Assembly: GCF_006517175.1 (NCBI RefSeq)
Contig: NZ_CP041186.1
Span: forward strand, 7,095,074 to 7,159,073
Length of the DNA stretch: 64,000 bases
Reading direction: 5' to 3'
Origin: Persicimonas caeni
GTDB taxonomy: Bacteria; Myxococcota_A; Bradymonadia; Bradymonadales; Bradymonadaceae
Below the pieces are notes generated by a model. That model was not told where the DNA came from and searched no databases. It worked only from the letters and a program-made list of their open reading frames with translations. The first letter of the stretch is position 1. Every line of letters begins with the position of its first letter. A program made the position numbers and the translations under genes. Positions 1 to 64,000 of the stretch are shown here, in pieces.

Positions 1-198
1 CTTCAGCACGTTTTCGGCATTGACTTCAACAATTCGGTCATCGCTGAGCACGTCCAGATACTGAAGCGCCCACGTCGACCATTTTCCGAGGGCTTCGGCC
101 AACTGAAGCCGTTCGTCACTATCGTGAAGCGAAAGCCAATTGAAGAGCTGGTCCCATTCTTCGGCGGAGCCGGGTTCACAATCCTTAACGTCCAACAT
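1..198 (-). CDS. Hypothetical protein, 5' part only (runs off left edge)
   Basis: An open frame of 66 codons starts at the ATG complementary to 196-198 and leaves the window without a stop. The visible N-terminus is acidic and helical (begins MLDVKDCEPGSAEEWDQL) and contains Trp and Leu-Asp clusters that look like a real soluble protein, possibly of immunity or small-accessory type, but I do not recognise a family. The upstream sequence has only a weak ribosome binding site. The 185 bases between it and the IS3 remnant hold no other convincing gene and presumably carry its promoter. The alternative longer frames across this region have unnatural composition. Confidence 0.5.
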   Translation of the reverse strand, partial: MLDVKDCEPGSAEEWDQLFNWLSLHDSDERLQLAEALGKWSTWALQYLDVLSDDRIVEVNAENVLK

Positions 199-413
199 TT
201 TACTACCGTAGTTTGGTTTGTCTGAATGTCCGTGAACTCGAATCTATCGAATTCGCGAAATTCGTCAAAAGTCCGTCGATCAAAGTTCGGTCTACCAACC
301 AAAATCTCGGTAATCCGTTTGTGAATCTCCTTATGTAGCACGGGGCACCGGTTGCCCCTTCGCATGTCGAAAGACGCATAAGCTGACGTTGCTCTGGTTT
401 CGCGGACACGCAG

Positions 414-1304
414 TTAGGCCTCTTCGGCCATCTCGAACTCGGCGGGTGTCATATACCCCAGCGCCGAGTGTCTTCGCTTTCGATTGTAGAAGACCTCGAT
501 GTAATCGAAAATCTCCCGTCTTGCCGCTTCTCAAGTCGCAAAATCCATCCGATGAATCGACTCGGTCTTGAGCGTCCCGAAGAAGCTCTCCATCGGCGCG
601 TTGTCCAGGCAATCACCTTTGCGACTCATCGAAAACGCATGCCGCACTTCTCAAGCAGCTTCTGGTACTCGTAGCTGGCATACTGGCTCCCACGGTCCGA
701 GTGATGCAACAGGCCTTCGGGCGGCTTTCGATTGAGCACTGCCATCGTGAGCGCGTCGATGCACAGCTGCTTGGTCATCCGTTGGTCCATCGACCAACCG
801 ACAATCTTGCGGCTGAACATGTCGATGACCGCCGCCAGATACAGCCATCCCTCTCGGGTGGGCACGTAGGTAATGTCCGCCAGCCACACCTGATTCGGCC
901 TGTCGACCTCGAACTGACGCTCCAAAAGGTTGGGCGCCACCGGAAGGTCGTGACTCGAATTCGTGGTGCGCTTGTACTTACGCTTGCGGTCGGCACGGAT
1001 GCCGTTCTCCCGCATGATACGCGCCACACGGTTTCGGCCGACACGCCATCCACGTGCCCGAAGCTCTTTGTGCACCCGAGGGCTTTCATAGGTGCCGCGG
1101 CTTTCCACGTGGACCTCGCAAATCTCTTCGAGCAGCTTTTCGTTTTGCTTGTCACGCCTGCTCGGCTCGCGCTTTCGCCAGTCGTAGTAGCCGCTGGTGG
1201 AAACGCCCAGGACCTCGCACATCAGCGTGACGGGGAACTCGTCGCGGTGCGACTCGATGAATTCGTACCTTACGTCCGTTCCTTGTCGGCGAAGATACTG
1301 ACGG
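414..1304 (-). pseudogene. IS3 transposase orfB (DDE integrase core), frameshifted and with premature stop
   Basis: The main frame (1222 down to 626) encodes the HTH_21 region ([17 protein letters not shown]) and the rve integrase core, including [19 protein letters not shown] and the HSDRGSQY motif. Two lesions follow. One T is missing in the run at about 631-635, so KCGMRF shifts out of the frame of the next motif, [15 protein letters not shown]. Further on, a CGA Arg codon has become TGA at 531-533 within [15 protein letters not shown]. The genuine end of the reading frame is the TAA at 414-416 after [12 protein letters not shown]. The third catalytic residue (Glu) lies beyond the frameshift, so the product would be inactive. 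Confidence 0.9.
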
Positions 1305-1559
1305 CTTTTTTAATATGGACCGCTCTTGCTCGAGCTGGCGCACCCGCTTCTTGAGACGGGCTATCTCGGCCTGCTCCGGCGTCAGGTTGCCTTGGCCGGG
1401 GAAGGCATCGTCGTCGTCCTTCTTGTACTTCTTGCGCCAGCTGTAGAGCGTCTCGACTTTGATATCGAGCTCCTCGGCTACACTGACGGCTGTGCGGTCA
1501 GGCAGTTCGGAGAGTCGAACGGCCTCGAGTTTGAATTCTTTGGGGTAGCGTTTCGCCAT
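1305..1559 (-). pseudogene. IS3 transposase orfA (helix-turn-helix part), in a broken element
   Basis: The protein starts MAKRYPKEFKLEAVRLSE, a typical IS3 OrfA N-terminus with a helix-turn-helix (residues about 15-45) followed by a leucine-zipper-like segment with spaced hydrophobics ([19 protein letters not shown]). The start is preceded by GAGGT six bases upstream. OrfA normally shifts -1 at the A6G run (1305-1311) to make the OrfAB transposase. Here the -1 frame meets a TAA at 1270-1272 before reaching the orfB frame, which implies a one-base loss. The zero frame instead runs on to 1152 as a nonsense tail. The DNA-binding part itself looks intact. Confidence 0.8.
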
Positions 1560-1731
1560 CTGGACACCTCGTCAAATTTACCAAAACATGGTCTTCGAAG
1601 TGTCCGCGAAAGTGAAGCAACGTCACTTTGGTTCCTACCCGCCTTCGCGGCATCTATCTGAATCCTCTGGCTCGCTCGCGCATCCGAAGGGTGTGAGTAA
1701 ACCAATCCCTTGGCGTATGCGGAGGCATGTG

Positions 1732-2070
1732 ATGGGTCTGATGGATACAGTTTTGAAGTGGATGGGCGAGGTCGACGCCGACACGTATGAGCCGCCTGCG
1801 GGGATTCCGGAGCCGGGCGGGGAGCACGATCTGGTGCTCTACAAGACGGACTTCTGTCCGTTTTGTATTCGGGTGATGCGCGTACTCGACGCGGTCGACG
1901 TGGATGTGAAGATGCGTGACGTGAGCGGCGACCCGGAGGCGAGGGCGCACCTGCTCGAGGTCACCGGGCGGCGCACGGTGCCGTGCATGTTCATCGACGG
2001 CGTGCCGATGTTCGAGTCGGCCGATATCTCCGATTGGCTGCGCGTGCACGCCGAGCGAAACGCTGCCTAA
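1732..2070 (+). CDS. Glutaredoxin family protein
   Basis: A 112-residue thioredoxin-fold protein with a CPFC active site (Cys42, Cys45) after the strand LVLYKTDF, a cis-proline TVP motif (RRTVPCMF) and the glutaredoxin-type C-terminal helix after GVPMFESADI. It should catalyse glutathione- or thiol-dependent disulfide exchange in the cytoplasm. The start at 1732 is chosen because GGAGG lies six bases upstream. The frame stays open further upstream, but that part overlaps the IS3 end and looks non-coding. The N-terminal 30 residues (MGLMDTVLKWMGEVDADTYE) form a short extension before the core. It stands alone, convergent with the paralogue pair that follows. Confidence 0.88.
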   Translation: MGLMDTVLKWMGEVDADTYEPPAGIPEPGGEHDLVLYKTDFCPFCIRVMRVLDAVDVDVKMRDVSGDPEARAHLLEVTGRRTVPCMFIDGVPMFESADISDWLRVHAERNAA

Positions 2071-2075
2071 CCGAC

Positions 2076-2873
2076 TCAATCAAATAGCTTGTCCCCCTTG
2101 CGGGCGATCTCTTGGCAGGTGGTGGAGTCGTCGACCTTCACCATACGAAAGTAGCTCTGCTTTTTGTCCGGATGGGGCTTGGCCGCCTCCATTTCGCCGA
2201 AGATGCGTCCGGTCTTCTCGAGAACGATCTGGTCTGTGTGCCAGTCGATGTGGCCCGCAAATTCACCATTGGAGAGGAGCTTTCCGCGCAGGTCGTCCCA
2301 GCTTCGCTGGATGACGAAGAGCTCCCCGGAGAGCACGCCGCTCAGGCGAATGGTGACGCCTGGGTGGCCATCCTTATCTTGGTCGTAGACTGCCGAGGCG
2401 CCCTTGCTTCGCGGCAACTCGTCGGTGCCTAGCGAAGAGCGCACCCCGTAGAACTTCAGATGCTTGGGGACGTAGAGGTAGATGTCGTCGTCGCGCCGAA
2501 CAAGCCTGCCGTCGCGCTCGAAGGTGCCCATATGGTCGACGAACTGATCGGGGATCGTCGTCTCGACTGCGTTTTGATCGCTGACGACCCGCACGTCGCA
2601 GGGGGTTTCAGAGATCGTGAGTTTCCCGGCGTTCTGCTCGATGGACAGCTTCTGAAAGCTGATGGTCCGCGAGGTCACCGTGCCGATGACCGGCGGGTCG
2701 GAGATCGAGGTGGTGACGAATTTTTGAGCCCAGACCCCCTCGATGCTCGGCACTTCTTGGCTCTTTGGGGGGCTCCTGTCTTTGCTGCTTTGGGCGTGGC
2801 CGTGGTCGATGCCAAGGGAGAGGCTCGTCAGAGCCAAGCAGAAGGCGGCGGCAAGTCCGAGCAAGCGTGACAT
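2076..2873 (-). CDS. Secreted hypothetical protein, paralogue of the next gene (265 aa)
   Basis: A protein with a clear signal peptide (MSRLLGLAAAFCLALTSLSLG, cleavage expected near HGHAQ) and no recognised domain. The start at 2873 has GAGG six bases upstream. The mature part begins PSIEGVWAQKFVTT and ends with a conserved block PHPDKKQSYFRMVKV and a Cys near the C-terminus. Shared blocks with the neighbouring gene (EGVWAQK, DKDGHPG, SGELxxxQ-SWD, GK) show tandem duplication. The DxDxDGHPG-like segment (DQDKDGHPG) resembles a calcium-binding loop, but this is only a suggestion. Function unknown, presumably periplasmic. Confidence 0.75.
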   Translation of the reverse strand: MSRLLGLAAAFCLALTSLSLGIDHGHAQSSKDRSPPKSQEVPSIEGVWAQKFVTTSISDPPVIGTVTSRTISFQKLSIEQNAGKLTISETPCDVRVVSDQNAVETTIPDQFVDHMGTFERDGRLVRRDDDIYLYVPKHLKFYGVRSSLGTDELPRSKGASAVYDQDKDGHPGVTIRLSGVLSGELFVIQRSWDDLRGKLLSNGEFAGHIDWHTDQIVLEKTGRIFGEMEAAKPHPDKKQSYFRMVKVDDSTTCQEIARKGDKLFD

Positions 2874-2972
2874 ACGGGACCTCGGGGCTGAACGACACGC
2901 AACTTGAGCGACGAGTGGTCGTGCCTTACTTGGTCTCAAACATGACCCCGCAGCCTATACGAGCAAGGGGGC

Positions 2973-3500
2973 CTAGAAGAGCTCCTTTTGCGTCTTGACG
3001 ATATCCGCACAACTCGTCTGGGCAGTGACGCGCTTCATCCGAAAATAGCTCTGCTTGGGGTCGGGGTGGGGCTTGCTCTCGGGCGGGTCGCCCAGCAGCC
3101 GGCTGGTCGAGTCGAGTACGACCTGCTCGGTGCGCCACTTGATGCGTCCGACGATGCGCCCGTCTCCAAGCATCTTGCCCCACAGCCGATCCCAACTCTT
3201 TTGGAGTAGATAGAGCTCGCCGTCGATCAAGCCGCTCACGCGCACCGTCATGCCCGGGTGGCCGTCCTTGTCGCCGTCGATGACCCGCGGGTCGCTCTTC
3301 TTGCGCGGCAGCTTGTCGGCCTCGGCGTCGAGGTTGGCCCCCAGGACTTTGGAGACGGCCGTGGTGACGAGCTTCTGGGCCCAGACCCCTTCGACGTCGG
3401 GAAGAGCTGCGGGCGCGTCCGGAGTGGCCGCCAGGGTGTGGGTGCTCGTCGACGCCAGCGCAAAGATGGCCGCGGCGAATAAGAGGGCGAGTCGGTTCAT
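2973..3500 (-). CDS. Secreted hypothetical protein, shorter paralogue (175 aa)
   Basis: Signal peptide MNRLALLFAAAIFALAS, then LPDVEGVWAQKLVTTAV. The start at 3500 is supported by GAGG upstream, the same leader pattern as its paralogue at 2076-2873. Alignment by eye shows both ends are conserved but about 70-80 residues present in the longer copy between VWAQKxVTT and the DGDKDGHPG loop are replaced by a short segment. The C-terminal block PHPDPKQSYFRMKRV and the following Cys are kept. It is about 100 bases upstream of its paralogue on the same strand, so the two may be co-transcribed. Function unknown. Confidence 0.75.
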   Translation of the reverse strand: MNRLALLFAAAIFALASTSTHTLAATPDAPAALPDVEGVWAQKLVTTAVSKVLGANLDAEADKLPRKKSDPRVIDGDKDGHPGMTVRVSGLIDGELYLLQKSWDRLWGKMLGDGRIVGRIKWRTEQVVLDSTSRLLGDPPESKPHPDPKQSYFRMKRVTAQTSCADIVKTQKELF

Positions 3501-3737
3501 AAGGGGGACCTCGTGGGAGAAACTGCAATCACGCCGACGGAGGGAACCCGCTGCGGCGCGGCTGGTCCAACATGACAACCTTCCGGTTTCATCCATGCTT
3601 CGAATGCGACGATGCCCCGGCGGCCGCTTCTGACGGTTCCTGAGGCGCTCGACGCGCCGGTGCGAATGGGCTTAACCTCATGTCGCGTTTACAATCGCGT
3701 TGAAGATGCAGCTGCACTGAACCAACGAGGTATAGTT

Positions 3738-4235
3738 ATGGATGTCCAAGTAGCGGATTTGTGCGACGAATTCATCGACGAGATCCAGATCGCCGAGCCG
3801 ATCTTCAAGAGTTATGGCGGAGAACAGGCGTTTGGCGGAGAGGTCAGCGTCGTCAAAGTGTTCGAGGACAACGTGCTCGTCAAAAGACGGCTCCAAAACG
3901 AAACCGGCGGCGGGCGCGTGTTGGTGGTCGACGGGGGCGGGTCGACCGGGTGCGCGCTGATGGGCGACAACGTGGCTAGCATTGCCCGCGACAACGGGTG
4001 GGCGGGGTTGATCATCTACGGGTGTATTCGTGACTCGGTCGAGGTGGCCGACATCCCCATTGGCGTGCTCGCGCTAAATACACGTCCGAACAAGAGCAAC
4101 AAGGAAGGGAAGGGCGACTATGACGTGCAGGTCTCCTTTGCCGGGGTGACCTTCAACTCCGGGGATTACGTGTACGTGGACCCGGATGGCGTCATAGTCG
4201 CCGAGCGCGACTTGCTCGAAGCGCGCGCCCAGTAG
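3738..4235 (+). CDS. rraA: RraA family protein (RNase E regulator / HMG aldolase-like)
   Basis: A 165-residue protein of normal RraA length. It starts MDVQVADLCDEF and carries the family blocks FGGEVSVVKVFEDN, GGRVLVVDGGGST, ALMGDNVASIA, GLIIYGCIRD and a C-terminal DYVYVDPDGVIVA. In E. coli RraA binds and inhibits RNase E. Related proteins act as metal-dependent 4-hydroxy-4-methyl-2-oxoglutarate aldolases, and the R-D pair in GCIRD is the part used in catalysis. Sequence alone does not decide between the two. ATG 3738 has GAGG seven bases upstream; the frame extends further up but without coding character. It is divergent from the secreted paralogues and convergent with the next lipoprotein. 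Confidence 0.88.
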   Translation: MDVQVADLCDEFIDEIQIAEPIFKSYGGEQAFGGEVSVVKVFEDNVLVKRRLQNETGGGRVLVVDGGGSTGCALMGDNVASIARDNGWAGLIIYGCIRDSVEVADIPIGVLALNTRPNKSNKEGKGDYDVQVSFAGVTFNSGDYVYVDPDGVIVAERDLLEARAQ

Positions 4236-4261
4236 GCTAAACTCAGTAGGCTAGACTCCGG

Positions 4262-5821
4262 CTACTGGCACGAGCCCACGGCGAAGTCCTCGAGCGGGTG
4301 CGTGGCGGACTCGGCGGGCATCGTCGACCCGTCGTCGCTCGAGTCGGTGCCCGTCAGCGGTGCGGGCTCGTCGTCCTGGGGCGGCAAGAGACACTGGCCG
4401 GCCGACACGGCGTGGGTGAGGTTGGCCGCGGCCGACGAGATCGTCAGGTAGCCGTCGAGCACTTCGACGCCGCTGTCGCCGATGCGTACGGCCGGAGCGG
4501 CAGCGCCGTCGAGGGTCACGCGAAGCAACTCGTCGAGCATCCAGTCGTCGAGGCCGTCGAGCTTGTCTTGGACCTGGGCGAATTTCAGCATCAGCTCGAG
4601 ATCGAAGGCCGGGCTCACCGAAAACTCGGTGCCATTTTGACCGGCGACGATCGAGAAGTCGAAGTGGCGTCCGTGGTCACGGTTCAAGTCGAGGGTGGTC
4701 ACACGCTTTCCGTCGATGTCGAGCGTCGAGGTGGTGTCGCCGAGCCCGGCGTTTTGTACATCGATGCGCTCCTGGCCGACAGCGTAGGTGGCCGCGAGGC
4801 TCGCTCCGGCCAAGTGTACGTCGACCTCGTAGCTCGTCTGGGTGGTCGTCTCGGCGCCGGTGGTGGTGTCCCATGTCGTTTCGGTCTCGGTGACGGGGGC
4901 GCGGACGTCGATCGCGTTAAGATCGATCGACCCATGGATCGTCTGCGCGGCGGTGTCCACGGCCAGCCGGGTGGCAGGTTGCGCCTTGCTCACACGAATG
5001 TCGTAGTCGGGCCCCGAAATGACCACGTTTTGCAGCACGCTGATGGTCGCGATTGCCTGCCCGTCGTGCGCGAACTCGGCGCGAATTCGACCCTCCATCG
5101 TCGTGGGCAGTTCGGGGAGCTCTTCGCCCAACGCGCTCGCCGCAAAGACCATCGCCCGGCGAAGTTCGGCCAGATCGGTCGTGGCCGCCAAGGCGTCTTC
5201 GTGGAACTCGAGGTCGAGCGGGTTGTGGCGGTCGGGGCCGACGAGCATCTCGATGTCAACGTCGCCTGGTCCGAAGGAGGTGACGACAAGGCGAAGCTCG
5301 AGTGTGTCGACCTCTTGGATGCAGTCCTGGTGCTCGGCCGGCTCGCCGAAGTCCTCGGCCTGACACATCGTCTGCCCGTCGAGGAGGTAGGTGACCTCGA
5401 GGTCGGACTGCTGCTCGATATTGGCCTCGACGAAGACCCGCGTGTTCAAAAAGTCGATGACCTCGGCAGTGCCTCGTTCCAGCTCGTCCTCGATGGGCTC
5501 GGGGGCCTCGCACTCGTACTCGTCGATCGGCTCCGAGGCAGTGCCGTCTTCGGCAATTCCACCATCCCCACAATCGATGCCCGCGCCGTCGAGTTCACCG
5601 ACCATATCGCCTAGAAAGCTCGTCTGACGCATGAAACCGAGGGAAGCGCGAAGATCGAGCGAGGCGCTGGTGGTGTTGTTTTCGACCGCCCGGCGCGTGG
5701 TCTGGTGGTCGACGGGCTGTGGCTCGGGGCCTCCCCCTGCGTCGTCACCACAACCGACCAGCGAGGTCGTGACGAGGGTGGTTGCAGCGAGCATGGCGGT
5801 GAATCGAGAGCGGCTGTTCAT
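4262..5821 (-). CDS. Large hypothetical lipoprotein (519 aa)
   Basis: Signal sequence ending in a lipobox (LVTTSLVGC), then an acidic low-complexity stretch GDDAGGGPEPQPVDHQ that looks like a tether. The remaining 480 residues are rich in alternating hydrophobic/Thr beta-type segments (for example GRIRAEFAHDGQAIATISVL) and contain several Cys (CGDGG, CEAPEP, CQAED, CIQEV, terminal CQ), suggesting a disulfide-stabilised beta-rich exported protein. GGAGGA lies just ahead of the start. I recognise no family. It is transcribed away from the histidine kinase gene across a 350-base gap. Confidence 0.75.
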   Translation of the reverse strand: MNSRSRFTAMLAATTLVTTSLVGCGDDAGGGPEPQPVDHQTTRRAVENNTTSASLDLRASLGFMRQTSFLGDMVGELDGAGIDCGDGGIAEDGTASEPIDEYECEAPEPIEDELERGTAEVIDFLNTRVFVEANIEQQSDLEVTYLLDGQTMCQAEDFGEPAEHQDCIQEVDTLELRLVVTSFGPGDVDIEMLVGPDRHNPLDLEFHEDALAATTDLAELRRAMVFAASALGEELPELPTTMEGRIRAEFAHDGQAIATISVLQNVVISGPDYDIRVSKAQPATRLAVDTAAQTIHGSIDLNAIDVRAPVTETETTWDTTTGAETTTQTSYEVDVHLAGASLAATYAVGQERIDVQNAGLGDTTSTLDIDGKRVTTLDLNRDHGRHFDFSIVAGQNGTEFSVSPAFDLELMLKFAQVQDKLDGLDDWMLDELLRVTLDGAAAPAVRIGDSGVEVLDGYLTISSAAANLTHAVSAGQCLLPPQDDEPAPLTGTDSSDDGSTMPAESATHPLEDFAVGSCQ

Positions 5822-6171
5822 GAGCGTCCTCCGGCATCAGCATTCAGATTGGCAACGGTCGAGGGGCAAGTGGGTCCACGTCAATTGATCCGGCTGCCAG
5901 CAACCGGTGCACGCGCCATGCCAACGCTGGTGTTGTTGGCCGTGGCAGGCCGTGTGCGGCTGCACAGGCGTCGGAGATGGGGGCGAGCGGTCACGCCCCT
6001 CGGTCGAGTCGGGTAAGCGTGTCATAGAGATGGAGCAGCATTTGTCCATCGACAGTGCCGCGCAGCCAACTGCTCGCTTCGCATCGGTGCTTCAGTGCGC
6101 ATGTTTAAAACCTGTACTATTTGGTCAGGGGTAGCCGAGTAGTCATCTCTAAACTTTGAGGGGAGACGAAT
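5822..6171. other. Intergenic region between divergent lipoprotein and histidine kinase genes
   Basis: 350 bases without a convincing gene. It must hold both divergent promoters. The AT-richer part near 6100-6125 contains TACTAT at 6115-6120, a possible -10 box for the kinase gene, but no good -35 at standard spacing. GGGGAG just before 6172 is the ribosome binding site of the kinase. No strong repeat was seen. Confidence 0.4.
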
Positions 6172-8544
6172 ATGCCGCGTCCTACACGAGGTACGGGGCC
6201 AGGATCGTCGAATGGCGAGCCTCCGGTGCCACGGGCGGACGGCGTGGAGCGACGTGAATTAGTCGATTACGCGTTGTACTCCCTCATCGACGAACCGATC
6301 GCTATTTGGGGGAGAGATCGGCGCTTGCTGTACTTCAATCGTGCCGCCTACGACATCACATATCGTATTACTGGACTCGAGCTCTCCCGGGGGATGGAGT
6401 TCGACGAGGTCATGGTCGAGCCGACCGCGAGTGAGTTCGTGGAGTCCTTCGACCGTGCATTGGAGGGTGAGCCTGTCGACCTGACGTTCGAGCAGAGCGG
6501 GCTGGGCCAAGCTGCCGAATGGCGAGAGTACCAGTTCCGCCCGGTGGGGGGGGACGGTACTCCCGAGGCGGTATGCATCACCGGCATCGACTTGGCCCAG
6601 CAAAGGTGGGCCGACGAGCAGTTCTCGGTGATTTTCGAGGCCGCTCCGATCGCGATGGCCATGCTCGACGACCGAGGGCGATTTCGCCAGGTCAACGACG
6701 CCTTTGTCGAGCAGATGGGCTACAGTCGCGAGGAGTCGATTGGCCGGCCCATCTCGACGCTGGTGCCTCCCGAGACACGCGAGCAGGTCGCCCGAGAGTA
6801 CCGCCAATTTGTCAGCGGCGAGCTCGGAGAGCGCGTCGGTAAGGGCTTTCCCCACACGCGCTGGTTTTCGCGCGAGCGGTGTTACTTGCGAGCAGACGGC
6901 GAGCGGCGTTGGGGGGACTTGGTCCGCGTGGCCATTCGAGAGCAAGACGGCACGCTCGACTACATGCTCGTGATGCTGCTCGACACCACCAAGTACAAGC
7001 GGTCACAGCAGGCGCTCGAGGAGGAGAAGTCGCGCACCCAGGCCATCTTCGATGCGGCGGTCGACGGGATTGTGACCATCGATGAAAAGGGCCTCATCCA
7101 ACGGCTCAACCGGGCCGCCGAAGAGATCTACGGGTACAGTGCCGCGGAGATCGTCGGCCAGAGTGTCGAGGTGTTGATGCCCGAGCCCATGCGCGAGCTG
7201 CACGCGGCGTATCTCGCCGAACACGGCGTCACCGGCATGTCCCAGTTTGTAGGCACCGGCGGGGAGTACGAGGCGTTGCGCAAGGACGGCTCGATTGTCC
7301 CGGTCTACTTGAGCGTAGGCGAGATGAGTGTCGATCACGAGCGTGGGTTCGTCGGGGTGGTGCGCGACATCTCTCGCCAGAAGAACCTCGAAGAGCGCGT
7401 GCGGCGATCGGAGCGCATGGAGGCCCTCGGCCAGCTCGCTGCGGGCATCGCCCACGACTTCAACAATGTATTGACGATCGTCAACAGCTACGCCCACACC
7501 GGTCTCGATGAGGCCGGTCAGAGCCCGGCGGCGTTTCATTTCCACAAAATCAAATCTGCCGCCGAGCGCGGCGCGAGGTTGACCCGCCAGCTGTTGACCT
7601 TCAGCCCCGCCCAGATTGGTGAGACGGCTACCGTCGATCTCAACGCGGTGGTGCGAGGACTCGAGGGCCTGCTGCGCAGCGTCGTCGAGGAAGACATCGA
7701 CCTGGAGGTCGAAACCGTCGACGGGGTGCCGCCCATCGTGGCCGATCCGGGCCAGATCGAGCAGGTGCTCATGAACCTGGTAGTGAACGCTCGCGACGCG
7801 ATGCCCCACGGTGGAACGTTATGTGTCTCCACTGAGCTCACCCACGTGTCTCAGCCAGGCCGGTTCAATGGTACGCCCGCACACTTACCGCAGGGTGACT
7901 ACGTGGTGCTAGTCGTGAGTGACACCGGCCACGGCATGGACCAGGCGACCCAAAAACGGATCTTCGAGCCGTTCTTTACCACCAAGCCCGAGGGGAAAGG
8001 CACCGGCTTGGGTCTGGCGACCGTCTACGGGATCGTCCGCCGCTACCACGGCGATGTGGTCGTCGACAGCGAGTTGGGCAAAGGGGCGACTTTTCGCGTC
8101 TATTTTCCGGCGGCCGAAGAGGGCGATGAAGGCACCGAGGACGAAGAGGAGCCTTCCGAACCGGTTCGACGCGCAAAGGCGACCGAGGCGGTGCTCGTGG
8201 TCGAAGACGAAGAGGATATCCGCGAGCCGCTGCGTATGGTGCTCGAGGCCGAAGGATACACGGTGCTCGAGGCTGCCAGCGGTGAGGAGGCGTTGGAGGT
8301 CGTCGAGTCGTATCCGGAGAGGATCGATCTGGTGCTGACGGACGTCGTCATGCCCGGGGTGACGGGAGTGGAGTTGAGCAAATCGCTGCGCGACGCATAC
8401 CCCAGCATTCGCTCAGTGCTCGTGTCGGGCTACAGCGGAGAGGTGCTCGAGCGCAAAGACATCGACGCCCAGCAGGTTCGCCTCTCGAAACCCTACGACC
8501 TGGAAGATCTGCTCGATGTGGTTCGAGACATGCTCTCATCCTAG
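6172..8544 (+). CDS. Cytoplasmic PAS hybrid histidine kinase with C-terminal receiver
   Basis: A 790-residue sensor kinase. Three PAS-type modules occupy roughly residues 25-140, 145-275 and 280-405 (IFDAAVDGIVTIDEKGLIQRLN is typical). A HisKA-type helix carries the phosphorylated His428 in GIAHDFNNVLTIV. The ATPase follows with the N box MNLVVNARDAM, G1 DTGHGMD and G2 GKGTGLGL. A receiver domain starts at about 670 (VLVVEDEEDIREPL) with phospho-acceptor Asp724 in LTDVVMPG and the conserved Lys in LSKPY. An acidic linker (EEGDEGTEDEEEPSEP) joins kinase and receiver. No membrane segments are visible, so it probably senses a cytoplasmic signal. No separate response regulator is adjacent. Confidence 0.93.
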   Translation: MPRPTRGTGPGSSNGEPPVPRADGVERRELVDYALYSLIDEPIAIWGRDRRLLYFNRAAYDITYRITGLELSRGMEFDEVMVEPTASEFVESFDRALEGEPVDLTFEQSGLGQAAEWREYQFRPVGGDGTPEAVCITGIDLAQQRWADEQFSVIFEAAPIAMAMLDDRGRFRQVNDAFVEQMGYSREESIGRPISTLVPPETREQVAREYRQFVSGELGERVGKGFPHTRWFSRERCYLRADGERRWGDLVRVAIREQDGTLDYMLVMLLDTTKYKRSQQALEEEKSRTQAIFDAAVDGIVTIDEKGLIQRLNRAAEEIYGYSAAEIVGQSVEVLMPEPMRELHAAYLAEHGVTGMSQFVGTGGEYEALRKDGSIVPVYLSVGEMSVDHERGFVGVVRDISRQKNLEERVRRSERMEALGQLAAGIAHDFNNVLTIVNSYAHTGLDEAGQSPAAFHFHKIKSAAERGARLTRQLLTFSPAQIGETATVDLNAVVRGLEGLLRSVVEEDIDLEVETVDGVPPIVADPGQIEQVLMNLVVNARDAMPHGGTLCVSTELTHVSQPGRFNGTPAHLPQGDYVVLVVSDTGHGMDQATQKRIFEPFFTTKPEGKGTGLGLATVYGIVRRYHGDVVVDSELGKGATFRVYFPAAEEGDEGTEDEEEPSEPVRRAKATEAVLVVEDEEDIREPLRMVLEAEGYTVLEAASGEEALEVVESYPERIDLVLTDVVMPGVTGVELSKSLRDAYPSIRSVLVSGYSGEVLERKDIDAQQVRLSKPYDLEDLLDVVRDMLSS

Positions 8545-8575
8545 TTCTCTTTCATCCATCATGGCGTGGTCTGGA

Positions 8576-9763
8576 TCATCCGGTCGTCTGGGGCTCGGAG
8601 CCCTTGGGGAAACCCGCAGAGCGCGTTCGCTCGGAGGTATCTCGCCGGACCTCGGACGGTACCTTCTCTGACAGGGAGGTCTCGTCTCCCAAGATATCTT
8701 CGATGTAGACCAGGTTGATCAACGCGACCACGAGCACGGTCACCGGTGTGGCCACGAGCACCCCGATCAGACCGAAGAGTACGCCTGCGATGAGCTGGGC
8801 GATGAGGATCAGTGCCGGCGGAAGTGACACGGTGCGCTGCTGGATGATGGGGGTGATGAAATAGCCCTCGAGGATTTGCACGCCCACGTACAGCGCGGCG
8901 GTGTAGAGCACGAAGACCGGTGAGACAAGCAGTGCCATGAGCCCGGCGGGCACAAACGAGACGATCGGTCCGATGATGGGCACGAAGGAGAGAAGGCCGC
9001 TCAGTAGCCCGAGGACCAACGGAAGAGGAACGCCCAGGAGCCAGAGACCGATGGTCGTCAGGACCGCGACGGCGAGCATCGATAGGAGTCGCCCGACCAG
9101 CCACCAACCGAGTTGGTGCGAGATAACATCGAGGACTTCTTCGGCGCGTTCGCGCCAGTGTTTGGGCACCATACGCACGATGCCGCGCTTATAGAGGGCA
9201 GGGTCGACCGCCAAGTAAATGCCGACGGCGAGGATGAAAAAGACATTGGCCGCCACGCCGATGGCGCTCGAAAAGGCTCCGCTTATCCGTTTCCAGCCAA
9301 TCGTCTCGCTCAGCGAGCCCTGATCGAGGCTCGATACCTCGGCGACGATACTGCGCCCGAACGAGCTTCCCTTTGCCCACGACTCCAATTGGTCGAGCGC
9401 CTCGGGCACCTTTTGAGTGATCTGGCCGACCTGGCTGCTGACCGGCGGCGCGAGCAGCCATAGGGTGCCTGCGCTGAGCGCTAAGAGCCCGAAGATGACG
9501 GCGAAAAGGCTCCATCCATGGGATAGCGGGGTCTTCTCGGACAGAAAATTGGTCAACCCGCGCAAGAAGACGGCCAGCAGAACGCCGGCGAAGATGACAA
9601 GGAGCACCGAGAGCAGTCGCCAAAAGATGACGAGGCTGGCCACGATGACCACGGCGATGGTGATGGCGGTGATGACACGACCGGTGTACGAGGAAAACTT
9701 CGACCTGTCGGTCTTGTCGATGCCTTCGTCGTGTCGGTCCATTCGGGGTTCTTCGGTCGCCAT
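8576..9763 (-). CDS. AI-2E family transporter / PerM-type permease
   Basis: A 395-residue polytopic membrane protein. After a charged N-terminus of about 30 residues it has a first hydrophobic pair (VITAITIAVVIVASLVIFW and a following LLVIFAGVLLAVFL), a soluble helical region, then the C-terminal bundle with the family's proline/glycine-rich blocks LGVPLPLVLGLLSGLLSFVP and ILIAQLIAGVLFGLIGVLVA. Family members export small molecules (AI-2, or Na+/Li+ in exchange for H+), so the substrate is open. The start at 9763 has GAGG seven bases upstream. A charged tail with many Glu/Arg ends the protein. Confidence 0.88.
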   Translation of the reverse strand: MATEEPRMDRHDEGIDKTDRSKFSSYTGRVITAITIAVVIVASLVIFWRLLSVLLVIFAGVLLAVFLRGLTNFLSEKTPLSHGWSLFAVIFGLLALSAGTLWLLAPPVSSQVGQITQKVPEALDQLESWAKGSSFGRSIVAEVSSLDQGSLSETIGWKRISGAFSSAIGVAANVFFILAVGIYLAVDPALYKRGIVRMVPKHWRERAEEVLDVISHQLGWWLVGRLLSMLAVAVLTTIGLWLLGVPLPLVLGLLSGLLSFVPIIGPIVSFVPAGLMALLVSPVFVLYTAALYVGVQILEGYFITPIIQQRTVSLPPALILIAQLIAGVLFGLIGVLVATPVTVLVVALINLVYIEDILGDETSLSEKVPSEVRRDTSERTRSAGFPKGSEPQTTG

Positions 9764-9855
9764 GCGGCTACCTCGTTTGCAGGCGAAGTGCGCTTGGTCG
9801 AAAGGTAATCACTTCGGCAGCTGCGCAAACGTGGAGCCGGTGTGTGTCTGCACAC

Positions 9856-9894
9856 ACAAAAAAGCCGGCGCGCCTCGTTCGAGGTGCGCCGGCT
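9856..9894 (-). terminator. Rho-independent terminator of the GH18-like gene
   Basis: A 14-bp stem (AGCCGGCGC outer arm at 9863-9871 pairing with 9886-9894, inner pairs 9872-9876 with 9881-9885, including one G-T wobble) with the loop GTTC. Read on the minus strand it is followed by six T, about 25 bases after the stop of the upstream gene. An alternating TG/CA dyad follows at 9841-9858. Confidence 0.85.
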
Positions 9895-9917
9895 CGACAT
9901 GACCACGTCGAACTCGA

Positions 9918-11180
9918 TTACTGCTTCAAGCCAACGTAGCTGCGCGGTCCGTAGTGGTGGATCGCCACGCCGATCATGTTGCCGGCGTTGTAGTCACTCA
10001 TCAGGGTATCGATGGTCTGGTACATCGCTCCGCGACCTTCCTGCCAGAACGACTGCCAATCCTGGGCGATACTCTCCGGGCCGGTTTCGACACCGAACAT
10101 CACGGGCAGACGATCCCACGAGTCCAGGTTCTCGATGACGCCGCCGGTGATCTCTTCACCTTCGGAGTCGCCGTAGAAGTACGAGGGGTCGCCGTCACGG
10201 TTGGGGCGGTTGTCGAAGTAGTTCATGATCCCGAGGTAATCGAGCGGGCCGCCCGAGCGGTTCAAGAACTCGTAGATCGGCTTGTTGTAGTAGGCGTAGT
10301 CGGTGCCCAAGTCGCTGGCAAGCACGATGCGGTGGCCCGTCTCGGCCGTGTAGGCGTCGATGGTGGCGCGGCAGGAGTTCAAGATGTCCTTCCAGCGCTC
10401 GGTCCACTCGGCATTGTAGCCGCCCGGAAGACGGTTCTCCCACCACTGGCCGCCGTACGGTCCTTCGCGCACCGTATGCGGCTCGATGTCGAGGTGGATG
10501 CCGTCGAAGCGCTCCGCAGTATCATCGGTGCCCTTGTTGAAGGCGACGATGTCGCGGCACAGCTGCTTGGGGGCTTCGGCGTTGGCGTCGGAGGCGACCC
10601 AGATGGCCTGGCCATCGAGGTATTCGACTGCCACACCCTGCGACTTGGTGCGCTTGAGGAATGCGCGCAGGCTCTCCTGCTTGCTCGGATCGGTCAGCGG
10701 GTCGTAGCTGGCCGCCCGAACTTTGGCGAAGCGGTCGACGTTCGAATACTGGCGAGCTTCGAAGAAGATGCGGTTGATCGCCCGCGAGGCGTCGCCATGC
10801 GGGGCAGCCAGGAAATCGAGGAGCTCGTCTTGAGCGCCGCCGGTATTCTCGATGATCGCTTCGGCTCCGGGGGATTCGCTCCACACCCACAGGGCGCGGG
10901 TGTCCGATTGGCTCAAGAAGGCCATCGGGTTCGACGAGGCGGGAGCGCTGTCTTGATCAGCCGCGACCGCCTCAGACTCGTCGGTTTCGACGTCCGCGGG
11001 GGGCTCGTCGGTCTGACTGACTTGGCTCGATTCGTTCGCTTCGCTGAATTCATCGTCCCACTCGGTCGCCTCGGACTCGGGCCCGGAGTCGGTGGCGCCG
11101 CCACAGGCGGCTGCCACGAAGAGAGCGTTGAGGAGGACGATGAAAATGGCAAATTGATTGCGTACTGCGCGTTGCTTCAT
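9918..11180 (-). CDS. Lipoprotein with GH18-like TIM-barrel signature
   Basis: A 420-residue exported protein. The signal sequence ends in a lipobox-like AAAC, followed by an acidic Ser/Glu/Asp linker to about residue 85. The C-terminal two thirds read like a glycoside-hydrolase barrel: FDGIHLDIEPH matches the DG-x-x-xD-x-E pattern of GH18 chitinase-like enzymes, and downstream blocks (IVLASDLGTDYAYYN, LDYLGIMNYFDN) fit later barrel strands. If active it would cleave a polysaccharide or peptidoglycan-type sugar at the cell surface. A non-catalytic role is also possible. Upstream lies a 22-bp direct repeat (see 11188-11299), and a strong terminator follows. Confidence 0.75.
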   Translation of the reverse strand: MKQRAVRNQFAIFIVLLNALFVAAACGGATDSGPESEATEWDDEFSEANESSQVSQTDEPPADVETDESEAVAADQDSAPASSNPMAFLSQSDTRALWVWSESPGAEAIIENTGGAQDELLDFLAAPHGDASRAINRIFFEARQYSNVDRFAKVRAASYDPLTDPSKQESLRAFLKRTKSQGVAVEYLDGQAIWVASDANAEAPKQLCRDIVAFNKGTDDTAERFDGIHLDIEPHTVREGPYGGQWWENRLPGGYNAEWTERWKDILNSCRATIDAYTAETGHRIVLASDLGTDYAYYNKPIYEFLNRSGGPLDYLGIMNYFDNRPNRDGDPSYFYGDSEGEEITGGVIENLDSWDRLPVMFGVETGPESIAQDWQSFWQEGRGAMYQTIDTLMSDYNAGNMIGVAIHHYGPRSYVGLKQ

Positions 11181-11187
11181 AACTGTA

Positions 11188-11299
11188 CCGAACTGCTTGT
11201 ACTTCTCGGCACTGCCTTCGTACCGGATTGTATTGAGGGATCGGATTCACTCGCCGACCATCGGCGCTCAGTGTGATCCGAACTGCTTGTGCTTCTCGG
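11188..11299. repeat. Two direct 22-bp repeats, 90 bp apart
   Basis: The copies at 11188-11209 and 11278-11299 share CCGAACTGCTTGT, then A or G, then CTTCTCGG: one difference in 22. They lie directly upstream of the minus-strand GH18-like gene (start 11180), within its probable promoter and leader. They may be operator sites or the trace of a small duplication. The rest of the 11181-11497 gap holds no gene. Confidence 0.7.
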
Positions 11300-11497
11300 T
11301 CGTTTTGCAGTGGCTCGAGTGCCAACTGCACCTGAGAGAACAGAAGCTTGGTGGATAAATTTCACCGGCAGCGGATTTTTTCCGTGTATATGAAAAATGC
11401 GGCGCGCCGAAAATGCAGGGTGGCGGCATTGCCGGCTTGCGCGCAAAGGGGATGGAGGTAGGGCGGAGAGAGGCTAGAAAGGGCTAGGAGGGAGAGA

Positions 11498-11524
11498 AGA
11501 GAGGCGCTGCTCCGGCGCCTCTCT
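11498..11524 (-). terminator. Hairpin terminator after the 140-aa gene
   Basis: A perfect 10-bp stem (AGAGAGGCGC at 11498-11507 with GCGCCTCTCT at 11515-11524, loop of seven) starts about 35 bases beyond the stop of the minus-strand gene at 11559. Pyrimidine-rich sequence (TCTCTCCC) follows on the minus strand rather than a pure T run, so intrinsic termination is likely but not certain. Confidence 0.6.
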
Positions 11525-11558
11525 TGTTAGACCGAGTGCCCAGCGTGACCTGCAAGTC

Positions 11559-11981
11559 TTAGTTGACCTTTCGGTGCTTTCTGATCCACTCGACCGCCTC
11601 GACGGCGTCCTCGAGTGAGTCGACGTGCTTGGCCATCGGTTGGATATATCGTGGCGTCTCCGTGTCGTAGACGCCCGGTCGTGCTTCTTTGGTGGTAGTG
11701 ACGTGGGCTTCCTCTTCGGCCTCGAAGCCGAATTGCTTCCACTCTTCGAGTTGCGGCCCGAGTCGCTCACGTCCCTCCTTGGCGAGCTTGTCTCGGTTGT
11801 CCGCTTGACGGCCCGAGAAGAGAATGTGCGGTCCTGCACGCACTACACTCTTTTGCGGGTCAAACTCGGCGATAAACGCTCGGTCGGCGCTACGCCGTAC
11901 CTGTAGTCCTTCGACCTCGAAAATCACCTCGTAGCCGTCACCCAACATTTCCTGAAACTCTCTGTGCAGCTCTTTTGCCAT
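11559..11981 (-). CDS. Hypothetical protein (140 aa)
   Basis: A soluble, charged protein starting MAKELHREFQEMLGDGYEV. It reads as an alpha/beta domain of about 60 residues (IFEVEGLQVRRSADRAFIAEFDPQ) followed by a helical part and a basic end (WIRKHRKVN). No signal peptide or membrane segment. GGGGAT precedes the start. A terminator hairpin follows it, and the BON gene lies 43 bases upstream on the same strand, so the two are probably co-transcribed. I do not recognise a family. Confidence 0.65.
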   Translation of the reverse strand: MAKELHREFQEMLGDGYEVIFEVEGLQVRRSADRAFIAEFDPQKSVVRAGPHILFSGRQADNRDKLAKEGRERLGPQLEEWKQFGFEAEEEAHVTTTKEARPGVYDTETPRYIQPMAKHVDSLEDAVEAVEWIRKHRKVN

Positions 11982-12024
11982 GGGTATCCCCTTGTGTCAG
12001 CGTCACTGTATAGGCTCGAGCGAG

Positions 12025-12747
12025 TTAGGAGCGGGACTGAGACTCGTCGATCTCGAGTTCATTCTTGACGTCGCGCACGCCATACACTGTGTCGCAAATA
12101 TCCTCGACGATGCGTTTAGTGCGACGTGAGTCGACGCGTCCCGTCAGGTGGACGAGGCCGTTTTCGAGCACCTGAATCTTGGTCTCCGAGGCGTCGACGT
12201 AGGGGCTGAAGGTGAGTCGCTCGCAGATATCTTCGCGAATTCGCTCCGGCGAGCGCTCGTAGTCCTTGGGGCCACGGCCGATAAAGTGCTCCCCGCCGCG
12301 CTCGTAGGTCTCCTCGCGACCCAGATAGTCGGGTCCACCCGTTCTATAAGGGGGCGGCGTAGAGTAGGGGCCCGCCTTCGAAAAATCGTACGGATCACGG
12401 CGGCGTCCCGAGTCGCGGTGGCGCGACATCTTCTCGGGGGAGCGATGTAACTCTTCTCGGGGCGTCTGCCCTTCATCGTGGCGCGAGCGTTCGGATGCAT
12501 CCGCTCGTCTCGCGCGATGACTGGTACCGCGTTCGTCGCCCATTGCGTTGATATCGTCGAAATCGTCGGGCGAGGCATCCGGGCCCAGATCGCTGTCGTG
12601 CCAGCCGGTCGAAGCGGGTTCTCTGAAATAGGGGACGTGATAATCGTCGGGTGATTGCTCGGCGCGACCGCCGTGAGCGCCTGCGCGCCAAGACGGGCCG
12701 TGTTCGGGTTGTCGTTCGGACTCTCTATCGTGTTGGCGTGGTGCCAT
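12025..12747 (-). CDS. BON-domain protein with long disordered N-terminus
   Basis: A 240-residue protein. About 165 N-terminal residues are hydrophilic, rich in Arg, His, Asp, Ser and Gly, and look disordered. The C-terminal 70 residues match a BON domain: EDICERLTFSPYVDASEIK-like start, LVHLTGRVDSRRTKRIVEDIC and the ending VYGVRDVKNELEI. BON domains bind phospholipid or envelope components and are often stress-induced. No signal peptide is seen, unlike OsmY. Start 12747 has GGAGGA upstream; the frame extends 75 bases further without coding character. Its upstream region is the repeat field now interrupted by IS701, so promoter control may be altered by that insertion. Confidence 0.82.
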   Translation of the reverse strand: MAPRQHDRESERQPEHGPSWRAGAHGGRAEQSPDDYHVPYFREPASTGWHDSDLGPDASPDDFDDINAMGDERGTSHRARRADASERSRHDEGQTPREELHRSPEKMSRHRDSGRRRDPYDFSKAGPYSTPPPYRTGGPDYLGREETYERGGEHFIGRGPKDYERSPERIREDICERLTFSPYVDASETKIQVLENGLVHLTGRVDSRRTKRIVEDICDTVYGVRDVKNELEIDESQSRS

Positions 12748-12849
12748 GGTCGTCCTCCTTGGGAGTTCGCTAATGCAGTCGGAGGGCGTCAGTGAACGCG
12801 CACTCCGGACTTCCCAAAACATAAGCGCGGCTCACTGAGTGATGAGCGG

Positions 12850-12868
12850 TAGGGCTAAGGGTGACTAA
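12850..12868 (-). repeat. Inverted-orientation copies of the 10-bp repeat, left of IS701
   Basis: Read on the minus strand these bases contain TCACCCTTAG and the start of another CCCTA unit, the same decamer found 13 times in direct orientation at 14371-14500. Together with 14332-14350 (minus-strand TCACCTTTAG and CCCCCTTAG) they formed one block of about three inverted units before the IS701 insertion. Confidence 0.7.
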
Positions 12869-14335
12869 TACTACCTGATTACCTTCTCGCGAATCCGCAT
12901 GAACACTCGCCGTCCGACATCACGAAGCTTCGATCTCGGTCGGAGCTCTGCTGACTCAGTCGGCGGCGGTGATTCATGCGGGCCATACGGTCGTCTACAG
13001 TGGATACAATGGCCTAGTCGCTCCATGAGTGCCTCTTCAAGGTTTCGCCTGACGCGGCCAATCGACGGCGCGCGCTTCAGGGGGAAAAACCTGGCGGTGA
13101 AGCGCCAGGTAGTACATCGCGGCCATGCACAGGACCAAATGATGGTGAAACCCGCGCCACATCCGGCCCTGGTAGTCCTTGAGGCCAAGCTCCTGTTTCA
13201 GGTCTTGGTAGTCACGCTCGATTCTCCAGCGCAGCATGGCCAGACGGACAAGTCGTCTGATCGAGGTACGCTGCGAGAGGTTCGAAAACCAGTAGTGGCG
13301 CGGCTCCTTTTCGCCCTCGGGCCACTCGATGAGAAGCCATTGCTCTTCTTCGAGTTCTTTCCCGAAATGGCGACCCTGAGCAGGTACGACGCGAAGAGCG
13401 GCAAAGCGCGAGCTAAGCTCGCCCTTGGTGCCCTCGCGCCAGGTGATGGTGCAAAAAGCTTTGTCAGGCAAGGCTTTGGCCACCTCAAAAAGGGACATTG
13501 CCTCCTGGTCGTGGTGACGAAGCTTATTGGGCCGCATGACCGTCACATTCTTTCGTGTGCCGCCCATGTACTCGAGGCCTCGCATCTGCAGGCTCTTTCG
13601 AAACTCCTGATTGGCCCCAAAGTCGGCATCAGCCACCACGACCTTCTGGGCGCAGCCGGCATCGAGGAGGCGGTCGATCTGGTCGACCGCCATTTGAGGC
13701 TTGGAGCGAAACTCGATGTCTTCAGGCACACCAACTTCGGCTCGCCGGTCTGGATCGAAAGCCCACTCCTCGGGCAAAAACAGGTCCATGATCAGCGGCA
13801 GGCTCAAGGTCGAGGTCGACAGATGCACGCTGACCAAGACCTGACAGTTGGCCAGTTTGCCAAGCTCGCCGCAGTACTGATGGGCCACGCCCACGCTTTT
13901 GTCGCCCTTCTTGGGAATCCCCGACGAGTCGATAATCCAGGCACTGGCATTGGGCATGATCTGGTAGGCCAGCGCCCAGAGCCGCTCAGTGACCGCCTCG
14001 GTAGGCCACTCATTGAGCGTCGAGCGGGTCAGCTTCTGGCGATAGGCATCCGCCTTGTGCGGCGCTGGTGCCAGATGAGCGCCCGAGACCTCGCTGTTTT
14101 TGCGGTCGATCGTCAGCAGGCGCGACTGGACATACAGACCCAGGTTATCTCGCGTGGTCTTGTATCCGATGCCATCGAAGGCGTAGTCGACGAAAGCATC
14201 GAAGTCGCGAAAGTCCGAAAGCGCAGGCGTGGTCGTATCCATCGGCGTCCTCCCAGAAAGAGCGGGGGTCCAACACGGAGTCGACCTGAATGTCGGCGCA
14301 ATTCTCATTTCACGAAGCTAATCAGGTAGTACTAA
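12865..14335 (-). mobile_element. IS701-family insertion sequence with CTAA target duplication
   Basis: The element itself is 12869-14331 (1463 bp). Its ends are 18-bp inverted repeats with one mismatch (TACTACCTGATTA core at 12869-12881 and complement at 14319-14331). The 4-base direct repeat CTAA flanks it at 12865-12868 and 14332-14335, the duplication type of IS701. It carries one full-length transposase gene on the minus strand. The copy looks recent and intact. It is inserted into the 10-bp repeat field between the divergent BON and TerB-like genes. Confidence 0.93.
13037..14242 (-). CDS. IS701-family DDE transposase (401 aa)
   Basis: Full-length transposase for the family. Candidate catalytic Asp105 lies in WIIDSSGIPKKG, Asp205/207 in VVADADFG, and the Glu in the C-terminal signature WRIERDYQDLKQELGL, followed by QGRMWRGFHHHL. 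The start is set at MDTTTPALSD (14242), which has GGGAGGACG just upstream; a longer frame to 14308 reaches into the terminal region. No frameshift or stop interrupts it, so the protein may be active. Confidence 0.93.
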   Translation of the reverse strand: MDTTTPALSDFRDFDAFVDYAFDGIGYKTTRDNLGLYVQSRLLTIDRKNSEVSGAHLAPAPHKADAYRQKLTRSTLNEWPTEAVTERLWALAYQIMPNASAWIIDSSGIPKKGDKSVGVAHQYCGELGKLANCQVLVSVHLSTSTLSLPLIMDLFLPEEWAFDPDRRAEVGVPEDIEFRSKPQMAVDQIDRLLDAGCAQKVVVADADFGANQEFRKSLQMRGLEYMGGTRKNVTVMRPNKLRHHDQEAMSLFEVAKALPDKAFCTITWREGTKGELSSRFAALRVVPAQGRHFGKELEEEQWLLIEWPEGEKEPRHYWFSNLSQRTSIRRLVRLAMLRWRIERDYQDLKQELGLKDYQGRMWRGFHHHLVLCMAAMYYLALHRQVFPPEARAVDWPRQAKP

Positions 14336-14350
14336 AGGTGACTAAGGGGG
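14332..14350 (-). repeat. Inverted-orientation copies of the 10-bp repeat, right of IS701
   Basis: On the minus strand this reads CCCCCTTAG then TCACCTTTAG, in register with the units at 12850-12868 once IS701 and one CTAA are removed. A 20-base spacer (14351-14370) separates it from the direct array. Confidence 0.65.
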
Positions 14351-14370
14351 CGAAGATGTTCTATACCTTC

Positions 14371-14500
14371 TACCGCCAAGTAACCCTAAGTAGCTCTTAG
14401 TCACCCTAAATAGCTCTTAGTCACCCTAAGTAGCCCTAAGTAACCCTAAGTAACCCTAAGTAACCCTAAGTAGCCCTAAGTCACCCTTAGCCACCCCAAA
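14371..14500 (+). repeat. Thirteen tandem 10-bp repeats just ahead of the TerB-like gene
   Basis: The bases divide exactly into 13 decamers with no slip in register. The commonest are TAACCCTAAG (four times), TAGCCCTAAG (twice), TAGCTCTTAG (twice) and TCACCCTAAG or TCACCCTAAA/TTAG variants. The first (TACCGCCAAG) and last (CCACCCCAAA) are degenerate. The period equals about one helical turn. The array ends four bases before the ATG of the next gene, so it forms its promoter-proximal or leader region. Confidence 0.9.
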
Positions 14501-14504
14501 AGAA

Positions 14505-14981
14505 ATGCCCTGGAACAAACTTCGCGAAGAACTCGCCCAGTCGGACGTCATCAGTGACTTTACCCTCGAAGAGAGCCGCGCCTTTGTCGACCTGGCCGTG
14601 CTGGTCATGATGATCGACGAGCAGGTGACCACCGATGAACTTGAGGAGCTCAGCGACCAGCTCGCTGCGCTTCCCTTCGAGGATGCCGAGGAGATCGAGC
14701 GTGAGCTGGGCGACCAGATCGCCTATGCGCGCAAGACCGTCGACGAGCTGCTCGACGACAAAGACCAGATCGACTCGTATATCGCCGAGACCGCCGCCAA
14801 GATCGACGGGGACGATCACCGCCAGCACGTGCTCGAACTGTTGGCTGTGCTCGCCTACAGCGACGAAGTCGACATCCAGGAGACCGACATCTGCCATCGC
14901 GTCGGCAAGGCCTTTGGCTTCGACGAGAAGCGTATCGAAGACGCGCTGATGGACGGAGCGTTGGGTCGCGTCGGCGCCTAA
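14505..14981 (+). CDS. TerB-like protein (158 aa)
   Basis: An acidic all-helical protein. The segments SRAFVDLAVLVMMIDEQVTTDELEEL and VLELLAVLAYSDEVDIQETDI form the two related halves of a TerB-like fold, with acidic residues that in TerB bind metal. TerB domains occur in tellurite and general stress systems and in many unrelated contexts, so a specific role is not shown. No clear ribosome binding site is seen: the ATG follows directly on the 10-bp repeat array (CCCCAAAAGAA), which is unusual and suggests leaderless or repeat-dependent expression. It is convergent with the crotonase gene ten bases away. Confidence 0.7.
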   Translation: MPWNKLREELAQSDVISDFTLEESRAFVDLAVLVMMIDEQVTTDELEELSDQLAALPFEDAEEIERELGDQIAYARKTVDELLDDKDQIDSYIAETAAKIDGDDHRQHVLELLAVLAYSDEVDIQETDICHRVGKAFGFDEKRIEDALMDGALGRVGA

Positions 14982-14991
14982 CTCTCGCTGC

Positions 14992-15804
14992 CTAATCTTC
15001 GTCGCGCTCTTCGACGGCGGCTTTGAACCCTTCCTGCTCGGCGCGTTCTTTGAACGCCACCCCTTCGGGCGTGTGCCGAGCGATGCCGTCGAAGAGCGTG
15101 GCTAACATCTGCGTGCTCTCCATGCCCATGTTCGAGTAGGCCTGATTGACCAGCATTTTGTGCATCATGAGCTGGTTGAGCGGCACCGAGGCCATGCGCT
15201 CGGCGAGTTTTTCGACCGTGGTGTCGAGTTCGTCGGCGGGGACTGCCTCGCTGACTAGGCCGATACGCTCGGCCTCCTTTCCGTCGATCAAGTCTCCGGT
15301 CAACAGCATCCGCTTGGCGCGCTCGGCGCCCAGTCGGTAGACCCACATCGCCGTCGTCGGACACCCCCACACGCGCGCCGGCGGGTAGCCAATCTTGGCG
15401 TCCTCGGCCATCACGATGATGTCGCTGCACAGCGCGATGTCGCTGCCGCCGGCCACCGCAAAGCCGTGCACCTTGCACACCACCGGCTTGTGGCCGCGCC
15501 ACAGGCTCATAAAACAACGCGTGTTCTCCGACATCAGCCGATAGTCGACCATCGGGTCCCACGGCATCTCTTGGCTGCCGGGGCAGGGCCGCGGGCTCTC
15601 GGCGAAGATCTCGAGGTCGTAGCCGCTGCAGAAGGCGCGGCCGGCGCCCGATAACACGATCACGCGCACGTCGTCGTCGCGATTGGCGCGCTCGACGGCT
15701 GCTTGCAGGGCGCGCGGCATCTCTTCGTCGATGGCGTTGAGCTTGTCGGGGCGGTTGAGGGTGATGCGGGCCAAGGGGCCGTCTTTTTCGTAGAGGATGG
15801 GCAT
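14992..15804 (-). CDS. Enoyl-CoA hydratase/isomerase family protein (crotonase)
   Basis: A 270-residue crotonase-fold protein. It has the N-terminal strand ARITLNRPDKLNAI, the oxyanion-hole segments GAGRAFCSGYDLE and VHGFAVAGGSDIALCSD, and a helical C-terminus. The positions of the two catalytic Glu of classical hydratases look changed: Asp follows AGGS, and GYPPARVWGCP replaces the usual P-E-x-x-x-G context. The reaction may therefore be an isomerase, hydrolase or other member rather than a simple hydratase. CoA ester substrates are expected. It has no adjacent beta-oxidation genes. The start has no clear Shine-Dalgarno sequence, and a long palindromic element lies just upstream. Confidence 0.85.
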   Translation of the reverse strand: MPILYEKDGPLARITLNRPDKLNAIDEEMPRALQAAVERANRDDDVRVIVLSGAGRAFCSGYDLEIFAESPRPCPGSQEMPWDPMVDYRLMSENTRCFMSLWRGHKPVVCKVHGFAVAGGSDIALCSDIIVMAEDAKIGYPPARVWGCPTTAMWVYRLGAERAKRMLLTGDLIDGKEAERIGLVSEAVPADELDTTVEKLAERMASVPLNQLMMHKMLVNQAYSNMGMESTQMLATLFDGIARHTPEGVAFKERAEQEGFKAAVEERDED

Positions 15805-15839
15805 GGAGTTGGGGCTTTGTGTTTTTGGGGTGTTGAGGT

Positions 15840-16011
15840 GGCCCCTCCGTCGGCTCAGCTACGCTTCGCCGACACCTCCCCGATGCCTGAACTGCGGCCC
15901 GGGGAGGGGGATTGCACGCAAGAGACGTAGTTCAGAGATGCAATCCCCCTCCCCAGCGCGCTTTCCAGCGCAAGGGGAGGTGCCGAGCGTAGTTTGCTCG
16001 GCGGAGGGGCC
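15840..16011. repeat. Long imperfect palindrome (about 172 bp), intergenic repeat element
   Basis: The left arm begins GGCCCCTCCGTCGGCT and runs through ACACCTCCCC to GGGGAGGGGGATTGCA. The right arm is its complement from TGCAATCCCCCTCCCC through GGGGAGGTGCCGAGC to GGCGGAGGGGCC. Each arm also contains its own smaller hairpin (GCTACGCTTCGCC region and CGAGCGTAGTTTGCTCG). Similar CCCCTCCG...CACCTCCCC palindromes are familiar from intergenic regions of other bacterial genomes (from memory). It separates two minus-strand genes and could act as a bidirectional terminator or be a small non-autonomous element. Confidence 0.75.
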
Positions 16012-16061
16012 CTGCCAATAAGCAAGGGATCTCAATAATCCCACCTCTTCACAACCCCCAA

Positions 16062-17147
16062 CTACCCAAGCTCTCCGCGCACCGGCCCCGAAGCCGCCCT
16101 GCGAAGCTGCCCGTCACCCACGCAGGGGCGCACCACGAGCGGGAAGTCTCGGCGCCAGTCGGGCCACGTGCCGATATCGACGTGCACCTCGACCGCCCAC
16201 GCCACGGCCGCGTTGGGGCAGGAGAACGAGTAGGGCGCATCGGAGGGCATGCGGAAGCTGACGCGAAACGAGCTCTTGTGTCCGCGCTGCAGCGCGCCCT
16301 CGTCGAGGGGCTCGATCGAGATCGACTCCTCGTAGAAGCGGTGGATGTCGGCGTGGGTGTTGTCGCCGTCGTCGAAGATCACGTGCTCGAAGCCCTTGAG
16401 GAAGGCTGTCACCCCCTTGGGCGTGGTTTTGAAGTTGGGTTGCAGCTCGACGACGAAGGAGACGTGGTCGCCCGGCTCGACCTGGTAATCCTCATCGGTC
16501 GGCGCGGTCAGCGCGGTGTCGCCGTCGTCGCGGCCTCGCCGGTACAAGGCATGGGCCGACCAGGCTGCGAGCACGAGGCTTCCGATGGACGCAGCCAACG
16601 TGGCCCAACTCGCGCCGGGCAGGGCGGCGACGTTGGGGTAGAGCAGCCACAGGCCGACCGCGGCGAGCAGCACCGTTCCGAGAATCCAGAGCACGCGGTG
16701 TGCCCCGGAAAGCTCGCTGCCGGCGCCGCCGTCTGTCGATGAGGTGTCACCTACGATGAACTCGCGCTCGTCGCCGGCCGCTTCGACGTCGAACCGCTCT
16801 TCGGCTGAAGCCGCCTTGGTAGCGTCGAGTTCGACCTGGGCGCCCAGAAACCAGTCGACCCTCAGCAGGCGGCCGTGGAAGGTGTAGGGGCCCGGGGGGA
16901 CGTGGAAGATAAACGGGTATTTGTAGGTGCCGGCGCTGTCCCATTCTCCTTCGAATAACAAGATTTCGTCGCGCCCGCCGCTCCGTGGCCGTGCTCGACC
17001 CGAAGTGCGCCATTCTCGGCACAGACGGACGCGCGCCTGCGGGTGGGGCTGGTCGACGCGCACGAATACCGTGCCGACGATCTTGTCGCCTGGCTCGAAT
17101 TGGCGCTGATCGTCGTCAAGCTCGATCCAGAGTGTCGGGTCGCTCAC
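16062..17147 (-). CDS. Arrestin-like membrane protein
   Basis: A 361-residue protein. The N-terminal 120 residues resemble an arrestin-type beta sandwich (FEPGDKIVGTVFVRV, then GTYKYPFIFHVPPGPYTFHG). Residues about 148-200 hold two membrane helices (RVLWILGTVLLAAVGLWLLY and a following ATLAASIGSLVLAAWSAHAL). The C-terminal 150 residues are a second sandwich (VEPGDHVSFVVELQP ... SSFRVSFRMPSDAPYSF). Arrestin folds in bacteria (Spo0M type) serve regulatory or scaffold roles; here function is unknown. The start is GTG at 17147, supported by GGAGG five bases upstream. Both sandwiches would lie on the same side of the membrane. Fold assignment is by eye. Confidence 0.65.
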   Translation of the reverse strand: MSDPTLWIELDDDQRQFEPGDKIVGTVFVRVDQPHPQARVRLCREWRTSGRARPRSGGRDEILLFEGEWDSAGTYKYPFIFHVPPGPYTFHGRLLRVDWFLGAQVELDATKAASAEERFDVEAAGDEREFIVGDTSSTDGGAGSELSGAHRVLWILGTVLLAAVGLWLLYPNVAALPGASWATLAASIGSLVLAAWSAHALYRRGRDDGDTALTAPTDEDYQVEPGDHVSFVVELQPNFKTTPKGVTAFLKGFEHVIFDDGDNTHADIHRFYEESISIEPLDEGALQRGHKSSFRVSFRMPSDAPYSFSCPNAAVAWAVEVHVDIGTWPDWRRDFPLVVRPCVGDGQLRRAASGPVRGELG

Positions 17148-17431
17148 TTAGGCCTCCCCAGCTACCGCTGTGACCTCGGGGCGGTGAACACTCTTGAACT
17201 TAAGGCGTGTAGGCAAAAGTGCGAGCCCCGCGCGGACATCCGCGGCAATAAGTGGTTCTGTCGACCAGTCGATTGTACTATTTTCTGTTACGATGGTAGG
17301 GCATGCGCGGCCCGCGCCATAGGCGCATGGGCGCTCGAGGAATCTTCGCGCACGGCCGGTGCTTGTAGGGAGTGCGATGTCCGCCCGAGGTTGGCCGGCC
17401 CGACAACGATCACACACGTAGTTCGAAGACA

Positions 17432-18574
17432 ATGAACCGCATTTATCTCGACTGGAACGCCACCGCCCCCGTCTTGCCGGAGGCGCGCGAAGCAATGGTA
17501 GAGGCGCTCTCCGGGGTCCCGGGGAACGCATCGAGCGTGCATCACGAGGGGCAAATCGCCCGCACGGTCGTCGAGCGCGCTCGGCGCGCGGTCGCCAAAG
17601 CTGTCAACGCCCCCGCTCAGGCGGTGGTGCTGACCGGCGGTGCGACCGAGTCCAACAACCAGGTGCTTCGCCATCACGTGCGCGTGACCGACGAGCCGTT
17701 CGTCATCTGCACGGCCGTGGAGCACCCGTCGGTCATCGAAGTCGTGCGCGACCTGGAGCAAGAGGGCGTGCGCTGTGCGATATGGCCGGTCGACGCCAAG
17801 GGGCGGCTCGACCTGGGCTGGCTCGAGGCCAAGCTCGACGAGGGCGCCACCTTGGTGAGCGTGATGTGGGCGAATAACGAGATCGGCAACGTGTATCCTA
17901 TCGCCGAGATCGCCGAGCTCGTCCACGACAAGGGCGCGACCCTCCACGTCGACGGCACGCAGGCGCTGGGGCGGATTCCGGTCGACTTCAACGGGGCCGA
18001 TATCGACTACATGACGCTGTCGTTCCACAAGATGGGCGGTCCCAAGGGGATCGGCGCCATCGTGCTCCGCGAAGGGATCAAGATCGAGGCGATCTTGGCC
18101 GGCGGTCACCAAGAGCGAGGACGCAGGCCGGGAACCGAGAACGTGCCGGCTGCCGCCGGTCTCGTCGGCGCGATGGCCGCGCTGGGCGAGCAGGGCGATG
18201 CCTGGCGCGAGGCGTTGCAGCGAAAGCGCGCGCTCTTTTTGGAGGCGCTCACCGAGCAGGCCCCCGGCCTCGAGCTTCGGGGCGACTTGGAGCATACGTT
18301 GCCGAACACGCTCAACGTCGCCTTCGAGGGCATCGACGGCGAAGACTTTTTGCTGGCCGCCGATCTCGAAGGCGTGTCGGCCTCCAGCGGGTCGGCGTGC
18401 ACGGCCGGTTCGCTCGAGCCGAGTCACGTGGTGCTGGCGATGGGCTTCGAGCACGACGACGCGCGTCGTTCGGTGCGCTTTAGTTTTGGGCCGGCCACCC
18501 CCGACGAGGACCTAATGGAGGCCGCGCGCCGCGTCGGTGCGATCGTCGAGCGGCTCTCGGCCTTGATGGTTTGA
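17432..18574 (+). CDS. Cysteine desulfurase (NifS/IscS family)
   Basis: A 380-residue class V aminotransferase. It begins MNRIYLDWNATAPVLPEA, has the AVEHPSV PLP-ring His segment, LHVDGTQALGR, the PLP lysine Lys200 in SFHKMGGPKG and the active-site Cys323 in SSGSACTAGS. It transfers sulfur from cysteine to acceptor proteins for tRNA thiolation and Fe-S assembly. The adjacent mnmA, 165 bases downstream, suggests it supplies the sulfur for 2-thiouridine. The ATG at 17432 has only a weak ribosome binding site (GAAGAC); the upstream extension has no family similarity. No iscU or regulator is next to it. Confidence 0.93.
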   Translation: MNRIYLDWNATAPVLPEAREAMVEALSGVPGNASSVHHEGQIARTVVERARRAVAKAVNAPAQAVVLTGGATESNNQVLRHHVRVTDEPFVICTAVEHPSVIEVVRDLEQEGVRCAIWPVDAKGRLDLGWLEAKLDEGATLVSVMWANNEIGNVYPIAEIAELVHDKGATLHVDGTQALGRIPVDFNGADIDYMTLSFHKMGGPKGIGAIVLREGIKIEAILAGGHQERGRRPGTENVPAAAGLVGAMAALGEQGDAWREALQRKRALFLEALTEQAPGLELRGDLEHTLPNTLNVAFEGIDGEDFLLAADLEGVSASSGSACTAGSLEPSHVVLAMGFEHDDARRSVRFSFGPATPDEDLMEAARRVGAIVERLSALMV

Positions 18575-18739
18575 CCCGCCCGTGCGACTGAGGAATTTCA
18601 AGGGGTATCGATGCCTTTGAGTACGAGCACGATGCTTCTTGGTGGCACGCGTGGGATTTTGCGCGGTATTTACGAAACGGCCTGCTGCAGTTAGGGTCTC
18701 CCCGCGTAGGCGTTTCGAGAGGTTTTGGAGACAGAGACA

Positions 18740-19909
18740 ATGTCGGTAAGTGAGAAAACAGATCAGCCCGCCAACTGCGCGGTGGACATGCCCCCGCTGC
18801 TCGAAGACGACGAGCAAATTCGCGGGGCCGTCAAAGGCCGGGTGGTCGTCGCCATGAGCGGCGGCGTGGATAGCTCTGTGGCCGCCGCGCTCTTGGCGGA
18901 GGCCGGCTACGATACGGTCGGCATCTCCATGCGCCTGTATGCCACGCCCCAGGAGAACTACTCCAAGAGTTGCTGCTCGCCGGACGACTTGTTCGACGCG
19001 CGCACCGTGGCGAGTTCGCTGGGCATGCCGTTTTACGTGGCCAACTACCAGGAAGCGTTCCGCGAGCGCGTCGTCGATTATTTCATCGAGGAGTACCGCC
19101 GCGGCCGCACGCCCAACCCGTGTGTGGCGTGCAACAACCACCTGAAGTTCGACATCCTGCTCAAGCGCTCGTTGGCGCTGGGCTCGAAGTATCTGGCCAC
19201 CGGCCACTACGCGCGCATCGACCGCTCCGGCGACCGCGTGGTGCTCAAGAAGGGATTGGACGACAACAAAGACCAGTCGTACTTCCTGTTCGGCATCCCG
19301 CGCGAGGCGCTGCCGCGGATCATCTTTCCGCTGGGCGGCCTCGAAAAGGATGAGGTGCGAGCCGAGGCCCATCGTCTCGAACTCGAGACCGCCGACAAGC
19401 CCGAGAGCCACGAAATTTGCTTTGTGGCCGGAGGAGACTACAAAGACTTCGTCGCCGCGCGCTTGGCCCAAGAGGAGAAGACGCCCGGAAGGATTGTGCA
19501 CACCTCCGGCGAGGTGCTGGGCGAGCATGACGGCATCCACAACTTCACCATCGGCCAGCGCAAAGGCCTGGGGCTGAGCTACCACGAGCCGCTGTACGTG
19601 CAGGCGATTCGCCCCAACGACGGCACCGTTGTCGTCGGCCCCAAAGGCGAGGCGTTTAGCCGCGGACTGGTCGCCGAGGAGTGCAACTGGCTCTCCTTCG
19701 AGCGCCCCAGCGGCCCGATGGAGTGTGAGGTCAAGATTCGCTACCGCAGCGAAGCCGTGCCCGCGCTGGTGACGGTGGGCGCAGACGCCAAGACGGCGTT
19801 TGTCGAGTTCGCGGACCCGCAGCGGGCGGTCACGCCCGGGCAGGCCGCGGTCTTCTATCGTGGCGATGAAGTGTTGGGCGGCGGCTGGATCGAAGAGGCG
19901 CGCGACTAA
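18740..19909 (+). CDS. mnmA: tRNA-specific 2-thiouridylase MnmA
   Basis: A 389-residue PP-loop enzyme. The ATP pyrophosphatase motif AMSGGVDSS is at about residues 33-41, and the catalytic cysteines are Cys128 (NPCVACN) and Cys227 (EICFVAGG). The hallmark HYARID and KDQSYFLFGI segments follow, then the C-terminal beta domain (TIGQRKGLGL onward). It thiolates U34 of Lys, Glu and Gln tRNAs. The chosen ATG has GGAG nine bases upstream; a TTG at 18725 in the same frame is less likely. The extra 30 N-terminal residues before the PP-loop are acidic and not typical. The rnc gene starts three bases after its stop, so they are co-transcribed. Confidence 0.95.
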   Translation: MSVSEKTDQPANCAVDMPPLLEDDEQIRGAVKGRVVVAMSGGVDSSVAAALLAEAGYDTVGISMRLYATPQENYSKSCCSPDDLFDARTVASSLGMPFYVANYQEAFRERVVDYFIEEYRRGRTPNPCVACNNHLKFDILLKRSLALGSKYLATGHYARIDRSGDRVVLKKGLDDNKDQSYFLFGIPREALPRIIFPLGGLEKDEVRAEAHRLELETADKPESHEICFVAGGDYKDFVAARLAQEEKTPGRIVHTSGEVLGEHDGIHNFTIGQRKGLGLSYHEPLYVQAIRPNDGTVVVGPKGEAFSRGLVAEECNWLSFERPSGPMECEVKIRYRSEAVPALVTVGADAKTAFVEFADPQRAVTPGQAAVFYRGDEVLGGGWIEEARD

Positions 19910-19912
19910 CTT

Positions 19913-20662
19913 ATGACTGCAGAGACTCGACAGAACGCGAGCGACGAAGCCTTCGATCATACCGAGGCGCTCGAAGAGCTCGAAGAGAAGCTGGGCTATC
20001 GGTTCGAAGACCGCACCGTGCTCGAGCGTGCTCTGACCCATCGTTCGTTTGCCAACGAGGTCGAGCAGAACGCCGGGGACAACCAGCGTCTGGAGTTTCT
20101 GGGCGATGCGGTCTTGGGCCTCATCGTGGCCAACGAGCTCTTCCACCGCGACCGGGAGGTCCAGGAAGGGGCACTTTCGACGCGCCAGGCCCAGATGGTC
20201 TGCGAGCCGACGCTCGCCGATCTGGCCCGCGAGCTGGAGTTAGGGCGTTTCCTGCGCCTCGGCCGCGGCGAGTCGACCTCGGGCGGCCGCGACAAGAGTA
20301 GCCTGCTGGCCGACGCCTACGAGGCGCTGCTCGCCGCGATTTACCTCGATGGCGGGCTCGACGCGGCCCAAGAGGTCGTCATCGGCCATCTGGGCGAGGC
20401 GCTTCGCGAGGTGCACGAGACCTCGGCGCCGACCGACTACAAGAGCCGCCTGCAGACGGTTGTGCAGCGCGAGAAGTCGGTGCAGCCGCACTATCGCATC
20501 ATCGACGAGTCGGGCCCTCCGCACGACAAGGTTTTTGTAGCAGAAGTATGCGTCGACGGCCGCCCCCTTGGGGCCGGTCGCGGCCGCTCCAAAAAAGAGG
20601 CAGAGCAGCACGCTGCCGAAGAAGCACTCGAAACCCTCGGCGCCGACCACGGGTCGGACTGA
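19913..20662 (+). CDS. rnc: Ribonuclease III
   Basis: A 249-residue double-stranded RNA endonuclease. The RNase III signature NQRLEFLGDAVLGL lies at about residues 57-70, the second catalytic region DAYEALLAAIYLDGG follows, and a C-terminal dsRNA-binding domain runs from about 176 (DYKSRLQTVVQ) to AEQHAAEEALETLG. All expected acidic metal ligands are visible. It processes rRNA precursors and structured mRNAs. The 17-residue N-terminal extension before the first helix is slightly longer than usual. It begins three bases after mnmA and is translationally coupled by position. Confidence 0.95.
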   Translation: MTAETRQNASDEAFDHTEALEELEEKLGYRFEDRTVLERALTHRSFANEVEQNAGDNQRLEFLGDAVLGLIVANELFHRDREVQEGALSTRQAQMVCEPTLADLARELELGRFLRLGRGESTSGGRDKSSLLADAYEALLAAIYLDGGLDAAQEVVIGHLGEALREVHETSAPTDYKSRLQTVVQREKSVQPHYRIIDESGPPHDKVFVAEVCVDGRPLGAGRGRSKKEAEQHAAEEALETLGADHGSD

Positions 20663-20747
20663 GGAGTGACAACTGCGCCCCTGAATGGGGCGTGTGGACG
20701 CCAAGAGTTCATCATTTCGGCGTCAGCTTAACCGCAGGAGAACCACG

Positions 20748-21008
20748 ATGTTTGGTGGATTCGGAACAACCGAGCTCATTATCATTCTCGTCCTCGCCTT
20801 CATGATCTTCGGCGTGGGCAAGTTGCCCCAGGTCGCCAAGATGCTCGGCTCGGGCGTCAACAGCTTCCGCAAAGGCCTCAACGGCGAAGACGAGGACGAA
20901 TCGGAAGAGCCCAAGAAGAAGGAGCCCGAGCTGCTCGAAGAGGACAAGTCGGCCAAGCCGGCGGCCACCGAGCAGCAGCGACAGGCTGAACGATCCGAGA
21001 GCTGGTAA
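20748..21008 (+). CDS. tatA: Sec-independent translocase protein TatA
   Basis: An 86-residue protein with the TatA layout: short N-terminus, one membrane helix (TTELIIILVLAFMIFGVG), the hinge FGVGKLP, an amphipathic helix (QVAKMLGSGVNSFRKGL) and a charged Glu/Lys tail. It forms the pore-like part of the Tat pathway for folded proteins. ATG 20748 has AGGAG seven bases upstream; a longer frame from 20685 has no support. tatB and tatC are not nearby. A probable Tat substrate, the dioxygenase-like lipoprotein with RRRFLK, lies in this window at 29947-30705. Confidence 0.93.
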   Translation: MFGGFGTTELIIILVLAFMIFGVGKLPQVAKMLGSGVNSFRKGLNGEDEDESEEPKKKEPELLEEDKSAKPAATEQQRQAERSESW

Positions 21009-21017
21009 GGCGGGGCT

Positions 21018-21917
21018 ATGACCATTCGCAGTATGACCGGCTACGCGACCGCGAGCGCGCAGGCCCAGGGCTGGGTTGTGTCCGTGGAGGCGCGAAGCGT
21101 CAATCACCGCGGGCTCGACATGCGCCTTTCGGTGCCGCGTGAGTGCTCTTGGCTCGAGGCCAAGATCACCGAGCTCATCCGAAAGCGCATGCACCGCGGA
21201 CGCGTGCAGGTGCGCGTCGAGCTCGACTTCGACGAGGCCGCCGAGGACGTCGAGGTCAGCTATATCGACGAGGCGCGCTTCGGCGCGGTGTGTCACGAGC
21301 TTCGTGAGCTGAGCAAGACGACGGCAACCGGCCCGATGACGTTGCGCGACGTGCTCGAGTTTCGCCACGTCTTCGAGAACAAGTCGGTCGCCGAGATCAG
21401 CGAGGACAACGCCGCGCTGATGCCTGCCGTCGAGTCGGCCATCGACGGGCTGGTCGACAGCCGCGAGCAGGAGGGCCAGGGCATCGCCGACGACCTGCAG
21501 GGTCACCTCGACAGCCTGGGCACAAACCTCGGTCGCCTCGAGGAACTCCTCCCCGAGGAGATGAAGGCCTATCGCGCCCGACTCAAAGAGCGCGTCACCG
21601 AGGCGGTCGCCGAGTTTGGCGCCGGAGACATCGACGACGAGAAGCTCGCTCAGGAGCTCGCTTATTACGCCGACAAGGCCGATGTGAGCGAAGAGCTGCA
21701 GCGGGCCAAGAGCCACGTCGAGAAGCTCGGCGGGATTTTGCGCGGCGAAGGGGGAGAGGAGGGCGTCGGCAAGACGATCGACTTCTACCTGCAGGAGCTC
21801 ATCCGCGAGACGAACACGATGGGCTCGAAGAGCAACTCCGCCAAGGGCACCGACATCGTCATCGAGATGAAGTCGACCGTCGAGCGTATGCGCGAGCAGG
21901 CCGCCAATATCGAGTGA
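21018..21917 (+). CDS. YicC family endoribonuclease-like protein
   Basis: A 299-residue protein that starts MTIRSMTGYATASAQAQGW, the characteristic YicC opening, followed by SVNHRGLDMRLSVPRE and a C-terminal DUF1732 region (LAQELAYYADKADVSEEL, FYLQELIRETNTMGSK). YicC is a stress-related RNA-cleaving protein in E. coli. The gene follows tatA by nine bases and is separated from gmk by an octamer repeat. The yicC-gmk order is widespread among bacteria, and this supports the call. The family usually has about 290 residues, as here. Confidence 0.92.
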   Translation: MTIRSMTGYATASAQAQGWVVSVEARSVNHRGLDMRLSVPRECSWLEAKITELIRKRMHRGRVQVRVELDFDEAAEDVEVSYIDEARFGAVCHELRELSKTTATGPMTLRDVLEFRHVFENKSVAEISEDNAALMPAVESAIDGLVDSREQEGQGIADDLQGHLDSLGTNLGRLEELLPEEMKAYRARLKERVTEAVAEFGAGDIDDEKLAQELAYYADKADVSEELQRAKSHVEKLGGILRGEGGEEGVGKTIDFYLQELIRETNTMGSKSNSAKGTDIVIEMKSTVERMREQAANIE

Positions 21918-21963
21918 AAGAGCGAAAGAGTAAAAGAGCGAAAGAGTAAAAGAGTTAAAGAGC
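21916..21963 (+). repeat. Six tandem octamers between yicC-type gene and gmk
   Basis: The units are GAAAGAGC, GAAAGAGT, AAAAGAGC, GAAAGAGT, AAAAGAGT and TAAAGAGC, in perfect 8-base register. They start within the stop codon of the upstream gene and fade into degenerate purine-rich octamers to about 21987. The track is purine-only on the plus strand except for T and C at unit ends. gmk starts 47 bases later. Confidence 0.85.
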
Positions 21964-22010
21964 AAGAAGCGAGCGAGTTAGAGAGCAAATAAGCTCAGCC
22001 GAGATAGTTC

Positions 22011-22619
22011 ATGAAGAAAGGTGTACTCTTCATCGTCTGTGGCCCGTCGGGGGTGGGCAAGACCAGTCTTTCGCGCCAGCTTCTGGAGGCGCGCCCGCAG
22101 CTCACGCTCAGCGTCAGCTACACAACTCGCGCCCCGCGCGAGGGCGAGGAAGACGGCGTCGACTACCATTTCGTCGACGAAGAGACCTTCGTCGAGATGC
22201 GCGACCGTGAGCAGTTCGCCGAGTGGGCCAAGGTCCACGGCAACTACTACGGTACGCCGGTGTCGGCGATCCTCGGCGCTTGGAAGAGCGACCAGGACGT
22301 CTTGTTCGACATCGACTACCAGGGCGCCAAGCAGCTCGAAGAGCGCTTCCCCGAAGAGGCGCGCGGCGTGCTCGTCATCCCGCCGTCGATGAAGATCCTC
22401 GAAGAGCGCCTGCGCGGGCGCGCCACCGACGCCGAAGACGTCATCACCCGCCGCCTCGACGCCGCCCGCCACGAGCTCGCCCAATTCGAGCTGTACGACT
22501 ATATCCTCGAAAACGACGATTTTGATCAGGCGCTGGCCCACCTGACGGCCATCTACGACGCCTGCACCCACCTGATGCCCCTGCAGCGCGACCGCATGCT
22601 CGATTTGCTCGGGGAATGA
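22011..22619 (+). CDS. gmk: Guanylate kinase
   Basis: A 202-residue enzyme phosphorylating GMP. It has the P-loop GPSGVGKTS (Lys17), the GMP-binding segments SVSYTTRAPREGE and DGVDYHFVDEETF, the EWAKVHGNYYGTP block, and the lid and C-terminal helices with RRLDAARHEL. Nothing is missing. It supplies GDP for GTP and ppGpp synthesis, and rel lies 3 kb downstream. In many proteobacteria rpoZ and rel follow gmk directly. Here a lipoprotein, a repeat element and a reductase on the opposite strand intervene and no rpoZ is seen. Confidence 0.95.
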   Translation: MKKGVLFIVCGPSGVGKTSLSRQLLEARPQLTLSVSYTTRAPREGEEDGVDYHFVDEETFVEMRDREQFAEWAKVHGNYYGTPVSAILGAWKSDQDVLFDIDYQGAKQLEERFPEEARGVLVIPPSMKILEERLRGRATDAEDVITRRLDAARHELAQFELYDYILENDDFDQALAHLTAIYDACTHLMPLQRDRMLDLLGE

Positions 22620-22971
22620 TCGGTTGGTGTGATGCAGCGCATGGGCAATTCGTAACGATCACATCTGGGCGGAGTTCAGAAATTGCACGGTTCACCCCAA
22701 GGCAAGCCTTTGGGGCTGCACCGGCGAGGCGCTCCGCGGGCAGCAAGCAGCCGCTCCGCGTGGGTGGTTGAGGCGTGTCGGTGGATTCGTATGCCCCGGG
22801 CTGCCAGACACGGTCGGCGCCCCGGAGGGAACGCCGGCGGTCAAGATGACCGCGCCCCGATCTGTGTTGTGCGCTCATCCTGGTCGGGGCGCGCGGCGTC
22901 CTCGCCCGCCCTGGGGCGTCCCCGCCCCAGCTTGCGTGGTCGACGTGCGCATGCTGCATGCACCTCGCGCG
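22620..22971. other. Intergenic region with small palindromic elements between convergent genes
   Basis: No convincing gene. Visible structures are the 17-base dyad GCGGTCAAGATGACCGC at 22837-22853, an 8-bp stem CTGGGGCG/CGCCCCAG at 22911-22930, and a dyad CCCCAAGGC...GCCTTTGGGG at about 22697-22715 that could terminate gmk transcription. The centre CAAGATG with complementary flanks followed by GCGCCCC resembles a palindromic repeat I remember from many unrelated genomes. That link is from memory only. Confidence 0.5.
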
Positions 22972-24144
22972 CTATTCTACATCGGGATGAGTTCGCTGTA
23001 GGAACAAGACTTGGGAGTTGATTGATGCGGCAATGGGCGACCGCAAGTGGTCCATTCTTTCAAAGGGCGATGGAAACTGCACCAGCACCAGCGAATGCAA
23101 TTGCTCGTCGTCTAGATTGATCTCGAAATCTAACTGTCTGACAACAGGCTCATCAGTCTCCACATCCGAAGGTTGCGGTTCGGTCGTGGTGATGTGCGCC
23201 TGCTGTGTCAGCGGTGTCTCGTTGTCGAAGAGCAGATAGTAGTTCTGTCCCTCCTCACTCGGGTAGTTGGAGCCCCATGCATAGCCGGTCACTGAAATCT
23301 GCGAGTCGGTCGTTTCGAGTACATCCGCGAGGCGTGCCTCACTCGGGTGTCCGAGTTGATCGAGGTCCAAGAGATGTTCGGGCGGTGCCAGAAAGACCCC
23401 GTGGAGGGAGAAGAGGTAGTGCCTGGTGGTTTCATTTGGGATTGGCACCAACGGGGCATCGGGTGAATAGGGCGGCCCCGAGTCGAACTCAGCGCCCCCG
23501 TAATAGACAGTCATGGCGCGGCTTTTCACGAGAGAGTCGATCTTGGGGCGCGCCTCGCCAGACGGTGCAAACTGTTGGAGGTGCACAATTCGCAGATCAT
23601 GAGCGCCGGTTCCGCCAAAAGAGTCCGGTGGTATGACGAGCGTGTAGTTGAACGGCTTGCCGGGGGTTAACTCGTAGGTCGCTTCCGTCGCGTAGGGGCC
23701 CGAAAAGCTATGGACATCTTCCATCGACGGATAACCGTCGGGCGCCTCGACTGGAACGAGGCGAAAGGGGCGGGGCTCGAAGTCGATCAAGACGACCATC
23801 GTCATCGTTCGTGTTTCTTCGTAGCCAAAAAGGCCATGCCGAGCGTCGAGCACGAAATACTCATCCGGAAACAACCAGTGTGCGGTTTGGAGTTCGGTCG
23901 AGTGCATATGGGGACGACCTTGCGAGGTCGACAATATCCCTCTTTGGACCGGCATATCTTCCGCATCGATCTCATCTTCAAAAATGTCGCGCCGTTCGCT
24001 CGAGGGAGGTGGCTTGACGAATTCACCCTCGGGTTGCGTCCACGGCTCGTCCCCATCGGCCGAGGAATCGGCGGGTTTGCATCCGGCAAGAGCCAAGAGA
24101 ATGAGGAGTAGGGCTGAAAGATTGAGTGCGCCGACACAGTGCAT
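22972..24144 (-). CDS. Hypothetical lipoprotein (390 aa)
   Basis: Signal sequence with lipobox LALAGC, then an acidic linker (KPADSSADGDEPW). The body of about 340 residues has many beta-type segments (TMTMVVLIDFEPRPFRLVPVE, YELTPGKPFNYTLVIP) and few Cys, consistent with an exported beta-sandwich protein. No catalytic motif or known family was recognised. Compared with its neighbours it is less extreme in G/C at third positions, which may point to separate ancestry. It is convergent with gmk, and its promoter must lie in the repeat-rich gap 24145-24487. Confidence 0.72.
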   Translation of the reverse strand: MHCVGALNLSALLLILLALAGCKPADSSADGDEPWTQPEGEFVKPPPSSERRDIFEDEIDAEDMPVQRGILSTSQGRPHMHSTELQTAHWLFPDEYFVLDARHGLFGYEETRTMTMVVLIDFEPRPFRLVPVEAPDGYPSMEDVHSFSGPYATEATYELTPGKPFNYTLVIPPDSFGGTGAHDLRIVHLQQFAPSGEARPKIDSLVKSRAMTVYYGGAEFDSGPPYSPDAPLVPIPNETTRHYLFSLHGVFLAPPEHLLDLDQLGHPSEARLADVLETTDSQISVTGYAWGSNYPSEEGQNYYLLFDNETPLTQQAHITTTEPQPSDVETDEPVVRQLDFEINLDDEQLHSLVLVQFPSPFERMDHLRSPIAASINSQVLFLQRTHPDVE

Positions 24145-24239
24145 GTTCGTATTCTCTTCGACTCAAATCGCAGCTTGATTGCCGTGCCGAATATAGCGTG
24201 CGGTCCCCGTCGGGACAAAGCTGGATGAAACAAGCAGAG

Positions 24240-24487
24240 CACGCTGAGGCGCGGAGGTCTCTGAAGCGTGGAGGACGCCGAAAGAGTGAGGCGCGGGACG
24301 CTGCAAAGCTGAAGATTCATCTGAACTGCGCTGCAATCGCTGCAGAGGGTCGCCTTCCCGCGCGGTGTCGGCCCGTCGACACGCGCCGTTGTCTGCAGCG
24401 CCTTCCGCGAAAACCAGATGAATCTTTAGCGCCTCCGCGTTCCGCGCCTCCAACTTCAGCGCCTCCGCGTTCAGTGATTCAGTAACC
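24240..24487. repeat. Inverted-repeat element (MITE-like) upstream of lipoprotein gene
   Basis: The best arms are GCTGAAGATTCATCTG at 24308-24323 and CAGATGAATCTTTAGC at 24415-24430. Outside them both flanks carry complementary GCGGAGGCGCTGAAG-like sequence (24244-24300 and 24430-24480), giving an imperfect palindrome of about 240 bp with no coding capacity. It lies between two minus-strand genes and reaches the last codons of the aldo/keto reductase. The rest of the 24145-24487 gap shows nothing else. Confidence 0.6.
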
Positions 24488-25321
24488 TCAAAGCAACGCA
24501 ATGCGTTCGATCGTGTCGACTTCGTCGGGCGTGAGTTCGAAGTCGAGCGCGGCGAGGTCTTCCCTCATATGCTGCTCGCTGCTCGTGCCCGTTAGCGGGA
24601 GCATGCCCACCTGCATTGCGAAGCGAAAGACGACCTGCGCAACGGTGCGCTCGTGCCTTTGCGCGATGTCCTGCATCGGCGGAGTTTCGAGCTCCTTGCG
24701 GTTGGCGGTCAGCAGCGAGAAGCCCTGGTAGTGGATGCCGTGGGCCTCGCAGACAAGCCGCACCTTCAAGTCCCATCCGGTGCGCGCAAAGCAGCGGTTT
24801 TGCACATACGTCGGGGGATGCTCCGCCCAGTCGACCAGTTCTTCGAGTTGCTCGGCCGAGATATTGCTCGCCCCGATGGCGCCGACGCGGCCGTCGTCGA
24901 GCAGGCGCTCCATCGCGCGCCAGACTTCGCGGTCGGCGTCGGCCAGGCCGTCGCGGGTCGACGGGCCGTGCAGGACATACGAGTCGATGTGGTCGGTCTG
25001 CAGGTGCTCGAGCGAGCTTGCGAAGGACTGCTCGACTTGCTCGGTGAACGAGGCGTCCGGGTCGTAGGGGAGCCGGTGGTCTTGGCCGGCCAGGTACGTG
25101 AACTTCGTCTGGATGAACAACTCGTCGCGCGTGACTAAGCCTTCGTCGATTTTGGCAGCGATAGCTTCGCCGACACCGGCCTCGAAGTAGTGCTTGCGCT
25201 GGTTGGCCGTGTCGATCGCGCGAAAGCCCTGCTCGAGGGCGAGTTCGGTCAACGGGCGGGTCTGCTCTTCTTTCCAGGCGGTGCCGTAGATGAAGCGGGG
25301 GATGCTGTGCGTCTGGTCCAT
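24488..25321 (-). CDS. Aldo/keto reductase family protein
   Basis: A 277-residue TIM-barrel oxidoreductase using NAD(P)H. Catalytic elements: Asp and Tyr in AIDTANQRKHYFEAGVGEAI, Lys in IQTKFTY and His in YVLHGPS. The Asp-Tyr spacing is longer than in the classical D-x-A-x-x-Y motif. I associate this DTAxQxKHY form with a distinct subgroup seen in fungi, plants and some bacteria. The C-terminal part has VGAIGASNIS and the coenzyme segment LPLTGTSSEQHM. The start at MDQTHSIPRF (25321) follows a weak GAGAG; the frame upstream has no family similarity. Substrate unknown. Confidence 0.87.
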   Translation of the reverse strand: MDQTHSIPRFIYGTAWKEEQTRPLTELALEQGFRAIDTANQRKHYFEAGVGEAIAAKIDEGLVTRDELFIQTKFTYLAGQDHRLPYDPDASFTEQVEQSFASSLEHLQTDHIDSYVLHGPSTRDGLADADREVWRAMERLLDDGRVGAIGASNISAEQLEELVDWAEHPPTYVQNRCFARTGWDLKVRLVCEAHGIHYQGFSLLTANRKELETPPMQDIAQRHERTVAQVVFRFAMQVGMLPLTGTSSEQHMREDLAALDFELTPDEVDTIERIALL

Positions 25322-25618
25322 CGGAAAACTCTCGGGAAGACAACGGTGGTTGGGCGTCCGACGCGATATTGCACGCCGAGGCCTTGAAATCCAGAAGCAC
25401 GCCACAGCGGGGTCACACCGGCGTTGCGCAATTCTTGCTGCATTTCGCTTTGTCCGTTACGATGCTCTGACGAAGTTTGGTCGTGTGCGCGAATGCATGC
25501 GACCGGCGGCTCGCCGATGCGAATGTTTGACGGCCCTTACGCGTTGAGTTTTCGAAGCGGCCCGATCGATTGAAGTGAGCCGGCAACCAGTCTGGCAGTC
25601 AGGAGAGCAGGCGAGCCT

Positions 25619-27811
25619 ATGCAGCTCGAGAATCGCCTCAATACCATCATCAAGAAAATTCGCGCGTACCATCCCGAACCGGATATCGAGATGCTCCGAA
25701 AGGCATTCCGATACGCCGCCGAGATGCACGAGGGGCAGACGCGTAAGTCTGGCGAGCCCTACATGTCCCACCCGCTCGAGGTGATGGACATCATCGCCGA
25801 CCTGCGCCTGGACGTCGCCAGTCTGGTCGCGGGCCTGCTGCACGACACCGTCGAGGATTGCGAGACGACGGTCGACGAGCTGCAGGAGATGTTCGGCGAT
25901 GACGTCGCCTTTCTGGTAGATGGGGTGACCAAGCTCTCCAAATTCCAGTTCAACACGCGCGAGGAGCATCAGGCGGAGAATATCCGCAAGATGATCATCG
26001 CGATGTCGCGCGATCTGCGGGTGATTCTGCTCAAGCTGGCCGACCGCCTGCACAATATGCGCACGCTCAAGTATATGCCGCGCGGCAAGCAGGAGCGCAT
26101 CGCTCAAGAGACGATGGACATCTACTCGCCCTTGGCGCACCGGCTGGGCATCCACTGGCTCAAGACCGAGCTGGAGGACCTGTCGTTTCGCTACCTGTAC
26201 CCGGAGGCGTATTACGATATCGCCGAGAAGGTCGCCTCCAAAAAGCGCGAGCGTGAAAACTTCATCCGCGAGGTGATCTCGATCCTCGACGAGTTGTTGC
26301 GCGAGAACGGCATCGTCGCCGAGATCTACGGGCGGCCGAAGCACTTCTGGAGCATCTTCCGTAAGATGCGCCAGCAGCAAATCGAGTTCGAGCAGGTCTA
26401 CGACGTGCTCGCCTTCCGGTCGATCGTGCCCGAAAAGGCGCAGTGCTACGAGGCTTTGGGCCTGGTGCACAACCTGTGGAAGCCGATTCCGGGCCGGTTC
26501 AAGGACTATATCGCCATCCCCAAGCCCAACGGCTACCAGTCGCTGCACACCTCGGTCATCGGGCCGTATCAGGAGCGCATCGAGATCCAGATCCGCACCG
26601 CGGATATGCACAAGATCGCCGAAGAGGGTATCGCCGCGCACTGGCTGTACAAAGAGGGCAAGGCGGTCCCCGACAAGGACGACCAGAAATTCGCCTGGCT
26701 GCACCGCCTCATGGAGGAGCACCAGGACCTCGAAGATCCGCGCGAGTTTTTGGAGCAGGTCAAGATCGACCTGTTCCACGACGAGGTCTACGTCTTCACG
26801 CCCGACGGCGACGTCATGGAGTTTCCCTCCGGGGCGACCGCAGTCGACTTCGCCTACGCCATCCACTCCGAGGTGGGCGCTCACTGCGCCGGCGCCAAGG
26901 TCAACGGCCAGATCGTGCCGCTTCGCCACGAGCTCAAAAACGGCGACATCGTCGAGATCCTGACCAACAAGAACCAAAAGCCCAACAAGGACTGGCTCGA
27001 GTTCGTCAAGACGGGCCGGGCGCAGACCAAGATCCGCAAGGCGGTGCGCGAGGAACAACGCGAGCGCAGCCGGGAGTTGGGCCGTGAGTTGCTCGACAAG
27101 GAGCTCAAAAAGTACGGCACCAATATCCGCGCGGTCGAAAAGAAGGGCCTGTTGGTCGAGACCGCCGAGAAGTCGAAGTTCTCGTCCATCGAGGAGATGC
27201 TCGCCGATATCGGCTACGGCAAGACCCAGCCGGAGAATATCGTCGAGCGCATGTTCCCGTCCGAGGAGCGCGAGGAGCGCAAAAAGGACGCCGAGAAGAA
27301 GAAAGAGTCGAAGATCGGCCAGATCTGGAATCGGATCAAAAGCCGGGGCAACCGGGCGCAAGAGCCGGGCGTGGTGCTCGACGGCATCGACGACATCATG
27401 GTCAACTACGCCAAGTGCTGCAATCCGGTGCCCGGCGACGATATCACCGGCTTTGTGACCCGCGGGCGCGGCCTGTCGGTGCACACTCGCGCCTGTCCGC
27501 GCGTCCAGCACCTGGAGAAGGCGCGCCAGATCGACGTGCGCTGGGACAGCCAGGCCGCCGGCGACGACTCGAGCGCGCGCCGCCCGGTCAAGATCAAGGT
27601 CTACTCGGCCGACAAACCCGGCCTTCTGGCCAACATGAGCCAGTCGTTCTCGGCCGCCGGCGTCAACATCAAGCAGGCGCACTGCCTGACCACCGACGAC
27701 CAGCGCGCTATCAACACCTTCGAGGTGCTAGTGAGCAACGTCGACCAGCTCAATCGGGCGATGCGCAATATCGAGAAGATCAAGGGCGTCTATCGGGTCG
27801 AGCGCGCATAG
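25619..27811 (+). CDS. rel: Bifunctional (p)ppGpp synthetase/hydrolase Rel
   Basis: A 730-residue long RSH protein. The hydrolase HD domain is intact (His75-Asp76 in LLHDTVED). The synthetase domain has YGRPKHFWSIFRKM and GYQSLHTSVIG. TGS (VYVFTPDGDVMEFPSGATAVDFAYAIH, about residues 388-450), a conserved Cys-containing zinc-finger-like region (YAKCCNPVPGDDI) and a C-terminal ACT domain (VKIKVYSADKPGLLANMSQ) follow. With an intact HD motif it should both make and degrade the alarmone, as in organisms with one RSH gene. The xer-type recombinase gene follows by three bases. Confidence 0.95.
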   Translation: MQLENRLNTIIKKIRAYHPEPDIEMLRKAFRYAAEMHEGQTRKSGEPYMSHPLEVMDIIADLRLDVASLVAGLLHDTVEDCETTVDELQEMFGDDVAFLVDGVTKLSKFQFNTREEHQAENIRKMIIAMSRDLRVILLKLADRLHNMRTLKYMPRGKQERIAQETMDIYSPLAHRLGIHWLKTELEDLSFRYLYPEAYYDIAEKVASKKRERENFIREVISILDELLRENGIVAEIYGRPKHFWSIFRKMRQQQIEFEQVYDVLAFRSIVPEKAQCYEALGLVHNLWKPIPGRFKDYIAIPKPNGYQSLHTSVIGPYQERIEIQIRTADMHKIAEEGIAAHWLYKEGKAVPDKDDQKFAWLHRLMEEHQDLEDPREFLEQVKIDLFHDEVYVFTPDGDVMEFPSGATAVDFAYAIHSEVGAHCAGAKVNGQIVPLRHELKNGDIVEILTNKNQKPNKDWLEFVKTGRAQTKIRKAVREEQRERSRELGRELLDKELKKYGTNIRAVEKKGLLVETAEKSKFSSIEEMLADIGYGKTQPENIVERMFPSEEREERKKDAEKKKESKIGQIWNRIKSRGNRAQEPGVVLDGIDDIMVNYAKCCNPVPGDDITGFVTRGRGLSVHTRACPRVQHLEKARQIDVRWDSQAAGDDSSARRPVKIKVYSADKPGLLANMSQSFSAAGVNIKQAHCLTTDDQRAINTFEVLVSNVDQLNRAMRNIEKIKGVYRVERA

Positions 27812-27814
27812 TTC

Positions 27815-28732
27815 ATGCTTTCACACCGCATCGACCAATTCCTCGAGTATATGCGCGCCGAGCGCGGCGCCAGCAAGCAGACTCTGCGCGCGTACTCCTC
27901 CGACCTCGCCCAGCTCGCCGACTACCTCGACGAGCATCACGACCTGGGCGAAGCCGACCCGGCCGACCTCGGGCTCAACCACCTGCGCGGCTTCGTCGCC
28001 GACCGCTTCGACCAAAACGCGGCGTCGTCGATCGCGCGCAAGATTTCGACGATTCGCTCGTTTTGGAAGTTCATGCTCAAGCGTGACTTCATCGAAGACG
28101 ATATCGCCTCGCTGCTGTCGAGCCCCAAGGTCTCAAAGCCCCTCAAGAATTACCTGAACGTCGACGAGATCTTCCATCTGCTCGACAGCCACGCGCCCGA
28201 CGACGTGCTCGGCGTGCGCAATATGGCCATCTGGGAGGTCGGTTACGGCTGCGGGCTTCGCGCCTCCGAGATCGTCGGGCTCGACGTGCCCGACGTGCAC
28301 TTCGACGACGGCTGGGTGCGCGTGGTCGGCAAGGGCGACAAGGAGCGGCAGGTGCCGCTGGGTCGCAAGGCTGCAAGGGCGCTCGAGACGTATCTGAGCC
28401 GGCGCATGGAGCTTGTCTCCGGCGAGTCCGAAGAACAGGCGCTCTTTTTGAACTACAAGGGCGGACGATTGAGCACGCGCAGCCTGCGCCGCCTGCTCAA
28501 AGAGCACCTGGTGCGCGCCGGCCTCGACACCAGCATCACGCCCCACGGGCTGCGCCACTCCTACGCCACCCACCTGCTCGACTCCGGCGCCGACCTTCGC
28601 GGCATCCAAGAGCTTTTGGGCCACGCCAATCTGTCGACCACCCAGCGCTACACCCACGTGTCGGTCGATCGCCTCATGGAGGTCTACGACAAGACCCATC
28701 CGTTGGCGAAGAAGAAGAACGACGACGACTGA
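27815..28732 (+). CDS. Tyrosine recombinase XerC/XerD family
   Basis: A 305-residue recombinase. A SAM-like core-binding domain covers residues 1-90 (IDQFLEYMRAERGASKQTLRAYSSDL). The catalytic domain holds Arg in GCGLRASEIVGL, Lys in KGDKERQVPL, HGLRHSYATHLL, LGHANLSTTQRYTH and nucleophile Tyr279. The length and motifs fit chromosome-dimer-resolving XerC or XerD rather than a phage integrase, and I cannot separate the two. It overlaps no tRNA and starts three bases after rel. A degenerate 41-bp repeat array follows immediately downstream. No typical dif sequence was recognised nearby. Confidence 0.92.
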   Translation: MLSHRIDQFLEYMRAERGASKQTLRAYSSDLAQLADYLDEHHDLGEADPADLGLNHLRGFVADRFDQNAASSIARKISTIRSFWKFMLKRDFIEDDIASLLSSPKVSKPLKNYLNVDEIFHLLDSHAPDDVLGVRNMAIWEVGYGCGLRASEIVGLDVPDVHFDDGWVRVVGKGDKERQVPLGRKAARALETYLSRRMELVSGESEEQALFLNYKGGRLSTRSLRRLLKEHLVRAGLDTSITPHGLRHSYATHLLDSGADLRGIQELLGHANLSTTQRYTHVSVDRLMEVYDKTHPLAKKKNDDD

Positions 28733-28757
28733 ACCCCTGCGGCGCGCGCGTTCGCCC

Positions 28758-29103
28758 GCTGACGGGTGTTTCAAAATGAAATTGCCGTGATTTCGTCCGC
28801 TGACGGTTGTTTCAAAATCAAACAAGCACGAATTCGCCGCCGCGTCGCTTCCCGCGCGCCAAAAGTCGTGCGTTCGGCGTTTCGTGGCTCTCCGAGCGTC
28901 AAACGGCCACGAATCGACGAATTCGTGGTCATTTTGTTTTCAAACAGGCACAAATTCGCCGCCTGACGGTCATTTCAAAATCAAACAGGCGCAAATTCGC
29001 CGGCTGGCAGCATTTTTTGCGCCAGAAGCCGTGAGATGCGCGCGACAGGCGTCTCGGGCGGGCAAAGAGGCGTGTCGGCGCCGCGATATCCTTTCGTGGC
29101 CCG
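28758..29103. repeat. Degenerate tandem array of about 41-bp repeats
   Basis: A conserved core similar to CAAACAGGCACGAATTCGCC recurs with its first base at 28778, 28819, 28860, 28900, 28941, 28982, 29023 and 29063: steps of 41, 41, 40, 41, 41, 41 and 40. The best units also share a leading GCTGACGG and TTTCAAAAT. The units at 28819 and 28982 are the most alike; the last two are eroded. The remaining sequence to 29325 shows faint traces of the same period. All six frames are non-coding in character. Confidence 0.8.
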
Positions 29104-29325
29104 AAAAAGCTGCGTGGTGCGTGGCGCGTGGGTATTGGGTGTCGCGAGCACCGTCAACAGGGCGTGCAGGGGTTCTGGGGCGGTTGGCGGTGGGAAAACG
29201 CGTGGTACGCCGGTTTTGGAACGGGTTTTGCTGGGGGAAGTACTCGTGTGACGGGGTTTGGGTTTCGCAGAAGTGCGGGGCGGGCCCCACGTGTTGTTCC
29301 AGCCACGAGTAGTTGAGAGGTCCCA

Positions 29326-29790
29326 ATGAGTACATCCACGTTGACCATGCGCGACGTCGTCGCCCGTCAGAGTCTCTTTTCCGGGGCGAGCCCCCAAACG
29401 CTCGACTACCTCGCCGAGCACGTCGTCGAGGTGCGCTACGCGCCAGGCTCGTGCCTGTGGCTGCCGAATTCGCCGGCGTTGCTCTTCGTCGTGGTGCTCG
29501 ACGGCGAGCTCGAGGTCATTCGCACCGGCCAGGATTTCTCGGTCGATCTGTATGTCGCGGGGCCGGGCCAGGCGGCGGGCTTCGACGCCCTGCAGGCAGG
29601 GGCGCGCAACGGGTGCACGGTGATCGCGCGGCGCGAGACGTTTGTGTTGGCCACCAAAGCCGAGGTGATTCGACACGCGGTCGCCAGCGACGTGTGGCTG
29701 CGCGAGCGCGTGGCCGAGGTCTCGCGGCGCCACCACAATCGTCTGCATCAGGCTGCGCAGGCGAGTGCGGAGCGGGTACGCTCGCGCTGA
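29326..29790 (+). CDS. Cyclic nucleotide-binding-like domain protein
   Basis: A 154-residue protein resembling a single Crp-type cNMP-binding beta barrel: DVVARQSLFSGASPQTLDYLAEHVVEVRYAPGSCLW, then LLFVVVLDGELEVIRTG and the cap region. No helix-turn-helix follows, so it is a stand-alone sensor domain or adaptor rather than a transcription factor. The phosphate-binding cassette (normally F-G-E-x-x-L) is not recognisable (AAGFDALQAG is in its place), so cyclic nucleotide binding is uncertain. GAGAGG precedes the start. It is isolated between the 41-bp array and a convergent gene. Confidence 0.75.
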   Translation: MSTSTLTMRDVVARQSLFSGASPQTLDYLAEHVVEVRYAPGSCLWLPNSPALLFVVVLDGELEVIRTGQDFSVDLYVAGPGQAAGFDALQAGARNGCTVIARRETFVLATKAEVIRHAVASDVWLRERVAEVSRRHHNRLHQAAQASAERVRSR

Positions 29791-29946
29791 GGTCCTCACA
29801 CACCAGTGTCGTCCAAGTTCAGGAGCCAACGGCGCGCTCGGTTCGGGCTCGGCGCCGAAGGTGGGCATCGAGTTTCGAAGTGTCGGCCCGGAGTTGCGCG
29901 CGTACCTCACAAGAATGGCATGCGCGCGACGCGTGGCAGTCGACTG

Positions 29947-30705
29947 TTAGCTGCGGCGAAGCACGATATCGAAGCGTCCCTGCTGGGAGATATCTCCTTG
30001 GCCCGGCTCGAGGTCGATAATCAGGGTGGGGTCGCCCGAATTGCACCCGCTGCCGCACGGATCGTTGGGCGACAGGAACGGGTCGCCGGCAAAGTAGAGC
30101 TGGGTGGTCAACGGCACAAAGCCCGGCTTGGTGACGATAAAGTGGATATGCGCCGGGCGGGTCGAGCCTCCCAGCGGGTAGCGCCCGGGCATGATCGTCT
30201 CGAAACGGTAGCGCCCCTGGGCGTCCGTCTGCACCTGCCCGCGCAGTCGGTACTCGGTGCGGTCATCGTGGTAGTTACCCTCGACGTCGGCGTGCCACAC
30301 GTCGAGGTTGGCCTGGGCGACCGGCGTTCGGCAGTCGGGGCCGAGGACCGTTCCTTCGATGACGATGCGCTCGCCGGGCTCGTCCGCGTCAGCCAACACC
30401 GTTCTTTGCGGCGCTCCGTCGAGGTGAAACGGGCCCTCGACGTCGGAGCCGGTCGGCTCGCAGGCGCCGGCATCGGCACCCGCGTCGGCGAGCGCGGTAT
30501 CCGGCGCGCCTGTGTCGGACGGCGACGCGTCGGGCGACGACGTGTCCGCTCCTGTGTCGCCGGCACTTGTGTCGCCGGAAGATGCATCACGCGACGCGCC
30601 GTTCGAGGCGCTGTCGGCGCAGCCCGCCTCGAGTAGCAGAAGTGCACCGGGGGCGAGCCCCAGCCATTTCAAGAACCTTCGTCTGCTGTCGGGATGATCG
30701 CTCAT
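29947..30705 (-). CDS. Intradiol dioxygenase-like Tat-exported lipoprotein
   Basis: A 252-residue protein. The N-terminus has a twin-arginine motif (SRRRFLKWLG) and a lipobox-like LEAGC, then about 45 residues of Asp/Ser/Thr/Ala/Gly-rich tether. The C-terminal 150 residues match the intradiol ring-cleavage fold: GTVLGPDCRTPVAQANLDVWHADVEGNYHD, FETIMPGRYPLG and RPAHIHF. These supply the two Tyr and two His ligands expected for Fe(III). The aromatic substrate is unknown. Outer-membrane or periplasmic oxidation of aromatics, or a structural use of the fold, are both possible. The start at 30705 has GGAGG six bases upstream. Export fits the tatA gene in this window. Confidence 0.85.
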   Translation of the reverse strand: MSDHPDSRRRFLKWLGLAPGALLLLEAGCADSASNGASRDASSGDTSAGDTGADTSSPDASPSDTGAPDTALADAGADAGACEPTGSDVEGPFHLDGAPQRTVLADADEPGERIVIEGTVLGPDCRTPVAQANLDVWHADVEGNYHDDRTEYRLRGQVQTDAQGRYRFETIMPGRYPLGGSTRPAHIHFIVTKPGFVPLTTQLYFAGDPFLSPNDPCGSGCNSGDPTLIIDLEPGQGDISQQGRFDIVLRRS

Positions 30706-30774
30706 CTTGCGCCTCCGGATAAACTTCGACAAGTTGTTGATGACCGGCTTCAATCGTAGGCGGAGAAAGCTCAC

Positions 30775-30939
30775 GAATCCATCATTATCATTTTGATCGG
30801 ATTATGAAGATTTGCTTCATGAAGGCTGGAAACCTGGCGTTCAGCTCACCGCAAGGGTGGTGTTCGGTCCTTGATCCTGTTAGGCAACGTGTCGCGCTAG
30901 CCAAACCGTCGACGGAAGCGGGCTTGTGAGGTGTCGTAG
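30775..30939. promoter_or_regulatory. Divergent promoter region with dyad and weak Fur-like sequence
   Basis: This AT-richer stretch separates the dioxygenase-like gene (minus) from the ABC1 kinase gene (plus). It has a dyad ATGAAG/CTTCAT at 30804-30809 and 30815-30820. The minus-strand sequence TGATAATGAT (complement of 30781-30790) matches nine of ten central bases of the classical Fur box, but the flanks do not match. Both are only candidates for operators. Confidence 0.3.
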
Positions 30940-32937
30940 GTGGAACTCGTCGAACAATTCAGCTCTCCGCTGGTCATGCTATCAGCGCTGCCTTGGGTGC
31001 TCCTGTTTGCTTGGACTGCGCGCCGACTGTTGGATGCCCGTAGGCTCTCCCTCAAGACAACCTTAGTTGCAGGTGTGATCGGCTATGTGCTCGGCCTCGC
31101 GCTAGCCTTCGCGATTGTGGGCAGCGTGGAGGGGTCGGGCTTCGTGCTGGCAGGTACCAGCTTTACGGTCCTCTTTACGATGGTCGCCATCGTTGCCCTC
31201 GAGTTGCTCAGCCACGGCCGAAGTGCTCCCGGCGTGCCGCGATTGCCCGGCCTTCCCCACCCGCTGAGAAGCTTGCGACGCAGACTGACCGTGGCAAGCA
31301 GGTTCACCGAAGTGACCCGTCTGTTGGTGCGGCACGGGCTGGGTGATTATGTGGGGCTCGGGCGCGGTGCAGGGGCCAAACCTCCACCAGAGGCGCTGCG
31401 TTGGGTGCGCGAGTTTCTCGAAGAGGCCGGTGGCATGTTCGTCAAGCTCGGTCAACTTCTGTCGACGCGCGTCGACCTCATTCCACCTTCGGCAGCGCGC
31501 GAGTTCACCAGGTTGCAGGAGCACGCCTCTCCGGCCGATCCCGACGCAGTACGCCAGTTGCTCGAGGCGGAGTTGGGCCGACCGGTCGACGAGGTCTTTA
31601 GCGAGTTTGACTGGGAGCCGCTGGCGTCGGCGTCGCTCGGGCAGGTTCACGCTGCACGCCTGCCCACTGGCGAGGAGGTTGCCGTCAAAGTCCAGCGACC
31701 GGGTATTGCCGCGGCGGTCGACCGCGACTTGGCAATCATCAGCCGCCTCGCCGAGACAATCGAGACGCACACGGAGTGGGGACGAGACTTTGGCGTGAGT
31801 GAGATCGCCGACGAGTTTGCCGCGCGACTGCGTGAGGAGCTCGACTACCGTCTGGAGGCCTCCCGCGCGATCAAAGTCGCGGCGGCTCTCGAATCAACGC
31901 CGAAGATCCACGTACACCGGGTCTGGGAGGAGTTGTCGACCGCGAAGGTGCTCGTCATGGAACGTCTCGCAGGGACGAGCGTTGGAAAACTCGCGCCAGG
32001 CGAGGCTGTCCAAGACGCAGATATGGCCGCGCGCCGGCAATTGGCCGACGCATTGCTTAGCGCCGAACTCGAGTTGATGCTCTCCGGCGAGCGTTTTCAC
32101 GCCGACCCGCACCCTGGCAACGTCTTCGTGTTGGACGATGGGCGGCTCGGGTTGCTCGATTTTGGCGCGGCTGGCCGTCTCGATGCCTTCGAGCGTGCCT
32201 CCATCGCAGCGATGCTCGGGGCGCTTCGGTCGGGGGACCCGGCATTGCTTCGCCAAGCGATTTTCGAAGTCGCCGATGTACGCGCCGATGTCGATACCTC
32301 GAGCTTCGATCGGGCGCTGGCTCGTTTCATGGCCGAATACATGTCCTCCGACGCGACTCCTGGTGGCGCCGCCCTCGGTGAACTCGTGAGTATCTTTGCC
32401 GCACACGGGCTGAGGCTTCCGTCGACGACGACCACGATGTTTCGGGCTCTGGTGACCTTGGAGGGGACGCTGAACATGTTGGCCCCCGGCTACGAAGTCG
32501 TCGCGGCGGCCGAGCGAGTAGGTCACCGGATGGTGCGCGAGGCCGTTCTTTCGGGCTCCTTAAAGGACGTGCTCGAGGACGAGGTGCTCCAGCTGATTCC
32601 GCTGCTGCGCCGCATGCCTCGTCATTTGGACCGGCTCGCCACGCTCGCCGAGCAAGGGGAGTTGCGCGCCCGAGTCAGCTTATTGTCCGACAGGGAGGAC
32701 GTGGCTGTTGTTTCTCGGTTGGTCAACCGTGGCGTGTTGGCGCTCACCGGCTGCAGCCTTGGGGTCGCGTCGGCGCTGCTGCTTGGCATCGATGCGGGAC
32801 CGGCTGTCACCGCTAGGATCAGCCTCATCGAGTTACTGGGAGGTTTCGGGCTGGCCGCCGGTGCCGTGTTGGTGTTGCGGGTGGTGCTAGCGGCGCTTCG
32901 CGAGGGGCAGAGCAGTACGCATGGCTCGCGCACATGA
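30940..32937 (+). CDS. ABC1/UbiB-family atypical kinase with membrane segments
   Basis: A 665-residue protein. The N-terminus has three hydrophobic segments in the first 95 residues. The ABC1 domain then shows the family KxGQ motif (FVKLGQLLSTR), the alanine-rich nucleotide loop (ASASLGQVHAA), Lys250 in VAVKVQRP, HADPHPGNVFV and LLDFGAAG. Two further hydrophobic segments lie at the C-terminus. UbiB relatives are needed for ubiquinone or lipid metabolism; this one has no quinone genes around it. The start is GTG with GAGG eight bases upstream. Two downstream genes follow within ten bases, giving an operon of kinase, exported protein and serine hydrolase. Confidence 0.88.
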   Translation: MELVEQFSSPLVMLSALPWVLLFAWTARRLLDARRLSLKTTLVAGVIGYVLGLALAFAIVGSVEGSGFVLAGTSFTVLFTMVAIVALELLSHGRSAPGVPRLPGLPHPLRSLRRRLTVASRFTEVTRLLVRHGLGDYVGLGRGAGAKPPPEALRWVREFLEEAGGMFVKLGQLLSTRVDLIPPSAAREFTRLQEHASPADPDAVRQLLEAELGRPVDEVFSEFDWEPLASASLGQVHAARLPTGEEVAVKVQRPGIAAAVDRDLAIISRLAETIETHTEWGRDFGVSEIADEFAARLREELDYRLEASRAIKVAAALESTPKIHVHRVWEELSTAKVLVMERLAGTSVGKLAPGEAVQDADMAARRQLADALLSAELELMLSGERFHADPHPGNVFVLDDGRLGLLDFGAAGRLDAFERASIAAMLGALRSGDPALLRQAIFEVADVRADVDTSSFDRALARFMAEYMSSDATPGGAALGELVSIFAAHGLRLPSTTTTMFRALVTLEGTLNMLAPGYEVVAAAERVGHRMVREAVLSGSLKDVLEDEVLQLIPLLRRMPRHLDRLATLAEQGELRARVSLLSDREDVAVVSRLVNRGVLALTGCSLGVASALLLGIDAGPAVTARISLIELLGGFGLAAGAVLVLRVVLAALREGQSSTHGSRT

Positions 32938-32944
32938 GGAGATG

Positions 32945-33604
32945 ATGTTGAGTCGACTTTCCGGACATGTCTCGCAGGTGCTTAGCGTCTCCTGCTTGGC
33001 GTTATCTTTGCTGACGCTCGGGCATACCCGCGCGTTCGCCGGTACAGACGACTGGGCACCGGCGACGGTCTCCGTTGCGCTGCAGGCCGAGTCAATCGAG
33101 CTACCGTTTAGCTTCTCCGGGCTGCGCAGCGGCGTTCTGCACCCGGGGATTGAAGCCGGCGTAGAGTGGGAATTGTGGGGCCGTGGAATGTGGCATCTCG
33201 GTTGGGGCGCCCAGTTTGGCTACTACTTCCACGAGGACCTGCAACACGGCGCTTACCTCGTTCCGGCATTGGCCGGCGAGGCGCGCGCGACCGGCGGGCT
33301 GGTGGGACGGGCCGACGTGGGGCTCGGCGCGTTGCATACTTGGTCTGAGCCCGAGGCGTTCGAGCTGCAAGCGGACGGCACCTACGAGCCGAGCACCGAC
33401 TGGGGCCGGGTGCGCCTGATGCCTCGCGCCGGCGTCGGTGCCGGCTGGGCCTTCGAGCAGTCGGACCGTCCTCCCGTGGAGGTCTTTCTTCGGTATACGG
33501 TCTTCTTCGAAATCCCGTTTTCACCCCCGAACGATATCCCAGCGATGTTCCATACCCTTACGCAAGTGGGCGTGCGCTTCGGGTGGCCCGGCTCCGGAGG
33601 TTGA
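32945..33604 (+). CDS. Exported hypothetical protein, possible outer-membrane barrel
   Basis: Signal peptide (LSVSCLALSLLTLGHTRAFA) and about 180 mature residues with alternating aromatic and Gly-rich strands (WELWGRGMWHLGWGAQFGYYF, GRVRLMPRAGVGAGWAF, VGVRFGWPG ending). This pattern suggests a small beta barrel, although the last residue is not Phe. The start is uncertain: ATG 32942, ATG 32945 and TTG 32948 all follow GAGGAG closely, and an upstream ATG at 32921 would overlap the kinase gene. Function unknown; its position ties it to the kinase operon. Confidence 0.65.
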   Translation: MLSRLSGHVSQVLSVSCLALSLLTLGHTRAFAGTDDWAPATVSVALQAESIELPFSFSGLRSGVLHPGIEAGVEWELWGRGMWHLGWGAQFGYYFHEDLQHGAYLVPALAGEARATGGLVGRADVGLGALHTWSEPEAFELQADGTYEPSTDWGRVRLMPRAGVGAGWAFEQSDRPPVEVFLRYTVFFEIPFSPPNDIPAMFHTLTQVGVRFGWPGSGG

Positions 33605-33608
33605 ACCG

Positions 33609-34802
33609 ATGAGATGTGCCTTCGCACTGGTGCTGTTGTGGAGCCTTACGGCGATTGGTTGTAGCGGCTCGGACCTGCCGCAGGCGGCTCGTACGCAATG
33701 TGTGGCGCCGGAGATGACTGCCGAGTCGACATTGTCGCGCCGAGACGAGTTGCAGCAGTTTGTCGACCGAAGCGTGAGCGCCGGACTGCCTGGTATGGTG
33801 ATGCTCGTCGAGACGCCCGAAGGGCTTTGGGCCGGGGCGGCCGGCCTCGCCGACATCGAACGTGGAGTGCCGTTTGGTCGATGTACACCGAGCCGTATCG
33901 GCAGCGTGACCAAAACCTTCACGGCCACGCTGGTCTTGCGGCTGGTCGAGAGGGGGCTCGTCGAGCTCGACGAGCCTGCGCACTCGTATTTGCCCAGACG
34001 CATCATGGACGGTTTGCCGAACGCCCGGCGAGTGACGGTACGCCAGCTCCTCAATCACACCAGTGGCATCCCTAGCTATACCGACGACCTCGGCTTTGGA
34101 ACTGCGTTCTTGAATGAGCCGGATCGAGAGTGGACGGTGGGCGAACTGCTCGACTTCGTGCGTGGGGACGACCCGTTGTGGGCACCGGGGGCCAAGTATG
34201 AGTACTCGAACACCAATTTCGTTTTGTTGGGGCGTCTGGCCGAGTCGGTCACCGGTCGCTCCCTCCAGGAGCTAATGACCGAGGAGATCTTTGGGCCTGC
34301 GGAACTGGCCACGGCGCACTTCGACCCGGACAACATCATTCCGGCTGGGGCCGCGCGCGGCTACATCGACCTGTACGGTGGCGGCACGATCACCGAGTCG
34401 ACCAATTACCTCATCGGAGGGTACGCCGACGGAGGGATTGTGGCGACGGCCTACGATCTGCTTCGTTTTAGCCGATCCTTGTTCGGCGAGGTGTTGCTGG
34501 CGCGGGCGACGCTCGATGAGATGACCACCTCGGTGGCGGTGCCCGAACCGGAGTACGGCCTGACACGCTACGGCCTCGGATTGCGGTATTGGGAGACGGA
34601 TTGTGGCGGGGCCTGGGGGCACACGGGGGGATCTTGGGGATACCTAGCCGAGATGTTCTACTTTCCAACCCAGGACACGACCGTCGTGGTGTTGGTCAAC
34701 GGAAGCTTGGGCGAGATCAACGAAAAATTCGACGAACAAGTCCACCAGGAGATACCCGAGCTGCTCTTCGGCTCGGGCTCGGAAAACGCAGTCGACCATT
34801 GA
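33609..34802 (+). CDS. Serine hydrolase lipoprotein, beta-lactamase/PBP class C fold
   Basis: A 397-residue protein with lipobox LTAIGC. The class C-type motifs are present: nucleophile Ser99 in SVTK (GSVTKTF), YSN in YEYSNTNFVLLG and HTGG near the C-terminus (WGHTGGSWGY). Family members include esterases, D-alanyl-D-alanine peptidases and true beta-lactamases. The lipid anchor and absence of other resistance genes favour a peptidase or esterase. GGAGG lies eight bases before ATG 33609, only four bases after the preceding stop, so translation is likely coupled. A longer frame from 33438 overlaps the upstream gene and is rejected. Confidence 0.87.
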   Translation: MRCAFALVLLWSLTAIGCSGSDLPQAARTQCVAPEMTAESTLSRRDELQQFVDRSVSAGLPGMVMLVETPEGLWAGAAGLADIERGVPFGRCTPSRIGSVTKTFTATLVLRLVERGLVELDEPAHSYLPRRIMDGLPNARRVTVRQLLNHTSGIPSYTDDLGFGTAFLNEPDREWTVGELLDFVRGDDPLWAPGAKYEYSNTNFVLLGRLAESVTGRSLQELMTEEIFGPAELATAHFDPDNIIPAGAARGYIDLYGGGTITESTNYLIGGYADGGIVATAYDLLRFSRSLFGEVLLARATLDEMTTSVAVPEPEYGLTRYGLGLRYWETDCGGAWGHTGGSWGYLAEMFYFPTQDTTVVVLVNGSLGEINEKFDEQVHQEIPELLFGSGSENAVDH

Positions 34803-35134
34803 CAGCACCGACCCTTGGCCTACTACCTTGTCGGGTACTCGTGCTTGTGAATTTGCCGATCCCGGCGCGGGTCTCGATTTCGGCGCCGGCGTGCCTACGT
34901 TATGCGAGCCATTTGAGTAACTGCATGGAGATTGTGCGGGAAAGCTTGGCGAGCAATCGGCGGCAAGCACAAGGAGACAGCCCGCAGGCGATGCCCGAGG
35001 CATCGTCGAGGGATGGCGACGCAGTGATTGGCGTCGAGAGCCGCCGAGATGACCGACAGAATCTTCGTGTAGTTACTTGAAGGCGTCGTGGGTGGACTCC
35101 ACCCGGAAACCAGTTGATGCGATGGATGACAAAG
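34803..35134. other. Gap ahead of hslV
   Basis: 332 bases without a convincing gene. A 7-bp stem CCGGCGC/GCGCCGG (34862-34868 with 34883-34889) could end the hydrolase transcript, but no T run follows. The hslVU promoter should lie in the rest. I saw no CIRCE element. Confidence 0.4.
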
Positions 35135-35677
35135 ATGTTTGATGCAACCACCATATTGAGCGTGCGACGCGGCAACCACGTGGTGCTGGCCGGCGATGGC
35201 CAGGTGACCATGGGCGAGAAGGTCGTGATGAAGCACACGGCCCGCAAGCTGCGCCGGCTGCACGACGGGCGCGTGTTGTGCGGTTTCGCCGGCTCGACGG
35301 CCGACGCGATGACGCTGTACGAGAAGCTCGAGGGCAAGCTCAAGAGTTATAACGGCAACCTGACGCGAGCGGCGGTCGAGTTGGCCAAAGATTGGCGCAC
35401 CGACAAGATGTTGCGTCGCCTCGAGGCGCTGCTGATCGCTGCGGACACCGAGCAGACGCTGGTCATCAGCGGCACGGGCGATGTCATCGAGCCCGAAGAG
35501 GGCGTCGCCGCCATCGGGAGCGGCGGAAGCTACGCGCTGTCGGCTGCGCGCGCACTGGTGCGCCACACCGACATGGGCCCCGCCGAGATCGCCGAGGCGG
35601 CCATGCGCATCGCCGCCGAGATTTGTGTGTTCACCAATGATCAGATCAGCGTTGAAGAGCTGAGTCCGGAGGGATGA
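35135..35677 (+). CDS. hslV: ATP-dependent protease peptidase subunit HslV
   Basis: A 180-residue threonine protease, homologous to 20S beta subunits. The start [12 protein letters not shown] places Thr5 as the mature nucleophile after removal of a short propeptide, as in related bacteria. [44 protein letters not shown] and a GSGG-containing loop ([17 protein letters not shown]) are family hallmarks. Alternative starts lie nearby (TTG 35114, ATG 35117, ATG 35126); 35135 is preferred by family comparison, but no strong ribosome binding site decides it. hslU follows 63 bases later. Confidence 0.93.
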
Positions 35678-35740
35678 GCCATGGCCGGACTGACATGGGG
35701 CTCTCGACCCGGAATTCAAGCTGCAAGAGGTAGTGAACAA

Positions 35741-37138
35741 ATGGACTTCGACAGCGAACAAGATCTCACCCCGCGTGAAATCGTCGCCCAGCTCGATCGC
35801 TATATCGTGGGACAGAAGGACGCCAAGCGCGCGGTCGCCGTGGCGTTGCGCAACCGTTGGCGTCGCCGCCAGATCGAAGATGATCTGCGCGACGAAATCA
35901 TGCCCAAGAATATCATCATGATCGGGCCCACGGGGGTTGGTAAGACCGAGATCGCCCGGCGCCTGGCGCGCCTGGCGCGCGCGCCGTTTTTGAAGGTCGA
36001 GGCTTCCAAATTCACCGAGGTGGGCTACGTCGGCCGCGACGTCGAGAGCATGGTGCGCGACCTGCTCGAGCTGGGCATCAACCTGGTCAAGGCCGAGGCC
36101 GAGAAGAAGGTGGAGACGCGTGCTCGTGAGGCCGCCGAAGAGCGCATCATCGAGAAGCTCGAAGGGCGCATCAACCCGCGTCGCCCGCTCGACCAGAGCG
36201 ACGACGACCGCAAAACGTTCATCGCCGGCGCCGACGGCGTCGTCCAGAGCGACGAGGGGCCGCTCGACGAGCGCGAGTTGCTGCTCCGCCGCCTGCGCGA
36301 CGGCGATCTCGACGAAGAGTACGTCGAGGTCGAGGTGGCCGACCAGCACAACCCGATGGCCGACATGTTCGCCGGCCAGCCTGGCATGGAGGATATGGAC
36401 CTGGGCAACGTGCTCGGCAATATCTTTCCGAGCCGGCGCAAGCGAAAGCGCGTCAAGGTCAAGGAGGCGATGCGCCTGCTCATCAAAGAGGAGTCGTCCC
36501 GGCTCATCGACATGGACCAGATCGTCACCGAGGCGCTCAAGCGCACCGAGCAGGGCGGCATCATCTTCCTCGACGAGCTCGACAAAATCGCGGGGCGCGA
36601 GTCCAAGCACGGCCCCGACGTCTCCCGCGAAGGAGTCCAGCGCGATCTTCTGCCCATCGTCGAGGGCTCGTCGGTGACCACCAAGTATGGCGTCGTCTCC
36701 ACCGACCACATTTTGTTCATCGCTGCCGGCGCCTTTCACGTGAGCAAGCCTTCGGATCTAATCCCCGAGCTGCAGGGGCGCTTCCCGATTCGTGTCGAGC
36801 TCAACAGCCTGACGCAGGATGATTTCCGCCGCATCCTCACCGAGCCGCAGAACAGCCTGACGCGCCAATACGCCGAGTTGCTGCGCCCCGAGGGCCTCGA
36901 CATTCAATTCAAAGACGACGCCATCGTCACCATCGCCGAGATGGCGTTTCGGGTGAACGAGACGCTCGAGAATATCGGCGCACGCCGGCTGCACACGATC
37001 ATGGAGCGCGTCTTCGAAGAGCTGGCCTTCGACGCGCCGGACATGGACGAGGACGAGGTGGTCATCACCTCCGAGTACGTGCACGACAAGCTCGAGGGGA
37101 TCCTTCAAGATGAAGACCTGTCGCGCTACATTCTGTAA
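35741..37138 (+). CDS. hslU: ATP-dependent protease ATPase subunit HslU
   Basis: A 465-residue AAA+ unfoldase partner of HslV. It starts [25 protein letters not shown], has Walker [10 protein letters not shown] (Lys68), the pore motif GYVGRDVE, a substrate-gating I domain in the middle, Walker [17 protein letters not shown], and a C-terminal tail ending YIL, like the HslV-activating C-terminus. AAGAGG lies ten bases before the ATG; the frame extends further up without family similarity. hslV-hslU-argD order resembles the hslVU-arg clusters of Geobacter-type deltaproteobacteria. Confidence 0.95.
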
Positions 37139-37184
37139 CTGATTGTCGACGAGCCTCCGACCCAAGACCACGAGACCCCGACCC

Positions 37185-38393
37185 ATGAGCCGTACCACCG
37201 ACGAGCTACTCTCCGCCGGCGACCGCCGGAACTCTCCCTCGTATGCCCCCGCGCGCATGATCCTCGACCATGGCGAGGGCGTGCGCCTTTACGACCGCGA
37301 AGGCAACGAATATCTCGACTTCGTGGCCGGCATCGCGGTCAACTGTCTGGGGTACAACCACCCGCGCCTCACCGAGGCGATTTGCTCGCAGGCCGAGCGT
37401 CTGTTGCACGTGTCGAACCTGTTCTACACCGCCGAGCAAATCGACCTGATGGACGCGCTGTGTGAGCGCTCGTTCGCCGACCGCGTCTTCTTCTGCAACT
37501 CGGGCGCCGAGGCCAACGAGGCGGCCATGAAGCTGGCGCGCCGCTACCAGAAGGTGGTAGCCGGCAAGCCCGAGAAGTTCCAAATCGTGACGATGAAAAA
37601 GTCGTTCCATGGGCGCACCATGGGAGCGATCACGGCGACCGGTCAGCCCAAATATCACGCCGGGTTCGAGCCGATGCTCCCCGGCTTCGACTACGCCGAG
37701 TTCAACAACTTGGAGAGCGTCGCCGCAAAGGTCGGTGAGCAGACCGCCGCGGTGGTCGTCGAGCCGGTGCAAGGCGAGGGCGGTATCCGTCCGGCCGAGC
37801 CGGCGTTTCTCGAGGGGCTTCGCGAATTATGCGACGAGCACGGCGCGCTGCTGATCTTCGACGAAGTCCAGACGGGCGTGGGCCGCACCGGTACGCTGTT
37901 TGCCTACCAGGGCTATGGGGTGACTCCCGACATCATCTGCTTGGCCAAAGCGCTGGGCGGCGGCACCCCGATCGGCGCGATGATGGCGACCGAACAAGTC
38001 TTCGAAGGTTGGACCAAGGGAAGTCACGCAAGCACCTTTGGGGGCAACCCGCTGGTCTGCCGCGCGGCGTTGACCGTGCTCGAGGAGATCGACGACCAAG
38101 AGCTTCTTGCCAATGCCCGTGAACGAGGCGATCAGCTGCGCCGGGGTCTCGTCGCACTCGCCGAACGCTTTCCGGTGATCCTCGACGTGCGCGGCCGAGG
38201 GTTGATGGTCGGCGCCGAGTGCGGGGAGGCGGCTCGCGATATCTACCTCGAATGCCGCAATCAGGGCCTGCTCATCAACACCGCGGGCGGCGATACCCTG
38301 CGATTCGTCCCGCCGTTGATTATCACCGAGGACGATGTCGAGGAGGCACTCTCGAGGCTGGAGCGTGCGCTCGAGGTTTCCCAGTCCGAGTGA
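37185..38393 (+). CDS. argD: Acetylornithine aminotransferase family (class III, PLP)
   Basis: A 402-residue aminotransferase. Hallmarks are [51 protein letters not shown] and the PLP lysine Lys255 in [16 protein letters not shown], followed by [14 protein letters not shown]. It transfers an amino group in arginine biosynthesis (N-acetylornithine to the semialdehyde) and may also act in lysine synthesis. No other arg gene is seen here. ATG 37185 is chosen over an in-frame TTG at 37143, because upstream residues are poorly conserved. It follows hslU by 46 bases. Confidence 0.9.
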
Positions 38394-38427
38394 GCGCCAC
38401 GCGGAGCAGATTGAGTGTGGGATTTCT

Positions 38428-38456
38428 CTGTCACTCGAGCGTTTCTTCGGTATAAT
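38428..38456 (+). promoter_or_regulatory. Candidate sigma-70 promoter of the J-protein/DnaK operon
   Basis: CTGTCA at 38428-38433 (four of six to TTGACA) and a perfect TATAAT at 38451-38456, spaced by 17 bases, lie 130 bases ahead of the J-domain gene. A perfect -10 in this GC-rich sequence is unusual and supports a vegetative promoter. Confidence 0.55.
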
Positions 38457-38587
38457 GGACGCGGCCGCCATTTCTCTAGCTTTGTTATCCGCCTGATTGA
38501 GGCGTTGTTTGCCAGGAACTGGCGCACTGCAACCGTCCTTTCGTGGACGAGTCGACTTCGTAAGATCCTCAACTGAGACGAAAGCAG

Positions 38588-39799
38588 TTGATCGACGAAA
38601 ACGCAGCTCCAACACCCAACCCGGGCGTCGACTTTAGCTCGCTGTCCCCGTCTCCTACGCCGGAGCAGTATTTTCTGCTGTCTCGGCTCGACGGGAAGCT
38701 GACCGTGGGCGAGTTGTGCAAGATCAGCGGAATGGGCCGCCAGCGCACCTTGGAGGCTCTCGAAGCGCTTGCGACGTCCGGTGTAATCGACCTGCCGGGT
38801 TTCACCCCTCCGACGAATCCGTCGGACGCGGCGAGTTCGTCTGCCGGGGCCGACTCTTCGGTCACGGAGACTGCTCAGGCGCGCCCGTCGAACAAAAAGC
38901 GGGCGAACAAGAAAGGTCGCGCAGACAAGGGGGCGAAGTCCTCCCGCAACTCGCGGTCGAGCAAAAAGAGCTCCAAGAAGAAGAAGGTCGAGCCGAACTA
39001 TCCGATTCCTCTCGAGCAATTCGAGTTCGACGAGCGTTTGCTCAGCCAAGACGTCGTTCTCGACGACGCACACCGTCGCGAGCTGATTTGCCTGCACGCG
39101 CAAATGTCTCAGATGACCTTCTATGATATCTTCGGTCTCGACTCCGATGCGTCGAAGAAGGACATCAAGAAGGCGTATTTCCGCATGTCGAAGCGCTATC
39201 ACCCCGACAAGTTTTTCCGCAAAGAGATGGGCGACTTCGGACCCATGCTCGAGACGGTCTTCAAGGAGATCACGAAGGCTTATCGGACCCTGTCGAGCAA
39301 GCGAAAGCGCAAAGATTACGACAGCGAGCTTGCCGCGCAGACTAGCGAAGTGCGCCAGAGCAATCCCGGCGTAGCGGCGCAGACCAGCTCTCATGGCCAA
39401 CCCGCCAGCGACGTCGACCCGGGCGAGCAAAACAAACGCAAGGCCGCGGCGGTCCTGTTGATGAGGCGCGCCGAGAAGCTGCAAGCTCAAGGCGAGTATT
39501 CGGCCGCGGCCGGCGAGTATCGCAAGGCGCTGGCGCTGAATCGCGACGGCGAGTTGGCCGTGCGCGTGGCATGCATGCTGCTCGACGAGGCCGAGATGGC
39601 CAAAGACGCTTTGTCGTTTGGACGCGCGGCTCTGAAGCTTGATGCCGATGAGGCCAGTGCTCGTTTGGTGCTGGCCCGGGCCCACGAGGCGCTCGGAGCA
39701 GAGTCGTCGGCCATCACAGAGTACGAAAAAGTGTTGCTCGTATCTCCCGAGCATCCCAGGGCGAAGGCCCGTCTACAAGAGTTAGGCGCCAACGGTTAA
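38588..39799 (+). CDS. J-domain co-chaperone with N-terminal winged-helix-like domain and TPR-like tail
   Basis: A 403-residue protein. Residues about 25-60 (YFLLSRLDGKLTVGELCKISGMGRQRTLEALEAL) form a small helical domain also seen at the C-terminus of the acidic protein two genes on. A basic Lys/Ser/Arg-rich linker follows. The J domain (about 176-245) has TFYDIFGLDSDASKKDIKKAYFRMSKRYHPDKFF with an intact HPD (205-207). The C-terminal 120 residues look like two or three TPRs (AEKLQAQGEYSAAAGEYRKALALN). It should stimulate the adjacent DnaK. The start is TTG at 38588 after GAGACG; no upstream ATG fits and the first internal Met would cut the N-terminal domain. Confidence 0.83.
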   Translation: MIDENAAPTPNPGVDFSSLSPSPTPEQYFLLSRLDGKLTVGELCKISGMGRQRTLEALEALATSGVIDLPGFTPPTNPSDAASSSAGADSSVTETAQARPSNKKRANKKGRADKGAKSSRNSRSSKKSSKKKKVEPNYPIPLEQFEFDERLLSQDVVLDDAHRRELICLHAQMSQMTFYDIFGLDSDASKKDIKKAYFRMSKRYHPDKFFRKEMGDFGPMLETVFKEITKAYRTLSSKRKRKDYDSELAAQTSEVRQSNPGVAAQTSSHGQPASDVDPGEQNKRKAAAVLLMRRAEKLQAQGEYSAAAGEYRKALALNRDGELAVRVACMLLDEAEMAKDALSFGRAALKLDADEASARLVLARAHEALGAESSAITEYEKVLLVSPEHPRAKARLQELGANG

Positions 39800-39877
39800 C
39801 GATTAATCGAAAAACGCCTGCGTGCGGGCGAAGTTAGCACCACCGAATCAGCAAAAAGCTCAGAAGGAGTCAGTATA

Positions 39878-41698
39878 ATGGAACGCGAGCGTGTAATCGG
39901 TATCGACCTGGGAACGACCAACTCGTGTGTTGCAGTCGTCGAAGCAGGAGTGCCGAAGGTCATCTCGAACAAGGGCGGCTACAAGACCACTCCGAGCATT
40001 GTAGCTATCACCGAGTCGGGCCGGCGTCTGGTCGGTCAGATGGCCAAGCGTCAAGCGATCACCAACAGTCGTCACACGGTGTATGCTTCCAAGCGACTCA
40101 TTGGGCGTAAGTGGGGCTCGGCCGAGGTGCGCCACTGCATGGAGACGTGCCCCTACGACATCGTGCCGGGGCCGCACGAGGACGTGCGCATCAAGCTTCG
40201 CGGCAAGGAGTACAGCCTGCCCGAAATCTCGAGCATGATCTTGCAAGAGATGAAGCTCGTCGCCGAGGAGTATCTGGGCGAGGAGCCCGAAAAGGCCGTC
40301 GTGACTGTGCCGGCGTATTTCAACGACTCGCAGCGCCAGGCGACCAAGGACGCCGGTCGCATCGCGGGGCTCGACATCGTTCGCATCATCAACGAGCCGA
40401 CGGCGGCCTCGTTGGCCTACGGGTTTGGCAAAGAGATCGACGCCACGGTCGCGATTTACGACCTGGGCGGCGGTACTTTCGATATCTCGTTGCTCGAGAT
40501 CACCGAGGGGGTCTTCGACGTCTTGTCGACTGCCGGAGATACCTTCTTGGGCGGCGAGGATTTCGACGCCCGCATCATCGAGCACCTGGCGTACGATTTT
40601 GCTCGCGACCACAAGGTCGACCTCCGCAAAGACGAGATGGCGCTGCAGCGGCTGCGTGATGCCGCCGAGAAGGCGAAGATCGAGCTTTCGTCGATGAACG
40701 AAACCGAGATCAGCCTGCCGTTCATCTACACCAAAGAAGACGGCGAGGCGCTCCACCTGCAGACCACGCTGTCCCGCGACAAGTTCGAAGAGCTCGCCGC
40801 AGACCTCATCCAGCGTACCATCAAAATCTGTGAGGCAACGCTGCAAGAGGCCGAACTCGACATCGAAGACATCGACGATGTCATTTTGGTCGGCGGCATG
40901 ACGCGTATGCCCAAGATTCAAGCCGAGGTGGAGGCTTATTTCGGCAAAGCGCCCTCGAAGAGCGTTCACCCCGACGAAGCGGTCGCTATCGGCGCGGCCA
41001 TTCAGGGCTCGGCGCTCTACGATGACGAGGAAGACATCCTGTTGCTGGACGTGACGCCGCACAGCCTGGGCATCATGGTTCACGGCGGCGGCTTCGAGAA
41101 GCTCATCGAGGCCAACTCGACCATCCCCACCAGCCACAGCCACATCTTCACGACGGTTCGCGAAAATCAGACCTCGGTAAAAATCGTGGTCATGCAAGGC
41201 GAGAGTCCCAAAGCCGAGGAGAATGAACTTCTGGGAGAGTTCATTCTGAGCGGACTTCGGCGCGCTCCTGCCGGCGAGGTTGAAATCGAGGTCGAGTTCG
41301 AAATTAGCTCCGATGGTATCGTCAGCGTCTCGGCGACCGACCTCGACACGGGCACCGAGCAGTCGATCACAGTCACTGCCTCGAGCAGCCTGACTGAAGA
41401 AGAGATTCAGCAGATGATCGAGGAGAACCAAGATTACCTCATGGAGCTCAAGCAAGGGGAGGAGCTCGAGAAGCACCGCGCCCATATCCGCAAGACCATT
41501 CGCGACATCGAAAAGCTGATGGACCAGCTCGAAGACTCCAGCTCGCCGATGGCGAGCGGGGCGCGCGAGAAGGCCGGGGAGGCCGTTTCGCGGGCGCGCA
41601 ACGCGCTCGAGAGCAACAATCTGGAGTCGATGATCGCCACGGGTGACGCGCTCGACCGAGCTTTGCAAGCCTTCCGTGGTGTTGTCGAACAGGCTTGA
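39878..41698 (+). CDS. Hsp70/DnaK homologue (606 aa)
   Basis: A full Hsp70: ATPase domain starting [19 protein letters not shown], then [41 protein letters not shown] and [11 protein letters not shown]; linker [12 protein letters not shown]; substrate domain about 390-510; shorter helical lid. It is about 30 residues shorter than E. coli DnaK and lacks the C-terminal EEVKDKK-like tail. No grpE or canonical dnaJ lies next to it, so it may be a paralogue dedicated to the unusual J protein upstream (78 bases) and the acidic protein downstream (49 bases). AAGGAG precedes the ATG. Confidence 0.93.
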
Positions 41699-41747
41699 TT
41701 TTCGCAGTAGTAGTTAAGCTCCGCGCCTGCGGCACTGGTGGATACGT

Positions 41748-44069
41748 ATGACTGACTCGTCGCAACAAGAGTTCTTCCTGGACCAATTCCAGGAAGTGCG
41801 AGACCTGCTCGAAGGGGGCGAGGTGAAGAGCGCGCTCGGGCTGATGCTCGACGTGCGCGAGAGCGGTTTCGTCAACAAAGAGCTCGACGCGATGATCGAC
41901 GCGTTGCGTGACGACCCTCCCCAAGAGACGGTCGACGAGGCGCATCGTTGGTCGCAAGTGATCATCGAGCGGTTGCAGAGCTACGGCGGCGATGTGTTTC
42001 AGCTCGTCGAGGAGTTCAGCGAGGCGTCGCTCGGCTTCTCCGAGGCCGAATGGGTCCCCGTGGACTCCAGCCAGGGCAGTCAAGCAGACGATGCGGCCGA
42101 TGACATCCTGGCGATGGACTTCGATGATTTCGACGAAATGGGTTTCGATGTCGACATCGACTTCGAAGACGCCGGCGACGAGGCCGGCGACTTTGCTCTC
42201 GATTTCGATGACGAACTCGAGGATTTCGACGACTTCGAAGAATTGGATGCTTTCGGTGAGGAGAGTTCTGCAGCACAACTTGCCGAGGAAGAGGCGGACG
42301 AGGACCCTCCGTCGGTCGACTTCGCGCTGGTCGATGGTGTCAGCGAGGTGGAAGGCGACGAAGGTGAGATGCCGGCCGAGATGAGCCGTGACGAGCAAGC
42401 GACGAAGCCCAATCCCAGCGTCGACTCCGACCATCATAGCTTTGTCGAAGAGGCTACCCGGCGCACCGATCCACTCGCCGACATGTTGGCTCACCAGAGT
42501 GTGATGGAGGGGAAGGCCAAGGCGAGTGAAGCCGCGAGCGCTGACTCGTCGGAGCCTGAGGACGTGCCCGAGCCCGCAGCTGATGCCGCAGACGACGCTG
42601 ACGACGAATTCGATTTCGACTTCGGCTTCGAAAACCCGGCAGCCAAGGTGGAGACGCCGCAGGCGTTCGAGCCCGAGCCGGTGCAGCCGTCGTCTGGGTT
42701 CGAAGAGGCGGAAGAAGAAGACGACGAGTTCGACTTCGACCTGGGCTTCGAGAACCCGGCAGCCAAGGTGGAGACGCCGCAAGCGTCCGAGCCGGAGCCG
42801 GCGCAGCCGACGTCTGGGTTCGAAGAGGCGGAAGAAGAAGACGACGAGTTCGACTTCGACCTAGGCTTCGAGAACCCAGCAGCCAAGGTGGAGACGCCGC
42901 AAGCGTCCGAGCCGGAGCCGGCGCAGCCGACGTCTGGGTTCGAAGAGGCGGAAGAAGAAGACGACGACGAGTTCGACTTCGACCTGGGCTTCGAGAACCC
43001 GGCAGCCAGGGTGGAGACGCCGCAAACGTCCGAGCCCGAGCCGGCCCAGCCGTCGTCTGGGTTCGACGAAGCCGACGAAGAGGAGGACGATGAGCTCGAC
43101 TTCGACCTGGGCTTTTCCAATCCCGAGTCGAAGAATGAGACGCCCATTCCGGGGCGCCTTAGCGGAGGGCGTCTCGAGGACAGCCAAGAGCTGAACTTCG
43201 ACCTCAGTGAGGTCGAGCAAGACGGTGGGGGCACCCCTCGACTGGCCGAACAGACGGCTGCGGGTCGCGAGTCACACCGCGATCCGGAGGTCACTCCTCC
43301 GAGTATGCCGTCCATCCCACGCTTTCGCTCGCCGGCCGACGAGGAGACCAACCCTCGCAACAAGCCGAGCGACTCGCTCGACGATGATGAGTTCTTCGAA
43401 CTCGCCGAATCACTGTCGTCCGATAGCTCCGATTCTCAGTCCCAGTCGGGCCCCTATCGCGGCGAACCGTTGATGAATACCCCGGTGCCCTCGTCCAGCC
43501 AGACGCCGGTTCCCAGTGGCGTTGCAGAGCTGTCCGAGCTCTCCGAGCCGCGCGAGCGGGCCAACACGCCCAATCCGTTCGCCCACGAAGCACCCACGGG
43601 GGTGCAACAGGCGCTGGTCGATTCGCACTCGTCGTTCGTTCTCGAGGAGATTCGGGAGAGTGAGGTCAGCGACGCCAGCGACGACGACGCGGCCGTGGGG
43701 GCGTTGATGGGCGAAGCACGCCGTCTATACGAGAAAGGACGCTTCGAATCTGCCCACGACTTGCTCGAGGCGGTACTCGATCGCGAAAGCGGCGGAGATC
43801 AGGCCAACGAGCTGATGAACGCGGTAGAAGGGGAGCTCGAGCGACAGTATCAGGCTCGATTGGGCTCGCTGAGCAAGGTTCCGAGGCTCGAAGTGTCGAT
43901 GGCCGACATCCCCAACATGAACTTGGACCACCGATTTGGCTACCTTCTGAGCCAAATCGACGGCATGAGCACCTTCGAAGATATCCTCGAGCTGAGCTCG
44001 ATGACGCGTTTGGAGACGCTCGAGGTCCTCGCCGAGATGCTCGATCGAGACATCATCGGGGTCTCGTGA
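41748..44069 (+). CDS. Acidic repeat protein with C-terminal winged-helix-like domain (773 aa)
   Basis: A very acidic protein. Residues 1-120 are helical, then Asp/Glu/Phe-rich stretches (DFDDFDEMGFDVDIDFED). Residues about 285-445 are four copies of a 40-residue unit (DDEFDFDLGFENPAAKVETP core) plus a fifth partial copy. A TPR-like segment (MGEARRLYEKGRFESAHDLLEAVLD) precedes the last 50 residues, FGYLLSQIDGMSTFEDILELSSMTRLETLEVLAEM, which resemble the N-terminal domain of the J protein in this operon. Function unknown. The layout suggests a scaffold working with DnaK. No signal peptide. Confidence 0.8.
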   Translation: MTDSSQQEFFLDQFQEVRDLLEGGEVKSALGLMLDVRESGFVNKELDAMIDALRDDPPQETVDEAHRWSQVIIERLQSYGGDVFQLVEEFSEASLGFSEAEWVPVDSSQGSQADDAADDILAMDFDDFDEMGFDVDIDFEDAGDEAGDFALDFDDELEDFDDFEELDAFGEESSAAQLAEEEADEDPPSVDFALVDGVSEVEGDEGEMPAEMSRDEQATKPNPSVDSDHHSFVEEATRRTDPLADMLAHQSVMEGKAKASEAASADSSEPEDVPEPAADAADDADDEFDFDFGFENPAAKVETPQAFEPEPVQPSSGFEEAEEEDDEFDFDLGFENPAAKVETPQASEPEPAQPTSGFEEAEEEDDEFDFDLGFENPAAKVETPQASEPEPAQPTSGFEEAEEEDDDEFDFDLGFENPAARVETPQTSEPEPAQPSSGFDEADEEEDDELDFDLGFSNPESKNETPIPGRLSGGRLEDSQELNFDLSEVEQDGGGTPRLAEQTAAGRESHRDPEVTPPSMPSIPRFRSPADEETNPRNKPSDSLDDDEFFELAESLSSDSSDSQSQSGPYRGEPLMNTPVPSSSQTPVPSGVAELSELSEPRERANTPNPFAHEAPTGVQQALVDSHSSFVLEEIRESEVSDASDDDAAVGALMGEARRLYEKGRFESAHDLLEAVLDRESGGDQANELMNAVEGELERQYQARLGSLSKVPRLEVSMADIPNMNLDHRFGYLLSQIDGMSTFEDILELSSMTRLETLEVLAEMLDRDIIGVS
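42600..43128 (+). repeat. In-frame tandem 120-bp repeats inside the acidic protein
   Basis: Units start near 42600, 42720, 42840 and 42960 (the last with one extra GAC codon), with a diverged partial unit from about 43083. The second and third copies are almost identical at the DNA level, including the GAGGCGGAAGAAGAAGAC ends, which indicates recent duplication or gene conversion and likely copy-number variation. Confidence 0.9.
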
Positions 44070-44112
44070 GCATCCGGCGAAGCCCTCTCGTCGAAGGTTC
44101 TGTAGAAGATTC

Positions 44113-45549
44113 TTAGGACAACAGGAAGACTTCCGAGGCTGCGTTGACTTCGTCGGCTTCGAGATCGATGGAGTGTGCGATCTCGATGTCGGCGAAGCGC
44201 GGCTCGGAAAGGTCGATGACCGTGGGGTTGGCGCGGTCGAGTAGGCGCACGACAGGGCGGCGTGGATCGGCCGAGGGCGCCGGGGTGCGAATGACGATGG
44301 CGTTCTCACCGCTGGTCAGCTGAATGGTCGTGCCGATGGGGTAGATGCCCAGCGTGGAGACCATCAACTCGACGAGGGTGGGGTCGAAGGACTCGCCGGC
44401 TCGGCTTTGGACGTACTGAATCGCCAGGTCCGGGCGTCGCTGCTTGTAGCCCTGCAGTCCCTGAATGAGCAGATCGTAGGTGCGCGCGAGGTCGATGATG
44501 CGCGTGACCAGGTGCAGCTTGCGCTTCGACCGGTAGAACGGGCGAGAGACCGCCGTTTTGAAGTCGCAACCGCGCTCGTAGGTCAACAGGATACGCAGCG
44601 TCGAGATCACGTCACCATGGACGCGCTCGAGCATCTTGGCGACGTCGCGCAAGTTCGACTGGAACTGTTGCTTATCACCCAGCCCGGCATCTTGGTCGCG
44701 CTGGCCCACCGAAATCCCGACCAGCCGGTCGAGGTCTTGGTAGATCACCGCCATGCCCACGTAGGTCACGATATTGGCCGGAAGACCGATACGGTCGGCC
44801 AGCAGCATCGCGTAAATCGCCGAGTTGAAGGAGTGTGAACTCAAATCCGGCGGGACCATTCGAAGCGGCAGCAAGCCTAGAATCGTGAAGTCTTCGTCGC
44901 CCAAAAGCTCCGAGATCGATTGCATGATCCGGCGGATGACGCCGGTGGGGATGTCGGCGCTCTGGCGCTCGCGCACCGTCTTGTGGGCGTTGCGCGTCTT
45001 GACCAAGCCACGAATATAGACGTGGGCGACGTACATCGACTTGTTGACGTTCGACAACGCCTCGCGAATCGAGCGATTGGGCATGCCATGCTCGATGCGA
45101 ATGTTGGGGATGTCGACCCCCTCCATGTTGTCGTCAATATTCGAGACGCGCTTGAGCTCCCCGAGAAACTGGACGAGTTGGCTGGTTTGCAGCCCTTGGC
45201 GGAGCACCAAGCCGCGAATCTCGCCGGAGGCGAACAGATCGCGCATCTCGTTGAGACGCTTCTGCGCGCGGTGCCGAAGACGGAGGGTTTCGCCGTTGAC
45301 GATCGCCAACTCGTCGCGAATCACCACGGAGATGTTGCCATCTTCGGTGTAGCGCACGGCGCGACCGAAGGTGGTCATGAACTCGTCGACCGCGATGCGG
45401 GTCTGGTTGTGGTCGATGTTGTAGATCGAGGCGACCTTCATGATCTTGTAGATGCTGTCGACGAACATCTTTCCGAAGACCTGCGGGTCGCTCAGATCCA
45501 CCTCGGCCTCTTGGCCGCTGACGAGTTGTTGGTCGAGATCATTGCTCAT
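44113..45549 (-). CDS. Degenerate HD-GYP-like protein
   Basis: A 478-residue soluble protein. The last third resembles the end of HD-GYP phosphodiesterases (AGESFDPTLVELMVSTLGIYPIGTTIQLTSGENAIVI), and HSFNSAIYAMLLADRIGLPANIVTYVGMAVIYQDLD occupies the position of the HD helices. The metal-binding HD pair is missing (VIYQDLD where LLHDIGK is usual), and GYP is not found. It therefore probably no longer hydrolyses cyclic-di-GMP and may be a binding or scaffold protein. It follows the long HEAT-type gene by 29 bases on the same strand. AGAGAG precedes the start. Confidence 0.72.
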   Translation of the reverse strand: MSNDLDQQLVSGQEAEVDLSDPQVFGKMFVDSIYKIMKVASIYNIDHNQTRIAVDEFMTTFGRAVRYTEDGNISVVIRDELAIVNGETLRLRHRAQKRLNEMRDLFASGEIRGLVLRQGLQTSQLVQFLGELKRVSNIDDNMEGVDIPNIRIEHGMPNRSIREALSNVNKSMYVAHVYIRGLVKTRNAHKTVRERQSADIPTGVIRRIMQSISELLGDEDFTILGLLPLRMVPPDLSSHSFNSAIYAMLLADRIGLPANIVTYVGMAVIYQDLDRLVGISVGQRDQDAGLGDKQQFQSNLRDVAKMLERVHGDVISTLRILLTYERGCDFKTAVSRPFYRSKRKLHLVTRIIDLARTYDLLIQGLQGYKQRRPDLAIQYVQSRAGESFDPTLVELMVSTLGIYPIGTTIQLTSGENAIVIRTPAPSADPRRPVVRLLDRANPTVIDLSEPRFADIEIAHSIDLEADEVNAASEVFLLS

Positions 45550-45578
45550 GATGCTCTCTTAGCTACGGCAACAATGGC

Positions 45579-47357
45579 TTACATGCTCAGAAGTTCGGCG
45601 ACTTCTTTGCAGTTGTTTCGAATGCGCTTGGGAACCAGCCAGTCTTTAGAGATGCTCTCGAGGAGCTTGACGACTTGAGGTTGCCGGCTGTTGACCAGCG
45701 CGCGAATGATGATGACGGCGAGTTCCTGCTCGCCCATGCCGACCATGCCGCGCTTGCGGATGAGCGACTCGAGGTGGTCGACCGCATTGCCGCGGCCGTG
45801 CTTGACGAAGAGGGTGACGATCTCTTTGACCTCTTCCTCGGGCCGCTTCTTGAGGCGGTTGTCGATCATCGGACCCATCACGCGCGGCACGTGCTGGGGG
45901 GCGGCTTCGGTGAAGTTGCGAATCGCTTCCATCTGGAGTTCGGTATTCGACGCCTCCAGATAGGGGACGAGGATGTCGCGGATCTCACGCGGGTCCTCCC
46001 AAGTGCCTCGCAGCGCCTCGAGCAGGCGGGTCTTGACGGGCGGCTCGTGATCCTTGCCGAGTAGCTCGACCAAGATGCTTCGTGATTCGGGCATTTTGTC
46101 GATCAAGATTTCGAGCACTGCTTCGACTTGGTCGGCCGGAACCTCGTCGACGGCGTCGCGCAAAAACTCGAGGCTAAAGCCTGCCTGCTTGCGAATATAG
46201 GCCATGATGTCGCCGCGGGCGTCCTCGGCCAACTCCCAGCCGAGCACCGTCACCAGGTTCATCGAAGCCTTCTCGAGATGCAGCGCGTCGAACATCTGCA
46301 GGATGGCACGGCGCTGTCGCTTGTCGCCGGTGGCGACCTGCTTGACGAGGGCGCTCATGCGCTGCTGGGTGAAGCAGTCCTTGACGATAGCCTTCAGTTC
46401 GCCGGTGACCTCGGGGGCGAAGCGGTCGCGCCAAGCGTGAATGATCTTGAGGAAGTTGAGCGCCTCCCAGGGCTCGTCGGTCTCGACGAGCGCCCCCATC
46501 ACCTCGCCGATCTGATCGACGCACTCGCGTCGCAGCCCCGGCTTGGGTTTGGCTCCCAGCAGTGCCGAGAGCATCTCGCCTTCACGGTGCTCGAGTTCCC
46601 GGTGCTCGGTGAAGCCGCGCTTGAGGTCGAGCAGGTGCTGTTGCGCGCGCTCATCGAGTTGGAGGAATTGGCGCGAGCCCACCTCGAGCTTTTGCTGACG
46701 CTGGGCGCGCACCTGCATCTTGATCTGGAACTGCTCGCCCATCGTTCCCGACGCTGCGCGCGCTTGCTCTTCTTCGATGTTCTCGAAGGCATCGTTGAAC
46801 ATCTCCTCGATCATCTCGCGCTCTTCGGCGGTGTCGCGGTCGCGGATGTCGGCGTCGATGCCCGCAAGTGCGGCCAGCGATTCGTCGATGGCCTCGAAGG
46901 CGATGTAGCTGAAGTTGGACTCGAAGAGCAGGGTGACCGCGTCGGTCGACATATCGGTGGGATCGACGAGGATATTCAAGATCTCGACAAATCGGCGGAG
47001 CTCGGTGCGTTCGAGTCCTGCCAGAAGGTGGATCAGAAAGACGCCGTCACGACTAAGCGCGAAGCAATAGTCCTTGGGCTCGTCAGTCTCCCAGACGGCC
47101 TCGTCAGTGCCCGACAAAACGAGCTCGTGCGGGTCGACCTGCACGGTCAACCGGTCGTTGAGCTCGAAGTACTCGTACAGCGAGTCGTAGGTCTTGGCGA
47201 CGGCCTGCTCGACGACCGGATGGCCGGCAGGGTAGCCGGTCAAGAGAGTGCTCATCCGGTCGATCTGGGAGAAGAATCGTCGCGCCAGGCGAAGCTCTTC
47301 TTTCATTTCGGGGGTGAGCTGAATCTCCGATTCCGCAAGGGCATCGGTACTCTGCAT
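45579..47357 (-). CDS. Long helical protein, probably HEAT-repeat type (592 aa)
   Basis: An all-helical acidic protein. From about residue 330 to the end, paired helices repeat every 35-40 residues (KDHEPPVKTRLLEALRGTWEDPREIRDILVPYLEASNTELQMEAIRNFTEA), the pattern of HEAT repeats. The N-terminal half (LARRFFSQIDRMSTLLTGYPAGHPVVEQAV, then YEYFELNDRLTVQVDPHELVL) resembles the N-terminus of the next gene's product in style, both having a small beta/alpha module (DRLTVQVDPHELVLSG versus GNISVVIRDELAIVNG). No enzyme motif was recognised. Start MQSTDAL at 47357 has AGGAGA upstream. It is probably co-transcribed with the degenerate HD-GYP gene. Confidence 0.72.
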   Translation of the reverse strand: MQSTDALAESEIQLTPEMKEELRLARRFFSQIDRMSTLLTGYPAGHPVVEQAVAKTYDSLYEYFELNDRLTVQVDPHELVLSGTDEAVWETDEPKDYCFALSRDGVFLIHLLAGLERTELRRFVEILNILVDPTDMSTDAVTLLFESNFSYIAFEAIDESLAALAGIDADIRDRDTAEEREMIEEMFNDAFENIEEEQARAASGTMGEQFQIKMQVRAQRQQKLEVGSRQFLQLDERAQQHLLDLKRGFTEHRELEHREGEMLSALLGAKPKPGLRRECVDQIGEVMGALVETDEPWEALNFLKIIHAWRDRFAPEVTGELKAIVKDCFTQQRMSALVKQVATGDKRQRRAILQMFDALHLEKASMNLVTVLGWELAEDARGDIMAYIRKQAGFSLEFLRDAVDEVPADQVEAVLEILIDKMPESRSILVELLGKDHEPPVKTRLLEALRGTWEDPREIRDILVPYLEASNTELQMEAIRNFTEAAPQHVPRVMGPMIDNRLKKRPEEEVKEIVTLFVKHGRGNAVDHLESLIRKRGMVGMGEQELAVIIIRALVNSRQPQVVKLLESISKDWLVPKRIRNNCKEVAELLSM

Positions 47358-47457
47358 CGGAGTCTCCTGAAGATGCTGTCGGAAAGTCGTTGGTCCACAC
47401 CTTAGTTTCGAGGGCGCGCGAGTGTCAATTGGCACCCGCGCGCCACGGGCGGCTCAT

Positions 47458-48024
47458 TTAACGCACCACGTCGCGGTACTCGTAGATCGCCAGGTTGCGT
47501 TGCCGGTCCTTGCCGACATATTCGACGTCGAACTGCTTCGAGATTTTGATGAGCTCTGCGTTGCTCAAGTATTTGGCGCGCAGCCCCTTGGGGTCGACCA
47601 GCAGATACCAGTTGCCTTCGGGGAGGCCTGCTTGGCGCGCCTCGACGAGTTGAGAGTGGCCCATCGGCTCGCGCTTGACGTTGACGACTCGGCGCTCGAC
47701 ACAGTCGATGGTCTTGGCCACGCGTCCCTCGGGAGAATAGCGTGTGATGGTAAAGGTGTCGACGCCGCACGGCGAGGACGGCTCGGCTTGGGCGGGCTCA
47801 CTGGTGCTGCGCACCACCTGCGAGTGTTGCTGAGTCGTCCCGTCGGTTTGCGGGGATTCTTTGAACTCGACGACCTGTGCCTTGGCCTCCGGTTCTTTCT
47901 CGACGACCACCTTTCCTTCTTCGGCTGCGTAGTTGTACGCGCACGAAGAGGAAAGGGCGACGGTGGCGGCAAGGGCAACACAGATGGAAAGAAAGGAGCG
48001 GTTTGTCAGTCGGTTTCGCATCAT
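47458..48024 (-). CDS. Small hypothetical lipoprotein (188 aa)
   Basis: Signal peptide SFLSICVALAATVALSSSC gives a lipobox-like LSSSC, followed by a Glu/Lys/Gln-rich linker (YAAEEGKVVVEKEPEAKAQ). The C-terminal half has two Cys (SSPCGVD, IDCVERR) and a mixed alpha/beta pattern (GNWYLLVDPKGLRAKYLSNAELIKIS). No family recognised. Two tandem ATG codons at 48024 and 48021 are both plausible; the longer frame to 48144 has no coding character. It lies 100 bases upstream of the HEAT-type gene. Confidence 0.68.
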   Translation of the reverse strand: MMRNRLTNRSFLSICVALAATVALSSSCAYNYAAEEGKVVVEKEPEAKAQVVEFKESPQTDGTTQQHSQVVRSTSEPAQAEPSSPCGVDTFTITRYSPEGRVAKTIDCVERRVVNVKREPMGHSQLVEARQAGLPEGNWYLLVDPKGLRAKYLSNAELIKISKQFDVEYVGKDRQRNLAIYEYRDVVR

Positions 48025-48176
48025 CAGACGACCGGTGTAGGTTAAGTGACAAGATATGCGGTGCATGGTATCCGAAGCCGCCAAGTTGCGCAAAATTCCC
48101 CAGTCGGCGCAACGTGTGGAGCGTCGCCACGACGCGCCGTCCAATAACCGCGCCGTCCAATAAAGTGGGATGACAC

Positions 48177-49136
48177 GTGGGCAAGCTCGAAAAACGTATT
48201 GTGTGGGGCGTCATCTTGGGCGCGGTCGTCTACGCCGGCATCGCACTGTTTAGCGATGTGAGCGAGCTTCTCGACCACTTGGCCACCTTTCCGCTTGCTG
48301 TCATGGCGGCAGCCCTGGGGCTGTCGGTGCTCAACTACGGGTTTCGCTTCCTCAAGTGGCACGCCTATCTGGGCCGGTTGGGGTTTCGCATTCCGGCCGG
48401 CTCGAGCCTCAATATCTTTTTGGCGGGCATGGTCATGTCGGTCACGCCCGGAAAGGTCGGCGAGGTGCTCAAGAGCTTGCTGCTCAAGGAGCGCCACGGG
48501 CTGCCGGTGGCCAAGACGGCACCTGTGGTTCTCGCCGAGCGCATCACCGATTTGCTCGGGCTCTTTGTCATCGCCGGCATCGGCATCACGACCTTCGACT
48601 ACGGCCGATGGGCGTTCGGCGTCAGCCTGGGGCTGGTCCTCGCCCTCATCCTCGTGCTGAACCGTCCCTCGCTAGTCGGCGCTCTGCTCGACCTGTGTGA
48701 GAAGCTTCCGCTGGTCGGCGGTTTGCGCCCCAAGCTCGAAGATGCCTACGCGTCGACGCGCCGACTTCTGGGGTGGAAGCTGTTGTCGTGGACCACCCTG
48801 ATCAGCGTGATCGGCTGGTCGATGGAGGCGTTGGCCTTTTATCTGATCCTCGACGCGCTCGGCGCTCAGCACGCAGGTATCGAACTGGCTGCCTTTGTCT
48901 TCTCGATGACCACCATCTTGGGCGCGGTCAGCTTTCTCCCGGGCGGCCTCGGGGTGACCGAAGGCAGCATGATCGGGGTGTTGATGGTCATGGCCGTCTT
49001 CGCCGAGCAGTCCAGCGCGGCAGCCGCTACTTACCTGATACGTTTCGCCACACTCTGGTTTGGCGTCGTCGTCGGATTCGTGGCGCTGATTTGGTTTCGC
49101 GCTCGAGAGCCGGAGCCTGAATCACTCGATTCTTGA
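48177..49136 (+). CDS. Lysylphosphatidylglycerol synthase TM region / UPF0104 (YbhN-like) membrane protein
   Basis: A 319-residue polytopic protein with about eight membrane helices. Conserved blocks RFLKWHAYLGRLG, SSLNIFLAGMVMSVTPGKVGEVLKSLLLKERHGL and AERITDLLGLF are typical of the family, as is the C-terminal FLPGGLGVTEGSMIGVL. Members flip or modify phospholipids or work with glycosyltransferases; substrate unknown. The start is GTG at 48177, with GGATG just upstream. It diverges from the lipoprotein gene at 47458-48024. Confidence 0.87.
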   Translation: MGKLEKRIVWGVILGAVVYAGIALFSDVSELLDHLATFPLAVMAAALGLSVLNYGFRFLKWHAYLGRLGFRIPAGSSLNIFLAGMVMSVTPGKVGEVLKSLLLKERHGLPVAKTAPVVLAERITDLLGLFVIAGIGITTFDYGRWAFGVSLGLVLALILVLNRPSLVGALLDLCEKLPLVGGLRPKLEDAYASTRRLLGWKLLSWTTLISVIGWSMEALAFYLILDALGAQHAGIELAAFVFSMTTILGAVSFLPGGLGVTEGSMIGVLMVMAVFAEQSSAAAATYLIRFATLWFGVVVGFVALIWFRAREPEPESLDS

Positions 49137-49315
49137 CGTCACCGACCTCGTTCTGACCTTCGGCGGGTCCCGGACTGGCACATCTGCAGCATCGCTTCTT
49201 TGTATGTGTGTCCGTTTGCGACTCGCCACTCCGTCTTGGGATCGTCGCGCAGTCCTTGTGCATGGGCGAAAGAGCGTCACGAAATCCTCCAGATCGACAC
49301 CCAAGGGAGACCTCC

Positions 49316-50317
49316 ATGTTTTGCCACGTCAAGGAACTGCAGTTCGATGTTCACGTCGAAGAGCCCGATCCGCGTTTTGCCAGCCTCCTGCTCGAGCAAT
49401 TCGGCGGCGGTAACGGTGAGCTCAAGGCTGCCATGCAATATTTCGTGCAGGCCTTTAGCTGCAGGAAGCCGTACCCCGAGAAATACGACCTGCTCATGGA
49501 CATCGCCACCGAGGAGCTCAGCCACCTCGAGATTGTCGGGGCGACGATTACGATGCTGCTCGATGGGATCAACGGCGAGCTCAAGGACGCCGCCAACAAT
49601 GTCGAGTGGGTCGACATCATGAACGACAACGCCAAGAAGGAGCAGTTCATCCATGAGGCGGTCATGGACCCGCAGTTCTTGTCACTCAGTGGCGGCGGCC
49701 CCAAACTGTCGGACAGCCAGGGCAACCCGTGGACGGCCAACTACGTGACCGCCAACGGTGACCCGACGGTCGACCTTCGCTCGAATATTGCGGCCGAATC
49801 ACGGGCGAAGATCGTCTACGAATACCTCATGCAGTTTACCGACGACCCCGGTGTCAAAGACACACTGGGCTTTTTGATGACTCGCGAAATTGCGCACTTC
49901 AAGCAATTTCAGGCAGCCCTCGAAGATATTCAGCCCAACTTCCCTCCCGGGGTACTGCAGGGAGACCCGCGCTTTACCCACAAGTACTTCAATATGTCGA
50001 ACGGCGAAGACGTGCGTGGGCCGTGGAACCAGGGCCAAGGCCCCTGGCAGAACGGTGAGCAGTGGGAATACATCGAAGATCCGGTCAATCAAGTCGTCAG
50101 CTCACAGGGGCAAAAGAGCGCCAAGGCCGGGGGCGACAAGAAATCGTCCAAAGAGGCCAAAAAGAAGAGCCAAGAGTTGAGCAAGCAGCGCAGCCAAGAG
50201 ATCAAGCAAAGTATGTCGAAGAAGGGCAAAAACTGGTCTGACTACAGCGCTTCGCGTGCGTCCCAACCCGGCTCGCCGTCTGGCGACCGCGACAAGCCGC
50301 GCCAGCGGCCCTCCTGA
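49316..50317 (+). CDS. Manganese catalase family protein
   Basis: A 333-residue protein whose first 230 residues match non-haem dimanganese catalase: MFCHVKELQFDVHVEEPDPRFASLLLEQFGGGNGELKAAMQYFVQAF, the metal-binding E-x-x-H in ATEELSHLEIVG and the second in TREIAHFKQFQAAL. It would remove hydrogen peroxide in the cytoplasm. The last 80 residues are a Lys/Ser/Gln-rich disordered tail (KSSKEAKKKSQELSKQRSQE) not usual for the core enzyme. Start 49316 has GGGAGA upstream. A strong hairpin follows the gene. Confidence 0.92.
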   Translation: MFCHVKELQFDVHVEEPDPRFASLLLEQFGGGNGELKAAMQYFVQAFSCRKPYPEKYDLLMDIATEELSHLEIVGATITMLLDGINGELKDAANNVEWVDIMNDNAKKEQFIHEAVMDPQFLSLSGGGPKLSDSQGNPWTANYVTANGDPTVDLRSNIAAESRAKIVYEYLMQFTDDPGVKDTLGFLMTREIAHFKQFQAALEDIQPNFPPGVLQGDPRFTHKYFNMSNGEDVRGPWNQGQGPWQNGEQWEYIEDPVNQVVSSQGQKSAKAGGDKKSSKEAKKKSQELSKQRSQEIKQSMSKKGKNWSDYSASRASQPGSPSGDRDKPRQRPS

Positions 50318-50346
50318 GGCGGTTGGCCGGCGCCGTGTGCATCGAT

Positions 50347-50384
50347 GACCGCAGCAATTCGCCTCGGTGCGAGTTGCTGCGGTC
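50347..50384 (+). terminator. Strong hairpin after the Mn catalase gene
   Basis: A 16-bp stem with one mismatched or wobble pair (GACCGCAGCAATTCGC with GCGAGTTGCTGCGGTC) and the loop CTCGGT, 30 bases after the stop codon. No T run follows, so it may work as a 3' stabiliser or a Rho-assisted terminator. Confidence 0.7.
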
Positions 50385-50501
50385 GAGGCTTGACCGAAAC
50401 GCTTATGCTTCACTAACTTGGGCGGGCCGAACCTCACCCGTGCGCCTGCCCACACCCGGCAGGCCCGCAGTTGCAGTTTTCAGGACACGGAGAGTCAATC
50501 G

Positions 50502-51569
50502 ATGGCTACGGCGCTCAAGGAGTGCTCGGTCTGCGATAAGCAGTTTTTGGTCAAGTTTCGCTACCAGATCGAGCGCACGAACAACGGAGTCGAGTACTTC
50601 TGCAGCCAGAAGTGCCGCCAGGACAACACCGCCGAACGCGGTGAAGTGGAGTGCTCGGCTTGCTCGAAGAGCTTCGAACCCAAGTACGCTTTCCAGCAGG
50701 CCACTCAGAACGGCAAGACCGTCTACTACTGCAGCATGGAGTGTCGGAAGCCGTCGGTCTCCGACTACCGGCGCAGAGCCGTCAAAAATGACGAAGGGGC
50801 CATGCGCATCGCCGTGCTCAACCAGAAGGGCGGCACGGGCAAGACGACCACCACCGTCAATGTCGGCGCCGGACTCGCGGAGGCAGGCTACCGGGTGCTG
50901 ATTATCGACGTCGATAGTCAGGGCCACGTGGGAGTCAGCCTCGGGGTCGGCGGCAAAAAAACGCTCTATCACGTCCTTGTTGAGGAGGCTTCGCTCGACG
51001 AATGCATCGTCTCGGCGCGGCCCAACCTCGACATCCTGCCGGCTGACGACACCCTCGCCTCGGCCGAGATCTTTTTGGCCCGCCTCGACGACGGGCGCGA
51101 CAAGCTGCTTCGAAAGCGCCTGCTCGACCAGCAGCAAGACTACGACTTCGTGCTGCTCGATTGCGGCCCGAGCCTGTCGCTGCTCAATATGAATGCGCTG
51201 ACCTTCGCCGAACACCTGATCGTGCCGGTGGCCTGTGACTTCCTGAGTCTCGTCGGCGTCAAGCAGGTCATGAAGACCCTCAAGAATATCAACCGTGTGT
51301 TGATGCACCCCATCAGCATCTTGGGGATCCTGCCGACCTTCTACGACATGCGCAACAACATCAGCGACGAGGCGGTCAAAACCCTCAAGGGCCACTTTCA
51401 CGACAAGGTGCTGCCGCCGGTGCGCGTCAATACCCGCCTCAAAGAGGCGCCCAGCGAGGAGCAGACCATCTTTGAATATGCCCCCGAGAGCCGTGGCGCC
51501 ACCGATTACCGACGTCTGGTCAAGTGGCTGGTCAAGCAACAAGAGCGGCGACTGCAAGCAACCGCTTGA
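50502..51569 (+). CDS. ParA/Soj-type ATPase with two N-terminal zinc-binding-like modules
   Basis: A 355-residue protein. Two successive modules have identical spacing: Cys8, Cys11, Cys34, Cys38 and Cys51, Cys54, Cys77, Cys81 (CxxC-x22-CxxxC). They resemble treble-clef or TRASH-type zinc fingers. A ParA-family ATPase starts at residue 102: deviant Walker A KGGTGKTTTT (Lys109, Lys114), DVDSQGHVGVSLG, DFVLLDCGPSLSLL and the C-terminal GVKQVMKTLKNIN region. ParA proteins move DNA or protein cargo on nucleoid or polar structures. No parB or parS-like site was recognised next to it. Start 50502 has GGAGA eight bases upstream. Confidence 0.88.
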   Translation: MATALKECSVCDKQFLVKFRYQIERTNNGVEYFCSQKCRQDNTAERGEVECSACSKSFEPKYAFQQATQNGKTVYYCSMECRKPSVSDYRRRAVKNDEGAMRIAVLNQKGGTGKTTTTVNVGAGLAEAGYRVLIIDVDSQGHVGVSLGVGGKKTLYHVLVEEASLDECIVSARPNLDILPADDTLASAEIFLARLDDGRDKLLRKRLLDQQQDYDFVLLDCGPSLSLLNMNALTFAEHLIVPVACDFLSLVGVKQVMKTLKNINRVLMHPISILGILPTFYDMRNNISDEAVKTLKGHFHDKVLPPVRVNTRLKEAPSEEQTIFEYAPESRGATDYRRLVKWLVKQQERRLQATA

Positions 51570-51696
51570 AAGCCGGTCAGAATTGACGAGGTATCCCTTA
51601 CGGGATAACATCGGCGAACGGCTAGCGCTCCCGCATGACTGAGCCCGAGAAGGCCGTCACCAGACGTGCTTAAATCGGCCAGGAGGACGTAAATAG

Positions 51697-53142
51697 ATGT
51701 TCCGAGCAAAGATTACGCTGACTTTCGTCATTCTGACGTCGCTTTTGTTGGGCGGCGTTTACTTGATCATGACTGGCAGTATTGCCAGCTCATTCGAGCA
51801 GGATGCCGAAATTGCTGTTCGACGCGCCGCGACCATCGAGGAGCAGTCGATGCGTCTCGACGAGTTCGCGCTTATCGAAAAAGCCGAGTTTACGGCCGTC
51901 GACAAGCAGTTGTATCGGCGTATGCTCCTCGAGGAAGATCCGCAGTTTCTCGAACAACTCGAGGCCAAGTACCCGCAGGCCAACAACGCGGTCGACGTGC
52001 GACACTTGGCCGTGTACGACGAGCCGCTGACCGTCGACAAGATTCGACTGCAGGACGTCGCCAAGACCAGCTCGGGGAAGCGTAATCTGAACCTTGGCCT
52101 TTACGAGCGCCGCCCGGCGCTCCCCGACCTGTTTCTGATCATCGACCAGAACGGCAAGGGCGTGGCGGCTTTGGGCAAGGATAACTACAAGTGGTACGGC
52201 GATAACGTCGCCGAGAAGTACCCGATTATCCTGGAAGCTATCAAAGACAACGAGACCAAGACCACCATGTGGACCTGGTCTTGGAGCGAGTCGGACGACG
52301 CGAACTTCTACCGCGTCGCCATCGTTCCCATTCGCCCGGACCCGTCGAAGCCGGCCGCCGGTGTGGTCGTGACTGGTAACCCCATCGGCGACGGCGTGGC
52401 CAAGCGCACCCAGCGCCTCATGGCGGGTATCACCACCAAGGGTGACGACATCGACACCGTCGACCGCGCCGACCTCGAAGCGGCTCCGGCCGTGGCGTTT
52501 TTCCACGGCGAGCGCATCGTCGGCTCGACATTTTCGACCCCGCAGGAAGACTCGCTGAAGCAATCGGCGTTCAAAGACGCCAAAATTCTCGAAAGTGACA
52601 ACCCCGAGCAGCTCCTCGAGCTCGAAGTTGACGGCGAGCCGTACGTCGGGGTCGTTCGCTACTTTACCGGTGAATTCGAGCAGCCCGACAAAGCTAACAA
52701 GTCCGGGTTCATTGTGCTCAGCAGCCTGCAGTACGCCACCAAGCCCGTCGGGTTGGCCATGACCAACATCTGGCTTCTGGGGGGCGCCATCTTGCTGGTG
52801 GGCCTCATCGCGTTGCTCTTCTTTATCCAGAAATTCGTCAAGCCGGCCGAGACCATCGAGCAGGGCATCGGCGAGATTCTGGCGGGCAACAAGGACTACG
52901 TCTTCGAACTCCGCGACGAACACCCCATTTTCACCAGCATCGTCCAGGGCCTCAACTTGATGAGTGCCTACCTTCAGGGTAAGCCGATGCCCGACGACGC
53001 TGAGAAGCTCGAGGGCTGGGGCGAACTCATCGGCGACAGCGGCGGCTCGAGCGGTGGACCCGCCAAGGTCACCGGTGTGCAGATGCCCGGCATGGGTGGC
53101 GGCTCCAAGAAAGACGACGATCCCACCGACGGCACCACCTGA
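51697..53142 (+). CDS. Membrane protein with extracytoplasmic sensor-like domain (481 aa)
   Basis: An N-terminal membrane helix (ITLTFVILTSLLLGGVYLIM), a 320-residue extracytoplasmic region and a second helix at about 347-370 (TNIWLLGGAILLVGLIALLFFIQKF). A cytoplasmic HAMP-like part follows (KPAETIEQGIGEILAGNKDYVFEL) and then a Gly/Ser/Asp-rich tail. This is the layout of a sensor or chemoreceptor lacking an output domain. PDLFLIIDQNGKGVAAL suggests a Cache-type fold. GGAGG precedes the start by nine bases. It lies 127 bases after the zinc-finger ParA gene, so a functional link is possible. Confidence 0.72.
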   Translation: MFRAKITLTFVILTSLLLGGVYLIMTGSIASSFEQDAEIAVRRAATIEEQSMRLDEFALIEKAEFTAVDKQLYRRMLLEEDPQFLEQLEAKYPQANNAVDVRHLAVYDEPLTVDKIRLQDVAKTSSGKRNLNLGLYERRPALPDLFLIIDQNGKGVAALGKDNYKWYGDNVAEKYPIILEAIKDNETKTTMWTWSWSESDDANFYRVAIVPIRPDPSKPAAGVVVTGNPIGDGVAKRTQRLMAGITTKGDDIDTVDRADLEAAPAVAFFHGERIVGSTFSTPQEDSLKQSAFKDAKILESDNPEQLLELEVDGEPYVGVVRYFTGEFEQPDKANKSGFIVLSSLQYATKPVGLAMTNIWLLGGAILLVGLIALLFFIQKFVKPAETIEQGIGEILAGNKDYVFELRDEHPIFTSIVQGLNLMSAYLQGKPMPDDAEKLEGWGELIGDSGGSSGGPAKVTGVQMPGMGGGSKKDDDPTDGTT

Positions 53143-53173
53143 GTCGGTACGAACCCAAACGGGAAACGAACTC

Positions 53174-54358
53174 TTGCAACCTCGCGTTCAGACCGGTCTC
53201 GACCGCCTGCTCGCCGACCAGAAGCGCCTCGAGGCGCTCTCTGGCGCGCGGGTGGGCCTCCTCGCCAACCCCACGAGCGTCACCAGCACTCTCGAGCACG
53301 CCATCGACGCCCTGCAGAAGCGCGGCGTCGAGCTCGTGCGCCTCTTCGGACCCGAGCACGGTGTGCGCGCCGAAGCCCAGGACATGGAGGCGGTCGAAGA
53401 GAGCAGCGACCCCATCTCGGGGATTCCCACTGTCAGCCTCTACGGCTCGACCTACGACAGCCTGCGCCCAACCCAGGACCAGCTCGCCGATCTCGACATC
53501 GTCTTGGCGGATATCCAAGACATCGGCGCACGGTACTACACCTACGCCTACACCGTCGGCTTGATGATGGAAGCCTGCGGCAAAGCGGGCGTCGAGGTTT
53601 GGGTGCTCGATCGTCCCAACCCGATCAACGGCGAGGCGGTCGAGGGCAATATCGTACGCGACGAAGCACGCTCCTTCGTGGGCATGCAGCCGCTGGCCGT
53701 GCGCCATGGCATGACGCTCGGCGAGCTGGCCCACTTCTTCAATCGCTTTTGCGGATGGGAGTGTGACCTCGAAGTGGTCGAGATGCGCGGCTGGCACCGC
53801 GAGATGTGGTACGACGACACGGGCCTTCCATGGGTGATGCCCAGCCCGAATATGCCCACCCTCGACACTGCCACGGTCTACCCGGGGCAGTGTCTGCTCG
53901 AGGGCACAAACGCCAGCGAGGCGCGCGGCACGACCCGCCCATTCGAGCTGTTCGGAGCTCCCTGGGTCGACGCAGTCGAGCTTCGCGAACAGCTGCGAGG
54001 TTTCGACCTCCCGGGGTGCCGCTTTCGCCTGGCGTCGTTCCGCCCGATGTTCCAGAAGCATGCCAACACCACGTGCAGCGGGCTGCAGATCCACGTGACC
54101 AACCGCGAGACCTTCGAGAGCATCACGACCTCCTATGCCATCATGAGCGCGATGCTCCAGCAGTCCGACGAGTTCGCCTGGCGCACCGAGGCGTACGAGT
54201 TCGTCGACGAACAGCTCGCGATTGACCTGCTCTTGGGGGATCCGAAGTTGCGTGAAGCTCTCGAAGCGGGCGAAGACCCCGTCGAGGTCGCGCGCACCCA
54301 CGACCCCGCGGTCGAAGAGTTCGCCGAGCGTCGCCGCAAATGCCTCCTGTACGAGTGA
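53174..54358 (+). CDS. DUF1343 family, NamZ-like exo-N-acetylmuramidase
   Basis: A 394-residue protein matching DUF1343: GLDRLLADQKRLEALSGARVGLLANPTSV, LVRLFGPEHGVRAEAQDMEAV, DIVLADIQDIGARYYTYAYTVGLMMEA and VLDRPNPINGEAVEGN are hallmarks. The family includes NamZ, which removes non-reducing-end MurNAc during cell-wall recycling. No signal peptide is seen in this start choice, so it would act in the cytoplasm. The start is TTG at 53174 with a weak GGGAA upstream; the frame stays open further up but overlaps the previous gene. nadD follows after six bases. Confidence 0.88.
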   Translation: MQPRVQTGLDRLLADQKRLEALSGARVGLLANPTSVTSTLEHAIDALQKRGVELVRLFGPEHGVRAEAQDMEAVEESSDPISGIPTVSLYGSTYDSLRPTQDQLADLDIVLADIQDIGARYYTYAYTVGLMMEACGKAGVEVWVLDRPNPINGEAVEGNIVRDEARSFVGMQPLAVRHGMTLGELAHFFNRFCGWECDLEVVEMRGWHREMWYDDTGLPWVMPSPNMPTLDTATVYPGQCLLEGTNASEARGTTRPFELFGAPWVDAVELREQLRGFDLPGCRFRLASFRPMFQKHANTTCSGLQIHVTNRETFESITTSYAIMSAMLQQSDEFAWRTEAYEFVDEQLAIDLLLGDPKLREALEAGEDPVEVARTHDPAVEEFAERRRKCLLYE

Positions 54359-54364
54359 ATCGCC

Positions 54365-54943
54365 GTGGCCACCCAGCGCAAGCAAATCGGCCTGTATGGC
54401 GGGAGCTTCAACCCGCCGCACGTTTGTCACACGCTCACGACGGTGTGGGCCCTGCAGACGCATCGCCTCGACGAGGTATGGTGGGTCCCCACCTATCAGC
54501 ACGCCTTCGAGAAGTCGCTCGTCTCTTTCGAGCACCGCAAGGCGATGTGCCGACTCGCCCTCGATCACATCGAGGGCGTCAGCATTTCGGAGATCGAGCG
54601 TGAAATGGGCGGCGAGAGCCGCACCGTCGATACCGTGCGCGAGCTGCGTGAGCGACACCCCGACCACGACTACTCGCTCATCGTCGGCAGCGATATTCTC
54701 GAAGAAGCACATCGCTGGAAGAACTGGGAAGGCCTCATGGAGATGGTCGACCTGATCGTCATCGGCCGCAAGGGCCACCAGGTCAATACCGAGCCGGACA
54801 GCGCCGAGTTTCGTTTACCCGACATCAGCTCGACTGACACACGCAAGGCGCTGCGAGACGGCAATTACGCGCCCCTTCGCTACTGGTTGTCACGCGATGT
54901 GATCGACTACATCGCCGAGCACGAGCTCTACCTCGATGGCTGA
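54365..54943 (+). CDS. nadD: Nicotinate-nucleotide adenylyltransferase family protein
   Basis: A 192-residue nucleotidyltransferase with the GGSFNPPHxxH motif (LYGGSFNPPHVCH) and the ISSTxxR motif near the C-terminus (PDISSTDTRKAL), both used for ATP. WWVPTYQHAFEK and DYSLIVGSDILEEAHRWKNWEGL fit NadD, which makes deamido-NAD. A relative with another nucleotide substrate cannot be excluded. The start is GTG. It overlaps the next gene by eight bases. Confidence 0.87.
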   Translation: MATQRKQIGLYGGSFNPPHVCHTLTTVWALQTHRLDEVWWVPTYQHAFEKSLVSFEHRKAMCRLALDHIEGVSISEIEREMGGESRTVDTVRELRERHPDHDYSLIVGSDILEEAHRWKNWEGLMEMVDLIVIGRKGHQVNTEPDSAEFRLPDISSTDTRKALRDGNYAPLRYWLSRDVIDYIAEHELYLDG

Positions 54944-55787
54944 GGCGACGGACATATCCGAGTTTTCCAGACGGCGCTGGGCCATTATCGGCGCCGGGCG
55001 CGTCGGCAAGACCCTGGGGCTGCTGGCCAGACGGCTGGGCATCGACGTCGTCGCGACGTGGAACCGCACCGAAGAGGCGGCCCGTGGCGTCGAGGAATTG
55101 CTCGCGCCGGGCCAAGCTCGCCACGAACCTCTCGGCACCGTTGCGCACGAGTTGCTCGAGCCCGCCGACGTGGTGTGGGTGACAGTGATCGACTCGGTCA
55201 TCGGCGAGACCGCACGAGAGATTGCCGCTGCGATCCACCCCGAACAGTTCGTGTTGCACACGTCCGGGAGCCTCGGCTCCGGGGTTTTGACCGAGGCCGG
55301 CGTATCCTCGCCCGTCGCCTCCCTCCATCCGTTACAGGCTATCACCGATTCCCAACGCGCTGTCGACGTGCTCGCGGACGTCGCCTGGAGCGTCGAAGGC
55401 GACGCCCCTGCGGTCGCCTATGCGAAGTGGCTGATGGGCCAGATCGACGTCGAGCCCGTCGAGATCGACTCGTCGAAGAAGACGCTGTACCACGCCTCCG
55501 CGGTGACCACGGCGAATCTGCTCGTGGCGTTGATGGACGCTGCGTTTCAGATGGGGGAGGCGGCCGGCATGAGCCGCGAGGAGGCGAGGGCGATGATGCT
55601 TCCGCTGGCGCGTTCTTGCGTCGAGAATCTCGAGCGACAAACCACCGCCCAGGCATTGAGCGGGCCGGTAGCGCGCGGTGATCAGGAGACGATCGACCGC
55701 CACGTTGCCGCGCTCGACGCGCTGGGCGATGAGGAGTTGGTGCGGATTTATCAGGTGCTGACGGGCAGGGCCAAGCGCCTCAAATAG
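54936..55787 (+). CDS. Rossmann-fold and DUF2520 domain protein
   Basis: A 283-residue protein. It starts with a Rossmann nucleotide-binding segment (WAIIGAGRVGKTLGLLARRLG), continues with VLHTSGSLGSGVL and ASLHPLQAI, and ends with a DUF2520 helical domain (YHASAVTTANLLVALMDAAFQMGEAAGM). The layout resembles 6-phosphogluconate dehydrogenase-like or ketopantoate reductase-like enzymes, but the substrate is unknown. It overlaps nadD at its start and the clp gene at its end (8 bp, convergent). It completes the operon begun by the NamZ-like gene. Confidence 0.87.
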   Translation: MAEATDISEFSRRRWAIIGAGRVGKTLGLLARRLGIDVVATWNRTEEAARGVEELLAPGQARHEPLGTVAHELLEPADVVWVTVIDSVIGETAREIAAAIHPEQFVLHTSGSLGSGVLTEAGVSSPVASLHPLQAITDSQRAVDVLADVAWSVEGDAPAVAYAKWLMGQIDVEPVEIDSSKKTLYHASAVTTANLLVALMDAAFQMGEAAGMSREEARAMMLPLARSCVENLERQTTAQALSGPVARGDQETIDRHVAALDALGDEELVRIYQVLTGRAKRLK

Positions 55788-58731
55788 CCACGCAGACGAC
55801 TTCGTCGCCGTGAATCTCCACGCGCATCGTGTCCCCACGCGATACTTCTCCCGACAAAATCAATCGAGCCACGGCTCCCTCGACCAGACGTTGGATCGTC
55901 TGGCGCATGGGGCGTGCACCCAACTCCGGGTTGAATCCGCCGTTGTCGATGAGGTGGGCAATGACGCCGTCGTCGAATTCCAGATCGATGCCGCTCTCTT
56001 CGTGCAGTCGTTCGCGACTGTCTTCGAGCTGCAGGCGCGCGATCCCGGCGACCTCTTTACGCGTGAGCGGCATAAAGACGAGCTTTTCGTCGATGCGGTT
56101 CCACAACTCGGGCGTGAAATGCTTCTGGGCCGCATCACGCACTTTGTCGGTGGTCTCCAAGCGGTTGGCTTCGTCGTCGCGGTCGCTCTTGCCAAAGCCG
56201 ATGCGCCCACGTGAGGTGCGCTTGGCTTGCTCGCTGAAGACATCCGCGCCCAGGTTGCTCGTCATGACGATGACCGTGTTCGAGAAGTCGACGGTGCGGC
56301 TTCTCCCGTCGGTCAGCTGACCCTCGTCGAAGAGCTGCAACAAGATGTTGAGCACGTCGGGGTGGGCCTTCTCGATCTCGTCGAGCAACACGATCTGATA
56401 CGGGCGGCGGCGTACGGCTTCGGTGAGTTGGCCGCCTTGCTCGTATCCCACATACCCGGGAGGCGCTCCGACCATGCGGCTGACGGAGTGCGCCTCCATG
56501 AACTCGGACATGTCGAGGCGGACCACTGCGTCGCGGTCATGGAACAAGAAGTCGGCGAGAACCTTGACCATCTCGGTCTTGCCCACGCCGGTCGGGCCCA
56601 AAAATAGGAGGCTTCCGATGGGGCGCCGGCCCCGGAAGCCGGCGTAATTGCGCCGGATGACGTCCGAAATGGACTGCACGATGTGCCGGTGCCCAACAAT
56701 GCCGTCGGCGAGGTACGACTCCATGTTCAGGAAGCGCTCGCGGTCGGTCTGTGTGAGACGCTCGACCGGAATGCCGGCCATTTCGGCGACAATCTCGGCG
56801 ACGAGGGGGCGGTCGACCTGCTTTTGACCGGTGCGCGCGGCGCGGCTGCCGGCCAGGTCGAGCACGCCAATGGCCTTATCGGGCAGTCGGCGCTGATAGA
56901 TGTAGCGATGGCTCAGGCGCACGGCCGCATCGAGAGCCTCGTCGGCATAGCGCACCTCGTGGTGCTTCTCGTAGTGGCCGCGGATGCCGCCGGCAATATG
57001 ACGCGCGGTGGCCACATCGGGCTCTTCGACGAAGACCATGCCGAAGCGGCGCTCGAACGCCGGATCGGACTCGACGAACTGGCGGAACTCGTCGTTGGTG
57101 GTCGCGCCAATGCACGGAAAGCGGCCGCGGGCCAGGGCGGTCTTGAGTTCGCCGGCCGCGTCGGTGCCGTCACCGCCGGCGCCGGCGGTCATCCAGGAGT
57201 GCAGCTCGTCCAAAAAGACGATCACGTCGCCTCCTGCCTGCTCGACCTCGTCTTTGATGCCGAGGAGTCGCTCGGAGAACGAGCCGCGAAGGTGCGTGCC
57301 GCTGAGGATGCGCCCCAGCTCGAGCTCGATGATCGCGCGCTTGCCTAGACGGTTGCCGGCGTTGGCGAGCTTGACGAACTCGCGCGACAGACCTTCGACA
57401 ATGGCGGTTTTGCCCACGCCGGCCTCGCCGACGAGCACGGGGTTATTCGAGCGGCGTTTGCCGAGGATGTCGATGAGTTGGAGGATCTCTCGGTCGCGCC
57501 CGACCACGCGGTCGATCTGGCCACGGGCGGCTTGGGCGGTGAGGTTGCGGCCAAATTTGACCAGGTTCGGATACTGCTCCGGGTCGAGATCGTACGACTG
57601 AGCCAGCCCCTCGTCGGGCTCGAGCGGATCATCGAAGCGCACGTTGTCGACCGTCGAAGATTCTTCGGCGAGCGACGCGGCGCCGTCGGCCTCGGGAACC
57701 TCTGGGAGTTCGTCGGAGCTCGCCTCGTCGACGGCTTCACTCGCTTCGGAGTCGTCGGCAACGGCTCCCTGCGGGGCCGCGAACTCATCGCTGACCGGGC
57801 CGGCTTCGTCGCGCACCTCGTCGTTCTTGCTGAAGAGCCTCGCGGCCAGATTCTGAGCGGTCTGACGCGCATCCTCGATCGCTTCACCCGCGCTGGGCGG
57901 CGTCGTCATCGACGCTTCGTCAACGTCGTCCGAAGGCGCGTCCGGCGCTTTGGCTTGGGGTCGCTTCGTCGGCTTGCCCTTCTTGGACTTGGATTCGCTG
58001 GGCTTCGAGTTGCCCGGTTTGCTCTTGCTGCGCTTGGTGCGGCGCGGCTTGAGGCGACGCGCCTGTCGGGGGCGCGGCGGCTCGTCCGTCGGGGTGCGCC
58101 AGGAGCCGGAATCCTCGGGGCCGGCTTGCTCGGCCACCGGTTCGGTCGTCTCGACGATATTGCGTTCGATGGCCGCCTTTCTGCGGCTCGGATCGGCGAT
58201 GCCCAGCGACGGGTGAAAGCCGATGGGGCTGGGGGCGTCTTCGCTTCGCCGCTGCTTCTTCTTGCTCACCGCCGGTCGGGTGGTCGTGGCGGTTGTGGTG
58301 CTCAGAGTGCGAAAACGGCGGGGCAGCGGCGTCGAGCCAGTGGCGTAGCTCATCACCGAGGCGCGAATGGCGCTCACGTTGATGCCGGCGTCCTTGAGCA
58401 GTTCGACAGCCTGGCTCGACGACTCGCGCACGAGCGCTGCCAAGAGGTGCAGGCTGCTCATCGCCTCGGCGCGCGAGCCCGACGCGATGCGCTCGCCGCG
58501 CTGGTAGATCCGGTCGAGAATCGCCGGCGCCTCGTCGGAGGCGCCCGACAGCTTTTCGAGCAACTTATCGACCGTGACGTTGCGGTCCTCTAAGAAGACC
58601 GCCGCGCGGTTGGGCACGGTAAACAGCGCGAGCAAAAGGTGCGCAGACGACAGCGTCTGCTCGACGCGATCGGCGATATCGTTGGCCTCGTCGATAACAT
58701 CGCCGAGTTCACGGCTCAGAGGTAGACTCAT
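55780..58731 (-). CDS. ClpA/ClpC-type AAA+ unfoldase with long basic linker (983 aa)
   Basis: Two AAA+ modules: Walker A GEAGVGKTAIVEG (about residue 440) and [13 protein letters not shown] (about 714), with Walker B VIVFLDELH and IVLLDEIEKAHPD. A Clp N-domain-like double repeat lies at 1-150. Between it and AAA1 is a 240-residue Lys/Arg/Pro-rich then acidic disordered linker. No ClpB-type M-domain coiled coil separates the modules, and a RIGFG segment sits where ClpA/ClpC bind ClpP. It is therefore likely a protease partner and not a disaggregase. The start at 58731 has GGAGG eleven bases upstream. The frame could run to 58962 but without family similarity. Confidence 0.87.
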   Translation of the reverse strand: MSLPLSRELGDVIDEANDIADRVEQTLSSAHLLLALFTVPNRAAVFLEDRNVTVDKLLEKLSGASDEAPAILDRIYQRGERIASGSRAEAMSSLHLLAALVRESSSQAVELLKDAGINVSAIRASVMSYATGSTPLPRRFRTLSTTTATTTRPAVSKKKQRRSEDAPSPIGFHPSLGIADPSRRKAAIERNIVETTEPVAEQAGPEDSGSWRTPTDEPPRPRQARRLKPRRTKRSKSKPGNSKPSESKSKKGKPTKRPQAKAPDAPSDDVDEASMTTPPSAGEAIEDARQTAQNLAARLFSKNDEVRDEAGPVSDEFAAPQGAVADDSEASEAVDEASSDELPEVPEADGAASLAEESSTVDNVRFDDPLEPDEGLAQSYDLDPEQYPNLVKFGRNLTAQAARGQIDRVVGRDREILQLIDILGKRRSNNPVLVGEAGVGKTAIVEGLSREFVKLANAGNRLGKRAIIELELGRILSGTHLRGSFSERLLGIKDEVEQAGGDVIVFLDELHSWMTAGAGGDGTDAAGELKTALARGRFPCIGATTNDEFRQFVESDPAFERRFGMVFVEEPDVATARHIAGGIRGHYEKHHEVRYADEALDAAVRLSHRYIYQRRLPDKAIGVLDLAGSRAARTGQKQVDRPLVAEIVAEMAGIPVERLTQTDRERFLNMESYLADGIVGHRHIVQSISDVIRRNYAGFRGRRPIGSLLFLGPTGVGKTEMVKVLADFLFHDRDAVVRLDMSEFMEAHSVSRMVGAPPGYVGYEQGGQLTEAVRRRPYQIVLLDEIEKAHPDVLNILLQLFDEGQLTDGRSRTVDFSNTVIVMTSNLGADVFSEQAKRTSRGRIGFGKSDRDDEANRLETTDKVRDAAQKHFTPELWNRIDEKLVFMPLTRKEVAGIARLQLEDSRERLHEESGIDLEFDDGVIAHLIDNGGFNPELGARPMRQTIQRLVEGAVARLILSGEVSRGDTMRVEIHGDEVVCVAI

Positions 58732-58985
58732 CCTTGTCTTTGCCTCCAAATACGGCGGGAGACACCGATGCTCCAAGGAGCAATTTGGGTGAGCATCGGC
58801 AGCAATAATGACAGCAAATTTGGGCTCGCCGAAGGTAGCACAGCCGTCGAAAATTCGTAAAGCTGAGATGGCAGCAACGAGCGTGGCCGAACCTCTTAAA
58901 TACGCCTTGATCCGATGGCGCAGGTGAGGCACAAGAGCGCTGACCCAGTTGTACAGCTTCAACCCATAACGCTGCGGAGAAGATC

Positions 58986-59408
58986 ATGACCACGAAAGTG
59001 ATCGTCGAGACCGACAAAGCGCCCAAAGCCATCGGACCCTACTCGCAGGCTGTCGGCTTCAATGGACTGCTGTTTTGTTCCGGGCAAATCGCCATCGACC
59101 CGGAGACTGACGAGATCATCGACGGCGGTGTCGAAGCCCAGACGGCGCGCGTCATGGCCAACCTGTCGGCGGTGCTCGATGCACGCGGACTCGATTTCAG
59201 CCACGTCATTCGCACGACCATTTATCTGAAGAACATGACCGACTTCGACAAGGTCAACGATATCTACGGTCGTTTCTTCGATTCGAACCCGCCGGCACGT
59301 GCCACTGTCGAAGTGTCGCGCCTGCCCAAAGACGTGCTCGTCGAGATCGACATGATCGCGGCGGTGCCCGAGCCCAAGAAGGAACAGGGCGACGACACCG
59401 AAGAGTGA
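58986..59408 (+). CDS. ridA: RidA family (enamine/imine deaminase)
   Basis: A 140-residue protein of the YjgF/RidA family: AIGPYSQAVGFNGLLFCSGQIAIDPETDEI, then VIRTTIYLKNMTDFDKVNDIYGRFF and PARATVEVSRLPKDVLVEIDMIA, including the catalytic Arg in PARAT. RidA hydrolyses reactive 2-aminoacrylate and related imines. The last ten residues are an extra acidic tail. GGAGAAG precedes the ATG. It diverges from the Clp gene across 254 bases with no further gene. An 8-bp hairpin (GAAACGGT at 59451-59458 with ACCGTTTC at 59467-59474) follows. Confidence 0.93.
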   Translation: MTTKVIVETDKAPKAIGPYSQAVGFNGLLFCSGQIAIDPETDEIIDGGVEAQTARVMANLSAVLDARGLDFSHVIRTTIYLKNMTDFDKVNDIYGRFFDSNPPARATVEVSRLPKDVLVEIDMIAAVPEPKKEQGDDTEE

Positions 59409-59522
59409 CGAAAGTAGCCTAAAGCTGCTATCGTGGCGGCACCGGGAATGAAACGGTGAGGATCAACCGTTTCGGCTACAGAAGAACCTAGCTTCTATCA
59501 CATCCCCATCCGGTGTCGCCGA

Positions 59523-61328
59523 ATGAAGTTACCTGGAGACAATCGGGTCCGACGCGTTGTGCTCGTGGTCAGCGCTGCGCTTTTTGTGGCGGCTTGTGCC
59601 AGCGTCGCGACCCAAATGAGCGTCGAGGAGCCCGACCCGACTGCGCACTCGGGAGATCTGCGAGTCGAGCGGGCGCCGCAACCGCCGCCGTTTGTGCCGC
59701 CCCCCGAGCCTGCCGGCGAGTTCTGGGCGATGCCCGACGTCGAGCAGCGACAGCCGGCTTTTCCTTTCCTGCCCGGAGAGTCGCAAGAGGCGAGCCGTTC
59801 GGTGGCCGACGTCACCCACGGCTGGCTCATCAACGCCAAGCGCATCCCCCAGCCTCACCCGCACCTGCAGACGCTATCGGTCCAATACACCCGCGGGCTC
59901 AACTACACCTCCGACCAGATGCTCGCGTTGCTCGAGAGCGCCGGGGCGCACGTGGCCAAGGAGTTTCCGGGGACCGTGCTCCATCTGGGCAATTTCAGCG
60001 CGCAAGGTGGAGGGGATATCCCCTATTCGGTGTCGCATAACTCGGGCCGCGACGGCGACCTCGGCTTCTTCGTGGTCGACGAGGCCGGCGATCCGGTAGC
60101 GCCGCCCGATCTGTTGCCGCTCGACGAAAACGGCCGCTACGAAGGTGAGGAAGGGACATTCGTGTTCGACGCGCCCCGAAACTGGGCGCTCGTCGAAGGG
60201 ATGATCGAGTCGGATGCGGCACAGTTGCAGTACATCTTCATCTCCGAGCCGCTCAAGCGCATGATCTTGGACGCGGCGCACGAGCAGGGCGCTTCGAGTG
60301 ACACCATCGAAAAAGCTGAAGTGCTACTTCACCAGCCCGGGGGAGCGCTTCCGCACAACGACCACTTTCATATTCGGATTTACTGCTCCGAGATCGACGT
60401 GGCTTCGGGGTGCCGAGACTACGGGCGCAAGCTCTCCGGCTACGAGTCGCACTGGAGGTCGAAGCGAAAGGCGACCAAAGCAGCGTTGGTGGCGCTCGGG
60501 GCGACCGACGCTTCGGTGCGGCTGGCAGCCGTTCGCCGGCTCGCGCTTCTGAAAGCGCGAAAGCACGCCGGAAAGATTGCTGCGCGTCTTGACGACGACA
60601 ACCCACAGGTGCGTGCCGCGGCGGCGCGCGTTCTCAGTCAACTCGGTCGTGGCGACAAGGCCATTGCGGAGAGACTTGCGAAAGAAGAGGACGCCCAGGC
60701 CCTCGTCGAGATGATCGGCGCGCTGGGCGAGCTCGGCGGAAGGACGGCCATGGATGCGCTGGCGGCGCAACTCGAGTCGCCTCGGCCCATCGAGCTCCCC
60801 GGTGCTCTCGAAACGGACGCACGCGCATTTGTCGCCGAGGCGCTCGTCCACACCGAGAGCGCCAAGCCTGTACCCCATCTGATCGCTGCGCTGCAGAGCG
60901 ACCACGCCGATGTGCGCCTGAGCGCCGCGCGCGCCCTTCGAATCCTGACCAACCACCGCCATGCCGAAGACGCGGAGTTTCGCGACGACGCACTCGCCGC
61001 CGAAGCCGCGACGCGCTGGCAGACGTGGTACGAGGAGAACGGCGACAAGGGCCGCGATGATTGGTTGGCGTGCGGCTTCAAGGACGCCGGCTACGAGGTC
61101 GAGCGTTTGAGCGTCAAGCACGTGTGGGACCTGTGCCGCGCGGTCGCGGACGCCGATCACCTCAGCTACAACGCTCAGCGCGTGCTGATGCGCATCTCGG
61201 GTCGTGAGCCGGCGAGTTTGAGCTGGCCCAAGCACGACGCAAACTTCTATTGGCGCCGCTGGTTCGAGCGCAGGTGGAGACGCTTCGGCGCTCCGCCGAT
61301 TCCGCAGGAGCTGTCGACGCTTCGGTAG
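59523..61328 (+). CDS. MepA-like murein endopeptidase lipoprotein with C-terminal HEAT repeats
   Basis: A 601-residue lipoprotein (lipobox in FVAACAS) with a Pro-rich tether. The N-terminal catalytic half resembles M74 penicillin-insensitive endopeptidase MepA: the zinc ligands His172 and Asp179 in SHNSGRDGDLG and His281/His283 in NDHFHIRIYC. MepA cuts D-Ala-mDAP cross-links. From about residue 315 the protein continues with HEAT-type repeats (AALVALGATDASVRLAAVRRLALLKARKHAGKIAARLDDDNPQVRAAA) that are not part of normal MepA. The combination suggests a surface endopeptidase with a protein-binding arm. Confidence 0.83.
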   Translation: MKLPGDNRVRRVVLVVSAALFVAACASVATQMSVEEPDPTAHSGDLRVERAPQPPPFVPPPEPAGEFWAMPDVEQRQPAFPFLPGESQEASRSVADVTHGWLINAKRIPQPHPHLQTLSVQYTRGLNYTSDQMLALLESAGAHVAKEFPGTVLHLGNFSAQGGGDIPYSVSHNSGRDGDLGFFVVDEAGDPVAPPDLLPLDENGRYEGEEGTFVFDAPRNWALVEGMIESDAAQLQYIFISEPLKRMILDAAHEQGASSDTIEKAEVLLHQPGGALPHNDHFHIRIYCSEIDVASGCRDYGRKLSGYESHWRSKRKATKAALVALGATDASVRLAAVRRLALLKARKHAGKIAARLDDDNPQVRAAAARVLSQLGRGDKAIAERLAKEEDAQALVEMIGALGELGGRTAMDALAAQLESPRPIELPGALETDARAFVAEALVHTESAKPVPHLIAALQSDHADVRLSAARALRILTNHRHAEDAEFRDDALAAEAATRWQTWYEENGDKGRDDWLACGFKDAGYEVERLSVKHVWDLCRAVADADHLSYNAQRVLMRISGREPASLSWPKHDANFYWRRWFERRWRRFGAPPIPQELSTLR

Positions 61329-61463
61329 GCCGGCGTTGTCGTCAGTTGTCGCCTCCACCCAACAGGCCACTCTGCGAGGAAAGCCGCCGGTTTACATGCT
61401 CGGACGGACGGGGTAGAATTTTTCAAAGATAGCACCCTGATTATCATCATGAGCCGGGTTTAA

Positions 61464-62129
61464 ATGTTGCATCGACACGCTTTTACCGGGCGGTTCGCGC
61501 GCGCTGCCATGGCGCTGGTGGCGGCCACGCTCGTCGCTCTCGCCGTCGGTTGTGGAGACGAACTCGACCCCACCGAGCCGGAAGGGGCCTACTACATCTT
61601 TCGAAACGCGCTCCTCAAAGGCGACGCCGAGACGGTGTGGAAACGAACCGACGACACCACCAAAGCCTATTTTCAGCAGCGCTACGAGCAGCTCGAGGAG
61701 ATGGACGAGACCATCGAGCGCTACCTTCCGCAGACCGACCACAAGATCGCTCGCAAACAATCGGGCACGATCCTGTTGGATGAGGTCGATGGCGGCAAAG
61801 GGCTGTTCATGAAGGTCTTCCAGCCTAAGAACCTTCCCGACGAACAAGCCATCAAAGTCGGCTCCGATATCGACGAGCTCAAGGTCGCCGAGGACGATTC
61901 GGCTGCCAAAGTGGTCACCCGCGCCGGCCAAGAGTACGTGCTCAAAGCGGACAAAAAGACCGAGGAGTGGCACGTGATGCTGGTGCGTTCGAGCGACAAG
62001 GTCGACGGGGCGTTTGGGTGGCTCGAGGCCAACGAGTCGGCCCTGCAGCAGACCGTCGAGGATCTGATCGCCGAAGAGCGCGAGAAGCGCGAAGCGATTA
62101 TCGCCGAGTTGATGAACAAAAAAGAGTAG
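61464..62129 (+). CDS. Small hypothetical lipoprotein (221 aa)
   Basis: Signal sequence with lipobox LAVGC, then PTEPEGAYYIFRNALLKGDAETVWKRTDDTTKAYF, which looks like a cystatin/NTF2-type domain used by many lipoproteins with tandem alpha-beta elements. The C-terminus is a charged helix (EDLIAEEREKREAIIAELMNKKE). No enzyme motif was seen. It lies 45 bases ahead of the kinase gene on the same strand, so the two may be one operon. Confidence 0.7.
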   Translation: MLHRHAFTGRFARAAMALVAATLVALAVGCGDELDPTEPEGAYYIFRNALLKGDAETVWKRTDDTTKAYFQQRYEQLEEMDETIERYLPQTDHKIARKQSGTILLDEVDGGKGLFMKVFQPKNLPDEQAIKVGSDIDELKVAEDDSAAKVVTRAGQEYVLKADKKTEEWHVMLVRSSDKVDGAFGWLEANESALQQTVEDLIAEEREKREAIIAELMNKKE

Positions 62130-62174
62130 GGCGGCGCGCTGACCGCCAACCTCGCTTCGAGCCGGAAGCACTAC

Positions 62175-64000
62175 ATGAGTGACGAAGAGCATATCCCAGA
62201 TCTGACCAACGGTATCCAGCCGGTGGCCCCCGACGAAGAGACCAACGAGAACACCGGGCGATCGGTCTCGTTGTCGGCTTCGCAGGCTGCTCCGAGCGGC
62301 ACCGGTACCGCCCCGCCGCAATCGACGCCGAAGAAGAAAAAGTCGGACGACCCCTTTATCGGTCGGCGGCTCAAGGGGACTTACGAGCTCGAAAAGAAGG
62401 TCGGCGAAGGCGGCATGGGTAACGTCTACGTGGCGACCCAGTACCCGCTCGAGCGTGAGGTCGCCGTCAAAATCCTCAAGCTCAGCGACAGCAACCCGGA
62501 GGGCGAGCACTACTTCATGCGGGAGGTGAAGGCGATCAATATGCTTCGCCACCCGAACATCATCAACGTCGTCGACTTCGGCAAAGATGAGCAGACCGGG
62601 ACGCTGTTCCTGGTCATGGAGTTCCTGCCCGGGCAGACGCTCAAGCGGATCATCAAAAAGGAGTTTCCGCTCGACCCGGTCCGCATCTGTCAGATCGGCA
62701 TTCAGACGCTCAATGCGCTCGAATCGGCTCACGAAGCGGGCATTGTCCACTGTGACCTCAAGCCGGCCAACATCATGGTCGAGCGCGTCGCCGGACAGAA
62801 TGATTTCATCAAGGTCCTCGACTTCGGTATTGCCAAGGTCAAAGAGCCGGGGATGGAGGTCGGGCCGTATACCCAGCAAGGCAACATCGTCGGCACGTTC
62901 GACTACATGAGCCCCGAGCAGATCATGCGCAAAGATCTGGACGGGCGAAGTGACCTGTGGTCGCTGGGCGTCATCCTCTACGAGATGCTCACCCGCAAGC
63001 GGATCTTCCACGACAAAGACGCCGTCAGCATCATCGGCCGGGTCATGCAGATGCCGCTGCAGCCACCGTCGAGCCACGTCGACGGGGTGCCCAAGATCCT
63101 CGACCAGATCGTCATGAAGGCGATGGAGCGCAACCTCAACGAGCGCTTCAAGTCGGCCGACCACATGCGCAAGGCGCTGCAAAAAGCGGCGCGCCAGCTC
63201 GAGGAGCACGGGCCCGCCGGCGGCGGGTTCGACCTGTACGACGACACTGGCAACACGGGCGCGGGCACCGGCTCGCTGGCTGATAGCGGGCTGGTGCAGG
63301 GCCAGTCGGGTAACCTGCAGTCCTCGCAGATGCTGTCGCGCTCGGGCACGATGAACCGCACCGGTCATACGGGACCGGCCGACACCGGCGAGACAAGCGC
63401 CACGAGCGCCAGCGCGCTCTTTACTCGCTCGGGAAGCTTCGGCTCGGACACTGGCCGCATGGGCACGAGTGTGGCGGCGGGGACCTCGGTGCTCGACCAG
63501 ACCTTCAGCGTCGAAGAGCTCAAGGGAAGCCTGCTCGGCGAGAAGCGTAAGGTCGCCGTGCTCGCCCTCAAGCAACGCTCGAAGAAACGCGAAGGGGTCG
63601 ACGCTGAAGAGCTCGCCCGTCGAAGCCGCCAGGAGGCCGCCGTCGTCAAAGAAGTCGTCGACCATTTCGACGGCGAGATCGACAGCTTCTTGGGCGGTAC
63701 GTTCACGATTTTGTTCGGTGCGCGTCGTGCGCGTGTCGGCGACAACGTGCGCGCCTTGGAATGTGCCGTCGAAATCCAGAAGCGGCTCCGCGAGCTGCCT
63801 CACGGCGCCGAGCATATCGGCATCGGCCTGGTCTACGGGGACGTCTCCATCTCGAAGGCCAAAGATGGAAATGCCTACGGCGACGCCATCGACCGCGCGA
63901 TCTCCATCGCAGGCAAGTCGACGCAAGCGGCGGTCTACGCCGACGAATCGATCGCCGACGCCACGCGCTCGCAAGTCAAATTCGACGCGCCGCGAAATAT
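62175..64000 (+). CDS. Serine/threonine protein kinase with C-terminal cyclase-like domain, 3' end outside window
   Basis: At least 608 codons, open to the right edge. After a Pro/Thr/Ser-rich N-terminus the Hanks-type kinase begins: glycine loop VGEGGMGNVYVA, Lys99 in VAVKILKL, the catalytic loop HCDLKPANI (Asp194) and DFG at Asp216. Cys193 replaces the usual Arg of HRD, so it is a non-RD kinase, probably not needing activation-loop phosphorylation. A Gly/Thr/Ser-rich linker (about 355-440) follows. Residues 450 to the edge resemble a class III nucleotide cyclase fold (VVDHFDGEIDSFLGGTFTILFGARRARVGDNVRALECAVEI), without clear metal-binding Asp residues. Confidence 0.9.
   Translation, partial: MSDEEHIPDLTNGIQPVAPDEETNENTGRSVSLSASQAAPSGTGTAPPQSTPKKKKSDDPFIGRRLKGTYELEKKVGEGGMGNVYVATQYPLEREVAVKILKLSDSNPEGEHYFMREVKAINMLRHPNIINVVDFGKDEQTGTLFLVMEFLPGQTLKRIIKKEFPLDPVRICQIGIQTLNALESAHEAGIVHCDLKPANIMVERVAGQNDFIKVLDFGIAKVKEPGMEVGPYTQQGNIVGTFDYMSPEQIMRKDLDGRSDLWSLGVILYEMLTRKRIFHDKDAVSIIGRVMQMPLQPPSSHVDGVPKILDQIVMKAMERNLNERFKSADHMRKALQKAARQLEEHGPAGGGFDLYDDTGNTGAGTGSLADSGLVQGQSGNLQSSQMLSRSGTMNRTGHTGPADTGETSATSASALFTRSGSFGSDTGRMGTSVAAGTSVLDQTFSVEELKGSLLGEKRKVAVLALKQRSKKREGVDAEELARRSRQEAAVVKEVVDHFDGEIDSFLGGTFTILFGARRARVGDNVRALECAVEIQKRLRELPHGAEHIGIGLVYGDVSISKAKDGNAYGDAIDRAISIAGKSTQAAVYADESIADATRSQVKFDAPRN

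Follow-up and report, generated by a model that had tools for sequence, protein, structure and literature searches.

ZnF-ParA, the protein encoded at 50502-51569 of the window (the whole stretch of 64,000 nucleotides of Persicimonas caeni DNA analysed here), joins a pair of N-terminal cysteine modules to a complete ParA ATPase. This fusion is not a local oddity, and its members form one clade, to which none of the 22 canonical ParAs tested belongs. With moderate confidence we take it to belong to a chromosomal positioning system of ParA and a ribbon-helix-helix (RHH) protein, to which an extra treble-clef docking module has been added and from which the RHH gene has been lost in the family of the window. 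As far as our searches reach, ParAs extended by conserved metal fingers are undescribed; no paper on a zinc-finger ParA was found in a literature search that left most subscription journals outside. The features of the locus are as follows.

50502-51569, plus strand: ZnF-ParA gene, 355 amino acids and stop, ATG start; the start is aligned in same-family orthologues of 63-83% identity.
50523-50615, plus strand: treble-clef-like module 1, residues 8-38, with Cys 8, 11, 34 and 38; Pfam DUF2256 and zf-FCS on residues 1-100.
50652-50744, plus strand: treble-clef-like module 2, residues 51-81, with Cys 51, 54, 77 and 81; in every relative aligned.
50802-51536, plus strand: ParA/Soj ATPase domain, residues 101-345; Pfam AAA_31 E 3.8e-48, Thermus Soj E 8.6e-46.
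50826-50849, plus strand: deviant Walker A motif KGGTGKTT, residues 109-116; K109 and K114 in 41/41.
51570-51696, plus strand: gap where most relatives outside the family carry the RHH-like gene; none here, and no convincing remnant.
51697-53142, plus strand: membrane protein of 481 amino acids; N-terminal transmembrane segment, dCache-like periplasmic domain, transmembrane segment, HAMP-like tail.

The original prediction placed Cys8/11/34/38 and Cys51/54/77/81 in two modules ahead of a complete ParA domain, and the translation bears this arrangement out: two CxxC-x22-CxxxC modules are followed from about residue 101 by a Soj-type ATPase, and the starting Met and the cysteines are common to the aligned orthologues. 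ParA/Soj proteins are the top structure-search matches of the ATPase domain with both Foldseek and VIA, the VIA search with the ParA model covering the ATPase part only and not the fingers, and the nearest solved relatives in sequence are Thermus Soj and other ParAs. K109, K114, D136, D138 and D220 (Walker A, Walker B and the hydrolysis Asp) are present in all 41 aligned relatives, the ATPase residues having been aligned to Soj and to a variant in which the aligned Asp is replaced by Ala. Arginines also occupy the positions through which Soj contacts DNA (R284 in 40/41, R308 in 41/41, and R or K at position 312 in 38/41); in Bacillus subtilis Soj such arginines serve non-specific DNA binding, a role that they may have here as well.

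No ParB gene lies beside ZnF-ParA, as had been predicted. A search of the genome with the parB_part profile returned a single match, at 130462-130962, which stands beside a different ParA at about 0.13 Mb, and therefore ZnF-ParA is not the ParA of the genome's ParABS system. Nor did any Pfam or NCBIfam helix-turn-helix model match residues 1-100, where a type Ia ParA carries its N-terminal winged helix-turn-helix; this region is occupied by the Cys fingers. A plasmid or phage origin was considered and rejected, because the window sits on a single 8.05-Mb contig, the family is present in one copy per genome, and a comparison of the fingers with phage and plasmid records gave no match to the former and just two, both weak, to the latter.

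The pairing of the Cys modules is not a product of chance: among 200,000 shuffles of residues 1-90, 312 contained one CxxC-x22-CxxxC and none contained two. All eight Cys are invariant in the 22 rows of alignment A2, which retains 22 of the 30 rows of alignment A1 after eight had been dropped beforehand (near copies or insertions, long-linker rows and one single-module row), whereas in the wider alignment, the window included, the Cys of module 2 are present in 41/41 and module 1 in 32/41. The spacing of the two modules, predicted to be identical, is so in the window's protein but not across the family, where some relatives have one additional residue in module 1 or longer loops. Modules 1 and 2 are identical at 12 of 31 residues, which fits an old tandem duplication.

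The N-terminal modules weakly but consistently resemble the treble-clef fingers of the FCS/MYM, DUF2256 and eL24 types. With residues 1-100 as the query, Pfam returned DUF2256 at 26.5 bits (cut-off 25) and zf-FCS/MYM at 24.7 (cut-off 22.4); with the whole protein as the query both fell under their cut-offs, at 22.0 and 18.2, and in NCBIfam the N-terminus gave only a weak L24e match, far under cut-off. Against the PDB, the A2 profile found eL24 chains of archaeal ribosomes (best E 0.0025) and a ZMYM5 finger (E 0.028); the eL24 alignments shown have all four Cys in register. The AlphaFold model, built from 12 sequences and moderately confident (mean pLDDT 61.5; about 60-80 in the fingers and about 80 in the first of them), has strands and, after them, a helix at the second pair of Cys, the order seen in a treble clef. 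A lack of metal-binding geometry, which the original prediction named as the outcome that would speak against it, thus did not appear in the Pfam, PDB-profile or AlphaFold results, and the fingers may hold a putative structural zinc.

In the window's family the fingers are under purifying selection, with dN/dS of 0.05-0.09 as against 0.01-0.03 in ParA (three close pairs; two further pairs were saturated). That dN/dS is higher in the fingers than in the ATPase, together with the absence of module 1 from 9 of the 41 relatives, is what would be expected if they were structural only, supporting the dimer or the fold, while function resided entirely in ParA and its partner. Module 2, however, is kept in 41/41, also where the partner is absent, and we regard a purely structural role as doubtful. 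Similar FCS-type finger pairs were observed on two viral contigs (L188 at 2500-3426 and L189 at 2881-3423), in frames whose products, named by eye, are RusA-like in one case and a probable homing endonuclease in the other. These frames are without ParA, and the viral pairs were rejected as kin of the fusion; they hint at nucleic-acid binding by this type of finger.

The finger profile matches 126 of the 377 genomes sampled from the phylum, in essentially one ORF per genome, a few genomes showing two matching stretches within one ORF. Full-length relatives were found by protein search in most of the order and class, and each of the 40 loci that were fetched and inspected encodes a finger-ParA fusion. 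Beyond the phylum sample, a scan for close relatives gave 14 loci. Thirteen of them belong to the family and come from genomes that are unlabelled or labelled as Lujinxingia or Myxococcales; the remaining one is a ParA without fingers in the matched part. A phylogeny of ParAs with the same N-terminus had been proposed as a check of the original prediction. In a maximum-likelihood tree of 63 ParA domains (41 fusions and 22 canonical ParAs; L049 was dropped for want of a usable frame) a branch supported at 100/99 sets all fusions apart. Long branches meet at this split, those of L119 and L118 also being long, and the tree is rooted for drawing only.

Directly behind ParA, on the same strand, gene calls place a small gene in 27 of the 40 loci, separated from ParA by -20 to +76 bp (at most 20 bp in 25 of the 27) and often overlapping it. 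Its product, as seen in alignment A3, consists of an acidic-aromatic tail, a basic linker and then an apparent strand-helix-helix core. An aromatic pair follows an N-terminal part of non-positive charge in 27/27 partners, and the linker is net positive in 26/27. The extreme N-terminal part is acidic or neutral, whereas in most ParA partners the N-terminus is described as positively charged (PMC10241942). The acidic-aromatic tail motif, found at L092, L093 and other RHH-bearing loci, is a candidate ParA-docking motif.

Judged by its sequence, the partner is a probable member of the RHH proteins, a class marked by a strand-helix-helix with an S-x-x-I-R core, and we use the term RHH-like for it. 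Pfam RHH_1 matches 11 of the 27 partners (best E 0.0024, under the Pfam cut-off in the member shown), and hhalign gave a probability of 72% for the partner core profile against five accepted RHH_1 stretches from related genomes. The partner profile matched no solved RHH structure in the PDB search, and NCBIfam and PHROGs added nothing useful on the partner. A longer, diverged version at L091 (E 0.002) stands outside the 27.

Co-occurrence of the two genes is close. The A3 profile matches 92 of the 377 genomes, 89 of which also carry the fusion; in 87 of these 89 the partner gene follows ParA at a distance of no more than 2.5 kb and in the same orientation, and in the remaining two both genes are at contig ends. 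The partner occurs alone in three genomes, in two of which the ParA beside it is cut by the contig end, while G308 (L144) has the RHH gene and no ParA within the 2.5 kb fetched. The fusion occurs alone in 37 genomes, 20 of them of the window's family and 17 others; one of the 17 (G365) is cut by a contig end, and at L152, L153 and L155, read by eye, no such gene stands behind ParA. Since most relatives outside the window's family have a separate, probable RHH partner, recognition of DNA or cargo probably lay in a separate protein to begin with. The original prediction was right that the fusion is unusual for a ParA, the treble-clef modules being real and conserved, but its suggestion that recognition is built into the ATPase overlooked the probable RHH partner gene of most relatives.

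An arrangement of ParA followed by a probable DNA-binding protein also suits a pair of transcription regulators, in which ParA and the RHH protein would act on gene expression, in the manner of FleN/FlhG or by autoregulation, and the fingers would bind promoters, with no transport involved. Repression is the usual function of RHH proteins, the fold neighbours of the ParA model include FleN and FlhG, and similar finger pairs occur in the phage RusA-like protein and probable homing endonuclease mentioned above. Moreover, no centromere-like repeats were found upstream at the 40 loci: the 350 bp upstream had no general excess of 8-mers as iteron-like repeats would give, although degenerate repeats could escape this count, and 8-mer repeats with p <=0.05 were present at two of the 40 loci, both RHH-bearing. 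On the other hand, the sequence is nearest to Soj/ParA and not to FleN, the arginines at the Soj DNA-contact positions are conserved, and most of the gene neighbourhood around ZnF-ParA changes between families. A regulatory pair is, in our judgement, unlikely.

The window's family departs from the common arrangement. The RHH profile has no match in any of its 21 genomes, the window's included (one of the 21, G009, is also without a fusion match). That the RHH gene had moved elsewhere in the window's genome was rejected on the same zero count, and a remnant behind the window's ParA was rejected as well, with weak matches only (E 0.22 for the window; the lowest E, 0.005, belongs to a different family). 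On the tree, the window's family (8 rows, 100/94) adjoins L090 (98/93) and then L087, both of which bear the partner. Since the family is nested beyond these two, the absence of the partner is best read as a loss, and the window's ZnF-ParA as a derived orphan.

Under the positioning system that we favour, ZnF-ParA would be a ParA-type positioning ATPase that is encoded on the chromosome, is ancient in Myxococcota and has been passed on vertically. Its ATP-bound dimer would be expected, from the intact Walker motifs and the conserved arginines, to coat the nucleoid non-specifically. The ancestral partner would be the small protein encoded directly downstream, whose probable RHH domain would grip specific DNA and whose acidic-aromatic tail and basic linker, by analogy with ParG, would touch ParA and bring about ATP hydrolysis and release. 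The tip of the tail is acidic or neutral and not basic, and therefore the contact may differ from that of ParG. The two fingers may give ParA a further docking surface, whose likeliest ligand is nucleic acid or the partner's tail; they may thus be what the tail binds. In the window's family, where the RHH gene is lost and the fingers are kept, ParA would work through the fingers or through some other, unlinked partner. A more daring version, to which we give little credence, is a phylum-specific machine in which the fingers took over the recognition of cargo or DNA, so that Bradymonadales, an order that includes predators, could drop the separate DNA-binding partner and run a single-protein ParA system.

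A membrane sensor-like gene follows ZnF-ParA, as predicted. Its 481-residue product is predicted to be of the dCache type (DctB Z 14.2, rmsd 3.6 over 228 residues, with single-PAS CitA domains at higher Z), and Pfam recognised no kinase, MCP or cyclase output domain in it. Two aspects could make this protein the partner that anchors or regulates ParA. First, it adjoins ZnF-ParA in the window, in the majority of the window's family and in two families besides; second, its cytoplasmic tail is strongly conserved (LNLMSAYLQGKPMPDD). The sensor profile, which matches 43 of 57 related genomes, finds it away from ParA in other families (for example G026, G032 and G038) and also in G012 of the window's family, and several genomes (G029, G045, G051, G053) carry the fusion with no sensor match. 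Since the sensor stands beside ParA in some families only, the link is weak; a functional connection is possible, but a ParA coupled to the sensor as its partner seems to us improbable.

Two further genes of the locus may be described here. Just upstream of ZnF-ParA, at 49208-50317 on the plus strand, lies a manganese-catalase family gene (Pfam Mn_catalase E 2.4e-73), whose product has a long C-terminal tail rich in lysine and serine; in the Persicimonas paper, catalase is negative according to the abstract and the table but positive according to the genus description (PMC7188933). Directly after the membrane protein gene, at 53174-54358 on the plus strand, is a NamZ-type exo-beta-N-acetylmuramidase gene, and its order with cytidylyltransferase-like and DUF2520 genes is kept in several relatives.

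A second chromosome-segregation system acting on some other site, as the ParA and DNA-binding partner of relatives would allow by comparison with SegAB (PMC12284271), is as hard to credit as the sensor-coupled ParA, for a genome that already has a canonical ParAB and whose ZnF-ParA has no DNA-binding partner beside it.

Returning to the positioning system with a docking module, how does it compare with the ParA systems already described? ZnF-ParA is like Soj/ParA (Thermus Soj, 1wcv) in its whole ATPase domain, its deviant Walker A motif and its hydrolysis Asp, and differs in the N-terminal treble-clef pair, in having no ParB and in forming a clade separate from the canonical ParAs tested. A closer parallel in plan is ParF-ParG of plasmid TP228 (type Ib), where, as in the relatives, the gene behind ParA encodes a small, tailed protein whose C-terminal domain is RHH or RHH-like (PMC7308502). 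There the RHH dimers bind DNA and the flexible tails stimulate the ATPase, and ParF is a single domain (PMC7308502), whereas ZnF-ParA has an added finger module of 100 residues. In the ZnF-ParA system, moreover, the tip of the partner's tail is acidic-aromatic, the upstream DNA has no conspicuous repeats, and the pair lies on the chromosome and is widely distributed within a single phylum, although the copy in the window is without the partner beside it. SegAB of Sulfolobales likewise pairs a ParA orthologue, encoded on the chromosome, with an RHH protein that binds specific DNA sites; it is archaeal, the accessible part of its report describes no fingers (PMC12284271), and it is likened to ZnF-ParA by plan and not by sequence.

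The modules themselves have the same CxxC ... FCSxxC pattern and length as the zf-FCS (MYM-type), DUF2256 and eL24/TRASH fingers, but they stand in tandem and fused to ParA, and no model matches them strongly. The orphan ParAs PpfA, ParC, McdA and ParI are likewise without a parB near by (PMC9178275); the orphan state in the window differs in being a derived loss of the partner that its relatives have, and in that the ATPase carries fingers. The name of orphan is given to many ParA-like ATPases for want of a known partner that links them to their cargo (PMC10241942). ZnF-ParA varies the ParA/RHH plan by a new module and by a loss that is instructive: its relatives supply a candidate ParA partner with a recognisable tail motif, the partner-less lineage offers a natural comparison of how a ParA can do without one, and the finger extension could show how the choice of cargo is wired into the ParA family.
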